The position numbers were made by a program, and so were the translations under genes. From contig JABAKD010000035.1 in the NCBI GenBank assembly GCA_012845835.1, forward strand, positions 454,246 to 518,245: a DNA stretch of 64,000 nucleotides, in the 5' to 3' direction. The first letter of the stretch is position 1. The number at the start of each line of letters is the position of its first letter. Of this stretch, positions 1 to 64,000 are shown one piece after another. The notes under the pieces are model-generated. The model made no database searches. It had not been told where the DNA came from and saw only the letters and a list, made by a program, of their open reading frames with translations. This stretch comes from Undaria pinnatifida (taxonomy: Eukaryota > Sar > Phaeophyceae > Laminariales > Alariaceae).

Positions 1-880
1 GCAAAAGCCACGTGGGAAGGCATTTGGATCGTTGATACCATTTCTCCAGGAGGACTCCATGCCAGCTCTAATATTTTCGCGCCCGAAGCCAGTTCTGACA
101 ATAACTGCAAGCGCGCAAAGCGCAGGCCGTCGCTTCCTGCGCTTGATAGCGCTTTACGATAATTGACGACCTCGAGGGCTACCTGTGGATTGAGCTCTTC
201 CTCCGGACGCCACTAGGAACCACTCCCTTCCTCCGGGTTCGAGGAACCTGCTGCCACTGCTGCCGCTGCTGCTTCGGCGATGGATGTCTTATCCTTCTCC
301 GAGAACCATGCTTTCACTCGCTCCCATGTTCCCACGCTCTCAGGCGCGCGTGGTTCTGCGAGGAGGCTGTGCTACCACAGTCACCCCCCTTGGATGGCGG
401 CATGCTGATGACGCCCTCTTAAATATATCATCGTCCGTCCCTTCGCGGGCTCAGCCACGCTGCCTTGTCGATGTTCGACGGGTAGTCAATTAACAAAGGA
501 ATGCTCACTCGGCCAATCGGCATTTGGCCAAAGTACAGTAGAGCCTGGAGGACGCACCACAGCTTGATCAACCTCAAGCATGAATTCGGCGTTTTTTATT
601 GTCTGTGTTGTCGATGCTCTCCCAGGGCGTCATTGACGAGGCCAAGCAAATGGGTGATAAGCTTGACGTGGGCAGTAGCCAAACTCGGCTGCAATGTGAC
701 AACAATGACGAAGCGTTGTTGGAACTCCTCAAGGGGAACACCATCGAGCGGTTCTGCAGTCCCCAACGTGTTTTGGTCCCACGGATAGCAGAGCCTATCG
801 CGGCGCCCATGCTCGCCGTCGTCAGGTTTCTCTCCGAGTCCCGTTGCCGTAAAGCGTAGTTCAGGGTCGGTCTGAACTGC
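1..880 (-). pseudogene. Possible decayed reverse-transcriptase N-terminal fragment
   Basis: On the minus strand several short open stretches read like protein although no long frame survives. Near 130-190 a stretch contains SAGSDGLRFARLQ, which recalls the PDGLR...HL motif just upstream of the fingers of many LINE-type reverse transcriptases. Near 250-310 an Ala-rich stretch contains FSEKDKTSIAEAAAAAVAAG, and near 600-800 another contains LDGVPLEEFQQRF. The plus strand also carries an 86-residue ORF at 599-859, so coding direction is not certain. No catalytic FADD/YADD box lies in the window; it would lie to the left of position 1. If real, this is a transposon relic broken by several stops and frame changes. 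The family was judged by eye from one short motif. Confidence 0.25.
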
Positions 881-1484
881 AACTTTTAACGATTCCTACC
901 ATGGCGGACTGTGCATCCTCTTGAGCCGCAGAGCAGCGGCGCCTGAGCACCGCCTCGCCTGGCTGCATTCACCACGCACCGCGCATGCATTGTATGTTGG
1001 CCTCCACAGGGCAACCCCACCACTCGGTGTCCCCGAGCAATCGTTGCCCTAACCCCCCCGCAGGTCGTACCACTTTGGTCGTCTGCAATTGAAGCGCGGA
1101 GTTGTACTGCGCCTCCTGGCGCTGGACATCTTACTTCGCCGCCCCGGCCTTCCCTCCGCGTCTCACTCTCCACTGTTGTCTCTTCCCTCGCCAGCGGCCG
1201 GGGGTGGCTCGCCCCCCCTGGCTCGAGAGATTCACCCCCGGTACGTTGCGGCCCCTCTCCAAGTTATTGCCGCTCGTAATCCTCCTCCAGCATGATTATA
1301 AATAGTAACGATAAAATGTCATACTAAGTCATGTTTTTTGCGATTCCCAACACTACGCTCTCACTCTATATAAAGGCCCAATAACAGTATTTTCCTCTAT
1401 CGTGTCTTTCTTTACTCCTTGCCATATTGCTCAGGTTTTCTCAAGTTTGGGAACGCGTCTTCTGGGACATCATCTACAAACTGT
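881..1484. other. Gene-free stretch with an orphan TATA-like box
   Basis: No believable reading frame is present; the short ORFs here are Pro/Arg-rich translations of GC-rich DNA on both strands. A TATATAAAGG box lies at 1367-1376, but no ORF follows within the next 600 bases, so it cannot be tied to a gene. Confidence 0.3.
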
Positions 1485-1667
1485 GGGGGCTCCCAATAGT
1501 GCCGGTTGAATAGTGCCACTACTCTACAGTGTCGGTGGAATCGGTTGGTACGACTTGAACTATAAAATATCTATAGTAACCCTATTCCCAGTTCTTACGA
1601 CGTGCTGGCGCCCTGAATAGTGCCGGCATGTTGGGTTCGCACATACCGGCACTATTGGAAGGCCCCC
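1485..1667. mobile_element. Small inverted-repeat element (MITE-like), CAATAGTGCCGG motif
   Basis: The left end GGGGGCTCCCAATAGTGCCG and the right end, read as its reverse complement GGGGGCCTTCCAATAGTGCC, match at about 19 of 22 positions. The word AATAGTGCC occurs four times inside: at both ends, just after the left end and before the right end, the last copy inverted. The length of 183 bp, lack of coding and inverted termini fit a miniature inverted-repeat element. I could not find a clean target-site duplication, so the superfamily is unknown. Confidence 0.5.
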
Positions 1668-2707
1668 AATGCTACCGTGAAACATGCTATTGGGATCTAC
1701 AAGAAGGAGTTTCTATTGCCATTTCGAGAGAGCTGTTACGTTGCCATATACTACCTGGTGTGATATAGAGGAAAGGAACATCACTCAGCGATTATCTACT
1801 GCATGCTAGGGTATGCTTTTGTGAGCACCACTAACACGAGCTTTAGACCTGGACGCGACATTTAAAGGACCACAACATCTTCGACTCCACGGTGAATACA
1901 GGACGAACAAGTGTATGTTATCTATTGTAATGTGAAAAGGAATTACAGGCAGAAACAGCAAAATCGTGGTAGACAACACCAACCTAGTGCTTAGGGTACT
2001 TCGTACGCACCGTCTTCATGATCGCCTCTACCGCCTCCAAATGTATGCCGAACGAAGCAACGTATGCCGAACGAAGTAACGTTGTTGAGCGTGCATACAC
2101 CAAGCATTCCTATAAAACATATAGGCATGTGTGCTGAATTGCACTTTCCCGCCCTTGTGTTCATTGCAGTTAGCATTGCATGACCAATCACCTTGATTGC
2201 TGTATTGGCAATGCGTACCTCTGTCTCATTTTCTTTCACCTGAGCTCGTTGATCTAGGAGGCATCGGCACGGATACTGGTTGTGCTAGATGTAGATGGGA
2301 GGAATTATCAGTTTAATGCCAAGAACACACGTTTAACAGTAGCTATCCTGTTTGGCACGCAATTTGAGTCGTCATGTTATTAAAAGTATGTGGCAACAGT
2401 ATGTTGCAATCCTCCCACACAGGTCACTATAAAATAGTCGTCATGGTACTGCTGTGTCGAATGTTCTGCCATACGGTTATGTCCAACTACCCTATCCTTG
2501 TATAACAATACGCCGTGAAGCAATAACATATACAGCAGTTGCAAATGGTTCTCTTCTATCAAAAGATTATCACATAGATAGCCAGGCATGGTCCTTCGAT
2601 TATACGGCAGGTGTACCAAAACGACCAAGGTCCCCAATGGTTGGCTATAGCTAAGGTGGCATAATCGTATGTTGATCTAGACAGTCTTACATTGATCTAT
2701 ACCAGGG
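1668..2707. other. Gene-free stretch
   Basis: Only short shadow ORFs are present. A 15-bp direct repeat, ATGCCGAACGAAG(C/T)AACG, occurs twice at 2043-2080. No tRNA-like, promoter-like or transposon signature was recognised. Confidence 0.3.
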
Positions 2708-2757
2708 TACTAGGGGGGCTTCGCCGCGGCGGGCTGCCGCCTGCCTTGGCTCCGCGC
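2708..2757. repeat. GC-rich palindromic repeat, copy 1
   Basis: A very GC-rich, hairpin-forming block (GGGGGCTTCGCCGCGGCGGG, then GCTGCCGCC...GGCTCCGCGCATGCCC) sits in AT-richer DNA. It closely matches the block at 51058-51107 and is related in type to 24258-24310 and 54412-54460. No coding is expected. Confidence 0.55.
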
Positions 2758-3069
2758 ATGCCCGTAATTTTCGAGTATTCATGGCATGTGTTGAGTATAA
2801 GATTATAAGTAAATCAAGGCTGCACATGCGACAGCACTGCCAAGGGGTACATTCAAATAAATCGTGTTTGAACGAAGAGAAATGAACACTGGAATCAGGT
2901 GCAATAAACTGCGACAACGAATTGCGCCATCCGGCACACGATGACGAACAACAACTGCAGCAGCAGAAGCCCCCGCACAACTCTTATGTACGTGTAATTT
3001 CATCAACAGCAGGAGCGGCAGCTGCGGCAGTTCGACAACAGCAAGCGTCATTTCTATTAGTATAATAAT

Positions 3070-3215
3070 ATCTGTACGATAACATTCTCACTTTGCCTTG
3101 AGCCGGTACATACAGGAAAAGTAAGAGGAGAAAACAAATGAAGAGTAAACGAGGATCCGATATTGTACATACCAAGGCTCGAACCCAAAGGCAAAAAAAC
3201 AAATAAACTAACTTG
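3070..3215. repeat. Dispersed repeat, GTACCCGGTAC family (diverged copy)
   Basis: This segment (GAGCCGGTACATACAGGAAA followed by an A-rich tract) aligns by eye with 5883-6035 and 6722-6890. Those copies carry the palindromic word GTACCCGGTACG followed by a similar A-rich tract and a GGATACACATCG-like word. It is non-coding. Confidence 0.4.
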
Positions 3216-3344
3216 AAAAAAAGAGAGAGACTCGCGGCTAAAGATTAACAATCGTTCGGGGCTATCCTTCAAGCTGCTGTTGTCGATTACTACTGGAATA
3301 ACAATTTGCGTACTTATGCGTACGACTATGCATACTTACGCACT

Positions 3345-3580
3345 TGGCAATACTGGGCCCGAATTTCGCAAAAACACGAATTTTTAGGGGCTTTCACGAC
3401 ACGAAGCGAGGACGGCCGAGGACGCCCCCGGCAGAGTCGGGAGGGGGCGGCCAAGGTGAGGCACGTCTAGGAAGCAGCGTGCCGATAAGTAGACCTAAGC
3501 TCGTGTTATCTCGAAGACGGCTCAAAGCCTGGTATTAATCTGGTCTCTCGGTCGCTGAGATGACATGCCCAACATATTTA
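3345..3580. repeat. Dispersed ~230-bp repeat, copy 1
   Basis: The sequence from the GGGCCCGAATTTCGC word through CACGAAGCGAGGACGGCCGA, GAGTCGGGAGGGGG and TATCTCGAAGACGGCTCAAA is repeated, diverged, at 7365-7585, including the closing 'CTCGGTCGCTGAGATG / CTCGGCCGCCTCTCGTG'. Both copies face the same way. A tRNA-type internal promoter is not convincing, so it is left as an unclassified dispersed repeat. Confidence 0.5.
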
Positions 3581-3727
3581 TACATACATTTACAAACAGC
3601 AAGCACCAGCGGCGGCAGTCCAACGACAAACAAACGGCAAGCTGTAGACATACAGCAAACATACGGTAAAGGCAGCAGCAACGCCGTACAACTCTCACGT
3701 GCGTGAAAATTCAACAACTGCAAACAG

Positions 3728-4155
3728 CGTTCGTGATAGCGGCCGTGTGTATCGACTGAGTTGCGGTAGAACATCTGATGGGATGATTTGAATAGCGGAA
3801 CTGACGATCTGAGGTTGCCGAGCTAGCACATAGGAAAACTCCTTGTGGTGCTGCGGTAGTTCGGTAGATTGTACACACCTAAGGGTTATACATTGGACCG
3901 TAGGAGAATGTATGGTACATCGGACAATTGTCAGGTAGAATACCCCCGTATTGTTGCTAGAGGTCGGATTAACGGCTTATTGCCGTGATCGGTACGTTGC
4001 ATTGGTCCGATTGTGTGCATCTTTCCGAAGTGGCGTGGGAGTTCGCAGCCTTTGTGCTCGCCCCACTCGTTCACTCCACTTCCCAACCTGTCTCTCCAGA
4101 CCAAGGTCTCAATAATAAAATATCTCTTTCTTCAGAAGTCACGGATTAACCAACA
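3728..4155 (+). repeat. Left LTR of the copia fossil
   Basis: This is a 428-bp direct repeat paired with 5369-5796 at about 98% identity by eye. It is preceded by the target duplication AACAG and contains AATAAAATAT near its 3' end, which could serve as a poly(A)-signal region. Confidence 0.85.
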
Positions 4156-4234
4156 CGCTAAACCAATCCTCTTCAGGTCCGACACTAGCCTCTTGTAGAA
4201 TGTTCTAGATGCCTGCTTCAATCCGCACAAACTC

Positions 4235-5173
4235 TTGTGTAAACGGGCAACCTTTCCTGACGTCGAGCAGTCTATGTCTGACCCCTGTGTCCTGCGTTTC
4301 ATGATGGGGTATGAGGTTGTGGGGATGGTCGCGATTCACGTGGATATTCTGTATGCAGGAACTAGGAGTCTGGCTAAGGTGGTTGTGGAAGCACTTGGTG
4401 ACTCTCTTCCTACGAAGAATTTGGGTGAGGTCAAGTTCTTTCTTGGTTGCGAATTTATTCGCGACCGCGAGGCTGGCACGATTGAGATTTCCCAAGAGAG
4501 TTACATAAAGAGTTCTCGCGAGAGATTCCATATTTGTCGCACCAGCTCGATCCCTGCTTCCCTTGCCAACGATAACACGTCCTTGAAGGAGGATGAGGGG
4601 GCAGGAGATGTGCCGTTCCGAGAGGTGGTGCGGAGCCTGATGTGGATCGCCAGCCAGACGAGGCCCGACATCTCGAATGCTGTGCGGGCTGTGGCGAGGC
4701 ACTCTCACGAGCCAAAGAGAAGCCACTGGAAGGCAGCCCAGAAGATCCTGAATTATCTTCTGGAAACGGCGCATCTAACTCTGAAGTTCAAGCAAGACAG
4801 TTCGGTAGACGTAGGCACGTTGGTGTACGCAGATGCCGACCTTGCAAGCAAGGCCACTGACCGTAGATCAGTTTCGGGAGCGATGGTGTTTGTGGCTGCG
4901 ATGCTTGTAGTTTGGATTTCTAGGACGCAGAAATGCGTTTCACAGTCGACTTCTGAAGCAGAGAACCTTGCGATGGGCGATGGTGTGAAGGAGGCTCTGT
5001 TGGTGAACGGAATGCTTCAGTTCCTGAGGCTTAGTAGGAAGCCTCGTAAGATCGACGCCCTTGAGGACAACGAAGAAGCGATTGCGCTTGCAGAGAATCC
5101 ACTTAGCTCGAGTAGGAGTAAGCACATCGACGTGAGGCACCCCTTTCTTAGGAATTTTACCGAGGAGATATGA
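4235..5173 (+). pseudogene. Ty1/copia reverse transcriptase end plus RNase H relic
   Basis: The recognisable family words are FFLGCEF (copia RT 'FLG'), the segment ending 'SLMWIASQTRPDIS' (copia 'YL..TRPDI'), VYADADLASKATDRRSVSGA (RNase H 'DAD.A......R.S.SG') and 'SQSTSEAE' followed by the SSSRSKHIDVR box. The order RT end, then RNase H, is the normal C-terminal order of copia pol. It lies between the paired LTRs on the same strand. It is a partial polyprotein and therefore a fossil; no function is claimed. Confidence 0.88.
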
Positions 5174-5368
5174 TCGAGGTCACGCATGTTCCCAGCGAAA
5201 AACAGCATGCGGACATCGCCACGAGCGCTCTCCCAAGCGATCTTTTTGAAGTTCACCGCGACTTTGCGCTTGGCTCGAGGGATGAGAACTAGAAGTCTGA
5301 GGGATATTTTTTTCATTTTCTTTAATATTTTTTTTTGGTCTGGTAGATACAACAGCCCCTAGGGAGGG

Positions 5369-5796
5369 TGTTCGTGATAGCGGCCGTGTGTATCGACTGA
5401 GTTGCGGTAGAACATCTGATGGGATGATTTGAATAGCGGAACTGACGATCTGAGGTTGCCGAGCTAGCACATAGGAATACTTCTCGTGGTGCTGCGGTAA
5501 TTCGGTAGATTGTACACACCTAAGGGTTATACATTGGACCGTAGGAGAATGTATGGTACATCGGACAATTGTCAGGTAGAATACCCCCGTATTGTTGCTA
5601 GAGGTCGGATTAACGGCTTATTGCCGTGATCGGTACGTTGCATTAGTCCGATTGTGTGCATCTTTCCGAAGTGGCGTGGGAGTTCGCAGCCTTTGTGCTC
5701 GCCCCACTCGTTCACTCCACTTCCCAACCTGTCTCTCCAGACCAAGGTCTCAATAATAAAATATCTCTTTCTCCAGAAGTCACGGGTTTACCAACA
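5369..5796 (+). repeat. Right LTR of the copia fossil
   Basis: It begins TGTTCGTGATAGC right after the purine tract AGGGAGGG at 5361-5368, ends CCAACA, and is followed by the AACAG target duplication. It pairs with 3728-4155. Confidence 0.87.
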
Positions 5797-5869
5797 AACA
5801 GCATGCTGAAGCAGCGGCAGCACCGTCAGTGTGACAAATAGAAAGCAGTATCCAGTGCAATATGCATAT

Positions 5870-6890
5870 GTAATATACGTTCACTTTGGGCCGGTACCCG
5901 GTACGCAAGAGACAACAAAAATGGGAGGAAAAACACAAACTAAAAGGGAGTAACAAAAAATACCTCATACCGGATACACATCGAGGCGCAAACACAACCG
6001 TGAGAGAACACACACACTTTAAAGAAAAAAAAAAGCAGCAGAAGCGTCAGTCGAACGACAAACGGCACGCCCTAGGGGAGGACGGCATAGGCACAGTGAC
6101 AGCAGCGGCAACGGCGCACATATTTGCGTGTAAACTCAACAACAGCTAGCTGCAGCAACGGCAGCACCAGCAGCACGACCAATAGCAAGAACTACCTTGT
6201 GCAACATGCACAAATACTACCTTGGGATAAAATACATGAACGTATAACGTATATAGCAGCTACTTGTTATAGGAGGCATATGCATTCAAAAGATGAATTA
6301 GATACCTCTATCACATGCTATTTTTGCATTGCTATGTCATCTACCCTGGTATATACAATGTTATTTGATGAAAAAAAATTAACGTCAGCTGTGAGGATTT
6401 TGTTAATACCGCTATCGTTGATTTCTTTTTACTACTGCATGTATTTAATATGTTGCTGTTACTCACGAATCATAACAACTTGCTACCTTGGGATGTAGGT
6501 GTAGTAGTTACCATTACCACAATCTGCTGTTCATGGTGTTCACGCTGACAACATCCGTAGTAGGAGTCATTTGTATTCAAGGGATAATACATCAGTACAA
6601 ACGAGCGGCTGGTGTATCCCGTGTACGAGGTTCCAACCCCGCATGCAAGTATGAGTATCGACCCTAAATTTATCGAACATACAGCTGACGTGTTAAGAAG
6701 ATTTTTCAAACAGTGCTAAGATCATTTTGGGCCCGTACCCGGTACGCACAGAACAAGAAAAAGGGAAGCAACTAGAAACGAAAAACGAAAAAAGGTAACA
6801 TAATAGTATTAGTTGGAAACACATCGGGATTCGAACAAAAACAGGAGCAAAAAAATAAAAAAAGAACACTTGAAAATAAGGGAAAACATA
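5870..6890. repeat. Gene-free stretch with two GTACCCGGTAC-family repeats and SINE-like cores
   Basis: Two copies of a repeat headed by GGGCC(G)GTACCCGGTACGC lie at 5883-6035 and 6722-6890, each followed by an A-rich tract and a (G)GATACACATCG/GAAACACATCG word. Between them, CAGCTGACGT-type SINE cores occur at 6381-6396 (minus) and 6676-6694 (plus). The latter follows GTACGAGGTTCCAACCCCG, which resembles a tRNA B box. No gene is supported. Confidence 0.45.
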
Positions 6891-7199
6891 TACATGGCAG
6901 TCTTCAAACCAGCGACTGGTGGCAACCTAAAGTGACGGTCTACCTGCCGAACTACTGCTTTTTTTTTTCTTTTGTTTTTTACACACATCTACTTTCCAGC
7001 TTCTGGGCAGGCCGTGGCCACAGGTGTCGTGCCTTTTCCCCCCGGTTCTTGCCTTCAACTTTTATCGCGCATAGGGTTCAGCAATCCCACTGCTCGTCGG
7101 TTTTTCATCGAGTGTTGCGAACTCACGCTCTCGCGCTTTCCGCAAATCAATCCGTGCTCAAGAAAAAGTCCCCACGAATTTACACGAGTATGCACTCGG

Positions 7200-7280
7200 G
7201 GGGGTTCGAACTCACAAAACTGACCTATACCAGGCACGAGGATAACCTGATACACCATCGGGGCGACCGGCTTACTACAC
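7200..7280 (-). repeat. tRNA-like sequence (probable SINE head)
   Basis: Read on the minus strand, TGGTGTATCAGG (7246-7257) resembles a Pol III A box. GAGTTCGAACCC (7203-7214) resembles a B box at normal tRNA spacing. The stems do not close into a good cloverleaf, notably in the T arm, so this is a tRNA-derived repeat or pseudogene and not a working tRNA. Confidence 0.4.
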
Positions 7281-7364
7281 TGCCGCCACTGGCAGTTGAA
7301 AACATAATTAAGTGTTTTTATACGTACGGCTTTACACTTGACATTTCGGAACCGAACGTTTGCA

Positions 7365-7585
7365 AAAAAATGATATTTGCGTAGGCCACCACAACACGAA
7401 GCGAGCACGACCGACGCCGACCCCTGCAGGGTCGGGATAGTCGAGCAAGCTAGGGAGCCCCTAGAAAACAACGCGCCGAGAGGTGGACCTCAGGTCGAGG
7501 TATCTCGAAGACAACTTAAAACCCGGTCTTAATCGGAGCCCTCGGCCGCCTCTCGTGTAAGCGCCAATAAATTTAAAACTGTGTA
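7365..7585. repeat. Dispersed ~230-bp repeat, copy 2
   Basis: This is the partner of 3345-3580. Shared words include ACACGAAGCGAG, 'GTCGGGA', and TATCTCGAAGAC followed by AACTTAAAACCCGGTCTTAAT (copy 1: GGCTCAAAGCCTGGTATTAAT). It is diverged and non-coding. Confidence 0.5.
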
Positions 7586-7801
7586 TATTTAGAGCATACC
7601 ACATGTACCTTTCGTTGTAGTACAACACAATACGGAAACAAAAAATCACTAAGGTTAACGTAAAAACACCACGTAAAAAAAAAGTGCTCCCATCCACCTC
7701 ACAGTTTACCTTTGAAATATTCGGCATCTGCATTTAGCGCGCAGGTAGAAAATTATGCTCGCATCCACCTCCGTTTCCTCCCGCCCCCACCACATACACC
7801 C

Positions 7802-8400
7802 CCTTAAACATATATATATAATAGTTGGCCTCAGTTGACACCGACGCTGTAAAACATTATATGTATATTGGGGCTGCCGTTGGTTGGCAACGACGCTGTA
7901 AAACATGCCAATCACTGCTTGAGCTAGACAAACAGGGTACCGTTTTTTCTTTTTTTTTCTTTAGGCGGTCACCACGATGGTTATCGACTTAGATCATATT
8001 GTGCGGGGTGGGGGACCCTAACTCCGCACAAGGGGACTAATCGCATCACGTAGTGTGAATATGGTAAGGCACCCACGAGGCAGTTACAGAGTGATACCCA
8101 TTGCTGTCTCTGGAGTGGCCACACCAGAAAATAAAGTAACTCATTGGCGCTGTCATCCATGAGCAAGAAAGTAGGCACAAGGTGCCGAAGTCCGTCTTAC
8201 GAGCGGTTCTTGGAAGGATGCAGTTCACCCTTCATGCGACTCGCCGAACACCTCACGGCGCTTCGCGATTGGTGCAAGCAATGTCTGCCTGGTTGCTGAA
8301 AACCCGACGTGCCTCATCCCGGCATAGTGGGGATGCGAGGGTCTATGGTCAAACGACTACGGCCATGCACAAACTGAGTACACCCCCCCCCCCCTCCCCC
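7802..8400 (+). mobile_element. C-run chain, non-autonomous element R, copy 1
   Basis: This ~590-bp unit recurs at 8641-9230 and 11883-12468. It opens after a C-run with TTAAA, then GTTGGCCTCAGTTGACACCG, and contains an internal near-duplication ending CGACGCTGTAAAACAT. Its 3' end is GAGTAC followed by a long C-run. The last ~75 bp resemble the 3' end of the LINE at 9231-11882 (GTCTATGGTCAAACGACTACGG versus GTCAATGGTCAAATGACTAAGG). Such sharing of a 3' tail is the classic sign of a non-autonomous element mobilised by a LINE. A short ORF ending ARVYG(Q/H)TTTAM is kept in all three copies and may descend from the LINE C-terminus. Confidence 0.7.
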
Positions 8401-8640
8401 ACCACACACACCCTTCCCCCGCCGCCCCACCAAAAATCAAAATCCGCCAGAACAATAAACACTACCCGGCAGGTGATATCACCTCTTTCGAACCATCCAT
8501 GCAGTAGCTCCAACTTCAAATTAACCTCCACGCGCCCCCCCTTCTCCTCCACCCCCACCAACGCCTAGACCTAACACCACGCGTACAGGAAACTCCTCTA
8601 CATTTATGCGACCTAAAATTGTTGAAAATCTCCCCCCCCC
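8401..8640 (-). repeat. G-rich dispersed repeat, inverted copy
   Basis: Read on the minus strand, this contains TACGCGTGGTGTTAGGTCTA, GAGCTACTGCATGGATGG, GATATC and TAGTGTTTATTGTTCTGGCG. These are the same words, in the same strand order, as the G-rich repeats at 55990-56760. It separates R copies 1 and 2 and ends in a C10 run from which copy 2 starts. Confidence 0.6.
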
Positions 8641-9230
8641 TTAAAATACAGATACGATGGTTGGCCTCGGTTGGCACCAACGCTGTAAAACATTATACGT
8701 ATATTGGGGTTGGTATTGGTTGGCAACGACGCTGTGAAACATGCCAATCACTGCGTGAGCTAGACAACCAGGGTACCGTATATTTTTTCTTTATTTCTTT
8801 TGGCGGTCACCACGATGGTTATCGAGTTAGATCATATTGTGCGGAGTGGGGAACCCTAACTCCGCACAAGGGGAATAATCGCATCACGTAGTGTGAATAT
8901 GGCAAGGCACCCACGAGGCAGCTACGTAGTAATACCCATTGCTCTCTCTGAAGTGGCCACATCAGAAACAAAGTATAACCGATTGGCGCTGTAATTCATA
9001 AGCAAGAAAGTAGGCACAAGGTGTCGCAATCCGTCTTACGAGCGGTTCTTGGAAGGATGCAGTTCACCCTTCATGCGACTCGCCGAACACCTGACGGCGC
9101 TTCGCGATTGGTGCAAGCAATGTCTGCCTGGTTGCTGAAAACCCGACGTGCTCCGTCCCGGCAGAGTAGGAATGCGAGGGTCTATGGTCACACGACTACG
9201 GCCATGCACAAACTCAGTACCCCCCCCCCC
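8641..9230 (+). mobile_element. C-run chain, non-autonomous element R, copy 2
   Basis: This matches R copy 1 almost throughout, from TTAAAATACAG and GTTGGCCTCGGTTGGCACCA to the terminal CAGTAC plus C10. The conserved stretch SVLRAVLGRMQFTLHATRR is present. The LINE at 9231 starts immediately after its C-run, so the two are joined head to tail. Confidence 0.7.
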
Positions 9231-11334
9231 TTCACTTAGTGGTTCAGACGGGTTACAGAGGGAGTTAGTTCACAAGAAAACAAGTAAAGAAGTGTGTAGC
9301 TGAACTTAAGAATAGAAAGGCAGCAGGGGCAGATGAAATAATGAACGAATTTATGACATACGGAGGAGAAGGTATGCTTACCATGATGGTTATGTTGTAT
9401 AACTGGATATGGAAAAACGAGTGCGCGCCTAAGAGGTGGAGAGAAGTAGTAGTAAACATATCCAAGAAAGATAAGGCTGACCCGGGGAACTGCCGAGGGA
9501 TCACGCTATTAAGCGCCGTAGGAAAAACATTCTGTGAGATTTTGAACGATAGAATGGGAACAATGTTGGAGAAGGACGAAAAAATAAGGGAAGGGCCAGC
9601 AGAATGTGGGTCAAACCTTAGTTGCGTAGACCTTGTGTACACATTAGGTCAGATAATTCAAGGCAGGAAAGACGCCGGGCTAACGACGTACTGTTTCTTC
9701 CTAGATGTACAGAAGGCCTATGACACAGTATGAAGGAATGGGTTGTGGAAAAAATATGTGGGAAATTGGGATCAGAGGAAAGAGGTGGAGAATGATGAAA
9801 AATATGACGGAATGTGCGACAAGTGCTGTGATGTTGGACGGGGAAATATCCAAATACACTGGTATTTCACAAGGAGTTGCACAGGGATGTACACTATTAC
9901 CCCATCCATTCAAGATATATATTCATGACATGATAGAAGCAGTCGAAGCAGCAAAGCAAGGAGTCACGATGGGGGAAGATACGGTGTCGGGGTTGATGTT
10001 TGCGGATGATTTCGTGGGGATATCAGAAACACCCGAAGGATTGCAGAAAAAGATAGAGAAAACATTAGAGTACACTATGAAATAGAGGGTGACAGCGAAC
10101 GGGAAAACATGCGCAGTAGTTATAAGTAACGAAGATAAGGTGAATCCGGTAAATTTCAAATGGAAGAGGGGCGAAGATGAACTACTGATTGTAGACCAAT
10201 GTACGTATCTTGGCGTTGAGATCTCAAAGGACTGCTTTTGGGATGGACACATAGCGAAAGTAATAGGAAAGGGTGAATCACAAGTAGGCAAGATGGATGC
10301 GATCGTAACAGACCCGCATCTTGAAACTAGGACTAAATATGCATTCGGATGAATGTGAATGCACCAAAGTTAGAGTATGCAGGAGAGGTATGGGAAGGGA
10401 ACGCAAATTCGTAAAACAACTGAAAACAGTGAGGATTACAGAAGGTAAAAATATACTGGGATGCTCAAGTACGACGAGCAATACAGACGAGCAGAACTAG
10501 GAATGTACCCACTTGAAACAAACAGATGTGAGTTGAAAGTGCGATATAACGTGAAGAATATGCCAGAATAGAGGTTGCCAGCCATAGTTGATAATGCTGT
10601 GCGGGGGAAATTAACAAAAGGGCGAGCTGGAATAAGATGGGATAACGTAGTCGAGAAAAAATTGAAGGACATAGAGGGAGATCAAGAAAAGGTATTGTCT
10701 ACAGAGAAGCTTGGCGGGTACGAGACAGAAGTAAAGAAGGAATAGAAAAAAGGGAAAGGCAAGCGCCAAGAAGTAAGGTGAAAGAGGAGAAACACATAGA
10801 GAAATACGGGGGTTTGAGGGAAGATATTGGAACGAAACGTATCTGCACGGCCCATTGGACTACGCGAAAAGCTGAAACTGCGATTTCGTGTAGGGGACCT
10901 GGACCTACCACAAAGAACGAATAGATATACCAGTAGTAGGTAGGAGAACGTGGCTACAAATATGCGCCCGTGTGGCACAACAACAGAATGTAGGATTCAC
11001 ATTGGAGGAGAATAAAAAATATGCAAGGAGGAACGGGATGCGTTAGAGATGAGGAGCTTAGACGTATGTGACATGGAAGAGTTTGATAGGCTAGAGAGTA
11101 GCGAGAACACGATCGTATGTCCTAGGAGGTAGATGGTGGCCGCAGACGGCGAAACAGGACGGGAATAAGTTAAGCAAACAGTTTCTATGTAGTATATGGA
11201 AGACGCGTAATGTGCGCCCAAAATGTAGGAAGTGTCTCTATTAGGAGTAGGAACGGTGCTCGTCTCGAAACGGATGCGTGGTCAATGGTAAAATGACTAA
11301 GGCAAGCAACAAATGAGTACGCCCCTCCCCCCCC
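9231..11334 (+). mobile_element. LINE retrotransposon, 5'-truncated copy a
   Basis: A non-LTR reverse transcriptase is recognisable. KNRKAAGADEIMNEF lies near 9310, DPGNCRGITLLSAVGKTF (RT motif 2) at about 9480-9535, FLDVQKAYDTV (first catalytic Asp) at about 9700-9733, ISQGVAQGCTLLP at about 9865-9900, and the catalytic box FADD at 9999-10010. The reading changes frame once between 9705 and 9733, and an in-frame TAG falls at about 10086; more breaks follow in the C-terminal half (10350-11240). The 3' end is AATGAGTAC with a C-run. The 5' part (endonuclease, start) is absent, so this is a dead 5'-truncated copy. It abuts R copy 2 on the left and a second truncated copy on the right. Confidence 0.85.
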
Positions 11335-11882
11335 TTAACCTAAAGATATACGGGGGTTTGAGGGAAGATATTGATGGAAACGTATCTGCACGGCCCATTG
11401 GACTACGCGAAAAAGCTGAAACTACGATTTCGTGTAGAGGACCTGGACCTACCAGAAAGAAGAAAGAGATATACTAATAGTCGCGAAGAGGAGGACGTGA
11501 CTACAAACATGTGCCCGTGTGGCACAACAGAGGGTAGGACGCACATAGTAGGAGAGTGTGAATTATACAAGGAGGGACGGGATGCGTTAGAGGGGATGAG
11601 GAAATTAGGTGTACGTGACAAGGAAGATCTTGGTAGACTAGAGAGTAGCGAGAAGACTATCGCTATCGTAGAAGATAGATGGTGGCCGCAGACGCCGAAA
11701 CAGGACGGGGATAGGATAAACAAACAGTTTCTACCGGTATGTAGTATATGGAAGAAGCGTAATGTGCCTAAATGTTGGAGGTGTCTCTATCAGGAATAGG
11801 AACGGTGCTCCGTCTCGAAAGGGACGCGTGGTCAATGGTCAAATGACTAAGGCAAGCAACAAATGAGTACGACCCCCCCCCC
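11335..11882 (+). mobile_element. LINE retrotransposon, heavily 5'-truncated copy b
   Basis: This repeats the last ~540 bp of copy a. Both contain ATACGGGGGTTTGAGGGAAG and end with AAATGAGTACG plus a C-run. A 142-residue frame at 11371-11799 keeps the LINE C-terminal domain, including a zinc-knuckle-like C48-x-C50...H58...C63 cluster (CPCGTTEGRTHIVGEC) and RWWPQTPKQDGD. It starts directly after the C-run of copy a. This looks like a second insertion into that C-run rather than a duplication of the locus, though a tandem duplication is not excluded. Confidence 0.82.
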
Positions 11883-12468
11883 TAAAATATACATCATAGT
11901 TGGCCTCGGTTGGCACCGACGCTGTAAAACATTATATAAACATTGGGGTTGGCGTTGGTTGGCAAATACGCTGTAAAACATGCCAATCACTGCGTGAGTT
12001 ATTGTATTGACAACCAGGGTATCGTTTTTTTTTTTAATTCTTGTGTCACCATGATGTTATCGTGTTAGATCATATTGTGCGGGGTGCAGAACCCTAACTC
12101 CGCACAGGGGGAATGATAGCATCACATAGTGTGAACATGGTAAGGCACCCACGAGGCAGTTACATTGTAATACCCATTGCTGTCTCTGGAGTGGCCACAC
12201 CAGAAAACAAAGCAACTCATTGATCGCTGTCATCCATAAGCAAGAACGTAAGCACAAGGTGCCGAAGTCCGTCTTACGAGCGGTTCGCGGAAATATACAG
12301 TTCATCCTTCATGCGACTCGCCGGACACCTCACGGCGCTTTGCGCTTGGTGCAAGCAATGACTGCATGGTCGCTGAAAACCCGACGTGCTCCGTCCCGGC
12401 GTAGTAGGGATGCGAGGGTCTATGGTCATACGACTACGGCCATGAACAAATTGAGTACACCCCTCCCC
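11883..12468 (+). mobile_element. C-run chain, non-autonomous element R, copy 3
   Basis: The sequence runs from TAAAATATACATCATAGTTG to TTGAGTACACCCCTCCCC, matching R copies 1 and 2 with more divergence. The frame RTPHGALRLVQAMTAW and ARVYGHTTTAM is conserved. It begins right after the C-run of LINE copy b and is the last member of the chain. Confidence 0.7.
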
Positions 12469-13715
12469 ATTTTTAACCACCCGGCCCCGGCCCCCCCACC
12501 GTAAAAAACACGTCCCCCTCTCCTCACCGGTGATACGACTACAGGATATACATAGTAAACTGATGCATTCCACAGCCGCCAGATTTTGTTCCCCTCAAAA
12601 ACGATTTTTATAGCTTCCGAGCACAGATTGATTAACATCGCCCTGTTGATCCTGATACAAGCTAGTTCTAAGGCGAGTCGCTGATCTATGTCCTTAATGA
12701 GGACACACACCCAGCAATCCGCGCGATCGGAGTATCACAGTATCACACGCAGCCTGCAAAAATGAGTTTTCACGACATCTACGATCTCACAGCTGACGTG
12801 TTTTTTTACTTTTTTATAAAATATATAGAATCACCTCGGGTAGCCCCAGCCTCGATCTAAATACCCACCCTGATTTTCCCCTGGGCAGGGGCGGCGGCTG
12901 AGAGAGCATGTCATTAATCGTACCCCTTGGCTTGCACCATTCAGAGTGGTTAGGAGACGACTTTCGCCAATGGCGACAGCATAGAGGCCGACGTACACGC
13001 GGCGGTAACGCAACAAGGAAGAACAGAGCAGTATAGGCTAACCCTACGACGAATACTATTACTCTGTAATGCAACAAGCTGTACTCCAATAAAACCAAGA
13101 AGTACTAACAGCGGTTTACGTGGTATGTTGGTATCTGGTATGGCACATGCGGTGATGTAAAAGAAAGGGGTTTGATTGTTTTCACAATAACTCGCATAAT
13201 CAAGTCCGTGGTCACACGACAGGCTTCAGTCAATCTAGAGTGGAAGAATACCCAAGGGGAAAAGAAAAACTAACCGAACGTGGTACGCGTATATATCATA
13301 GCTGAATCAAGTCGTACAACTACCAAAATATACAAACGTGAAATGCGAGGTCAGCGTACGTACGTATCAGGCCCATACAGGTACAGACGTAGATTCGAAG
13401 CTGAAACCGACTACACCGCATGTCACCAAGGAAACCAAAATAATGTACAAACCGAAATGGCTACTCGTACTCGTGCTCGTACGGCTATGCTGGTAGAGCA
13501 TGCCAACACGACAGCACTTGTGATCTTTCAATTCCACCACATCGCGATAGCAGGAGCAGCAGTATTATTTCAAAAAAAGAAAATACCAACGAGAGAATGA
13601 AAACGTAGCAAAGAGATAATACGTACGCAATAAGTTACCTAGACTTGGCAGCAGTGTAGCGAGGTAAGGCAGATTACTTGTATCAGCGAGCAAGGCCAGC
13701 AGTAGTACCGTGGTA
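12469..13715. other. Gene-free stretch
   Basis: No supported gene is present. The sequence contains a SINE-like CTCACAGCTGACGTG core at 12786-12803 followed by T-rich DNA. Several ORFs of 80-106 codons occur on both strands, without motifs, low-bias composition or splice context. Confidence 0.3.
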
Positions 13716-13806
13716 GATTTTTTTTTTTTCTTCATCCTCCGGCGGATGGGGAAAAAAAAAGCTTTCGCTCACCACACTTCCACGTATTTTCATACGCGTC
13801 GTGTGT
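13716..13806 (-). repeat. T-run / A-run hairpin repeat, copy 1
   Basis: A T13 tract, then TCATCCTCCGGCGGATGGGG, then an A9 tract can fold on the CCGG centre. The following ~50 bp (CACCACACTTCCACGTATTT, then TCATACGCGTCGTGTGTCG) are an inverted copy of 30008-30095. The same T-run/GGAGGAT/A-run plan appears a third time near 28207-28258. Confidence 0.5.
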
Positions 13807-13916
13807 CGATTTAACTCGTGGTAGATCTTCTGCAGCTGTCGTACAAAGCTGGTTGCATTCATCTGTTTGTACTCCTGTTGTACAGGTGCTGCCGTATGTA
13901 CTGACTGATTGCTGGA

Positions 13917-14180
13917 TCAAATAAAATGGTTTACTGACTCCTTGCCCACTCCGCACGCCGTCCTTGGCATATCCTCCCACCTCTCAGCCATCCTCGGTGC
14001 TAAATTGCCGACGGGAAAATTATGTTTCCAGATCGACCAGGGTATGGACTTTGATATTTTAGTCCAAGGGTTAACGCGATAGGCATTGAGATTTTTTTCA
14101 ACACTTTTCAACATTTTTTTTGCATTAACAAAAAACAATGCACGTCCTTCAACTTTGTTGACAAATTTCTGCAGTAACAT
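13917..14180 (-). CDS. Hypothetical ORF, 87 codons
   Basis: An ATG at 14178-14180 opens a frame reading MLLQKFVNKVEGRALFFVNA... with segments NPWTKISKSIPWSIWKHNFP and PRTACGVGKESVNHFI. Its residue mix is more protein-like than that of neighbouring ORFs and it is not low-complexity. I recognise no family. The start lies inside the 59-bp direct repeat at 14169-14227, so the initiating codon may be accidental. It could be a decayed transposon exon or a chance ORF. No promoter or splice evidence was seen. Confidence 0.25.
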   Translation of the reverse strand: MLLQKFVNKVEGRALFFVNAKKMLKSVEKNLNAYRVNPWTKISKSIPWSIWKHNFPVGNLAPRMAERWEDMPRTACGVGKESVNHFI

Positions 14181-14227
14181 TTCGTCGTCGCTTTAACTCG
14201 TATATAGTTTGGGATTAATGAGGCCTC
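14169..14227. repeat. 59-bp perfect direct repeat, left copy
   Basis: CTGCAGTAACATTTCG through TGAGGCCTC is identical to 14571-14629, 402 bp away. Similarity fades just outside (CTGCTGCGATC versus TCTGCTGCGGC). Confidence 0.8.
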
Positions 14228-14527
14228 CTGCTGCGATCAGCCGGAGACTCCCACCCAGGGCTACCACCCCCGCGTTGATTCGATCGCCGTCAACGCGGCA
14301 CCTCGTCGCAGAGAGTAGTTGCACCGGTAAAATAAACACTACAAACAAAACAGAAACCGATGCCGTTGTCCGCGTCGCTCGCGCGCAACGATGGGTGGGC
14401 GGGATGGTCTGTTTTCCCTAATCATTACCTACTTCCTCGTGCTGCTGTCCGTCGCTAGAGGAGCAAGTGTCCTTCCGTGTCTTTCCACTTGTCCTCACTG
14501 TACCTCCTGCAGGCTTTCTCCCAATCC

Positions 14528-14629
14528 GGGGATGCCCTTCATGCGTTCCCAAATTTGGTTCTGACAATTACTGCAGTAACATTTCGTCGTCGCTTTAACT
14601 CGTATATAGTTTGGGATTAATGAGGCCTC
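14528..14629. repeat. 59-bp direct repeat right copy plus recombinase-flank duplicate
   Basis: 14571-14629 repeats 14169-14227 exactly. The 45 bp before it (GGGATGCCCTTCATGCGTTC, then CCAAATTTGGTTCTGACAAT) nearly repeats 15306-15350, the upstream edge of the recombinase fossil. This suggests a second, mostly lost copy of that element. Confidence 0.65.
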
Positions 14630-14794
14630 TCTGCTGCGGCATGAGATCACACTCATTCTTGCTGTCTATCCCCTTGTCTCAGTGCCGTCTTATATCTGCG
14701 TATTATTCCCTTGCCCGCGGGTCTCCTTTTTCGTCCTTATTCTACCCAAACTTCTACCTTGGCCTCTAGTGGGTTCGCCTCTAGTGGTTCGGCT

Positions 14795-15350
14795 TCAGCT
14801 AGCCCTCCGGAATGCTGTATGCGAGCGCGTAAACTGATCGGACAACGGTAGGGCGTCTGCCTCTATGAACGCCGTTTCGCGAGAACGCTTCGCACCTACC
14901 GCCGCCGCGGATGCTGTTGCCACTACGTATCTGCGTGCGACGGAGGCGGACTTCCACCCTACGTACTTCATAAGAGCGTCCATGGCCGTGCCGTCCATGT
15001 GGTGACTCGCCGCCCCTCCCACTCGAAAGGAGTGCATCGTGTACCGCTTATCCGCCATGCCTGCCGCCCGCAAATGCGTCTGGAGGCCGGTGGTCATTTG
15101 CACTGCTGTCAGGGCCCCGTCCCCTTTCCCCCGCCCTCTAGAACGCTCGGGAACAGGAATCCTGACCCCTCGGCGAGTGACCACTGCATGGATTCCGCTG
15201 CCTGTTGGTACTCCACCATGGCTGTGACCGCGCAGATTTCGCGGCAGTCTAGGTTCTTCTTTACCACGACTGCTTGGGAGGAATTTCGGAACGTCTTTCC
15301 GGCAGGGATGCCCTTCATGCGTCCCCAAATTTGGTTCTGACAATTACTCC
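14795..15350 (-). pseudogene. Tyrosine recombinase (phage-integrase fold) fossil
   Basis: On the minus strand the C-terminal catalytic region is clear. MHSFRVGGAASHH supplies the H-x-x-R box near 15034, MKYVGWKSASVARRYV holds the GW motif and the candidate nucleophile Tyr near 14929, and further upstream is LTAVQMTTGLQTHLRAAGM. Upstream stretches of the same family (NQIWGRMKGIP, LDCREICAVTAMVEYQQAAE) are recognisable. Recombinases of this type occur in DIRS-like retroelements and in Crypton DNA transposons, and are numerous in brown-algal and other protist genomes as I know them. The superfamily cannot be settled here. The copy is partial and broken and is treated as a fossil. Confidence 0.75.
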
Positions 15351-15429
15351 AGGCAGGAGTCCTTCTGGTTTTCTATTTTTTGCTTTGTTTTCTATAATCG
15401 CCTAAACGGGATCCAACCATCAGCGATTT

Positions 15430-17320
15430 ATCCTCACAACGGCCGTTAGCACCATCACTTGGAGATGAATTGACAGTGGATGAAATGACTAGTAACACGG
15501 GGTATGCCAAACTAGAAAGCAGTGGGACCAGACTCCTTGCCGTCCGAGCTGTTGAAATTGACCGCCCCGAATTTATCCGCTACTTCCACAACCTACTTAT
15601 CAATGGGTGGAGAACGGGAGACGTCCCCCACAGTGGAAACGTGCAACCATTAAGGTCCTTCATGAAAATAAGGATCGCTCAGATCGCAACAGCTACCAAG
15701 GGATCTCGCCCGTTGCCCATTCAGGCAAAGTACTGTTAAAAAAGGTTGCGTCCCGCCTCATCAACTACGGTGAGACCGAAGGGATACTCCCCGAAGAACA
15801 GCGCGGCTTTCGCCCCGCGCGATGAACAGTGGGCATGCTGTTCGTCCTGAGCTGACTGTAAGGACTCGGGCGAGCTAAAAGAACCCTCTGTAAGTGTGAT
15901 TAATCGACCTCCAGAAAGCATACGACTTCGTCGACCGAAAGCTGCTGTGGGTGGTGCCCGCACGCTTCGGGGCACCAGAGAAGATGCTGACTAGTATCCG
16001 CCAGTTCCATCAAGGCATGCGATCTCGCGTGCGTACGGATGACGGTGAGCAATCTGAATGGTTTGACGTCACTCAGGAACTGCGGCAAGGATGTGTATTA
16101 TCGCCATCTATTTTCAATGTGTTCTTCGTCGCTGCGATACATGCTGTTCTGGTACGCGAGGACCCAGACATTTCGAGGGACTTGGTTCACCTCGAGGAGG
16201 ACCTCGGCGGCGACGGGGCGGAGGTTGAACCACTAGCATGTGTGCGGAGGTCAGTCTAGGGTATGCTGTACGCCGACAATGCAGGCATTGTGTCCAAGGC
16301 GGCGGAAGGCCTTGCGAAGATGATGACCGTCATTGTGACCATTTTCGAATCAGCAGGACTCACCGTGTCCAAAAAGGAAACGGAGACAATGCTTCTGCGC
16401 ACACTCAATCAGGTTCTCCCGATCTCACCGCTCGTCGTAGAAGCAGCGGGCCAGAGGTATATGCAGATGGTGCAGTTGCTGTACCTGGGCGATCTTACCG
16501 ACGCAAGCGCCGACATTATGCCAGAGAATAAACCGACGGATCCGACTCGCGTGGGCATGCTCCGATCGTTTCAGGCGCGAGCTGTACGATATGGAGGATG
16601 CCCCGTACACATCAAAGTTGCGCCTGCTAATGACCGAGGCGATGGAGGCCCTGCTGTACGGGTGTGTGACTTGGACTCTCGGCCAGGAGCACTTCGCTGA
16701 GCTCCGAACGGTGCACCACAACCTCCTCCTCAGGATCATTGGCTTTCAGCGCCGACAACGCACCGACCACCGCATGTCGTACGCCAAGGCTCTCAAGAGG
16801 GCACAATTTGAGAGCGTTGAGACGACTATCCGCAAACGACGCGTCCTGTTTGCGGGAGCCGTACAACGGACGACCAACGAGTGGCTGACCCATCACGTGA
16901 TGTTCGGGACGATGGCTGGTAGGGTGAACCCGGGACAAGGCCGACCAGAAAAGAACTGGGCTCAGTGTCTAGCAGACGACATCCAGGTATTCAAAGCCAC
17001 TGAGGGTTCACGGATAGCCCCCCTTCGCTGTTCGGAGTAGAGACTGTGCTATGGCCGAGGGCGGCTAAGAAAAGTGGGAACTGGCACCGGGGGATCGTCG
17101 GCGCGGCGGATCGCTTCATGATGAGATGGCACCGGGGCGAGGGGAAGAGCTGGTTACGCCTCACGGCAAAGGACGCAAAGAGCAGCAACAAAGGGAAACC
17201 GGGGGCACGCGGGGGGGAGCAGCCGTACTGATACAGCTGTAGATGAACGCAGAAACAAAATGGTCGATCATGTGGCAAGATACCAGTTCGACAAAGATTT
17301 GGAACGTGCTCTACTATAGC
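15430..17320 (+). mobile_element. Second LINE-like retrotransposon, badly decayed
   Basis: Non-LTR reverse-transcriptase landmarks appear in order across all three frames: [20 protein letters not shown] at 15620-15700, [20 protein letters not shown] then GFRPAR (15745-15825), [15 protein letters not shown] near 15905, [19 protein letters not shown] near 16070-16130, and a catalytic box reading YADN instead of YADD at 16269-16280. The C-terminal part continues to about 17320 with HHNLLLRIIGFQRR (about 16715-16760), RKRRVLFAGAVQR and a HVARY tail. At least five frame changes or stops break it. It differs from the LINE at 9231-11882. The family looks like one that is abundant in stramenopiles; this is from memory, not a search. 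Confidence 0.82.
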
Positions 17321-17374
17321 CCTGAACCCCCTACAGTGAGTAGTAGTTGCTGCTTTGCTGGTTTTCGTTGAGTT

Positions 17375-19003
17375 CACTGGGGGAAGCGCAAAAGCGACAG
17401 CAACGACACTCGTTATCGGTCTTTCTTTTTTCTTTTTTTTGCTCCCTAATTTCCCTCCCCGCCGGGCCTTATGCCGGTATGTTCTTCCTCTTCTTGGTGT
17501 TGTTTTGTCCGTGCAACAGCTATCTGTTTCTCTTCCGCACGTATGCTCTTCTTGCAGCCTTTTCTTTCTGATCTTCCCGCATCACATTCTTCGGGACACA
17601 TTCTTCAGAACACAGGTCGTTTGTGTTGTTTACCTTTTTTTTTCTTATTTTAATGGTCTGGCTTGTTTCGTTGTGTTCTCGTACCCGGTACACTAGCATT
17701 TCACTTGTTTTACCTTGAAGAATTGCGATTGTTTCTTACTCCGTCTCACAGTCTCTGACCACATAATTAGTACCTCTCTAGGACGAAGAATCAGCAAAAA
17801 CACTGTGTGTACTGGTACCGTTTGGTGGAAAGAACGGTTTCATGTGAAGACATCACGCACTGATGAAGTTGCTATGTTCTTCTTTGGCTTGGCTGTGGCT
17901 GTGTTTTTCGTTCCCGGCACGTTGGTTCCCTTCGTTTATTTTGCTTTCTGTAGTAATGTAGTTCCTATTTTCTGCGGTTGCGTTGTTATTCGCACTGTGT
18001 TATTCGTACCCGGTACGCACCGCTGTGTTATTCGTACCCGATACGCTGATACCAGGTTCCAGGTACTTGATTTGCTCTCCTCTGTTGTTCATGTGGATTG
18101 ATTTTGGTTTGAATTATCATTTCCACAGCGAAAAAAAACTTTTGCACGTCTCTTTCTGCTTTATTTTTCACTTTTTTAATAGTATATTTTTTGTTTGTTT
18201 GATACACTGCTGCAGTTCCTATTTGCTCCTGTGGCATGGGCGTTGCTGTGCTTTTCATACTGCGTTATTCGTATCCGGAAGGCTGAAAAGATTAAGGCAA
18301 CAGATTGTGAGTTTAATGACGTAAGTTTGAGCCCCACAGAGTGGCCATTTGTTTGTTTTTACTTTTTTTTTGCACGTCTTTCTGACTCATGTTTGACTAT
18401 TTTTTCTCATGCCAGGGAGGAATCCTTCTGGGCTTATAGTTTATATCTCGCTTTCTGTACTGCTGTAGTTCCTCTTGTCTTCTTTGGCTTGGCTGTTGCT
18501 GTGTTGTTCGTACTGCTATTCGTACGCGGTACGCTGATACCAGGTGTCATGTATTTCATTTGCGCTCCTCTGTACAGTAGGGATTGATTTTGGTTTTAAT
18601 GATCTTTTTCACAGCAGCAACATTGATTTTCGTTTTTTTTGCGTGTCGTTCTGCTTTGTTTTTGACTTTTTTTTTCTCATTCCAGGCAGGAATCCTTCTG
18701 GTTTTTTAGTTTTGGTTTTGTTTTCTATACTGCTGAAGTTCCTATTTTCTTTGGATTGGCTGTTGGCGTTTTATTCGTACCCGGTACGCTGACACCAGGT
18801 ATCAGGTATCTGACACCTGGCTGACACCTGGTATCAGGTCATTCATTTATTTTTCTCTGTTCATTTGGGATTGATTTTGGTTTGGTTTTACAGCAGTACG
18901 CACGACTATATTCTGTGTATCAGGTCATTCATTAGTTTTTCTCTGTTCATTTGGGATTGATTTTGGTTTGGTTTTACAGCAGTGCGTACGACTATATTCT
19001 GTG
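17375..19003. repeat. Degenerate ~265-bp tandem repeat region
   Basis: Units recur at about 17930, 18195, 18455 and 18725. Each holds a CTGTAGTTCCTATTTTCT-like word, TTTGGCTTGGCTGTTGCTGT, TATTCGTACCCGGTACGCTG and GGGATTGATTTTGGTTT. The right end carries a cleaner 86-bp tandem pair (18832-18917 and 18918-19003). The apparent long ORFs are Phe/Val/Cys-rich translations of T-rich repeats. The GTACCCGGTACG word links this region to 5883 and 6722. Confidence 0.6.
18832..19003. repeat. 86-bp tandem duplication
   Basis: TATCAGGTCATTCATT...ACTATATTCTGTG occurs twice head to tail with only a few differences (CAGTACGCACGAC versus CAGTGCGTACGAC). It lies next to an inverted CACCTGG / CCAGGTATC cluster at 18790-18835. 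Confidence 0.8.
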
Positions 19004-19620
19004 TTGTCTTTTCTCGTACGAGCTGGATTGGCCAATACGGAATATACATGGTGGAACGGGTTTTCCGACCCGGTTTTTACGAGTTTTATCCTGAAATTTC
19101 AACAGGGCATTGCTTACAGTATTTCTAATAGAATAACGACTGCGGTTTTTCTTTTTCTTTTTTTTTTCCTTGAGTTAAACATATATTACTGAATTAGAGA
19201 ATATTTGTTTTGCGATGAAATGGTGTAAAAAAAGTAAAATAAAATAAAAAACCGCAATCGTGATTCTATTTAAAATACCAATAGCAATCACGTGTCAAAA
19301 AATCAGGTTGGAATTCGTAAAACCGCGCCGGAAATTGAAAATGCTGTTTCGACCCCAGGAACATGGGTGACGTAGGATATCACCCCCCCTTGGGCTATTA
19401 TAAAACTTAGACATCTGTCGATCAAGAACAGTGCCAAAAGTCACAAGGGTGGAATTGAAGCAATCCCGAATATATTTATCGAAAATCGGGTTGTGTGGTG
19501 AGCCCAGACTGTATTCGTTACAGCAGTATCATACACGTGCCCGAAAATTTTCTGATGCACACAGGACACACAACGATTTGTACACCCCCCCCCCACACAC
19601 ACCCGGCCTGCCGGCCCACG
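19004..19620. other. Gene-free stretch
   Basis: AT-rich sequence without a supported gene. A C10 run follows TTTGTACA at 19577-19594. The ORFs are short or low-complexity. Confidence 0.3.
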
Positions 19621-22330
19621 TTATTGAGTGTTAAGGAAACCAAGATCCATGTCGAGAATGTTGCGGTGAGCCTTCTGCTTAACCAGCATTTTCTCGATCG
19701 GCCCCTTACTCTTTATCGCTATCCCCCCCAACAGTATGTCGCGGTAAGCCCGACAGTAGTCTCGTGTGCGTCGGGCAAAGCGCCGCACCCGCCTCACCGT
19801 CAAGTACTCTATCGTACACATAGATGCTTCGATGTTGGCGTGCAAGTTCTTTGGCTACAAGTCATTGTGTACACGCCGAAATTTCTGCTTGGAAAAGCCC
19901 CAGGAGTACTCAATCCCCACCCCCGCTACTTCTGGGTGGAACTTCGGCGACAACAAAAGTATATGCCCCCGACTCTCTACCACGTGCTGCAGAGCGGTCC
20001 TCTCGTTCTTGAAATCGGGCAACGCCTGCAGGACGATGTCGATGTTCTTCTCGTCGGCCACTCCCGCTGCTGCCGACATTCCGTCCTTCCACCAACCGCG
20101 CTCCCAGAGGTACTGTTTCTCCCCCTTAGCATTACCCTCGTACCCTTCCTTGATCTTATCCTTCGGGTCTGACGCCGCCCCACCAGCGGCCACGTTCGTT
20201 CCGCGCTTAGTCTTGGGAGCGACTTTCGTGTCTTTGCGGGGGGCCTCCCAGCCGAAGAAGGGAGGAGGAGCACCGACCGGAAACGTGCCAGTTTGCGTTT
20301 CGCCCAACTTCAGCTTCAAGTTAATCACCACCGCCCCCTTTGCTGAAATTTGTGCTCCACTTGCGGTCGGCGTAGTACATGTTCGCCTCCCCCGGCCCCA
20401 AGCACACCTCCGCCACGACCGTGTCCCGCAACTGCTTCTGCTTCCCCCCGTACTTGATGTTCATGTTCAATGCATGCAGTCCATCCTCCCGCTGCTTCGC
20501 ATGCCCTGAAGAGTGGTCGACCTCACAAACCACTTGATGCCCAGGGTCGAGGAGTTCCAAGGCATCCAGCATGTCCTCGACCTGTTCCTTGAACTGCTCG
20601 TACCCCCAGAGCCCGTCCTTGTTTTTTCCGAATACGAGAAAGGCAAACCAAGGCTTCGCGTCAATTTATTTTTGCCGTCCCCGTGCGCCGCGTTCAACTT
20701 CTTGAGTTCATTGTCTGACATAGGTAAGCCGAAGCCGTATCTCTCGTCCTAAAACGCAGACACCATTTCCCCCGGGCCCTCCGTTTTTTTGCGCATCCCG
20801 CGCACCCCTTGAACCACCCACTCGTTGCCCTCGCGTGCATACGCCTCGTAAACACTTTCATTCTGCCCGGTGTGCCGCACAGCGATGAAGCATTTGCACA
20901 AGTGCTCGGGGTGGTTCATCTCGCAGGGGGCGGCAGCAGCCGCGCCAAACCGAACGCCGTAGTATCCACCTTCGTCCGTGGCTCCCAGTGCATTGCGAAG
21001 ACTGTCGAAAGTCTCGACGCAGCCGTTGTCACGCAGGAAATCCATGTGGAACTCGACGCACGGAATCCCGTCGACCACGCAATCGTGAACCTCTGCGTAC
21101 GAATCCTCTGCCGGGCCTGCTTTCTTGAAGTCGTTAAGTCGCCTCAACTCGTCCGCGCTCAGTGACTCCTTCTGTACTCGCACCCACACTGCTTGTCTTA
21201 GCGCGAACTTCCGCTTCAGCTTGATGTACTCGCCACGGTAGGCAACTACGTCCGGCCTCTCGTGGCCGTCAGTGTAGAAGGATATCGACGCCCGCTCGTA
21301 CTTACACCCCAACTTTATCATCCACGAGTGGGTTGTGCTGAGAGAGACGGGCAGCGCCAGCTCGTGTTTCTGGAGGAGTCTGGACCAATCATTCGCGAAG
21401 AGCGTGTCGTTAATGTAGGCCTGGACTTGCTTGACGGTGAGGCCCTTCAACGATTTCATCCACGTGAGGAGCTTGTGCTGAAGGTCCTCCTCGGACATGA
21501 TCCAGTCCCTCTCGTGCACACCTCGTTTATCTTCTTGAAACCGCCCATCGTCCGGAGTTGTCGCACCCACTTCAAGATCGTCGATGCGGCGTACTCCCTC
21601 GTGCCTATGGCTTGGACGTTCGCCCCGATCTGCAAGAGGGAAGACCTGTGTCGAACAAGCTACGCCTGGCTCATGAGGTCGAACCGTTTGGCATCGGCTG
21701 CCTTGACCGCGGCATCCGTCAGAAGCGACTTGTCCGACACAGCCTTCGCGGCCTTCGTGAATTCCGGCTGCTTTGTGTCGCGCACTAGCTCCTCCCTCAG
21801 CACCGCCATCGACGTGTAAGCTTGATACCACAACCGATTTGCTTGCGCGTCAGATATTTCCGGCTTCTGTCCGCCACCTTCGTCCTCACCCGATGCCCTG
21901 CTGTCGCCGGCGCCTTCGCCGCCCTCGATAAGGGGGGTGGAAGAGCGCGCGAGAAGGCTGTCGACGTCTTGTTTCGCCAGGGCGGCGTCGAGACGCTGGA
22001 TGTGTTGCGCGGTGTTGTCGATGTGCGTCGTCATCTCGTAGATCCGGTGGCTGAGGTAGGAGCCACTCTTGTCGAAGTCCATTCGAAGCTTGCGTCCCCT
22101 CTTGTCCCAACCCCGGGACAACGCACGCTTTTCGCGACTCGAAAGCTTGGGATTCAGCATGAACTCTTCGCGGGTCTCCTCCGAGCCGCCCAGCCGCCGT
22201 CGCTTGAACGCCGACGCCTGCCAGGCGCTGAGGGCGCCGAGACTGTTGAGCGATTTTCCTGTGAGGGGGGTCGGAATGTTTTGCATGCAGAAGGGGTGTG
22301 TGCGTGTCATGTACAGTATCAGTACGTAGC
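19621..22330 (-). mobile_element. DNA transposon relic: DDE transposase of an algal/fungal IS630-Tc1-like type
   Basis: Minus-strand pieces follow the order of one transposase. A helix-turn-helix-like part lies near 21540-21650. A conserved block (MSEEDLQHKLLTWMKSLKG, INDTLFANDWSRLLQKHELA, LPVSLSTTHSWMIKLGCKYE) lies at about 21225-21500. A catalytic-core box, CEVDHSSGHAK with the second acidic residue at about 20518, precedes GLHALNMNIKYGGKQKQLRD. The closing PKFHPE...GIEYSWG box (Glu at about 19911) follows. The tail RRFARRTRDYCRAY continues to 19621. It is broken by an in-frame stop near 20750, one near 19855, and frame changes near 20330, 20660 and 21640. The first catalytic Asp was not identified with confidence. 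No terminal inverted repeats were found. The family is widespread in algae and fungi as I know it. Confidence 0.72.
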
Positions 22331-22539
22331 GCAAGTTGCACATTAATACAGCAGTGCGCACAGAACACGCCGACAGCAATACCTCGTAAAACAAACGCAG
22401 CATCTACTGCTGTACATGATGGCAGCTTTACGCACGTACAGAAGCGGCCGCGGCATCTGGGCATGTATGTGAGTTAGAGCTACGTATGATATCATACCGC
22501 ACGTACAGAGGGGTGTTTCTTACGGAAATCGTCGTACAA

Positions 22540-23010
22540 CGGAACACCAATTCAGCGGTACAAGTCTGTGCAGAGCGTACAGGCAGCAGCCGAAAACGTG
22601 GTAAGCACTACTGACATTTACTCGTAAGTGTATCCAGCAGTGATTACTGCGACGCGTTCGCATGGGAGTATCACATCGGCTGGACACGATTGTGAGTGCC
22701 TCACCAGAGGTGTTTTGTAAACCGTTTTTTGTAGTCAAGCAGTACATCAGTGCAGCAGTACAATTGACGTGTGTGCAGAGCGTACAGACAGCAGCCATCC
22801 GGACCAAAAACGTGGTAACCACTGCTGTACATGTTGATAGTTGCCAGTAGTTATGCGTGCGGCGCGTGCGCATGGGGATATTACCTACACCGAATGGACA
22901 CGATTGTGAGATGTGTTCTTGAGGTATTTTTATGCCGTTTTTTGTACTAGAAATAGTACAGCAGTGCACATGGTACAGAAGACAGCCAAACGTTCGTACA
23001 CATCACACCT
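22540..23010. repeat. ~200-bp degenerate tandem repeat, about 2.3 units
   Basis: GTGCAGAGCGTACAG(G/A)CAGCAGCC occurs at 22568 and 22773, with a diverged third copy at 22964. GGACACGATTGTGAG occurs at 22682 and 22895. The spacing is about 190-213 bp. Units are rich in CAGCAGTAC words. It is non-coding. Confidence 0.65.
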
Positions 23011-24257
23011 GTACTCGTAATACCGGAGAAAAGACCAGCAGAGATACGGATACAATGATTTATAATACCAATGAGTACAGCAGCAGGCAGCAGCAGCAGA
23101 TGCTGTGTGAGATCTTGTGCTGATGTTCAAACCTCAGTCGTTGCAAAAATTCAAAAATTCAGCTTGGGAAATTAGAAAAATCATCATCAAATCCGACTTG
23201 CCTGCTGGAAGCGCAGTCTCCTCCACTGCATATGCTGAGCCTGGTGCTAGGTGTGCCTCAGTAGCCTCGTAGAGCTTGCCTTTACTCCTGTACTCCCAGC
23301 TCAGCCTGAACGACAACAAGCCCGCCGTCGCCGCGGCTCTGTACTCGTAATCCTTTTTGGTTTCTCTCCTTTGCGGCTTGAGTAGATGAGCTGGAGCTGC
23401 CATCAGCTCGTGCGCTTATGTGGATAGCAGACCGGGGCGGATGTCTTGGGCCACTGGTGTGTGGCTGTAGGAGAGCAGCTGGGCGCCATGCTGTCGCTGT
23501 AGTGTGTGCGAGTTGCGTCGGGTGTGCATCTGCTGCTGCCATGCTGCTGCTCTGCGTTGTGCATTCTAAAAAGATAGCTTATTCCGCCGCAAAAACAACG
23601 GTTTCAGTCTTTTTTTGCGAGTCTAAAATCTATATGAAATATGGTGGATTCCTTTGGTTTGATCAAAGAGCTAAAGGCGACGTCAGAGAGCACACGCAAA
23701 CGGGCCGTGATTGGCTGAAAACACCGATATGCTGAACACAGCCTAATTATTTTTTATTACCAAGTTATGAGTGGACGAAGTGACTATACTGGTCAATCCA
23801 GCTCGTATGTTGTTCTGGAATGCTTGGTAATAATACAGCCACACCAATTGATTCGACTTTATTCCAAGTACCGCTGACACTTAGCCCATTGATGGACTGC
23901 CATCTAGACATGCCATACTTTTCTAGTGTGGAACATAAGCCGTGACTGATGTGGATTTTTTTTATTAAGCTGCTTTCCACCCGTCGACATCCAGCACACC
24001 AAGTGTCTGTGCCGATTCTTTATCCTAGAGAGATACTAAAATAGCTCTGTAGTCACAAACTTCGAGGCAGACATGTACATCGGGAGTGCTTAAGCAAGAC
24101 ACCAGGCGCATACAGTAAAGTCACACGCATGTGGCGTCCGGGCTGTTTTCCTGGATCATGGCCATGCGACTCTTGGCATTATCACAGTCGCCAGTTGGTA
24201 TCTGCCACCAATCGTGAACCTCTGTCAGCTTCACATACTACGTTTTATTTTTCATTC
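23011..24257. other. Gene-free stretch
   Basis: A 90-codon minus ORF (23134-23403) and the overlapping plus ORF 23418-23735 have no recognisable motif. An inverted pair, TTATTACCAAG (about 23753) and CTTGGTAATAA (about 23824), could form a hairpin with a ~60-nt loop. Nothing else is supported. Confidence 0.3.
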
Positions 24258-24310
24258 CTGAGCGAGCGTAGTGGGCGGCGAATGTCGCCCGCGGAGCGAA
24301 GCGCCTTGTA
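24258..24310. repeat. GC-rich palindromic repeat, copy 2
   Basis: GAGCGAGCGTAGTGGGCGGC then GAATGTCGCCCGCGGAGCGA can fold on GGGCG/CGCCC. Together with the following TTGTACATACTACAGTATTA it is an inverted, diverged match of 54400-54465. Confidence 0.55.
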
Positions 24311-24396
24311 CATACTACAGTATTACGTAATGGATACATATATGTAAAATCATTTCTTGGTTTCAGAGATTTGGTCAGAAGTTTTTTTGTCTCGGC

Positions 24397-24687
24397 CTAA
24401 GTATGCAATTCGCGGAACTGGAATTCTCGGTCAAATAGCTTCGTTCGAGCGCCGGCTTCGAGGGGCGGCTCCAACGCCCCTCGCCCTGCCGTGTCCGTTC
24501 CGTACATCGACATGAACGCGGACGGATGCCGAGCGAGACAAGCGAGAAGTTGCAAAAATACCGCATGTCGAGGAGGAATTGTCGGAGATTTTGGTGGAAT
24601 CTTAATGTCTGCAGCGCCTGGATGATTTACAAAATTGGCATCATTTCCGAAAGGAACTTGATAATGTTTATAGCTTTGCGATGGCAC
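24397..24687 (-). CDS. Hypothetical ORF, 96 codons
   Basis: The minus-strand frame reads ...PRHAVFLQLLACLARHPSAF and MSMYGTDTAGRGALEPPLEA before ending FDREFQFRELHT. Composition is mixed and protein-like, unlike the flanking AT-rich DNA. I recognise no family. No clear promoter lies upstream. It could be one exon of a host gene whose neighbours I could not identify, or a chance ORF. Confidence 0.25.
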   Translation of the reverse strand: MPSQSYKHYQVPFGNDANFVNHPGAADIKIPPKSPTIPPRHAVFLQLLACLARHPSAFMSMYGTDTAGRGALEPPLEAGARTKLFDREFQFRELHT

Positions 24688-24699
24688 ACTCTCGAGCGT

Positions 24700-26149
24700 T
24701 TGTTTCTTTGCTGTACTTTTTTACTAGTTCGTTTGGTTTCTTGCTCGGCCTTTATTGTTTTGTTCCTGCTCGTTTTGCCAGTTGTTTCTTGACCTTTCAG
24801 CTGCTTCCTGCAAATTTAGTGTTCTGCGCTGCCAACACGATTTTGAACTTTTTTTTTTTTTGTCTAGTAAGTTGAACTTCCTACAAAGGGAATTTTTTAG
24901 TGTGGGCTCACCAATACAACTTGACACAAATTACCGACGATGTCCAACAACTTTGTGACACAAATTATCGACGGCAAGACGTTTCGTGGCAAAATAACTC
25001 CCAAATCATGATATTTTCACACGTAACGATAATCTCGAGACAAAACCAAGCAGGTAGAGCCGTCTCTTCGGCCTTTGGCGCTGGCTTTAGCACGGCCGCT
25101 GACACTCAGGCAGCCTCTGCTGTAGGCATGAACGAGTGCGGTTGATCCGCAGCGAACTATCCCGCTGTGCTCGCTTTTATGTGGCCATTGTCCATGCCAT
25201 TTCATGTCACCTTCCTTCTGTTTTTTAGCTCTGTCGTCGTACGGTTGAGGTACGAGGAAACCCGTACGTACGGGGTGAGAACAGCAGTATGTACGACGAG
25301 CATGAACGCCAACTGACGCCATTGGCAAACACACAACAGCAGGTGTAGCAGCAGTAGCCAAAGGGCGAAACTTCTAGCGCATACTGCAGCAACTAGTAGC
25401 AACCAGAACCACAGCAGATAGCTAAAAGTGCAGTACGAGTGCCGTTGGCACGTTTAGTCGTACTCGCATCACTCTGTCCAATATATAACAACCTTTTTTA
25501 TGTTCATGTTGATGGAGAAAAAAATATCACATATCCTGTAAGAATGATATTTCGTACGAGCGGACGTTCTGGTGTGCTGCTGCCGTGAGACCATCGAGCA
25601 CACCGCATGGTTACATAATAAAGAGCGAACAAGAGGCAGGGCACAGGGGCCCCCAACACAGAGACACGGGACAACCACGGCCAGCTGTAGATCGCGTAAT
25701 TGGCCGGTAGTCCGTGCTTCGGTGGGTGTATCGGAAGTCGTTCGTAGTACTGCTGTAGACCGTCGAAAAACCACGTGACATTTCGTTCTGGTGGCAGACT
25801 CGCCAGTAGACCCCCGAAAATTATTTTCCTTTTCTTATTCTTGGCCCCATGCACCCCTACTGAAAGATTGCCCATTTGCCGCTAATGAAATCATGTTGGG
25901 GTGGTTGTAGACGAAACGCCGCAGAAACCCGAAACCCAGTAGACTTGGGGAGCGCCTAAGGTAAACGGAGGTGTTGGGGTGGTTGCAGAGTAAAGTTGGG
26001 GTGGTTGTAGAGTAAATGCCGCCTGTGCATTAGTTGCGGAACGGTCGAGCTTTAGCGTTTCTTTGATTCCCACCATTTGTTTTGTACTTGAAGAAGTTTC
26101 ATCAGCTGAGATCTGGGATTGGCTCATCAGCTCCACACCGACCAGCACC
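24700..26149. other. Gene-free stretch with a short repeated word
   Basis: TTGGGGTGGTTG(T/C)AGA occurs three times at 25893-26010, once after ATCATG and twice followed by GTAAA. The rest is T-rich or CAGCAG-rich non-coding DNA with shadow ORFs. Confidence 0.35.
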
Positions 26150-26300
26150 CCATCGCAGCGCTATAGCTTACAGCAACGAGGCGCCGTGCAGTGCCCTGCG
26201 ATGCCCTGCAGCTCAGCTCAGTCAGCAGCGCACCGCAGCGCAGCGCTAGCTCAGCAGAGCGAAGCGCTGTGCTTTGCCGTGCTCTGCCGTCGCGGTCGTT
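26150..26300. repeat. GCAGC-rich simple-sequence region
   Basis: The DNA is dominated by GCAGC/GCGCAGC words (CACCGCAGCGCAGCGCTAGC and similar). A related tract lies at 54750-54830. The word GTCGCGGTCGTTCGTTATT at 26289 recurs at 26853. Confidence 0.45.
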
Positions 26301-27028
26301 CGTTATTCATGTTATCTAAAACTTCGCGTATGCTGATATTTAGGTATTTGGCGCTTTATTCTATATCGCGATATTTGTGTGGGCACTTTGTGCTGTCTAA
26401 AACTGAAAATGGAGTCATCAAGGGCCCAAGGCTCGAGACGAGACGAAGCAAGGTTATTTGCCCCGTCCCGTCCGAGACCCAGAGCAGCGTAGGGCACCAG
26501 CTGCCAGGGGTGTGAGACGAGGCATGCACGGCATGGGCCAGATAACGTTGCCTGCAACAACTAACTGCCCGCCACAGTGTAAACGCGCGGAAGCCGCGAT
26601 GGGTCGTGCTTTGAGTTTTGCTTTACGTGGTTACTGTTGGGGTAGCTTGGGGATAGACACAATCTAAAAGCGATCGATGCCGAGGAACAAACGCAGGCAA
26701 GGGGGTTGGCACAACAGAGGAAAAACTGACTGCTATGCTCCAGCTAGCTACTGCTGTGGTGTGCCCTCATCAACTGAAACCAAGCAACCGACACACATGG
26801 TGCCCGGGCTCGAGAGCAGGGGCGCCGGTCTGTCAAAGGGCTAATCCAGCCGTCGCGGTCGTTCGTTATTATTCATGGTGCCGCGCTGGAGGCTTCATAC
26901 GTGCAGCGGTTGGTTGTGTGTGCTGTTGGGCAGTCATGTGCTGTGTGCGTGCTGGCCATATGGCTGCAGGTAGGTTTCTCCCAGGCACGAACAACAAGTA
27001 AACCGCATCTTTGCTCCGAAAGAAATCA

Positions 27029-27054
27029 CAAAATATCGCGAAGGTGGGAATTCC
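27029..27054. repeat. Left half of a palindrome split by a hAT-like insertion
   Basis: Together with 28610-28627 it forms a pre-insertion palindrome: CAAAATATC, five unpaired bases, GGTGGGAATTCCCACC, five unpaired bases, GATATTTTG. The central 16 bp are perfectly palindromic. Positions 27047-27054 (GGAATTCC) are the left target duplication. Confidence 0.75.
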
Positions 27055-27109
27055 CAGGGCTTTTCACGGGTCATGACCCGACCCGGGTCGGGTCAAGGGG
27101 GTTTCAAAA

Positions 27110-27300
27110 TTTCGCGGGTCGGGTCGGGTCGGGTCGGGTCATTACGTTTTAAAATCTCACGGGTCGGGTCGGGTCGGGTCAAGAGGTTTTCAAAATCTCG
27201 CGGGTCGGGTCGGGTCGGGTCAAAAGGCTTCAAAATCTCGCGGGTCGGGTCGGGTCGGGTCAAGAGGTTTTCAAAATCTCGCGGGTCGGGTCGGGTCATG
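27110..27300. repeat. Left CGGGT minisatellite array
   Basis: Blocks of (CGGGT)3-4 recur at 27121, 27161, 27202, 27242 and 27283 (period 40-41 bp), separated by spacers such as CAAGAGGTTTTCAAAATCTC. It is a subterminal array of the hAT-like element. Confidence 0.9.
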
Positions 27301-27713
27301 ACCCGCAAGATACGGGTCACTTCGCGGGTCAAGCCATAATGACCCGTGAGTTGTTTTGGGCTGACCCGCGGGTCAAACCCGCGGATCTAGCCGGCGGATC
27401 CGCCTTTTTCAAACTTACAGCTGAGAGCCACGTTGATGCCGTGCAGGCGCCCCGCGGGTCGGGCCCGCGGGTTCGCCAAAAAAAACAAACATTTCGGCTT
27501 CCTGCCTCCCTCGTGCCGATGCTCCGATCATATGTCATCACAGCGTGCAGAACAATCACCAGGCAGTACCCCTAGCTAATCGTACCAAGGCATACAGCAG
27601 TGTGACGCGAATCCCGTACCTACTGAAGCCGTAACAACAGCAGTAATATTACGGTCATACCAGTACGAAATGTGACCAAACGGAAAAAAGGCAATTAAGG
27701 GCAGTCGTCGTCG

Positions 27714-27718
<5 letters not shown>

Positions 27719-27748
<30 letters not shown>

Positions 27749-27757
27749 CTGGCAGCA
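27719..27757. repeat. (CAG)n microsatellite
   Basis: About ten CAG/CTG units with a few interruptions lie in the centre of the CGGGT element. Confidence 0.9.
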
Positions 27758-28359
27758 GCAAGCACCAGTAGCAGACAATGCATCCTCGCGGATCGCAGCC
27801 CCTGCTGACAGATCCACCGCCCCAGTTGTGGGCTTGCTGCCGGAGGCGGCTCAGCTAGGCTGCTTGCCGGGGCCGGAGATTGCACTTGTAACTTATAACT
27901 AGCTCGCTCGTCGGGTCGCTCGTCGGGTCGACCCGGTGGTCAAACGGTACGGGCATATCCATGCATGTGGGTTGCGGTTTGTTTCCTATTTCTCGCGCGC
28001 ACACCACATGACAAAATCATCAGCAGCAAACAATGCCGGTAAAAAACGCAGAGAACACGACGTACTGGGAAAAGTACGAGGGACCAAGGACCAACCAACC
28101 GACCGAGGTATACATGCTTTGACCCGTGATCTGCGTTCTGCAGATGGAGTCTGCGTTCTGCAGATGGACGAAAACTGGTACACAAACGAAAGTGTATGGA
28201 GCTTAAGCTTTTTTTACCCGGGTCTCCAGGAGGATAAAAAAAAAAAAAAAAAAAAAAAATTGACCCGTGAATTTTTGACTTTGACCCGTGAGAAATGTCA
28301 CGGGTCAAGTTAACGTGACCCGCCAGACGACCCGAATCTCGCGGGTCACCCGGATTGTC

Positions 28360-28560
28360 GCGGGTCGGGTCGGGTCGGGTCAGGACGATTTCAAAATCTC
28401 GCGGGTCGGGTCGGGTCGGGTCAAGACGTCTCGAAAATCTCGCGGGTCGGGTCGGGTCGGGTCAAGACGTCTCGAAAATCTCGCGGGTAGGGTCGGGTCG
28501 GGTCAAGACATCTCGAAAATCTCGCGGGTCGGGTCGGGTCAGCTGACCCGACCCGACCCG
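28360..28560. repeat. Right CGGGT minisatellite array
   Basis: Blocks at 28361, 28402, 28443, 28484 and 28525 share the 41-bp unit, with spacer CAAGACGTCTCGAAAATCTC. The array ends by switching to the inverted form (GACCC)n at 28545-28570. A 23-bp poly(A) tract lies about 100 bp upstream at 28236-28259. Confidence 0.9.
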
Positions 28561-28627
28561 ACCCGACCCGCGAGATTTGACCCGACCCGTGAAAAGCCCT
28601 GGGAATTCCCACCAAAGAGATATTTTG

Positions 28628-29940
28628 GTATGTGCGGACCACGTATGGCGAAAATATCCCAACAGTCCGGGGTCGTCTAAAACTCCAGACGCACATAATT
28701 CGGCTCTAAACGACCAATATCGCGATATCTCCGAGATTTAGATATCTTTAATAGGATCATGCAAGTAAAACTAGCCAAATTGCGGTTGTTTTGCTTGATA
28801 TCCGCAGGGCTTGAACGAATAACATACGGGAAAGTGCGAGTGAAGAATGCGATAAAAAATATTAGAAAGGCTGCAAGACGATCATGATACTTCCAGAAGA
28901 ACATGTGTTATACCAGCGGTAGATCGCTCTAATTCCCCTTTTTATATTATTGCGTTTGGTACTGTTAAAGTGCTCATCATTTTGAGCGTGCTTGGTCTGC
29001 ACGTCAATCGAGGGCATTCTATATCCCCTTTAGGGCTCCGCTCTAAGTGAGTTCTTCGTACATTGTGCAATAAGCCCGCAGGACCCATCGTGTATCTCAC
29101 GCCGAGTCTGATAGCTGTTTGTGACTATGGTAAGATCAAATACTGATCTGTCATACGGATTCTTTTGTTTGCCTTGTGTTATGTCTGCATAATTCGTTTT
29201 CCATTTTTGTATATCTTCACCAGTACTGAGTGTAAGTGCCGCGTACATTGAAGTAGCTAATTGAATTGAGGGCATGCAGTGTCGTCTTTAGTTCTTTCTC
29301 TGTGAATGAGTTCTTCGTACTTTTTGGAAGCAAACATGGAGGACCTATCATAGTAAGTTCTTCGTTTACTGTGGGAGTAAACACCGAGGGGTTTTCCAAG
29401 GCACAATCAACGGCGCCTTCCTTTTTCCCTTCCGTGAAATAAACGTTTTCAACCATTCCATCCGATACCTTTTTTATTGGCCATGTCCTTTTTCGTTTCG
29501 CCTCGAAGCCTCGAAGCGAAGCAGGTTTTCAATTCTCCTTTCGGCTTTTCTGGCCAACTTTTACTTGGCGGCGATTTTAATAACAGTGTGTTTCGCCTAT
29601 GCTTGCTTTCTTTGTTCATATATTTTCCTTCCATCAAAGCAATCTTCAGATCCTCATGTTCATATTAAGCTCTTGGTATCAACTTAAACTTCCATTTTTT
29701 TATAACTACAACTTATTTCGTCGAGTGCTACCCTGCCTTACGCAAAGAGTGGGCGTCATCGAATGTCAAATTATGATCTTTAGAAGCTCATATTCGTATT
29801 CAACTCTTGGCATCAGTCGATCTCCACCGAACCTGACCCTCAGGGGACAGGCCGGGTCGACATACACACGCAACCGTATACAACGGCAGCTTGCGCTGCC
29901 GGGGTTGTAACGAGGACCACTGATAGGGACAGCCCACGCT
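28628..29940. other. Gene-free stretch
   Basis: AT-rich sequence with repeated GAGTTCTTCGTAC words at 29048 and 29306 and a related AAGTTCTTCGTTTAC at 29352. The two minus ORFs here (29030-29275 and 29217-29456) have no recognisable domain. Confidence 0.3.
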
Positions 29941-29947
29941 ATCGCTA

Positions 29948-30010
29948 CAGTGGGATTCGAAGGGTGCGCCAGCTAGCGTTGGGTTGCGAAACCAACTGAG
30001 TTAGTTCGAC
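29948..30010 (-). repeat. tRNA-like sequence (SINE head or tRNA pseudogene)
   Basis: On the minus strand, CTAACTCAGTTGGTT (29990-30004) is a good Pol III A box. CCTTCGAATCCC (29952-29963) is a good B box with tRNA-like spacing. The anticodon and T stems do not pair well, so a functional tRNA is unlikely. The T-run/A-run hairpin repeat follows directly on its 5' side. Confidence 0.45.
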
Positions 30011-30095
30011 ACACGACGCCTATGAAAATACGTGGAAGTGTGGTGAGATTGAGCTTTTTTTTTTCCCATCCGCCGGAGGATAAAAAAAAAAAATA
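30008..30095 (+). repeat. T-run / A-run hairpin repeat, copy 2
   Basis: CGACACACGACGCCTATGAA, a related 25 bp, then a T-run, CCCATCCGCCGGAGGAT and an A-run. It is an inverted match to 13716-13806. Confidence 0.5.
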
Positions 30096-30399
30096 GTTCA
30101 AAGTTCAACAATTGCGAATCGAACAGCTACAACTTTTTTCCTTTTTCCTCGTCGAAGTGTTGCCCTGCACTACCCGAAGCATGGGTAACTAATATTACGT
30201 GTGAGCCCTGAGCGTGAAGCGGGCCAATAGACCCAACTCTTAAATCGGTACACTTACAACTCTCCGCTCTACCGCTCGTCACCCGGCCCCTAGCGACCGC
30301 ACGCCCGTGCCACACCCTCACCACACATCAGCCCTCGGTGTCCCCGGCGACACAACGGCCGATAAGTCCCAACTCCGCGAGCGGGGGGCATGAAAAGCC

Positions 30400-30990
30400 T
30401 TTCCCGGGGACGGCTCGCGCTCTCCCCCGGAAGATGAAGAATCGTAAAAAAGTGCAAATCCCACCCAGCTCCTCCTGGCATACAACTACTAGCTACGTAC
30501 CACAGGTGTACCGCGGTGGTGAGTACTGTGCTGCCGTTGTGGATTGGTCCGTACGTACTGCTCCACTGCTGTTATACTGCAGTGGTGGTCGCTTGGTCGG
30601 TGGGGTGGTAGGTGGCTGGCGGGTGCTTGGTGGGTTACGGCTCGCGCTCTTCCACGGAAGATGGAAAACCGTAAGAAAGTGAAAATCCCACCCAGATCCT
30701 GGCGTATCACAGGTGTACCGCTGTGGTGCGTGCTGCCGTTCTGCTGTGCTGCCGTTGTGGATTAGTCGGTACGTACTTTTCGTCGCTAGGTAGCTGTTGA
30801 TGTGTACACAAAACGTTGAAAACGCTGTGCTATGCTGAGGTTTCTCCTCTGTACTTTGCGTGCTGCCGTTCTGCTGTGCTGCCGTTGTGGATTAGTCGGT
30901 ACGTGCTTTTCGTCGCTAGATAGCTGCTGATGTGTACACAAAACGCTAAAAAAGGATGTGCTATGCTGAGGTTTCTCCTCTGTACTTGCA
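30400..30990. repeat. Two sets of duplications, including a 130-bp tandem pair
   Basis: A ~125-bp segment starting GGCTCGCGCTCT at about 30411 recurs at about 30641. Inside and beyond it, a 130-bp unit starting GCGTGCTGCCGTTCTGCTGT is tandemly repeated at 30728 and 30858 with few differences. It is non-coding. Confidence 0.7.
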
Positions 30991-31542
30991 TCCATCCAGG
31001 AAATCTTCACTGCTGCTGTGTATCCTTGAACGATCTGAAGTGTCTGCTCTAAAGTTGCATCATTTGTTTGAGCAAATCTTCATTGCTGTCTATACTTGAA
31101 CCATCCGGAGCAAGCTGAGCGTGTGCTACTGACATGGAAGTTGTCATAAGTTTATTTACGTTGTCTCAACGGATTATGCAATGCTCGCACGATCCGCCCA
31201 CACAGCCGCAACACACCACACCCACCCCGTCTTTCAGCGATTGTGATGGCGATCTTTCGTCTGCTGGAAACGGCGACGGGCGTGGCTGCACATTGGTGAA
31301 ATTGTGATATATTAGTGAAATCGCTGCTGCAACGTCCAGCGACGCGCCCCAAACCCAAGAGAGTGTTCTGACGTATTAACACGTGTCCGTTTTTCGCTTT
31401 CCGTTGTTTCAACAGACTGTGCCACGCACGCGCGTTCCGTTTGAAACGGTAAAAAAAATGCGCGAACGCAAAGCGCGAACGCAAAGCGCGCACGCCCGCA
31501 CACACCACTTTCTGCCTTTAGCCTTTCCACCTCTCAAATACC
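30991..31542. other. Upstream region of the Cys-rich gene at 31543
   Basis: No gene was recognised. A tandem GCGCGAACGCAAA word occurs at 31461-31490. The long minus-strand ORF across this region is a shadow without motifs. No clear TATA box lies before the ATG at 31543. Confidence 0.3.
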
Positions 31543-31906
31543 ATGAAGGGTACTGCTCCCGTTTCTCTATCCCAACTCTCCAAAGTTTCCCCCAACAAGC
31601 GCAAGTCCTCTGAGTCTAGGGCGGGCTTGATCAAGCCCCGCGCTATCATAGAGAAGGGGAACCCCGACTGGCCGTGCCCGTCTTCTGGCTGCCCCGCCCA
31701 CATCAAGACCGTCAAGAAAAGGGACGGCGGAGAGTTTGGTTGCTGTGACCACCGCATTCTCAACAAGAGCAGCTGCCAGGTCACCACCACCATTCTGCAG
31801 GCGAGCGACGACCACCCCAAGTTCTGCCAACTGTGCGACAGGGCCGTTGGAGGGACTCCTACCCTTGGCGAGCCGACGGACGAGAAGGACGACCGTGGAT
31901 ACACCG
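31543..31906 (+). CDS. Cys-rich putative host gene, first exon
   Basis: The ATG at 31543 opens 121 codons that end at a good splice donor (ACCG|GTGAGT, phase 1). The protein starts with a Lys/Ser-rich leader (residues 1-40). A zinc-binding-like arrangement follows: WPCPSSGC (C45, C50), FGCCDHR (C67, C68, H70), C78, and FCQLC (C95, C98), then an acidic tail. I do not recognise the family. A similar Cys spacing occurs in the gene at 58092-60340, where CP-x3-C also precedes a second Cys pair. No downstream exon was found; a Helitron relic begins within 200 bp of the donor, so the gene may have been cut, or this exon may be a fragment captured by the Helitron. The opposite-strand ORFs here are shadows. 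Confidence 0.55.
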
Positions 31907-32086
31907 GTGAGTTTTTTGTTTGTCTTCTTCCGCAACGGCCCTTTTTGTCGCGGAACTTCGTCTGTTTCAAAATTGTTTCGCGCACTTTGAAACTGATGTT
32001 GGTGCTGTCATTATGTACGGTCCCTGTCAAACCGTAGATTAGAAATCTATAGATTTCGTCGGTCTGTCGGGTGCTTTTAGGATTCT

Positions 32087-32467
32087 GTGTTATTTTTCAT
32101 GTCTTACCCTGCAAGAGGAGTCAGAACAGCTTTCCCACCTCCGTGTCTCCATGCAATTTCACTGAACACTCGTGTAATTCAGGCAGAACTTCTGACTGAA
32201 GAGAAACTTCATTCCATTCTCTATACTCCAAGGATAAACTTCAAAGCCACTGTTGGAAGAAGAGGCATCTCCGTTTCACGTGTACAGTTTCCCCTTCGAC
32301 CTGCATATGCCATGACAATAAATAATCCACAAGGGCAAACATTATCTCGCATTGGACTGGACTTGCGTTCTTCAGCGTTTTCGCATGGCCAGCTCTACGT
32401 CTCTTTAAGCCGTGCCCAAAACAAAACCTCTTATTATGTGTCTTGTTCCTCCTCCTCAAGTCGTTGA
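32087..32467 (+). pseudogene. Helitron Pif1-like helicase, C-terminal end
   Basis: The last helicase motifs are clear: RPAYAMTINNPQGQTLSRIG (motif V region, usually INKSQGQTL) and FSHGQLYVSLSRAQN (motif VI). These are characteristic of the helicase domain of Helitron rolling-circle transposons. Everything upstream, including the Rep/HUH domain, is missing. The frame runs out shortly after motif VI. In the next frame the expected helicase tail (YTENIVY, compare NVVY in relatives) continues straight into the OTU ORF, so one frame change near 32430 separates the two. The Helitron ends (5' TC, 3' hairpin plus CTRR) were not located. Confidence 0.8.
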
Positions 32468-33089
32468 CGGCGTACATTATACCGAGAACATAGTTTATGC
32501 TGCGTTTATCGAAGCTGCAACAAGCATTCTCAGTGATAAGCCCTCTCCTACCCCTCCTCAACCTCCTCCTCCTCTCCCCCCTCCTGCTCCACAGCAACCT
32601 CATTGGCTACTACAATACGAAATCGGCGGCGGTGCCTGTGGTTTCAGAGCTATTCCCCGGCACATTATCGGAAATCCTGAATTTCACCATCAAATCCGGC
32701 ACCAAGTCGTTCAGTACATGTCTGACAATCGAAACAACAGCGACCTTCGCATATATGAAGGCATCAACTTGGAATTCCTCTACTGTTCAGGCGTGCAACC
32801 CTCAAGTTATCACTCAAACGACGATCACCACGCGAAAATGTCCTCACCATACAATTCCATGGGTCAACCTGAAATCATAGCTGTGTTCGCTCTCTACGGT
32901 AAAAAAATACACGTTCATTTCAACGACACCACCTTGCCTCCTCCTCATTACGCGGCAACGGATGAAATTCACTTACGTTATACACAGATGTCTCGGCATT
33001 ACGACACTTTTCAACTAACTGTCCCTACCCCCTTCCGACAACCCAACCCCCCATTTTCAGGTGGTGGCCTATCTGCTCCGTCGTCATGA
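32412..33089 (+). CDS. OTU cysteine-protease domain fused downstream of the Helitron helicase
   Basis: This 225-residue frame begins with the helicase tail (residues ~20-35, HYTENIVYAAFIEA). A proline-rich linker follows (residues 43-62), then an OTU domain (~65-200). The catalytic-Cys box reads GGGACGFRAI (C76), where OTU proteins usually have DG-x-C-x-FR. Mid-domain IIAVFALYGKKIHVHFND is typical. The C-terminal SRHYDTF supplies the likely catalytic His196. The family removes ubiquitin or processes polyproteins, and OTU domains are known in some Helitron relatives. The leading Asp of the Cys box is Gly here. The ORF itself is uninterrupted, so it may be a recent relic. No promoter was seen. 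Confidence 0.75.
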   Translation: MPKTKPLIMCLVPPPQVVDGVHYTENIVYAAFIEAATSILSDKPSPTPPQPPPPLPPPAPQQPHWLLQYEIGGGACGFRAIPRHIIGNPEFHHQIRHQVVQYMSDNRNNSDLRIYEGINLEFLYCSGVQPSSYHSNDDHHAKMSSPYNSMGQPEIIAVFALYGKKIHVHFNDTTLPPPHYAATDEIHLRYTQMSRHYDTFQLTVPTPFRQPNPPFSGGGLSAPSS

Positions 33090-34605
33090 CACCTCATCCT
33101 CCGTCCCAAGGGATTGTCAACGCGTGGTTCAGCTTTTCGTTTGCCTACCGTATCTTTCTTTTTAGGTCGTATCAGTTGTTGTAGTGGTTTGGTCGAACAC
33201 CTGACCACCATTCCTTCTTTGCGGTATCGCTTCTGTTTTCAGTTCTTCCCATTTACGGGCCAACGGCTTTGTAGAACGAGGTACTGCACTCAGGTGTCCT
33301 GCTAGACTTTATGGATGTCTCAGCAAAACATTCGATATGAGCGTGCTTTCGTCTGTGTGACCTGTATATCCTCCCAAGTTCTCATCAGGATTTCATTACA
33401 GTGTTTTGCTTCTTTCAGCGTTGGTCTGCGTGTGTATGACGTAGTTCTATACGCTGGAGGTGAACACATATTATGTACTTCGGAGGACTTACACAGTAGC
33501 AGTTGCACCAAACGAACCATTGTTTCACGCAAGCTTTAGCACTACAAGTTCTTCGTGCGTGGGTTTTCAACAATCAAATACGGAGTCTTTGTGTAGCATG
33601 TTGACACCTGTAGCGTCTCCTTCGTAGCTTCGGGGAGTTTGCTGCCTTTCAGCGTCATTGTCACGCTACCGTGCCAGCCTTTACTTTATGTTTCGCCATT
33701 CGGCAGTGTTCAAGGAATTGCAGTTTCCACTAGATTACAGCTTCCGTCTGCGTTCTGATGTTTGTAGGCATACTCTTTGGCTTGTACTCATGTACGTGAA
33801 TCCGGTGTGGTCGTACACGTAGATGAGCTGGTGGTGTTGTCAAGCGGTACGTGCTCATGCTGCGGTAGGAGTGCTGTTGTTGTACAAATGTGTCTGGTGC
33901 TGTCAGGGGGATGGCCTCGTAGTGTGCACCCAGCAGTGATGGTGTAGGAACATGTAGAGAGCTTCTAGACGGCCTCGTAGCTTCTGGACGGCGTTGCAGT
34001 TACAGCTACTGCCATGAATGGAAATGTAAGGAACATTTATATACCATAATAAATAGTAATTGTACCTTATATTTACGTCATTTGTTTATCAATGCTGTGG
34101 CTGTAAACACAACGGTGGCCATGTATACCGAGAAGTTGCTTGTACTGGTGCATACCCTGCTATTGTTTGTATAAGTACTTGTGTAGCACGCACTGATGTG
34201 CCTACTCCTGGTGTGGTTGTACGCGCAGATAGGGTGATGGTGCTGCTGTGCGAGTGCTGTTGTCGTAGAGATGTCATTTCATGTCATCAGTCACCAGGAA
34301 GATACCCTCGTAGGGCCGTATTGATAAGGGCAAAAACTTAAAGCACGATTTCATGATAATATTTATAGCAAAGGGTCCTTGCATTTTTGGTTCAGTGTTG
34401 TTGTGATCCTCCTGTGTTAACACCTACCTGTACTACTGGTGTGGTTCCTACTTGTAGATGTGATCATGGCGCTGTTGTATGATAGACGACAAACATGTTG
34501 TAAAAACGCGAGGTCGGGGCATCATGCAAGTTCGAAAGATGAGTATCGATCGAACTCATAGCTGGCGTATTATGTAGTGTTTTTAGGAAATAGCTGAATG
34601 AAGCG
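33090..34605. other. Gene-free stretch with degenerate repeats and a SINE-like core
   Basis: Two diverged ~150-bp repeats, at about 33790-33930 and 34150-34330, share GGTGTGGT(C/T)GTAC, GAGTGCTGTTGT and the word CCTCGTAG. A SINE-type segment at 34505-34575 contains CATGCAAGTTCGA, ATGAGTATCGA and AACTCATAGCTGGCGTATT. No gene is supported. Confidence 0.4.
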
Positions 34606-34791
34606 CAGTACCGGCCCGCTCATAAGAAAGCTCATTTGAAGAAAGTCAGCCTTTGAAGAAAGTCAGCCTTTGATTTTTAAAAAATTGAGAAAGTGACCAT
34701 CCTGGGTGGCGAATGCCACACTCATTTCTGTAAGTTGGGGCGGTGGTTGGCTGAGCCTCATTTCTGGTTTCTTATGAGCGGGCCGGTACTG
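34606..34791. mobile_element. Small MITE with perfect 24-bp terminal inverted repeats
   Basis: The left end CAGTACCGGCCCGCTCATAA(GAAA) and the right end are exact reverse complements over 24 bp. The interior is ~138 bp and includes a 19-bp direct duplication, GAAGAAAGTCAGCCTTTGA. If the real ends are CCGGCCCG (34611-34786), the flanking TA on both sides would be a Tc1/mariner-type TA duplication. If CAGTACC is terminal, the expected 8-bp hAT duplication is not seen. It is non-coding. Confidence 0.75.
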
Positions 34792-35426
34792 TACAATAGC
34801 TGATGTATTTCTCAGCTGGTATTGTTGTATTGTTTGTTCGTGATACTCCGAGAATTTTTATAAACCATTAGACTAGACTAGACTAATTTGATTGAACTCA
34901 AAGCTGACGTATTTGAAACATTTTTCTTTAATAAATACCCTAATATGGGTAAGATTGCCATCGATATAAGATTTTTTACTATTGCCAGATTTGTTCCCCT
35001 CCATATGGGATGTGTAGTGGTAGTGTGCAGAATTATGACGTACCGAAATCGCCCTTGGTAAAATTGTCCTCATGGTATTTTTTTACCTATACCTTGAAGA
35101 ATACATCTTGTTTATCCAAAGGGTTATTGCTGGCAGCATTCAGTCGGTAGGAGGAATGGAACAGTTTCAACACGACAAAATTCCGCAACAATCACGAGTA
35201 TAGCCCTTCCTCGTCACGTGCAGACACCGAATGTGCTCGTGTCAGGTATAAAGAGGCACAAAGGTCTGACTACCACGTAGTGCATAACATTCTTCACGTG
35301 TTGATCAGGAGGTTGCCTATGTAGTCACTACTTTGGAAGTCTTGCGCTACACTAACATCTACAACATATTAAGACTTATATCTCCCGCACCCCTAACGCG
35401 TTATTTATGAACCACAGACAAAATAT
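34792..35426. other. Gene-free stretch with an orphan TATA-like box
   Basis: A SINE-type core AACTCAAAGCTGACGTATTT lies at 34894-34913, and a triple AGACT run precedes it. GTATAAAGAGGC near 35247 resembles a TATA box about 180 bp before the ORF at 35427. The link is speculative. Confidence 0.35.
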
Positions 35427-35930
35427 ATGAGGCAAGGGAAGAGGCCGACGAGGCGGTTGCGGAGAGATTGGCAGGGGTGGGGTGAGGGGGACGACATTTT
35501 ACGAGACGAGAAGGGGGGCGAGAGGGGAGACAGTATGGGAGGCGAAAAGGGGGGCGAGGATGGGGAGGTCATAGGAAGCAAGAAGGGGAGTATGGAGGGA
35601 TCAGCTGGTATGCCATCTAGAGAGGATATTGACCAATGCCGGTGGTTCGGCTCAGGAATAAAGGGTGTGGATTGGGCGGAAGGGTACAAAGGCGGGGACA
35701 ACGAAGACGACGAGAGCATAAACTGCCGCCGTTCTGAGTGCGAGGACACAGGTTTCGACTACGACGAATGTCATCGAAGAAGGGAGGGGGCGGATTACTC
35801 CGAGCAATTTCGAACGTCGCAAACAACGCTCAAATCTCTTTCGCGATTCGACGAGAGTAACCTGGGCCGATTCACTGTGGATGTCATCGGCAAGTTGACG
35901 TTAGGACGGCACGCCCAGGGGCCGGCCTGA
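35427..35930 (+). CDS. Hypothetical charged ORF, 167 codons
   Basis: One uninterrupted frame reads a Gly/Glu/Lys-rich half (residues 15-55, GGERGDSMGGEKGGEDGE) and a more complex acidic half ending FDESNLGRFTVDVIGKLTLG. No family, signal peptide or membrane segment is recognisable. The first half is a translation of G-rich purine DNA and could be accidental; the second half looks more like protein. A TATA-like box lies about 180 bp upstream. Confidence 0.3.
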   Translation: MRQGKRPTRRLRRDWQGWGEGDDILRDEKGGERGDSMGGEKGGEDGEVIGSKKGSMEGSAGMPSREDIDQCRWFGSGIKGVDWAEGYKGGDNEDDESINCRRSECEDTGFDYDECHRRREGADYSEQFRTSQTTLKSLSRFDESNLGRFTVDVIGKLTLGRHAQGPA

Positions 35931-38900
35931 GCTCATATTCTGCAAAGCCTGACTCCCTGAGTCCCCTGTTGATATAAACCTACCGACTTATCTAGAAGAG
36001 TAGGTGCTACGCGATGCAAAATGCGCGTCGTCGGCGTTTCTGTTCTTGATCGGCGTACACGTCGACGAGGGTTCATGGCCGGAGGAGACTATTAGGGGTG
36101 GAGGGGGTGGGAGGGGGGAACGTTCTTGGGTGCACCGAGGTTTGGCTGCTGTCAGGATATGATGTCATTTGCCAGATGCGGTTGTGCTTTCAATACTGTC
36201 GGCATGGTGCGTAGGTGGTGCGAGGGGTTGCACGTGAGTTCATTTTCACTCGTGGGATCAACATACAGAGACACGTAATTTTTTTTGTCCTTTGCGTATC
36301 GGCCTTTGCTATGCTTCGTAGAGGCTGATAAATCACAAAAAATGCGTGATCGCGCGGTAGTGTTTGGTAGGAGCTTCATAATTTGAACTTTAATGACCAC
36401 TATGTCCGCTACAGTTGATAGCGATGCAGGAATGATGCACCAGGAGCACCCAAAATGCCTATAAAGTTAAAGCATTGAACTTGCTATTCATACGCCAGCG
36501 TGAGAAACGATTTTTTTGGTGCGCAACGAGTAGGCCTAGACACCGTTACACATTGGCAATTTCGTAAAATTCAATTGCAAGGAAGGGGAGTGATCACAAA
36601 ACTACTCGACCCTGATGCAGAGCATGTGTCTACTAATATAGGGATACGGAAAACATGACCCACTTTTTCAAACACATAGCATGTCAAACTTTGAATTGAA
36701 AACTGGCGTTTTAGAGCAAAAATGTCGGATGTCAGCACTTTCACCCCTTGACAGACAGCGTGAAATAAACTACCTTCACAGACAGCCTTGACAAAAAAAA
36801 TATGGGGACACTATCGAAAATCCCCGCTTAATCAAAAACGCCTGACAACGATGTATAAATTAGTGTGTTTTCTGCATTTTCCTTTTTTAGGCATCTTGAT
36901 ACGTTTCCGAGTCCGATCTACAGAAAGATGGGAATTGAACTGCAGAATATCGATGATCTCAAATTAGCTCATATCAAACGAGTGAAATAGCCGAACAAGA
37001 ACAAAAAATATCAGGGGTTTCCACACATATTAAGAGTTTTTTCTACTAGGGGGGTTGGGAATATATGTCTAGACGGCTGGATATGCATTGGCAGACAGCT
37101 TGACACTGACATGTCTCCCGACGTCTTCCTTTTAGAGGAGCAAGACGGCTACGTCTAAAAAAAAAGCAAGTTACGCGTAGCTAACTTGTGAGGAGTATGG
37201 GCCGCGGTCACAAGACGGGTCACTTATGCACCGACGGAGAGACTTGACGTCATCGTTGTGACGCGTGAACCTCACTCAGCATTTTCGGTCAGACAATAGT
37301 TCGTGGTGTATGTGACAAGTACATGAATAAATGGTCGGCGGCGTTCAAAACCGTCGAAAACATTTGGCGTGCGTGCGTCCGCATCACCGGTACGGGGTCA
37401 AAACGCATAGCAATAAAACCGCAGACGAGATTCTTCTTATGAAAAAAATAAGCCCCCCCCCCCGCCTCTCCCCCAACCTCCTTCATCATCTCAAGCGCCA
37501 CCCCACCCCAGTTTCGAGAGCGACAGCACGATGCGCCTTGCGATTCTCTCAATAAACTGATGCCAAGCATCGGTGCTACTTGGGGGAAAACACGGCGAGG
37601 AAAACCACCCTGTATTCCGAAGGTGGCGATCGAGCCCAAAATAACACGCGACGAGTTCATACTGCAGGTTGGATGATAACAACGCAGCCCCCACCACCGT
37701 ACGATTGCTCATCACGAACTAACAGCGCGCGTCATGGAACACTGGGTGTCCAAACAAAGACGAGACGCAAACTGTGTAGGATTTCCAGTAAATCGGCGTC
37801 AAACCTTCATTCAACACGACGCGCAATTGCTAACAAAGAAGAAGCCAGCGCTTGTAGCAATCGCCACATCAACTGAGTTTCCTTCGTCGGCATACCGTCA
37901 CTGCCAACCTCCTCGCCCCACCAACTTTACGTGCGGACAGCCATAACAAGACATCTGCAAATACAAATATAATCAATTTCGTAGAAAATATGACCGCGGC
38001 GGGTCAGCCGAAATTTTACGAGCTGAAGGCAATCCCCACCCATTCGTCCACTACCTCATCCTCAGGGAAAAGAGCCCAGCAAGCTTGGGCGAAGCACTCC
38101 TTGCGCTTGAGTTGCACGCCAGCCCCAAAACCCGTTTAGCTCCTTGGACGCGCCGAAGCACGCCTGAGCGCCAAGCGTCGGAAAAGAGGGGTACGGCAGC
38201 CGTGTCAGCAGTCAGTTTGCCATGTATTCGAAGAGCGAGTATCTGCCTGGCGCATCGACAATACTAGCGAGCGGGGTCTTTCTATGCGATGTACACGGGT
38301 GGTATTTTGATACCTTCGTACCGCTTGCCAGCAGTATGCCTACTGCCGTGGCCGTCAAAATACAGCTACTCGTCCAGCTCTGGACAACTGTTCTACGCCC
38401 ATGCTTAATAATACTACAACCTACATTACTAGGCTCTTTCGTGTGGTTGATGCTGTCATCGTTAGTTTTCAGTCAACTATGCCCTCTGAAGAGAATAGCT
38501 GCAAGACTTCGGTAATATTAGTGGACTACTGCTACTGCTGCAATCCTACATCATTCTGCTATGGTAGTTAGAACTCAAGGTACCGTACCGGTAAGTGCCA
38601 TCAGGTTTGCTCCGTTTCGCGGTTGGTGCGAACTTGGAACTATAACCTCGCCTGCACACTGCACCACCACCAGGTGAAGTTTTGGTCGACTACAGCACTG
38701 CGCGCTACAGGAGTACAATATGGAAAACGTACAGCATTGCGCGAAACTATCGTCGTGAATATGAGATCCGTTGGTGAATAAACATGAAATTAAAACAGCC
38801 GTTACATATCCGCCTTGTGTAGTCTGTAGGAGCACAAGTGTACGCATGTACCTGGTATGCATGTACGTACAACGATACCACGATTATCATACCAGTTACG

Positions 38901-39550
38901 AAACGTACCACTCGTAGTTACAACTACTCACGCACAGGTACATCATGCCTGGGGCCTTCCATCGTAGAGGCTCTTCTACTCACAACGGCAGCAGCAGTAC
39001 CACGCTGTCAGCATGCTTCGGCTAAGCAGTGTACCTGGTGTACAGTTTTCATATATGTGATACATTACTACGATGCGCGAGAAAAAGCTCCCCGTCCTAA
39101 ATGAAATCAATACCACTAGTAGTGATAGTGTCATACAGGTAGGTACGAGTACTGCTGCAATGCTGTTGAAATTGTTCCACGTACCACTATGATACCACGT
39201 CCAGCAGCTGGCAGAGAAGCTAGCACCAGTTGTATAATATAAAATGACATAGTGAGCACTATGACATGAGCCTAGTCATGTTCTACGAGTAACCCTTTAC
39301 GGCTTGGTGTCAGTGCCACTGCTGAGGCTGCACTGCTGCTGTACAACCAACACGTACGACTAGGGTATATGGGTCCCCTTCTAGGCTTGTCCCCGTTTTC
39401 AAAGAGCTACACTCAAATACTGGTATTATGTACCAGGAAATACTTACTCGTACTCTGTACTTGCATATGAAGACAAAATAGGCAACCTCTTTCCTGTGGA
39501 CAAACTTAGACTGGGAATACACCACCACTTGGAATTAGAGTGGGAAAATA
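35931..39550. other. Long gene-poor stretch
   Basis: This is 3.6 kb without a supported gene. From 36100 to 37300 the DNA is AT-rich and plain. The ORFs at 37289-37660 (minus) and around 37580-38270 (plus) reach 98-123 codons but overlap each other and lack motifs. From 38500 to 39500 CAGCAGTAC/GTACTGCTG-type words are frequent. A C12 run lies at 37452-37464. Confidence 0.35.
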
Positions 39551-40304
39551 CTAGCAGCAGTACTCGACATGACTGCGAGGGTGTGAAATGGAAGGTGGCA
39601 CGAGTCGAGCGGAGCCCTTCACCGGGCCTTTGAACAACGCCCTACCAGCGCCAACAGCAGGTACCTCCAACCCTAACAGCAGTACAGGCATACCCTGATT
39701 CATCCTAAGTTTTACAGCAGCAGGTGTTCCCTGCGCGCGGTTCTCCCTCACTCGATCCTGGGAACATAGTGCTTTGCACGTCTCCAAGCACGCAGATGGC
39801 GGCAAGCAGCGAAAAGCAAACAAATTTCAAGGACACACTCACCTGGTTACGCATGACGTTGTAGGTGTGCTGGACGCCCCTGCGCTCTGCCGTTGCCGAT
39901 ACGTCGTCGAAGCAGATTCCCGCGATCACAGCCGCCAAACTGACCCCGCAAAGCCCAGGGTGCGCGCTGGCAGCCGCCTTTCGCTCCTTCGAAGACAAGC
40001 CACCAGGCAATGCAACAGGGTGTTCCTGATGCTCACAAACGCGTCGGGCGACCGCGGTTGCGGCATCGAACGCAAACTCCCTGGTCCTGGGAGAATGGTG
40101 TTCAGCAACCTGATTCAGCTGCTGGTGGATAGCGAAAGCATCTCCGTCCTCGAAGGCTTCGAGGGCAACGACGTCGGGGTATCTGCTGCGCCATGGTGGT
40201 GCTGGTGTGTAGAGACACAGACTAGAGCCATGCACTCGTACAGCAGCAAAGCTCTCGGTTTGGAGGTTTTTGGCCCCACCTGACCACCCAAGTTCGCTTT
40301 GCAC
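39551..40304 (-). CDS. Possible two-exon host gene, function unknown
   Basis: On the minus strand a frame from about 40230 reads EAFEDGDAFAIHQQLNQVAE, REFAFDAATAVARRVCEHQ and GLCGVSLAAVIAGICFDDVS, ending HTYNVMRNQ at a textbook donor (CAG|GTGAGT) near 39845. An 84-nt intron can be drawn to TTCCCAG near 39762, after which DRVRENRAQGTPAAVKLRMN continues in phase 0 to a stop near 39551. Composition is protein-like and better than that of the opposite-strand ORF at 39774-40283. I recognise no family. The true start is uncertain; the frame is open back to 40304. A 24-bp perfect palindrome lies just upstream of it. Confidence 0.4.
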
Positions 40305-40321
40305 TTTCTTAACCAGTCTAA

Positions 40322-40345
40322 TTTGTCCCCAAATTTGGGGACAAA
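40322..40345. repeat. 24-bp perfect palindrome
   Basis: TTTGTCCCCAAA followed directly by its reverse complement; a second small inverted pair, CCTG-GAAA-CAGG, sits at 40349-40360. It could be a cruciform or a protein-binding dyad. It is just 5' of the possible minus-strand gene. Confidence 0.7.
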
Positions 40346-41073
40346 CAACCTGGAAACAGGTTTTAGGACTTTATTTTCTAAACAAAATTTGTTTTGCCGA
40401 TTTATGTTTGGCCGTGCGCTCCGCAGGTCCTTTCGCTGCGCGCGGCCCGACTTTCCCCCAATGAGCTTCGTCTTTTTATTTTTAATTTAAAGATTGATTT
40501 TTTTTTGCGAATATTTTGTGGGTTCTGAATGGGTTGAAGGCTTTTTCGAAGCGGTGGCGGGAAAAAAATGCACGCATTTTGCACGAACCGGTTGGAGGTA
40601 CTCCAAGGCATGTCTGTAGAATTTTGCGCGCAAACAATCGAAGATCTGACGTGCCTGTGTTCAACATTGAGCAGAATCTAGCGAAAAACCTGGATCTTAC
40701 ATTAAAACCAAGCAATGTGAAAGAAATAACGTATCTTGCTCATTTTTACTCACAAAAGTCCACATGTCCACGCCGCTTTTAAGAGACAAGACCCTGAAAC
40801 TTTGCACACGTGTTCTACATGCCCATCCCGGAGGGTTTTCTTTTCTTTTTTTGCCTCCGAATTTTGGTCTAAGGTGGGCCACATTTTCCAAAAAATGTTA
40901 ACTTGCGAAAATCGGACAAAAATAAAAACGACAGGTGAGGTCTTCGCATTGGCACATAGAAGACGTGTGCAAAAATTCACGGTATGAATCGAGAAAACGG
41001 CGTTGACATTCGCCGGGGAATATATATATATATATATATATTACGTGAACCAGCCTGCAGTAAGATCGTTTTT
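40346..41073. other. Gene-free stretch
   Basis: AT-rich non-coding sequence. It ends with a (TA)10 microsatellite at about 41021-41041. Short ORFs on both strands are shadows. Confidence 0.35.
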
Positions 41074-41310
41074 TTTTCGACCGGCGGCGCGTTTCGCGAC
41101 GGCCCCGCCGCGCCCGGTTGACGGCGGAACGCCCGGGGGGCGCGTCCCCGGGGGGCTCGCGCTGCCCGTGGCCGCCCCGGCGCGCTCTCGAAGCCGAAAA
41201 AATATCATCAGTTTCGCGGGGCGCCGGGGCCACGCTCCGTCCCGCCGTGCCGGAGCGGGCCGCGTGAAAACCCGCTCCGCGCACTCTGGGCCCTAGACAT
41301 TTCTTCAAAA
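41074..41310. repeat. GC-rich ~235-bp dispersed repeat, copy 1
   Basis: Very GC-rich DNA starting GGCGGCGCGTTTCGCGACGG and ending CCGCGCACTCTGGGCCCTAG then ACATTTC. It aligns with 46742-46975 from end to end. A T-run precedes it. The ORFs are Arg/Pro/Gly translations of GC. Confidence 0.7.
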
Positions 41311-41347
41311 AAAGCAAAAAAACAGTTCCGCGCAAACGCAAAATAAC

Positions 41348-42073
41348 CAGGGTACTCCTCAGGGTACTCCTCGGTACCGGTTTTTGATGACGGTACGAAG
41401 TTTGACGGTTCTGAAATATACGGTACTTTTTAAACGGGAAACGGATTCTCATTTTTTGACGGTACCAATTTCGGCGGTATACGGTACGGCGAATTATGAC
41501 GGTTTTTTTTGTACGGTTCTGAAAATGACGGTGCTTTTAAAACGGGAAACGGTTTCTCGTTTCTTGACGGTACCTTTTGCACGGTACTGAAAAATGACGG
41601 TATCGCCTATACCCGGTACCGAACATACGATACATGTGATCAGGTGAAATTCGCTGCAGAGGAGGTTCTGGTTCTTCCGAAACGCAACCAACTGAACCAA
41701 AAATCCTACAACAAAAAAAAAAAAATACTCGAAGTTATGAAAAAAAGAAAGAGGACATCAGTGAGGATCGAACTCCAGTTCAAAAACTCACCGTCGTGCC
41801 CGCTACCTACTGGACATTCTTGTCTTGCCGGAACTGTTTTGACGGTATTGGCACATGGCGGTACTTTTTTGACGGTACTGCATCATGACGGTATTTTTTT
41901 GGCGGTTTTGAAAAATACGGTACTTTTTAAACGGGAAGCGGATTCTCGTTTTTTGACGGTACCGACTTTGGCGGTATACGGTATCGCGAATTTTGACGGT
42001 ATTCCGCTACCGTCCCGTATCCGCCTATTACGACGGGAAAACCGTGACGGGAAAATTCCCGAGGAGTACCCTG
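41348..42073. mobile_element. hAT-like non-autonomous element with GACGGTAC arrays
   Basis: The ends are CAGGGTACTCCTC and its inverted partner (GAGGAGTACCCTG). The flanking 8-bp duplication is AAAATAAC (41340-41347 and 42074-42081), exactly as expected for hAT. The left terminus is itself duplicated in tandem (CAGGGTACTCCT at 41348 and 41360). The interior is packed with TGACGGTAC-like words in one orientation at both sides, plus a repeated AAACGGGAA(A/G)CGGATTCTC block. A tRNA-like minus-strand segment lies near 41766-41816. The 206-codon ORF across it is an artefact of the arrays. No transposase is present. Confidence 0.87.
41766..41816 (-). repeat. tRNA-like segment inside the GACGGTAC element
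   Basis: On the minus strand GTAGGTAGCGGGC resembles an A box and GGAGTTCGATCCTC a B box. Stems are incomplete. It is probably a SINE head nested in the hAT-like element. Confidence 0.35.
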
Positions 42074-42081
42074 AAAATAAC

Positions 42082-42610
42082 GCCCCGCCACTCGCACACA
42101 CGAGACCATGCGACCCCCCCACATCCTAGCACCCGCTCGCGGGATCATGCGCAGCATCGAGCATGGTTGTGGACACCAAGAGCAACTCAAGTTCTCGGGC
42201 TCAACAGTACTGTTATTGACTATTGTTCACGCTTCGTGCGAACGCACCACTATGCTCGAGCTGCGGGTAGGAAGCAGGTTGCAGGAAGGAGCCTCTGTCG
42301 CGTAGAAACGCAGCTCGAGTTGCCCCGTGCGCAAAGCCTTTGTGAGCACATAAGGTGCGGAACATCATGATACAAAACAAGGAACGTACATTACATTCTA
42401 GCCCACACACGAAGTTCGAACCAAGCTTTCCACGATCGGTGAAGTTCCTCAGACGCCGTGACCACAGGCGCGAAGGCCTTGCCCAGGTCTAACCCGCAGC
42501 ACGGGACGAATCTCCTCGACTCAGAGAGCTCGGGGCTGCCGATTTCCGTCGCGGTTTGGCGCGTATCGGTCGAGCGAGGGCGGCAGTAGCTGGGGTGCTC
42601 GTTGCAGCTT
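42082..42610. repeat. ~530-bp dispersed repeat (SPRLR family), copy 1
   Basis: It starts GCCCCGCCACTCGCACACA directly after the hAT duplication and shares long blocks with 47512-48125: ATCATGCGCAGCATCGAGCA, CAGACGCCGTGACCAC and CGTATCGGTCGAGCGAGGGC. The 3' third matches the shorter copy at 48540-48865. One plus-strand reading, RRRDH...SPRLR...IGRARAA, is shared by all three. A TTCGAACC word is B-box-like. It may be a SINE-like or decayed coding repeat. Confidence 0.65.
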
Positions 42611-43411
42611 GGAGCCCAAAAACAAGCGTGAAAAATCTGCCATGGGTGGTTTAGATTTTTAGGTTCATATGATACAGCAGCAGCCATCAGGATCAGTTGT
42701 CCCAAGTACAACAGAGTGCTGCTGTAGTACATACACATCGAACAGTGCTTGCGGCGATCCTGCATGATCTGATTTGGGTGGGTCATCGTGATGCTGCTGC
42801 ACCAACTCTACCTGTGCAACGACAAAATCGATATCGCCGTAATTTCGTAACTGAGCTTTAATCGTGCACCACCTTGCACCGGAATATAATGAACGGTTTG
42901 GTATTCATGTTAATGTCCCAACGGCCTTTTTTATTCCCGTACATACTAGATACGTACGACGTGTTCATGTGATACGTACCAGGTGTCACACATCCTCTAT
43001 CGCTTCGTGTCGTGGTCTACCCCCTACAGGGTGCTGCTGCTTCTTGCTGCTGATTTACGTTCGCATCAGAAAGGGGCCCGTCTTGCTCGCTTTCTTGTGG
43101 CCTACGATCTTCTGGTTCGTCAAACACTGTTTACAAAGGCTCCGCATTGGGGCGGCTACAATTTTCGCATTTTTGCATTTTTTTTCCTCAATGGTTACTC
43201 TTTAATAGTACTGCCGTGGAGTCACCGATGCTGCCATTTCCGGGCATGGTGGCGGCGTATTTTTTCATAGGCTAACATGGTTTTCACGTTTTTTTTGCAG
43301 TCAATCAGTGTCAACGCTAGATTTTTATGAAACCAACATATTCTAACGACACGACGTGTCATACGCACGGGTGAATGACAAAGTTTTTACCGTGTATATG
43401 CATGTACATAT
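42611..43411. other. Gene-free stretch
   Basis: No supported gene. The word CACTGCTGTGGAGTCG at 49003 is echoed here at 43211 (TACTGCCGTGGAGTCACC). The T-run rich ORFs are shadows. Confidence 0.3.
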
Positions 43412-45808
43412 TGTACCGATTCGCGTGACCACGGGCCCGGTGGTATCCGCTCCGAGTCCTTCCCCGCGTAGGCTCGGAGTGCATTTGTCCACCATGCAAC
43501 AGTTCGTTCGTTATCACAGGGGGATTGATATGCCATCGGCCATGGACCGTCCCGTTGGTACCTCAAGAGCTCACAAGAAAGGCCACCAATCCCTGATAAA
43601 ATGTATCCAACCATTCTATGTACGGTAAAATGCCCAATGATACGACCACTGGGGTACAACACCCTCCAAAAGCTCATCTCGGGATAATACCCATAAGTCG
43701 GCTCAGACTGAGTAGCTTTGATAAACATAGCTGTCCGTACGTTGGGCAATAATCAAGTCCAACAAATAGTGCTACGTCTCATCACGACGTATGGTCTACC
43801 AAGTCTACTGACCGTGAACAACGGTTGCTCAGCAGCCGCGTCATCACCAATGCATCTTCAAGCAAACCACGCACCACGCGTCACACCTCCATTTGCGCAT
43901 GCAACTTGCCGAAACCCACACCAAACACGAAAAGTGTAATTCAGTACAAAAGTCACCTATAAAACGGCAGCATCAATGCCGGACATGCTCTGTCCACAAA
44001 CAGCCTCGGCGACGAACCGCCAGCTGTGGCTGCGTCAGGCACTATCAGTGCCCCACGCAGAAACTCCAAGTCATAAAAATTGAATCTCAAAACTCATATA
44101 AACAGAAAAGAAGCAGCTCAGGACCCGGCACCCGCCCCCAAACCACAATACGATAACAACCGCAGCCCATACCGCTGTATGAGTCCCCGCTTCTAATCCG
44201 TCTTCAGCCGCAGCGCCTTGAGCTCTCTTCGCAACACGGCCGACGCGTCACTGAACACGTGTGACACCGGCTCCCAGGTGCTCTCCGCCTCCTCCAGTCC
44301 TTCCCAGGTCACCTCGATGATCGTCGTCACCACCGAGCAGCAGTCGCGGCAAGACTCAGCCGCACTGCATGGTAGACGATTACGTTCAGGTAGGGATTTC
44401 GCCCGCACCACCGTTGCACCTGAGTGAAGCCAGACCGCCACAGGCTTCTTGCGTGCACGTGGGTCGCCCAACAACGCCCGACACAACACGTCAAAGTGCA
44501 TGCGAAAACGATATTATCGCGCAGCATCTTGGCACATTCCGGCGGGGAGCCATGGTCAGCAGCGTCATAGGCCGCCGTCTCCAACGCGCCCACACGATCC
44601 TGCCTTTCCACCTCGGAATCCTGGAATATGGTGGGTCGTTGAGAGAGCAGCTCCAGTGTGACATAATCGTCCACGTCACCAGGCGCATCGTCGCCCGACC
44701 CGAACTCCGTGGATTACAGCTGATCCTGTTGCTGCTTGTCAAATATGCTGAACAGTGCGTTAGGATCATGCGTTACGATATCGAATTGCATATTCTTTTC
44801 CACGTTGCGCCGGAGCTCGAGTGGCTCGATTCTCGATGCTATTGCCTCAACCAGCACCTTGCCATGCTTCAGCGTGTACTGCCGACCATCGGGCTTCACC
44901 ACCTCCGTGAGCCCGCTGTCAGCGAGGTATTTTCGCAGGGCACGTTTTCGCAAGAGCGCCCTACCACCTACCGGCACGCTCGATTACATCTTCAGCAAAT
45001 GGAATATCTGGCGGCGAAAATTCTCATCATTCGTCTGCCGCATACCAACGCCAGCACACTCTTGAGCCCTTGCCTTAGCTCCTCTCCGGACAGGTCTACC
45101 CAGGGCTTGCCATCGGAGAACTCGTCAACCACCAAAGTTGGGTCGCCGAATCTACCAACTCTCGCCTCCTCGCGAGCACTCGGTCTCCTCCATCCTGGTT
45201 TGCGATACGCATCTTCTATTCGTACTCCGAGTAGGTAACAAAAAATTCACGCAAATCTTCGAAGATAACAACATCACCACCCAACCCTACGCGGTCTATC
45301 TTCCCCGATAGTCACCTTGATTTCCGGCTTTAGCCGGCCGCCGACTCGGCTTCCATCTCTCGGGTTGCCCCAACTTGCAGAATGGACTCCGCCCGCGCCC
45401 TACGTTAGCGCTCCTCTTGCTGACATAGGGTCTTCCATTTTTTCGGCTGTTGTTCCACAACAACACGCAAAACAGTGATTCCCGGCCTCCGAAAAGCATA
45501 TTGGTCACGTTTTGGGCAGTAAGCAGAACTTACCCAATTCGATTGAATTGTACCGACTCGCGCGACCGCGGGCCCGGTGGTATCAGCTCCGAGGACTTCC
45601 TCTCATAGGCCCGGAAAACGTTTGTCTACAGTGCAATAGTTCGTTCGTTATCACACGGGGAAGCGCCATGCCATCGGCCATGGACCTTCCCGTTTGTATC
45701 TCAAGAGCTCACAAGAAACGCTAACAGTGACAGTGGAACTCCCTGACAAAAAGTATCCAACCACTCTACGTACGGTAAAATGCAGAATGATACGACCACA
45801 GCGTTACA
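43412..45808 (-). mobile_element. Ty3/gypsy-like LTR-element fossil (chromodomain type)
   Basis: Two diverged direct repeats, 43412-43658 and 45549-45808, both start TGTACCGA and end TACA, and the pair is flanked by ATAT on both sides (43408-43411 and 45809-45812). A purine-rich tract (GGAGGG, minus strand) abuts the left repeat, consistent with minus-strand orientation. The LTRs are about 80% alike by eye, so the insertion is much older than the copia fossil. Inside, a chromodomain-like C-terminus is recognisable at about 44200-44340. Only a small part of the polyprotein is visible and the element is broken in several places. Confidence 0.65.
44193..44340 (-). pseudogene. Chromodomain relic at the C-terminus of the gypsy fossil
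   Basis: The minus-strand reading IIEVTWEGLEEAESTWEPVS matches the chromodomain core (V-x-W-x-G...TWEP). C-terminal chromodomains are the hallmark of chromovirus-type Ty3/gypsy integrases, where they guide insertion toward chromatin. It is followed by a stop and the left LTR lies downstream. The large plus-strand ORF at 44369-45238 opposite this element is a shadow. Confidence 0.7.
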
Positions 45809-46741
45809 ATATGTGCTCTACGTATGATACAACTGCAACGACAAACAGCAGTGTTGCAGCTGCTTGCTGTATGTAGTAAGTACACAAGTAAATACTGCTG
45901 CATGAGTTTTCTCCTGCGGTATGATCGACTGTGCGTGCAAATATTTACAGACTATGACGCACTATTGTACGAGTATGTAGTTGCTTTTTTCCTTAGACGA
46001 GGGGAATAAATGTGTACTGCTGTACGTATGCACGTACGCGTACGCGCGTGTGCGTACCAGGTACTGTTGCTGCTGCATGCAATGCGCATACAGTAGTGCA
46101 GTAGTGGGTTTTCTGCAATTGGACATAAACCTCATGCAGCAGCAGTAGTTGTAACCTCATACATACAGCAGCAATAGTTGTGTGCCGCTGCTACTTGCTG
46201 TGTAGGTACGCGTACCTGCTTGTGATGCTGCTGTTGCGGCGTGCTATGCGGCTTGCTACACTTATCGCTGTTGCTATATAGTGCTTGTGTTGCACTACAT
46301 GCTTCTGAATACTGCTTGCTGTCCGTATACAAGCACGGCTTGCTGCCGCTTGCTATACGCATACGAGAGGACGACTTGCTGCTGCTTGTTGTTACTGAGC
46401 TACTTAAGGTCATTCTCAACCAAAAATAAAATGTTACGAAATGTGAAAAAACACGTGGCATGTTTGCGAATCGTGATATTGGCCACAGATAGTAAGAATC
46501 ACAAAATTTGCCAAACGGATAAAAAATTGACGTCGCGATTCGTGACAACAAAACGTGCTTTTTTCGACGTGGTACCAGGGTATGACGCTAATTCACAACT
46601 AAATATTGCGTACGTTAGGTACGACCCTCAAACTACCGCTGGATGGCGATTGATAATTCTTCCCCCGTTGCATGCCAGCTCGCCACCCCGCGGGGAACAC
46701 CCCACTTCCCGAAGGGGAGCCTTGTATAACATTATAAAATT
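45809..46741. other. Gene-free stretch rich in CTGCTG/GTACTG words
   Basis: Repeated TGCTGCTG and CGTACGCG words; a run of 'GCTTGCTGCCGCTTGCTAT'-type repeats at 46240-46400. ORFs are Cys/Leu-rich translations of these. No gene. Confidence 0.35.
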
Positions 46742-46975
46742 CGCCAGGCGGCGCGTTTTCGCGACGGCCCCGCCGCGCCGGGCTCGGCCGTCGGCGGGCA
46801 GCCCGGGGAGCGCGATACCGGGGCCTCGCGTGGGGCGGGCGCGGCGCGCTCGCGAAACGCGAAAAATGGAGCCAGTTCCGCGGGGGCCGCCCCGGGGCCC
46901 CGCCCTGCCCCGTCGTGCCCGAAAGGTCCGTGTGAAACCCGATCCGCGCACTGTGGGCCCAAGACATTTACAACA
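46742..46975. repeat. GC-rich ~235-bp dispersed repeat, copy 2
   Basis: GGCGGCGCGTTTTCGCGACG through CCGCGCACTGTGGGCCCAAG then ACATTT, matching 41074-41310 in order and orientation. The two copies define the unit ends well. Confidence 0.7.
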
Positions 46976-47511
46976 AAGCAATTTAGCGTATTGGGACATG
47001 GACTCTGCAGTGCATTAGTATCTACTTGATTGGTAGTCATTACCCTGAGTACACTAAGTACCTTAATCTAGATGCAGAGAAATGCAATATGCGGGGAATC
47101 TCGGTGTTGCTTCCCGTCGGTGTGTTGTATATTCAAAAGTAACTAATTTCCCACCACATGTATTGGGGAACGTTGCAGGGAATATTGCAAGGAACTTTAT
47201 TTACTATAGGACGGTCTTCGGTAAGTGCAACAACCCGTAGAGTACATCTGCCCGTAGCGCGGGTATTGTGCCGTATTAATCAGGTGACGGTCAGCCCTAC
47301 CTCGATCGCTACTTACACCTCCTTACATCTATTTACTTCTCCTGCTTCTCTCCTGGTGTTCATCTTTTGGCCACATAAGCAGCACTCTCCAAGCTACCTT
47401 CTATTTTTATTTGCATCACAAATGGTCTTTACAGACTTCGGGGCCACCTCTGCAGCTCTCATCACAGAGTCGGAGCCTCGATATACATCATTGTAACACA
47501 GCGCACACGTG
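46976..47511. other. Gene-free stretch
   Basis: No recognisable gene. In the first locus (41.3 kb) the corresponding interval between the GC-rich and SPRLR repeats is only ~40 bp plus the hAT-like insertion. The two repeats are therefore neighbours in both places but with different spacers. Confidence 0.3.
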
Positions 47512-48125
47512 AGGAACGCCCCGCCGCTCGCACACATTTGCCCTATGCCGATTTGCCCCGCGCATCAAAGTTCCTGCCGGCACGATCGAGCGCTGCGCAG
47601 ACCGCCCCGAGGAGGCAGGCCAAGCACACGCGACACGTGACCCAAGGACCCCCCCATCCTAGCAACCACACACAAGATCATGCGCAGCATCGAGCATCGT
47701 TCTAGATACCAAAAGCAAATCGCCTTTTCGGGCTCAGCAGCACTGCTGTACACCCTTCTGCGCGAACGTACCAACGCGCTCGAGCTGAGGGTGGGGAGCA
47801 GGTTGATGGGAGGGTTGTCTGGCGCCCAGAACCTCCGCCTGAGTTGTGCCCCGTGCGCCAAGTTTTGCCAGCACGCAAAGAACGGAACATCACGATAAAA
47901 ACACGCAACGCACCTTACATTACCATCCACACATGGATCCGAACCGCACTTCCCCGTCTGCGGAGAGGTTCTTCAGACGCCGTGACCACGAGCGCAAAGC
48001 CCTTGCCCAGGCCAAACGCGCAGCAGTGGACGAGTCACCTCGACTCAGAGGCCGGGGGTGTCGATTCTCGTCGCAACTCAGCGCGTATCGGCAGAGCGAG
48101 GGCGGCAGGAGCTGGGATCCTCGTG
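47512..48125. repeat. SPRLR-family dispersed repeat, copy 2 (longest)
   Basis: It starts AACGCCCCGCCGCTCGCACA. It carries an extra ~90-bp block absent from copy 1, then ATCATGCGCAGCATCGAGCA, TTCTTCAGACGCCGTGACCA, CCTCGACTCAGAGGCCGGGG and GCGAGGGCGGCAGGAGCTGG. Because the left edge lacks AAAATAAC, this copy also shows what the site looks like without the hAT-like insertion. Confidence 0.65.
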
Positions 48126-48539
48126 GGCCTGTAGACACGCCTAGGCCAGGCAGGGACTATTGACCAGGGGTTGTCTTCCCTTGGCCAAAGGGGGGCTGGT
48201 CAGCACCATTAAGGTGCTAGAAAGAGAGAAATTATAATATTAGCTCCGAACACAAGGAAAAAAGCGATCTTAACTTCATCCCCGAATCCCCATACCAGAA
48301 TTCAGAAGAAGACAAATAGAAACCCCTACTATCTTCAGATCTAGATAACGTTCACACCTCACATCAGATCCTCAGCAGTCAATCACCACCAAGAAGATCA
48401 GCTGTCGTATCTTACCACCAACACTACACACTCTCTGGTGCTTCGCTGTCCATAGACCGTGGCACGACAAAAAAAAAAGGCAGCATATACGGGTGGACAT
48501 ATGAAAAGCCGTTCCGCTTCCTATACACAAACATATCGG
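48126..48539. other. Gene-free stretch
   Basis: A GACCAGGGGTTGTCTTCCCT...CCAAAGGGGGGCTGGTC segment at 48161-48200 can form a stem (GACCAG/CTGGTC). The rest is AC-rich, non-coding sequence. Confidence 0.3.
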
Positions 48540-48865
48540 TCCCAATATTTATATCTGTCGCGCAGAAATTTTGCCTGGGTTGACGCCTACTCCAAGTTGT
48601 GTGAGCACATGAAGTACGACACATACAGATATAAAACACTCGACGCACCTTACATACCCGTCCACAAACGAATTTCGAACCCAACTTCCATCTTTGTCAG
48701 GCTCCTCAGGCGCCGAGACCACGGGCGCAACACCATTGCCCACGCCGAACCCGCAGCAAGTGACGAGCCTCCTCGACTCAGAGGGGTCGGGGCTGCCAAT
48801 TTCTGTCGCGGCTTGGCGCGTATTGGCCGAGCGAGGGCGGCGGAAGCTGGGGTGTTCGTGGAAAT
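48540..48865. repeat. SPRLR-family dispersed repeat, copy 3 (3' part)
   Basis: GTGAGCACATGAAGTACGAC, then CTCAGGCGCCGAGACCACGG, CCTCCTCGACTCAGAGGGGT and GCGTATTGGCCGAGCGAGGG align with copies 1 and 2. The 5' part is missing. Confidence 0.6.
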
Positions 48866-50559
48866 TGGCACACAAAAAAAAACATGAAAAACGAAAAATT
48901 GGAAATACAGAAAGGCATTCGGCTTCCAATACAAATCATATCGGCCCTTTTATGCCCGTCTAAACACAACGTTCTTTTTTCTGTGATTGCTCTTTTCCTA
49001 GCACTGCTGTGGAGTCGTTGATGCTGCTCTTTACGTCCAAATCACAAACCCGTACGTGTATTAACAACTATATCGTCGGTTTAATTCACAAACGCCATAT
49101 CATACAAGCGCAAGAATTGGCGCGCTTCGCGCGCCTTATTGTTTTTCTCCTTCTTATTGGGCTGCGCCAAGGGAAGGTCGTAGATGGTATCCACGGAAGG
49201 CGTTGCATTCATGGTGGTTTTGAATAAAAAATCGCCGCTTCGTCCCAGACTCGTCGGAGCGCTCAGCACTAGAGGTACCTGGTAGGTGTGGAAGGCGTGC
49301 TATCGCTGTTGTGCCTGTCTGCGCTGCTGCTGTTTGGGCCGTTTGCCAGTCAACGGAAGCGCGGGCTTCGTGTTGGGGTGCGCTAGTGTAACTATTGACA
49401 CGTCCGTTTAAGCACCATATTTTTCAACTGGATTGGTAAAATTGATCACGGCTTGGAAACCGTAGCATTGTTAGTTGTGGACTAGCTGCCTTTCCTGTTA
49501 ATTCTTCGTTCCAGTCCCAACACTTTCACAGAAAATAGTCTCTGGCGAAGAATTAACCGAAACGGACCACCACGCCATAGCAAAACCTCACCTTTTTCTT
49601 TGGTCGTGGGCGTTGTAATCGTAGGTACGTGTATCTTCAGCATGCAGCAGTAGGTACCGGTACCGGTTTGTGGGTGGATTGTGGGTCGGTGGATGGGTGA
49701 AAATGGGTGGTTGGCGCGTTATTGTACTCTGCTGGAGGTGCAACGTACCCATGATGATTGTGTTCTCAAGATAAAAAGTCAACTACGGACCAAACGTCTC
49801 TGCTCGATGGTGTACGTACCAGCTGGTACGTGCTGCTGTACAGCTGTAGCACATATTGGTTGGAGTGTTTGGTGGTAGGATGGGTTGGTCGGTTGGCTGG
49901 CGGTTGGTTGGGTGCGTGGGTGGCGGCCGTTTCGTGCGTGGGTGGGGGCGTTCGTGCCTGTGGGAGGTGGAGCTGTTATTTACTTTGGTAGAACAGCTTG
50001 ACAACAGCAGTATTTTGTTATCTCCGCTATGAAACCGGCCTGCTCTGGCGAACTTCGAGTACGAAACAACGCATCCGTTTGCTGATGTACTGCTGTAACA
50101 TGGTGGGTGGGTTGGTTGGTAGAGGTGGCTTGGTCGGTGGGGGGGGGTGTTGTACGGTACGTGGGTGGTGTTTCGGCGGCGAAATGGAAGCGGATGTCGT
50201 GTTGGTACGGTTGTTGTGTTGTGTGTTGATTCCTTTCCTTGCTGCCGAACGCTGAGGTTGTACGGTGGGTTCGTGTTGTTCGAGAATGAAATTGCGCTGA
50301 ATTCAGCAAGTTGAGCCTGCATCCACCTCTAGCAATCAGCAGACCTAACAATGTGGCCGCCCGGATTTTTCGGGGAATGTCTTTACTCCCTCTGATTGGC
50401 CGAGGGCTATTCTGCGGCAGGGCCTGACTATGATTGACGTCATAGAGACGTCACGAGAGCAGCGAGGCGAGTCACCAGACATCTCACATCACATTTTCAA
50501 TGTAGGTGCTGCTTCCAGGGTCTCTGCCGTCGATGGCGCTGAGGTGGTCAAGAAGACCA
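48866..50559. other. Gene-free stretch, partly G/T-rich
   Basis: From 49620 to 50270 the plus strand is a degenerate GGTTGGT/GGGTGG simple sequence, similar in style to 30590-30640. Elsewhere only shadow ORFs are present; the 62-codon minus ORF at 49081-49269 is Lys/Asn-rich without a family. Confidence 0.35.
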
Positions 50560-51057
50560 TATTTTTAAAGACTTAGCACCCACCGGCCTCTCTCCCTCCA
50601 GCAAAACTTTATGGTGTGTTGGCTTTTCTCCTGACGATGTAGAGAAGAGGGCCACATCCAGATGTAAAGAGAGTCGCACGGCGCCCCAAACCGAGCCATG
50701 GCCGAGCACTTTCCTGATTCAACTATGGAGCTTGCTGATGGCGACGAGCCAACGGCTAGCAAAGGGGCACGCCGTGTATTTGGCGATGAATCTGGCCGTG
50801 ATGTTTCGAAAAACGCCTGCGACGCTGTGGGAGTCAACGGCCCTGGACGTCATACCGATCTCGCCGCGATGATCCCCGCCTTGCACTGGCCAGCGGAGGC
50901 AACACACCAGGAGTGGCAGCATGAGCACGAACAGCAGGTCTGTGCCTGTAGAGCATGATTTGTAAGTATTAAAATATCGCCCCCGATACGAAATGACGTC
51001 CCCACCCTTGACAAACCCGTCGTATTTTTTCAAATCATGACAGGTAGCCAAAACCAC
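50560..51057 (+). pseudogene. Gln-rich ORF family, copy 1
   Basis: An 86-codon frame (50698-50958) ends with DLAAMIPALHWPAEATHQEW and a His/Gln-rich tail. The same sequence, diverged, occurs at 52840-53290 (DLAARIPILPWSAEAGP...HQHQQ) and 53780-54200 (RDLRVMIPKLPRPEQAARQQ). After the ORF comes TATCGCCCCCGATACGA, matched at about 53240. It is probably a small repeated gene or transposon-internal exon in decay. No family was recognised. Confidence 0.4.
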
Positions 51058-51107
51058 AGGGCTTCGCCGCGGCGGGCTGACGCCCGCCTGCGGCTCCGCG
51101 TATGCCT
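51058..51107. repeat. GC-rich palindromic repeat, copy 3
   Basis: GGGCTTCGCCGCGGCGGGCT then GACGCCCGCCTGCGGCTCCG. A perfect GGCGGGC-TGAC-GCCCGCC hairpin lies in the centre. It is very close to 2708-2757. Confidence 0.6.
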
Positions 51108-52835
51108 GTGATGACAGAGGATGTACTTAAGCACATACACGTGGTATACAGTACGAAGTCGAATCCAGCAGTACTTATACCTCGTAGTACGTAGTCGAAT
51201 CCAGGCCGTGAATGCGAAAGCACTGCGAATGGGAGTCAATGTATGATACCGGAGTTAACTTTTCTGACCTTGGAGTTAGCCGATGTGTACTGCTGTACTC
51301 GTACATAAGTTCTTTTACTTTTAGTTGGTTTTGATGCTGGTTTTAGTAACCCGAAAGGTGATCCTGGGAGATCTGGTGGTGTTTTATTGCGGGCGATCAT
51401 CATCATCTTCAGTCACAGCAATACAGTCGTTCACTATAAGAGTATGATACTTCGGCAGCTGTCGTATATTTGTTCCATCGTAATATGTGGCATACAAAAG
51501 CGAAAGCAATATAACACTCGGGAAACAAACACAACGAAGGAAAGTCGCCCAAACACCTTTAAAACCATCACCAGATGCTCATCTGTACTTCCTTTTCCGC
51601 GTTTCCATCTTGTGCCTACATGAAAGTTTTATAAGCAGCTCTAGCAGGACTACTATTAATACTACCACTAATACTTGTATGCTATCATGCTCTCGTCCGT
51701 ACGTCACATACTACCTGACCTGATGGTACAAGTACAAACACAAGCCAGTATCAACAAATTACAGGTTTGGACCAAAACAGGAGAAGTGCGATTTTTAAAA
51801 CCGTCTATCAACCCAATAGTATGGTCATGCTGCACGCTTGTTGCACAGCTCCTCACATTGCTGTTCGACCACATCCCCTACCTCAGCAACCCGAGCTGCT
51901 TCGTATGGCCGATGCTTTAGTGTTCACACTTTTCGGCATATTTTCCCTCTCTAGCGGTTATAGCAAAAGAGATCCACATCGCGAGCACCAAATTCTCCAC
52001 CCACACGGCATTTCTCGCGACTCCCGCAAACATAAGTTGACCTGGGGCTCATCAGCTACAGTAAAAGGTATCCAACACCCGCTCCCTGGGCGTCCACGCA
52101 CAGTACTTGTGAGGGTTCTCTAAGAAATTCATACATGTAACGGACACTTCTGTGAGTATAATACAATTTACACCCTGCTTCGTACTCGTAATACACAAAC
52201 CCAGAGAACATAACTTTGTCCTGTTCACCCTCTGGTGCTTTGGACGGAACATTGTTGAGACACCATGACGGTGATGCTGTATCTCGGAAATTAGCGGTGT
52301 AGTAGCAGAGCGAAGCAAGTAACGCCGGGGAAGCAAGTACGGCTGGACGCGATGCCGGAAGAGAACAAAAAACCTACTACAATATGACAGGCGTATCGAA
52401 AACGCGTTTTGTAGGACTGCGCACAGGCACAGTATGTACGGCTTATAGGTTACTTATACCAGATATGTTGACAGTAGATTCAATTCTATGTACACAACGT
52501 CTAATGAACACACGTAATGCTACTTGACGGTAAACCTACATAACCGAGTTCTGTGAGCCGACAGGAGAGGAGAGGGGGAGTTGTGAGAAAAGGCGTATTT
52601 CGTGTACTCCCTCGGCCCTTGCAGCGGGGCGCTGTCACCCACCAGGGCTGGGGGGGGGGGGGGGGGGTTGGCCTTGCTTCACTCGGCCGCTTAGCTTAGG
52701 GATACGTCACTCAATTCCCAGTAATGTGGTGCAGTCCAGTGTTTTGATTGCTGACGAACCGAGTATAATATTGAATTGACTCAGCTGCCAGTGTGCACTC
52801 GTGCGTTTTCGCTTCGTTTGCCAATAGGGTGATAC
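51108..52835. other. Gene-free stretch
   Basis: No gene is supported. A G20 run lies at about 52649-52668. ACTGCTGTAC words recur. ORFs at 51387-52123 overlap in different frames with no motif. Confidence 0.35.
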
Positions 52836-53290
52836 TCAAATGAGAGACGAAATCGTCCACATTTCAGAACTCCCCTTCATCGTGCAGAACCCTCCTTTCA
52901 GTACCGTCGATGGACATAGGTCTGTTTTGTACAATGCCCACACGCGGAAATACAATGTGTTTTTCGCACCAAGCATCAACTGCCGCCACTTATTCCGCGC
53001 CCCACGATGTATACCAGCAGCAGCAGCTGCAGCAACGGCAGGTCGGGAGCATCGGCCAGACCGGCGATGCTGTGTCAGTCGACGTCTCTCGACGTCCCAT
53101 CGATCTAGCGGCGAGGATCCCGATCTTGCCATGGTCAGCAGAGGCAGGACCCCAGCGGCCTCACCAGCACCAGCAGCCGCAAAACCAACAGCAAGAAGAG
53201 GAGGCGTGAAAAAGTAGAGCATGGTATGAACATATTTGTATATGGCCCCCGATACGATTTGACCTCCTATACATATCAGAAACGCGTATT
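52836..53290 (+). pseudogene. Gln-rich ORF family, copy 2
   Basis: Two overlapping plus frames run through the repeat. The frame at 52910-53209 keeps the family words PIDLAARIPILPWSAEA and a QQQQLQQRQ stretch with a Gln/Glu-rich end. The frame at 52840-53217 reads ISELPFIVQNPPFSTVDGHR at its start. Homology with copy 3 spans both (CATCGTGCAGAACC versus CATGGTGCAGAAACC; TTGTACAATGCCCAC versus TTTCACGATGCCCAC). The true frame cannot be decided by eye. Confidence 0.4.
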
Positions 53291-53596
53291 GGCCGTCCGA
53301 GTTTTTTTTTTTAATTTATGGACCAAAAATCGACCTTGCAAAACTGTCCTGTTGACCCTCGCAGCATCCAGGGGAGTCTCTAACCATGACGCATGATATG
53401 TGTCAAACACGCGCTGTCGACTTGCCACGCAGCTTGCAACATTGAGCGTCCATTGCTAACAAGACGGAAGCAGGATATTTTGATGCACTAGTACTTGATA
53501 CTGGCATCCTCAGCAAGTGGATAGTAGATAGGGCACTGCGCAGCTGATTGGATTGCATCGGTGTGAGCGAGCGAGGCGAGCGACGTCGAGCGACAA
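53291..53596. other. Gene-free stretch
   Basis: Spacer between two copies of the Gln-rich family; CCAGGGGAGTCTC near 53370 is echoed by CCATGGGAGTCGA near 54290, so the duplicated unit probably extends here. Confidence 0.3.
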
Positions 53597-53660
53597 GAGT
53601 TACGCTGCGCAAAGCGAGTTAAGCTGATCGAAGCGAGTTACGCTAAGCAAAGTGGGTTGC
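53597..53660. repeat. 19-bp minisatellite, 3.4 units
   Basis: GAGTTACGCTGCGCAAAGC-like units start at 53597, 53616, 53635 and 53654, a constant 19-bp period with two or three changes per unit. Confidence 0.85.
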
Positions 53661-53759
53661 ACCGACTGTTTCGGCCATTTGTCCCGCCCCTTCTGGTTAG
53701 TGGTCCCCGCTGGGTAGACCGCGGAATGGTTTCATTTAACTGGGGTACGCATTTTTTCA

Positions 53760-54290
53760 TAATTTCCTATCAGGCAGACTCTTGCGACAGACGAAATCGA
53801 AGCACAACTTAGCAGTCCCTTTCATGGTGCAGAAACCACCGCGCCATGCGGTCGTCGCCAGACATGAGTCTGTTTTTCACGATGCCCACAAGAAACCAAA
53901 TCGTCTTTTTCGCACACTGCACTAACCGCCGCCATTGATTTCTGCCTCTGCAATGTACACCACCGACACCTCCAGCAGCAAGAGCAACAGCAGCAGCATG
54001 AGATTGGGAGCATCGGCAGGACCGGGTTGATATCCGGGGGTAACGACTCTCTGTTTTTTAGAGATCTCAGGGTGATGATCCCCAAGTTGCCACGGCCAGA
54101 ACAGGCGGCACGCCAGCAGCAGCAACAGCAGCATCAACAGCAACACGATGTGTGTGGCAATAGAGCGTGATACGAGACCTCTCATCATACCAGGGTCCTG
54201 TATGCTATACTTATATGATAGTGCTTTTATGGGCTGAAGTTGTCCTTGTCAAACAATCCCGTCCAGCCTGGCGGCATCCATGGGAGTCGA
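53760..54290 (+). pseudogene. Gln-rich ORF family, copy 3
   Basis: It follows copy 2 in order (GACGAAATCG, CATGGTGCAGAAACC, GATGCCCACA, GCCGCCATTGATTTC, GGATGATCCCCAAG-like end with CAGCAGCAGCAACAGCAG). No frame is open throughout, so this copy is a clear relic. The minus ORFs here (Leu/Cys-rich) are shadows of the CAG repeats. Confidence 0.4.
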
Positions 54291-54411
54291 TTGCCTATAT
54301 CCTTAACGAGGGTTGAAAGCGTAAGAAACCACGTTGAGGGAGTGTCACCACACAAATTTCAAAGATGACTATCGACCACTCAATCAATCGCTATCACAGG
54401 TGTAATACTTA

Positions 54412-54460
54412 CAAGGGCTCCGCTCCGCGGGCTCCTGACGCCGCCCGCTACGCTCGCCCA
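54412..54460. repeat. GC-rich palindromic repeat, copy 4
   Basis: GGGCTCCGCTCCGCGGGCTC then CTGACGCCGCCCGCTACGCT; an inverted match of 24258-24310 including the flanking ACTTACAA / TTGTACAT words. Confidence 0.55.
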
Positions 54461-55160
54461 AGGAACAAGGCAACTACAACATGTAAAGGGGGCAGAAAGA
54501 AGAGGCCCATGATTTGGTGAGAACAGTGATTTGATAATGCCAACAGCTGCTTGTGCAGAGTAAACTGGCCCTGTGCTTCCTGTGTGCTTGTTGGCCGTGT
54601 CACATTCTGGTCGGCAGTACGTGTGTCATTTGTGTGGGGGGGAAACATGGCGACCGAGAGAGATCAAAACAATTAAAGAAAAAGAAAAATGAAGAGTGCA
54701 CAACAACACGTATACCTGGTACTCCTGCTCTATGTTCGGAAAAAAACACACCGCAGCACGACACAGCACCGCAGCGCAGGGCAGGGCACGACACCGCACG
54801 GTGCTGCGCTGCGCTGCTGGGCTATATAGTTGGACTAATCTGAGCTTGGCGTGCATTCAAATAGTGATCCAACACCGTAGTACCTGGCATGTACAAACTC
54901 GGTGTAGCAGTACCGGTACGTGGTATTATAAAAAAATTGAAGAACGTCAGCTGTGATTACTACCGATTGAATGGTTAAAACTCAACTTACGTGGTATTGA
55001 ATTTAGAAGAAAAAACAAAATCTGAGAAACGCCGAGAAGCGCTGTTCCGGGCATCCGAGCCCCCCGCTCAGCCGTCCGGAGAGGAGAATATCTTAAACTT
55101 AGTGTGGGAAACAAAAAAAACGGAGGCCGCCCAGGAAATCGATACTATTTTGTAGGCATG
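54461..55160. other. Gene-free stretch
   Basis: GCAGC-type simple sequence at 54750-54830 and a SINE-like core AACGTCAGCTGTGA at 54942-54955 (minus orientation). No gene. Confidence 0.35.
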
Positions 55161-55600
55161 TCTATAAGACTCTATCCACTAGACCACAGTCACTGCTGTT
55201 ACGTTGTGGTCTAGTGGATAGACTGTTCGCTGCTGAGGCCGGTGTGCGTGGGTTCGAATCCCCGGGTCATCGCGTGGGTTCCAATCTCGGTGTCATCGAT
55301 ACAAAAAGAAGAGATACTAGAAAAAAAAAGCATCGATAGTATTATACTCATAAAATAAGGAAAGTAAGAAGCGCTGAGCGCTGAGAAGAACACCCGTCAC
55401 TGCTGTGACTTTGTGGTCTATCTAGGAGATATCCGCTCGTGAGCCTGGTGGTCTTCGTTGGTTCGAATCCGGGTGTCATCGTGAAAAAATATATTATAAA
55501 ATTAAAATACACTCCAGCTGTGAAATCGAATATTTTGTCGAAACTCATCTTTGCAAGCTGTGAGTGATACTCCGATCGCGCGCATTACGGGTTGTGTGTC
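55161..55600 (+). repeat. Tandem tRNA-like SINE heads with shared body
   Basis: Unit 1 carries an A box TGGTCTAGTGGATAG (55207-55221), with a perfect 4-bp D stem, and a B box GGGTTCGAATCC (55250-55261). Unit 2 repeats the plan at 55413 and 55458-55470. The body after unit 2, AAAATACACTCCAGCTGTGA, recurs at 56306 (CTCCAGCTATGAGATC). A mirrored A-box segment at 55172-55187 forms an exact 16-bp inverted pair with 55206-55221. Anticodon and T stems do not close, so these are SINE heads, not tRNAs. Confidence 0.6.
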
Positions 55601-55989
55601 CTCATTTAAGGATATAGGTCGGCGACTCCCCTTGCAACTACAGTGTAGCTATCAGGGTCAACAGGGTGATGTTAGGCAGTCTGTGCGCAGAAACTATAAA
55701 ACCCGTTTCTGAGGGGGACAAAATCTGACAGCTGTGGAAGGAAATGCATCAGTTTATCAAGTGAATCCTGTAAGTCGAATATCCGGTAAGGGGAGGGCGG
55801 AGTTTTTAAGGACGTGGGGGCCTGATTTTGATCAAAAGGGGGGCGGGAGGGGGGGAGGGGGGGGAGGGCGGGGAGGGGACGGGTGGGGTAGGTCAATTTG
55901 TGCGTGAAACCATAAATATTTCATGTGGGGGAGGGGGGGGGGGATGTGGCGGGGGGGCGGGGGGCGAGGGGGAAGGGCTTTAGGTCGCG
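55601..55989. other. Gene-free, G-rich toward its end
   Basis: Increasingly purine/G-rich sequence leading into the G-rich repeats. No gene. Confidence 0.3.
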
Positions 55990-56760
55990 TAGATGTAGGG
56001 GTTTGCTATACGCGTGGTGCTAGGTCTAGGCGATGGTGCGGGTGGTGGGGAAGGAGGGGGCGTTGAGGGCGGGGGTGGGTGGGAATTGCAGCAGCGGCAT
56101 GGACGGCTCTAAAACGATAACGAGGCGATATCCAGGGCGTGGAAGTGTTTACTACTCTGGCGGATTTCGACATTAGGTGGGGCGTTCAAGCAAGAGAAAG
56201 CGAGGGGAAAAAAAAAAAAAGGGGGGGGGGCGGGGGGGGGGGGGGGGGGGGGGGGGGAGGAGGGGGAGGTTTTCAAGAGGTTTAGGTCACATACTTCGAA
56301 GTATAATATTAAAATACACTCCAGCTATGAGATCAAGGATTTGGTCGACACTGATGTTCGCAACATTGTGTGTGATCCTCCGATCGCGTGTATTAATCAT
56401 ATATGTAGGGGCTTGCTATACGCGCGGTGCTGGGTCTAGGCGATCGTGCGGATGGCGGGAAAGGAGGGGGCGTTGGCGGGGGGGAGGGGGATGAATGAAA
56501 GCTACGTCATGGATGGCTAGAAAGAAAATGACGTGATATCAATTGCTTAGAAGTGTTTATTACTCTGGCCGATTTCGATTGTAAGTGGGACGTTTGAACG
56601 AACTGGGCGGGGAACAAGAGGGGGGGGGGGGGGGGGGGGGGGCGGAGATGAGTTGGAGCTACGGCATGGATGGCTAGATGGATAATGAGATGATATCGGC
56701 TGGTAGTGTTTACTACTCTGGCAGATTTTGATTTCAGGTGGGCAACAAACATCGGTATAA
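55990..56760 (+). repeat. G-rich dispersed repeat array
   Basis: A ~415-bp unit is repeated: TTGCTATACGCG(T/C)GGTGCT at about 55998 and 56413, each followed by GGCGTT(G)...GGGG and a GCATGGA(C/T)GGCT block (56097, 56509, 56667). Each block is then followed by GATATC and GTGTTTA(C/T)TACTCTGGC. G-runs of 20-40 bases lie between. The same words occur inverted at 8401-8640. Confidence 0.65.
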
Positions 56761-57183
56761 ACTGTCTACGATCACAGCAGCAGCAAGCAACCGCAGAGAG
56801 CGGCAATAATATATAGATCATAAAAAATCAAATTTTATTGAGAACGGGATTTTTTTCTGGATGGACCGAGGAGGATAAATACACAAGACCTTTACTCTCA
56901 TCAAAAGAACATACACAGCGGTTTTACAATAGAGCACCACCAGCAAGCAGCACGTAGTCCATAGACTGTAAGAGTTTATTGTCATATGAGCAACGACGGG
57001 AACTATGTCATTACTGTGAGTTCTCCCTCACAATTGACACGGGTGGTTACCATACAGCAGTAGCGAAACCTGTATAAAGAGATATAAAGTAGCAACACAA
57101 CTCAAGCAAAAGTAACGATGTGCACACAACAGACCATATCGGCAACAAACATCGGTATAAACTGTTTAACTGTTTAAGCGCGC
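56761..57183. other. Gene-free stretch with short duplications
   Basis: AACAAACATCGGTATAAACT occurs at 56745 and 57142; ACCACCAGCAAGCA...ACGTAGTCCATA at 56938 and 57717. These indicate local segment duplication around the OTU relic. Confidence 0.4.
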
Positions 57184-57573
57184 GGGGAAAAATGCTGGAC
57201 ACAGAAAACAAACAACAAATTGACACCAAAGATTCCTCTAACAGCAGCGACAGCAGTAGTACAAACCCATCAGACAGTGAAAATGATCAAGACAACAACA
57301 GCGGCAACAATAACAATTCTGGTCAATGGTCCATTATTCCCGAGATTGGTGATGGTGCATGTTTATTAAGATGTATCTCGCGTCGTGGCACAACAACCCA
57401 GCTTTACATCACATCGTCCGTGCACATATTATTGCCCACATCACAACCAATTTGTACACCGTTATCCCAGGATCAGGTTTCAACACTTTCCACGACAGCA
57501 TCTTAGCTGGAGCAAATCAAGGTCATGTAGATCATAAAGAATCATTTGTCGATGTAGACAATATATTTTTCTG
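57184..57573 (+). pseudogene. OTU cysteine-protease domain relic
   Basis: After an acidic, Ser/Asn-rich linker (DSENDQDNNSGNNNNSGQW), the catalytic-Cys box reads IIPEIGDGACLLRCISR. This resembles YEIGGGACGFRAI of the OTU domain at 32412, with the usual Asp retained here. The reading then changes frame and continues HNNPALHHIVRAHIIAHI, comparable to NPEFHHQIRHQVVQYM in the other copy. The C-terminal His region was not found. No helicase lies upstream. It is likely a second, more decayed fragment from the same Helitron-like family, although an independent OTU gene is possible. Confidence 0.6.
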
Positions 57574-58091
57574 AACGGAACAAACAACGCCAACGTGCCC
57601 GAAAAAGCTCCGTTTGTCTTGCAAAGTTCCGTCAGCGGGAACACAAGCATTGAGAAAGGAAGACGTTCCACCTTCGGACATGAAAAGAACACAGCAGTTT
57701 TTTTTAAGATACAGCACCACCAGCAAGCACCACGTAGTCCATATCACATAGACGGTATAGCACGACATATATTTTTCTGAACGGAGAAACATCAAAAATG
57801 AAAAGGTGGCGCGATTGAATATAGTCAGCTTTGGATCATTATTCATATCATTTCAAAGGAACACACCACTCCGCTATACTCGAAGTATATATTTCTGCCG
57901 CAATTGATACCATGATCATCAATTGAATAGCCGCAATTGATGCGATGGTCATCATATTCATCCCACAGCAGTAATTATTTGCGGCGGCATAACCGCTTGA
58001 GCAGAACGGAGAGGGAGCCACCCCCCGCCACAACATCTATCTTCATTCGCGCATTTTTTCTCTCTCAGAAATAAAAGCACGATCAAGACCC
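57574..58091. other. Upstream region of the gene at 58092
   Basis: TATATTTTTCTGAACGGA occurs twice (57562 and 57766), again pointing to local duplication. GAAATAAAAGCACG (58069-58082) is AT-rich just before the ATG. The minus ORFs are shadows. Confidence 0.3.
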
Positions 58092-60340
58092 ATGACTCGC
58101 AGCACTCGCTCAGCCAACACGCCCGCCACCAACAAGTCGGCCAACGTTCGAGGTGGGTCTACCTCTGCCGAAGAATCGAAGTCTTCCGACCCTCCTCGCC
58201 GGTCCAACCTCAACGGAACGCCTGTTCTCCACCTGGTGACAACCGCTGATCTGCCGGGTTCAGCCGAAGGAGCCTCGTCCGCTGGCACGGCTTCTTCTCG
58301 CATCGGAGGTAAGCCCACCGCATGTAGCAAGAGTGGGTACCTTTCACGCGGGTTCTAGCACATATCCGTCCCGTAAAAATAGTTTGGACATGTGCAAGTA
58401 GAAGCCACACAGGTTTGAAACTATGAACGAACGTCGTGGTGTTTGCTTTTTGAGCATTTTTGTTGGATGGTGCAGTTTTCCACACCCACCCGGCCAGAGA
58501 TTGAAGCACATGAAAATCATCAAAACAGATACATCAGAGGCGTGCACACCCCAGGTTTAGACATCAATGCTGAAACATGATTTGGTTGCATGTCCATCCC
58601 GTAACGACAGTTTGCGCATGTTCAAGAACGAAGCACAGGTTGGAAACTACGAACGAACGAACATCGTGGTGTTCGCTTTTTTTTTTTTTTGCCATTTTCC
58701 GCTCTCAGATCTACGAAGCACATGAAAAAAATCATAGAAAAAGCAGATACATCAGCAGCGTGCACACCCCAACTTTAGCCAGCGGCCAGCGATGCTGCAA
58801 CATGATTTTAAAACACTGATACTTTTGTGGAACCTGACGTACCAATACTCCGTTAACTCATAACGTCGTTGTACATACGAAAAACAATGTATTTTTTCTG
58901 CACCAAAAAATGCGCGAAATACTGCGGGAAGATCTGATTTTTTTTGCAGAAAACTTACACCACGCCTTGCATGTATCTCCCATTTGTCCCATGATCCTTT
59001 TCTCTGTCCAGGTTCAACTTCTCCTCCTTCCACGCCCACCCAGGCCACACAGCCACTCCAGGACACGCCGTCTTCGTCCACGGCCACGCCTGCCCCACGT
59101 GCACCTCCGTCGTCACCGAGCACCATCAGGCTCGTCAGGAAGGGCAAGGAAATCGCCATCGTCCGGACCACGCCCGACTCCCAGCCCGTTCCCCCTGAGC
59201 GTGACCTCGACTACGCTTGCCCCCGCGACAACTGCGGCGTGGCTCTCATGCTCAAGGTTAACAGCAACCCGAAGAAGCAGGTGTGTCCCTTTCATACATA
59301 AGCATAGCGTTTGCATGCAACAATACCCTACCTCTTTCTATTTTGTCTCCATCAAATTTATCTTTCTTTTTTCGTGCACTCTCACCAAACACAGAAATAG
59401 TTTCAGTTCTACGCTTCATATGCATTCAGTACAGAAAGATACAGTAGTAGTAGCTATCGCTAATACGAGCGACACTTGACAGATATAACTACCGTCAGCC
59501 GTACGCGTTTTTCTTTTTTCTTGCACTCTCACCAAACACCACAGGAGGAATAGTTTCAGTTCTTCGACTAAAAACACATATGCTCCACATCAATGCATGT
59601 TACAAACATACAGTAGTAGCTGTCGCTAAAACAAGCGAGACTTGATAGATATAACCATCCGTGTGCGTCCACGTTTGCGAATAGAGTAAACACCAAACTG
59701 GTTGGTAGCATAGTTCATTTTGGCGGCTGTTCTACTCTGTGAAAAAAAATTGGCTGCGCGCTTCGCAAACACAGACAGACAGACGACATGGCTTGCACAA
59801 CGCCTCCGAGAGTTCAGCACACATGCAGCAGTCACGTTTTTTTTTTTGGTATAGATGCGTGGGAACCTGTGTTTTTTTTTTTTTCGTGTGGTCTGGCCCT
59901 ACAGACCAGCTTATTTTCAAGTTATCCCACGCCACCGAAAGTTCAGCACACACACGCGTTTTTTTTGTCTGTGTACGAACGCTGTTTTTTTTTTTTCCTG
60001 TGACCTGGCCTAAAGACCAGTTTATTCTCATTCCTGCCCTCCTTCCTACAGACCTTCACCACCAAGGCCTGCCACTCGCATCGTATTTCCGCGTCTTCAC
60101 CAACTACATATATCTTCATCTTGATCATCCTTTCTCTCTGCGATCACACGCTTACACCACCTGTACAACATTCCCACTCCTTTGTGTTTATATAAACACA
60201 GGACTACCCCGTCTGCCGTCGCTTCCTGTCTGGCAACTGCGCCTTCTCCGGCCTGAGGGTGCGCTACGGAGACAAGGTCTGCTGGTTCGGCGCTGGCGAG
60301 CTCATCATTGGAGAGTGCGTGTGGGCCTACGCCATCCCTA
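58092..60340 (+). CDS. Multi-exon Cys-rich host gene, 3' end beyond the window
   Basis: Three exons fit GT-AG rules and keep one frame: 58092-58308 (donor GAG|GTAAGC, phase 1), 59012-59280 (acceptor TGTCCAG, donor CAG|GTGTGT, phase 0) and 60202-60340 (acceptor ACACAG, donor CTA|GTGAGT). Introns are 703 and 921 bp. The first ~110 residues are Ser/Thr/Pro-rich and probably disordered. A compact region follows: TIRLVRKGKEIAIVRTTPDS, then YACPRDNCGVALMLKV (C142, C147) and DYPVCRRFLSGNC (C167, C175), a zinc-ribbon-like pattern, then VCWFGAGELIIGECVWAYA. The family is unknown to me. The Cys layout resembles the exon at 31543. An alternative acceptor at 60051 could add a short segment with CHSHR. 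The last donor leads into an intron filled with tandem MITEs, so the gene continues to the right. Confidence 0.7.
58309..59011 (+). other. Intron 1 of the Cys-rich gene
   Basis: GT...AG, 703 bp. It contains an internal duplication of ~150 bp: TCCCGTAA...CGAACGAACGTCGTGGTGTT at about 58368-58442 and 58597-58672, and ACATCAGAGGCGTGCACACCC / ACATCAGCAGCGTGCACACCC. Confidence 0.6.
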
Positions 60341-60395
60341 GTGAGTGCTACAACTTTGGTATGCCGTAGCCTTTGATTCAACGCACGTTTTTTCG

Positions 60396-60579
60396 TGTAC
60401 GTTGGCATAGATAAACAAACACCGTTGTTATCTTTCACACATACTACATCAAGTTATACCCTATATTTTACGTAACATTGAAGCACCATACGTTCATAGA
60501 TACTTCGTATATTGATGAATATCCAATATTTGTCATCCAGAAAAGACAATAATCCACCAATATTCTGAATTTACCATTA
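60396..60579. repeat. Flank segment F, first copy
   Basis: GTACGTTGGCATAGATAAAC to TGAATTTACCATTA. It recurs inside 61392-61620 and 63134-63362 almost unchanged and ends at the TTA target of the MITE. Confidence 0.85.
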
Positions 60580-61391
60580 GGGCCCGAATTAACGAGGAAC
60601 TTGCAAAATCGAATTTCGATTTTTTTTTATACAATTTAATTTAATTTGCATCTGATTGGTCAAGAAATGAATCACCAAGCAGGCATTCTCAGAATTATTA
60701 CGAAAAATCAAATTCAACAAAGCAGTAAAAAAAGACTTTCTTGGTCGAATTTAGTCGAAAATCGAAATTGAATTTAGGGAGTTTGTCCACTTAGACATGG
60801 CTTGTTCTGTGTAACCGAAGCCGGCCACGCGAATTGGTGCCATGTCGTCGGCTGATTGAGAGGCGACAAGCCAACATTGCGAGAGGTAGGACCACCGGAG
60901 CAGCCGCAGCGCGGCCTCCAAAGGTCCTTAGCACAGCGTAGACCGCCTGCGACGCTTCGAAAGCAACCGAGACCGCCGCAAACCCAGTTTTTCGTCGCCC
61001 TGCACCTCGAAAGTTACACGACCAACTACCACATGATGAATTCGCTCAGAAGTTCTACCGCTATATCCCCGTCGCTGCTGCCCGTGTCGGGCGGCGGGGT
61101 GGCGCCAGCCCATCCAAGAGACACCTAGAGCCATAGCCTCCAAGCCGCTGCCGGCCAAAAGAATCTGCGGCTAGCCGCGGCGCTCCGGGGAGGACGCGAG
61201 CCATCGCTCGCCTCGGTCGTTGCCCACGGGTGTTCGTTGACCCTTTTGCGTTTTTTGAATTTTTATATTTCCTAGAACGCACTGCGCCGTTCCTTGATAA
61301 GAACCAAAGTTGAATTTTTCGTGTATTTTCCATGAAATTAAAAAAAAAAAAACGAAATTCGATTTTGCAAGTTCCTCGTTAATTCGGGCCC
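60580..61391. mobile_element. Tourist-like (PIF/Harbinger-type) MITE A, copy 1
   Basis: An 812-bp element with a perfect terminal inverted repeat of ~39 bp (GGGCCCGAATTAACGAGGAA...), flanked on both sides by TTA. A 3-bp TWA duplication and a GGG-type terminus are the PIF/Harbinger signature. The ~90-codon ORFs inside are repeated in each copy but have no transposase motif. It lies in an intron of the gene at 58092, after the donor at 60341. Confidence 0.85.
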
Positions 61392-61620
61392 TTACACACG
61401 ATTTTGCTCTGTGATTTTTTTTACAACCAACCCTATTGTACGTTGGCATAGATAAACAAACACCGTTGTTATCTTTCACACATACTACATCAAGTTATAC
61501 CCTATATTTTACGTAACATTGAAGCACCATACGTTCATAGATACTTCGTATATTGATGAATATCCAATATGTGTCATCCAGAAAAGACAAAAATCCACCA
61601 ATATTCTGAATTTACCATTA
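61392..61620. repeat. Flank segment F, second copy
   Basis: TTACACACGATTTTGCTCTG, then the same ~184 bp as 60396-60579, ending ACCATTA. F plus MITE A make a 1041-bp tandem unit. Confidence 0.88.
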
Positions 61621-62318
61621 GACCTACTATTATGGCGAATATTTTCATCGATTATTTCTCTCTTTAACCGGGATCTCCGATGACAAAAATAAAAACCTTC
61701 CACTATGGGACCAGAAGTCATCGTTATTTCTGGGTTCAGAAATAATCGAGGCCAGAAATCAGCGGATCTGGTGATTTCTGAGCCCAGAAATAACAGCTCT
61801 TCCAACCTCTCAGAACTGGGATTATTTGACTTTTGGATACTACCTCGTACTAAGTATCACATGTCACCACTGCTTATACTGTACCTGGTATGATACTTGT
61901 CTGCTGTACACGTCACGCATCACCCACAACAAAGAATCACAAACACACCTACGACAGCATACTGCGCTTGTTGTGTGCGAGACAGAGCTTCATCCTCACA
62001 CAAACGCGACAGCAGCAGCACCACCACCATCGAAACCACCACAGGCACACCACACCAGCACCACAGCAGCAGCGCAGCAGAAGAGACCGCAGCAGAGGCA
62101 GTGGTGACCTAACGTCGCCGGCGACAGTGTACGTGCCAGATTTCAAAAATAAAGGCAAACGGCAAAACAAGACCTACCAATTCAAAATAAAACCACTTTC
62201 CAAAAATCAGAAGCCATAATGGACGCTCCTTATTTCTGATGCAGTTATTTCTGGAGCCTCAAAACTACAAAAATAATCGCCAGAAATAATCGCTCAAAAT
62301 TTTCCATAATAGTAGGTC
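61621..62318. mobile_element. Second inverted-repeat element B, TTATTTCTGG arrays
   Basis: The ends GACCTACTATTATGG and (inverted) GACCTACTATTATGG match for 15 bp, then imperfectly (GCGAATATTTTCATCGATTA versus AAAATTTTGAGCGATTA). TTA flanks both sides (61618-61620 and 62319-62321). TTATTTCT(G)/CAGAAATAA words occur about ten times inside in both orientations. It has inserted at, or been copied into, the TTA at the junction of the tandem units. It is non-coding; the ORFs at 61890-62219 are His/Gln/Thr-rich translations of CAG/CAC repeats. Confidence 0.8.
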
Positions 62319-62321
62319 TTA

Positions 62322-63133
62322 GGGCCCGAATTAACGAGGAACTTGCAAAATCGAATTTCGATTTTTTTTTATACAATTTAATTTAATTTGCATCTGATTG
62401 GTCAAGAAATGAATCACCAAGCAGGCATTCTCAGAATTATTACGAAAAATCAAATTCAACAAAGCAGTAAAAAAAGACTTTCTTGGTCGAATTTAGTCGA
62501 AAATCGAAATTGAATTTAGGGAGTTTGTCCACTTAGACATGGCTTGTTCTGTGTAACCGAAGCCGGCCACGCGAATTGGTGCCATGTCGTCGGCTGATTG
62601 AGAGACGACAAGCCAACATTGCGAGAGGTAGGACCACCGGAGCAGCCGCAGCGCGGCCTCCAAAGGTCCTTAGCACAGCGTAGACCGCCTGCGACGCTTC
62701 GAAAGCAACCGAGACCGCCGCAAACCCAGTTTTTCGTCGCCCTGCACCTCGAAAGTTACACGACCAACTACCACATGATGAATTCGCTCAGAAGTTCTAC
62801 CGCTATATCCCCGTCGCTGCTGCCCGTGTCGGGCGGCGGGGTGGCGCCAGCCCATCCAAGAGACACCTAGAGCCATAGCCTCCAAGCCGCTGCCGGCCAA
62901 AAGAATCTGCGGCTAGCCGCGGCGCTCCGGGGAGGACGCGAGCCATCGCTCGCCTCGGTCGTTGCCCACGGGTGTTCGTTGACCCTTTTGCGTTTTTTGA
63001 ATTTTTATATTTCCTAGAACGCACTGCGCCGTTCCTTGATAAGAACCAAAGTTGAATTTTTCGTGAATTTTCCATGAAATTAAAAAAAAAAAAACGAAAT
63101 TCGATTTTGCAAGTTCCTCGTTAATTCGGGCCC
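62322..63133. mobile_element. Tourist-like MITE A, copy 2
   Basis: Nearly identical to copy 1, the same 812 bp, TTA on both sides. One visible difference is GAGACGACAAG versus GAGGCGACAAG near 62602. Confidence 0.88.
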
Positions 63134-63362
63134 TTACACACGATTTTGCTCTGTGATTTTTTTTACAACCAACCCTATTGTACGTTGGCATAGATAAACA
63201 AACACCGTTGTTATCTTTCACACATACTACATCAAGTTATACCCTATATTTTACGTAACATTGAAGCACCATACGTTCATAGATACTTCGTATATTGATG
63301 AATATCCAATATTTGTCATCCAGAAAAGACAATAATCCACCAATATTCTGAATTTACCATTA
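63134..63362. repeat. Flank segment F, third copy
   Basis: Same as 61392-61620. It places MITE copy 3 exactly 1041 bp after copy 2. Confidence 0.88.
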
Positions 63363-64000
63363 GGGCCCGAATCAACGAGGAACTTGCAAAATCGAATTTC
63401 GATTTTTTTTAATACAATTTTATTTAATTTGCATCTGATTGGTCAAGAAATGAATCACCAAGCAGGCATTCTCAGAATTATTACGAAAAATCAAATTCAA
63501 CAAAGCAGTAAAAAAAGACTTTCTTGGTCGAATTTAGTCGAAAATCGAAATTGAATTTAGGGAGTTTGTCCACTTAGACATGGCTTGTTCTGTGTAACCG
63601 AAGCCGGCCACGCGAATTGGTGCCATGTCGTCGGCTGATTGAGAGGCGACAAGCCAACATTGCGAGAGGTAGGACCACCGGAGCAGCCGCAGCGCGGCCT
63701 CCAAAGGTCCTTAGCACAGCGTAGACCGCCTGCGACGCTTCGAAAGCAACCGAGACCGCCGCAAACCCAGTTTTTCGTCGCCCTGCACCTCGAAAGTTAC
63801 ACGACCAACTACCACATGATGAATTCGCTCAGAAGTTCTACCGCTATATCCCCGTCGCTGCTGCCCGTGTCGGGCGGCGGGGTGGCGCCAGCCCATCCAA
63901 GAGACACCTAGAGCCATAGCCTCCGAGCCGCTGCCGGCCAAAAGAATCTGCGGCTAGCCGCGGCGCTCCGGGGAGGACGCGAGCCCAGTGTTGTTCCATT
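63363..64000. mobile_element. Tourist-like MITE A, copy 3 (runs off the window, diverges near its end)
   Basis: Starts GGGCCCGAATCAACGAGGAA and follows copies 1 and 2 up to GACGCGAGCC at 63985. The last 15 bases (CAGTGTTGTTCCATT) do not match the other copies (ATCGCTCGCCTCGGT). Either another insertion, a truncation or an assembly join begins here. Confidence 0.8.

Follow-up and report, generated by a model that had tools for sequence, protein, structure and literature searches.

In a 64-kb stretch of DNA from Undaria pinnatifida (64,000 nucleotides of contig JABAKD010000035.1, forward strand; hereafter the window), we found five same-orientation elements that follow one another in a chain, three of them SINE-like (R1, R2 and R3) and two of them pieces of a LINE (L1 and L2):

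Positions 7802 to 8382, plus strand: R1, SINE-like and apparently full length, delimited by blastn to R2 and R3, with 5' ends that agree within a few bases.
Positions 8641 to 9219, plus strand: R2, SINE-like, followed by a C-run to 9230, delimited by blastn and 5'-end comparison.
Positions 9231 to 11322, plus strand: L1, a LINE piece truncated at its 5' end, in which the reverse transcriptase (FADD box) is broken, followed by C4TC8.
Positions 11335 to 11872, plus strand: L2, a copy of the same LINE with a larger 5' truncation, 84% identical to L1, followed by C10.
Positions 11883 to 12459, plus strand: R3, SINE-like, followed by C4TC4 to 12468, delimited by blastn and 5'-end comparison.

The first two bases of R1 (CC) may be extra, and the first C of the L1 tail is at 11322 or 11323, depending on how GTACG is counted (GTAC lies at 11317). 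When all five elements were compared with the window by blastn (E cut-off 1e-3), they matched one another only. The three R copies share 85–90% pairwise identity by blastn, or 88–91% of aligned bases in a global alignment, measure 577–581 bp as delimited, and look full length, since their 5' ends coincide within a few bases at (T)TAAA. The original prediction, made from the sequence alone, had described a head-to-tail chain of five elements, of which the number and the orientation hold; R1 and R2, however, are separated by 237 bp between their C-runs (8395–8631), and the joints are direct in three of four cases. In the remaining part, R2-L1-L2-R3 (hereafter the composite), the tail of each element passes straight into the 5' start of the next. 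The TTAA or TAAA with which the following element was said often to start is, as (T)TAAA, R's own 5' end (3/3 copies); L2 starts with TTAACC and L1 with TTCACT. With these corrections the chain is real, an informative nest of a known kind, and its pattern of same-orientation, partly end-to-end insertions is uncommon but understandable.

L1 and L2 are 84% identical over 553 bp (blastn) and are both 5'-truncated, as their 5' ends lie at differing internal points, each straight after a C-run. Two of the three pieces of the L1 reverse transcriptase matched Pfam RVT_1 (E 0.002 and 1e-5, both under the curated cut-off), and its best sequence match in the PDB was an R2 protein (2.6e-7; not our element R2), with LINE-1 further down (1.8e-3). 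No endonuclease domain was found in the L1 and L2 pieces, both 5'-truncated, and the proteins of the window (sets of 9 and 10) gave no Pfam match at the curated cut-off. The end of the LINE protein presumably resembles brown algal entries. A scan of viral contigs with the reverse transcriptase piece returned two distant relatives at 29% identity, and three DNA patterns of the elements gave no match in the same contigs. Among bacterial genomes, a 22-base match in a Filifactor MAG was rejected as chance, the rest being no better than E 0.17 and tblastx giving no match.

The last ~70 bp of R are shared with the LINE 3' end, as in SINEs that carry the 3' end of a partner LINE, and in a hand alignment 51 (R1), 51 (R2) and 53 (R3) of 66 aligned bases are equal to those of L2. 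Blastn and this alignment of the tails bear out what had been predicted, both the resemblance of the 3' ends and R as a non-autonomous partner that carries the LINE 3' end. SINEs that borrow the 3' end of a LINE have a precedent in the parts of PMC3747384 covered here. Judged by its sequence, R would be SINE-like, outside the strict sense of a SINE, because a Pol III B box (exact consensus, plus strand) is absent from all three copies; the A box has a lone match in R3 and one relaxed match in R1 (plus strand). In both LINE copies, the frame VVNG(K/Q)MTKASNK (...VVNGKMTKASNK in L1) stops within the word TGAGTAC:

Positions 11314 to 11316, plus strand: TGA within TGAGTAC of L1, stop of the frame in a damaged copy.
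Positions 11864 to 11866, plus strand: TGA within TGAGTAC of L2, stop of the frame in the other damaged copy.

L1 and L2 differ by one base in this region of the coding end and TGAGTAC. Since the frame stops at this TGA, the LINE would, as far as two damaged copies indicate, be left with hardly any 3' untranslated region, and the last ~70 bases of R would match the LINE coding end.

An element of similar description is known from Ectocarpus. RTEX-N1_Ec32 is a non-autonomous element of ~600 bp with a 3' end in common with the RTE-X LINEs RTEX-1/RTEX-2_Ec32, and its authors found no origin for the 5' part and left the SINE status open (PMC12477816, in the parts covered). By description, R resembles it in its length of 577–581 bp and in its LINE-like 3' end; a C tail, a C-run target and end-to-end nesting are absent from the covered parts of that article. 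In its wording, 'homopolymer' occurs 0 times and 'tail' twice, the occurrence shown being 'tail-to-tail genes'.

A common RNA fold of the shared tails is possible, yet without support beyond chance. A candidate three-way junction, read off single folds, gave 97/104 standard pairs on a hand alignment that was itself fitted to that structure, and 26/99 to 42/94 when the alignment was slid by 1–3 columns. We claim no fold, on account of this fitting, of folding energies similar to shuffled sequences (z -0.44 to 0.81 for the five tails), and of RNAalifold, which found both sides changed in 0/15 pairs. In the hand alignment, one pair changes from A-U in R1 to G-C in L2. Rfam gave no match at the gathering threshold in the window and none at E 1 in 7700–12600, and a tRNA search of the window found none.

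The C-tract directly 5' of R1, R2, L1, L2 and R3 is C5, C9, C11, C8 and C10, respectively, and the tract right after the terminal word is C12, C11, C4TC8, C10 and C4TC4. C-tracts flank all five elements, and three are common to neighbours, giving seven distinct tracts. These exceed chance, because five of the seven plus-strand runs of at least eight Cs in the window fall within this 4.7 kb, and because positions directly after a run of at least five Cs make up 0.1% of the window. Every element had been said to end in a run of 8–13 Cs; a C-tract does follow the terminal word in 5/5, interrupted by a T in L1 and R3. What is unusual here is the poly(C) tail together with the landing in C-tracts; the rest is ordinary in kind. 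The LINE tails named in the covered parts of PMC3747384 are poly(A), TAA, TGTAA, (TTG)n and (TTGATG)n, with no C tail seen there. In the open-licence literature, judged from the listings, LINEs with a poly(C) tail were not the subject of any paper among the matches listed; the listed matches for 'poly-C tail' combined with both other search terms concerned Tn-Seq and yeast telomeres.

The DNA around the elements belongs to an older repeat, X, of which the copy invaded here (X1) can be compared with a second one (X2):

Positions 8395 to 8631, plus strand: spacer between R1 and R2, of which 8423–8617 is a piece of X, 72% identical to 56184–55979 of the minus strand.
Positions 8632 to 8640, plus strand: C9 before R2, a C-tract at a position in X where the composite is taken to have landed.
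Positions 12469 to 12824, plus strand: right part of X, aligned over 12489–12824 at 76% to 55822–55489 of the minus strand.
Positions 55489 to 56184, minus strand: X2, in which R and LINE are absent and which carries its own C-runs, used in place of the empty site.

In X2, on the opposite strand, the sequences corresponding to the spacer and to the DNA right of R3 occur in the same order. The region of the second copy (55.5–56.7 kb) has many C-runs of its own, and related units adjoin it. Because X2 is without R and LINE yet C-rich, and because the flanks match it in order, we read the C-tracts as having belonged to X, and R1 and the composite as two separate arrivals that face the same way. 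The independent landing sites number two, in one window and both within the C-rich repeat X.

The arrival of R1 has left the clearer trace, a target-site duplication of its own:

Positions 7780 to 7801, plus strand: left copy of the R1 target-site duplication, 22 bp, 20/22 identical to the right copy.
Positions 8383 to 8391, plus strand: C9 of the R1 tail, outside the duplication, between GTACA and the right copy.
Positions 8392 to 8413, plus strand: right copy, 20/22 identical to the left copy.

Its score of 16 was reached by 0/1000 shuffles of the flanks (maximum 12), by 0/135 pieces of C-rich X DNA (maximum 9), by 0/48 pieces of the DNA right of the composite (maximum 7) and by 0/2104 pieces of the window (maximum 12). 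Because it has its own 22-bp duplication, R1 arrived alone, by target-primed reverse transcription. Between GTACA and the right copy stand nine Cs that do not derive from the target; these came with R1, as the C tail in which the element ends. In RTE elements of Lepidoptera, simple repeats between the duplications were likewise read as having come with the element, with a 20-bp duplication in one case (PMC2887409, in the parts covered). R1 is alike in having its tail repeat inside the duplications, here of 22 bp; the Lepidoptera tails are di- or trinucleotide repeats, without a sequence-specific target in the parts covered, whereas that of R1 is C. Against a C-tract-specific view it may be noted that RTE insertions elsewhere are, according to the same parts of PMC2887409, not sequence-specific and have duplications of 6–12 bp as a rule.

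The R1 duplication starts CCT/CCCG, which is GGG/AGG on the other strand (the slash marks the boundary or cut), and this CT/CCC site suggests a bottom-strand nick at GGG/AG, the Gs of which would pair with the C tail. At R2, the preceding tract reads TCT/CCCC (TCT/CCCCCCCCC), which is weakly consistent with the same motif, because any C-run must follow a non-C; the duplication on the R2 side is undefined.

The flanks of the composite match no further than their Cs (CCCCCCCCC vs CCCCTCCCC), with no clear duplication, and none of its internal joints has a visible duplication of its own. Moreover, at the composite joint, roughly 100 bp present in X2 are missing from X1, in an uncertain C-rich alignment. 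Because of this missing DNA and the lack of a duplication beyond the Cs, deletion at insertion or drift of the C-rich DNA must be allowed there. The composite is most simply read as a series of insertions into C-runs. The original prediction had the LINE nesting in C-runs left by earlier insertions; C-tract insertion and nesting stand, whereas the first sites were C-tracts of the older X. Self-seeding fits the three internal joints, not the first landings, and one template-jumping event would look alike. In such an event, which we consider unlikely, the reverse transcriptase would have primed in X and then switched templates, each time from one RNA to the C-tailed 3' end of another, making the whole composite at once. 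Joints that run from the tail straight to a 5' start, without visible duplication, are compatible with this. Template jumping, however, usually proceeds from full 5' ends, whereas L1 and L2 are both 5'-truncated, and R1 shows that single insertions at C-tracts of X occurred anyway.

Serial nesting has a known parallel in the Zepp and Zepp-like LINEs of green algae, which form nested arrays of 5'-truncated copies through insertion into existing copies (PMC8226300 and PMC3446292, in the parts covered). The composite shares with them the head-to-tail nesting of truncated copies, yet its R copies look full length. As described there, Zepp is of the L1 type, with one cluster per chromosome, whereas the array of the window mixes a LINE with a SINE-like partner and has C-runs at its joints.

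We consider it probable that the LINE and R moved by way of one reverse transcriptase, with recognition of the C-tailed end, a nick in a C-tract and successive insertions into X. The LINE reverse transcriptase would move both LINE and R, recognising their common 3' end of about 70 nt that ends in TGAGTAC, followed by the C-run. The endonuclease would nick a C-tract on its G-rich strand, perhaps at GGG/AG, and the 3' Gs freed there may prime reverse transcription by pairing with the RNA's C tail, a pairing that would leave insertions C-flanked and same-facing. R1 would have entered one C-rich tract of X and the composite would have taken another about 240 bp away, the latter most likely being built by successive insertions into C-runs left earlier.

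That C-rich DNA is merely permissive or breakage-prone, the element having no preference and the Cs being an accident of X, could be considered since both landing sites are inside one C-rich repeat; we hold it to be quite improbable, given the same strand orientation in 5/5, the C tail of R1 outside the target and the C-tract edges exactly at the element ends. A tandem duplication or unequal crossing-over could also yield several related copies head to tail, but there is very little to recommend it, as a repeating R-L unit is absent, the 5' cuts of L1 and L2 differ in position, R1 carries a duplication of its own and the spacer does not recur among the other elements. A preference of the pair for telomeres or subtelomeres, with telomere-like joints as had been suggested, has next to no credibility in spite of one joint reading CCCTAAA (11880) and of the TTAGGG telomere repeat reported in Ectocarpus (PMC11541908, in the part covered): CCCTAA/TTAGGG occurs 22 times in the 64 kb, at the chance level (mean 24.8, range 12–34, 50 resamplings), with 0 in tandem, and the TTAAA or TAAA of the joints, including that at 11880, is R's own 5' end.

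For the reading with C-tail priming at C-tracts, there are relatives in kind among LINEs that target simple repeats, such as DONG in (TAA)n and TRAS in telomere repeats (PMC2887409, in the parts covered). The likeness lies in landing in a pre-existing simple repeat, the target in the window being a C-tract; TRAS-type insertion into telomeric arrays was not seen, tandem telomere repeats being absent from the 64 kb. In a stronger form, which we put forward tentatively and at somewhat less than even chances, the LINE/SINE-like pair would end in genuine poly(C), its endonuclease would cut at GGG/AG, each insertion would provide a fresh C-run as a landing pad, and chains would be self-seeding. Mammalian L1 has a poly(A) tail and a T-rich nick site, the Ts of which pair with the poly(A); a pair with a C tail and a GGG/AG site would be its C counterpart.

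If this is not true, the locus would amount to ordinary elements nested locally within a repeat rich in C. If the copies in the genome agree, an abundant retrotransposon pair would rely on C for its tail as well as its target, in place of the A or short repeats of other elements. This would offer a natural test of the pairing between tail and nick site in priming, and would explain the C-jointed repeat nests in the host.

C-runs also lie beyond the chain of SINE-like R elements and 5'-truncated LINE pieces, and they reach great length (up to C26 and C23, minus strand) in the second copy of repeat X, the older C-rich repeat that elements of the chain invaded. This copy is listed here with the other repeats and an ORF of the window.

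Further features of the window
3729-4155 and 5370-5796: direct repeat pair, 427 bp each, 98% identity
13722-13817 and 29998-30093: inverted repeat pair, 96 nt, 90% complementary, 16 kb between arms
14795-15343, minus strand: ORF that weakly matches tyrosine recombinases (PF00589, E 0.0086, below the cut-off)
27061-28559: arrays of the GGGTCGGGTC unit, period about 41 nt
55489-56742: second copy of repeat X, on the minus strand, with several units related to one another
60396-63659: interleaved direct repeats, spacings 1041 and 1742 bp, identity up to 100%

A further C10 run is found at 19585-19594, immediately 3' of TTTGTACA, and the two together resemble the GTACA and C tail of R. Upstream of this run, blastn found no similarity to R or the LINE, and the TTTGTACA-C10 stretch could be a tail that belongs to some unrelated family, or a chance likeness.

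Inverted arms flank the GGGTCGGGTC arrays on both sides, and inverted arms of 50-55 nt accompany the interleaved direct repeats. No Pfam match was found for the ORF at 16441-17040, whose text, judged by eye, we take to resemble the C-terminal part of another LINE. Between the 427-bp direct repeats lies an ORF with a weak Copia-type reverse transcriptase match (RVT_2, E 0.00087, under cut-off), and the whole of 3729-5796 looks like a short LTR retrotransposon.
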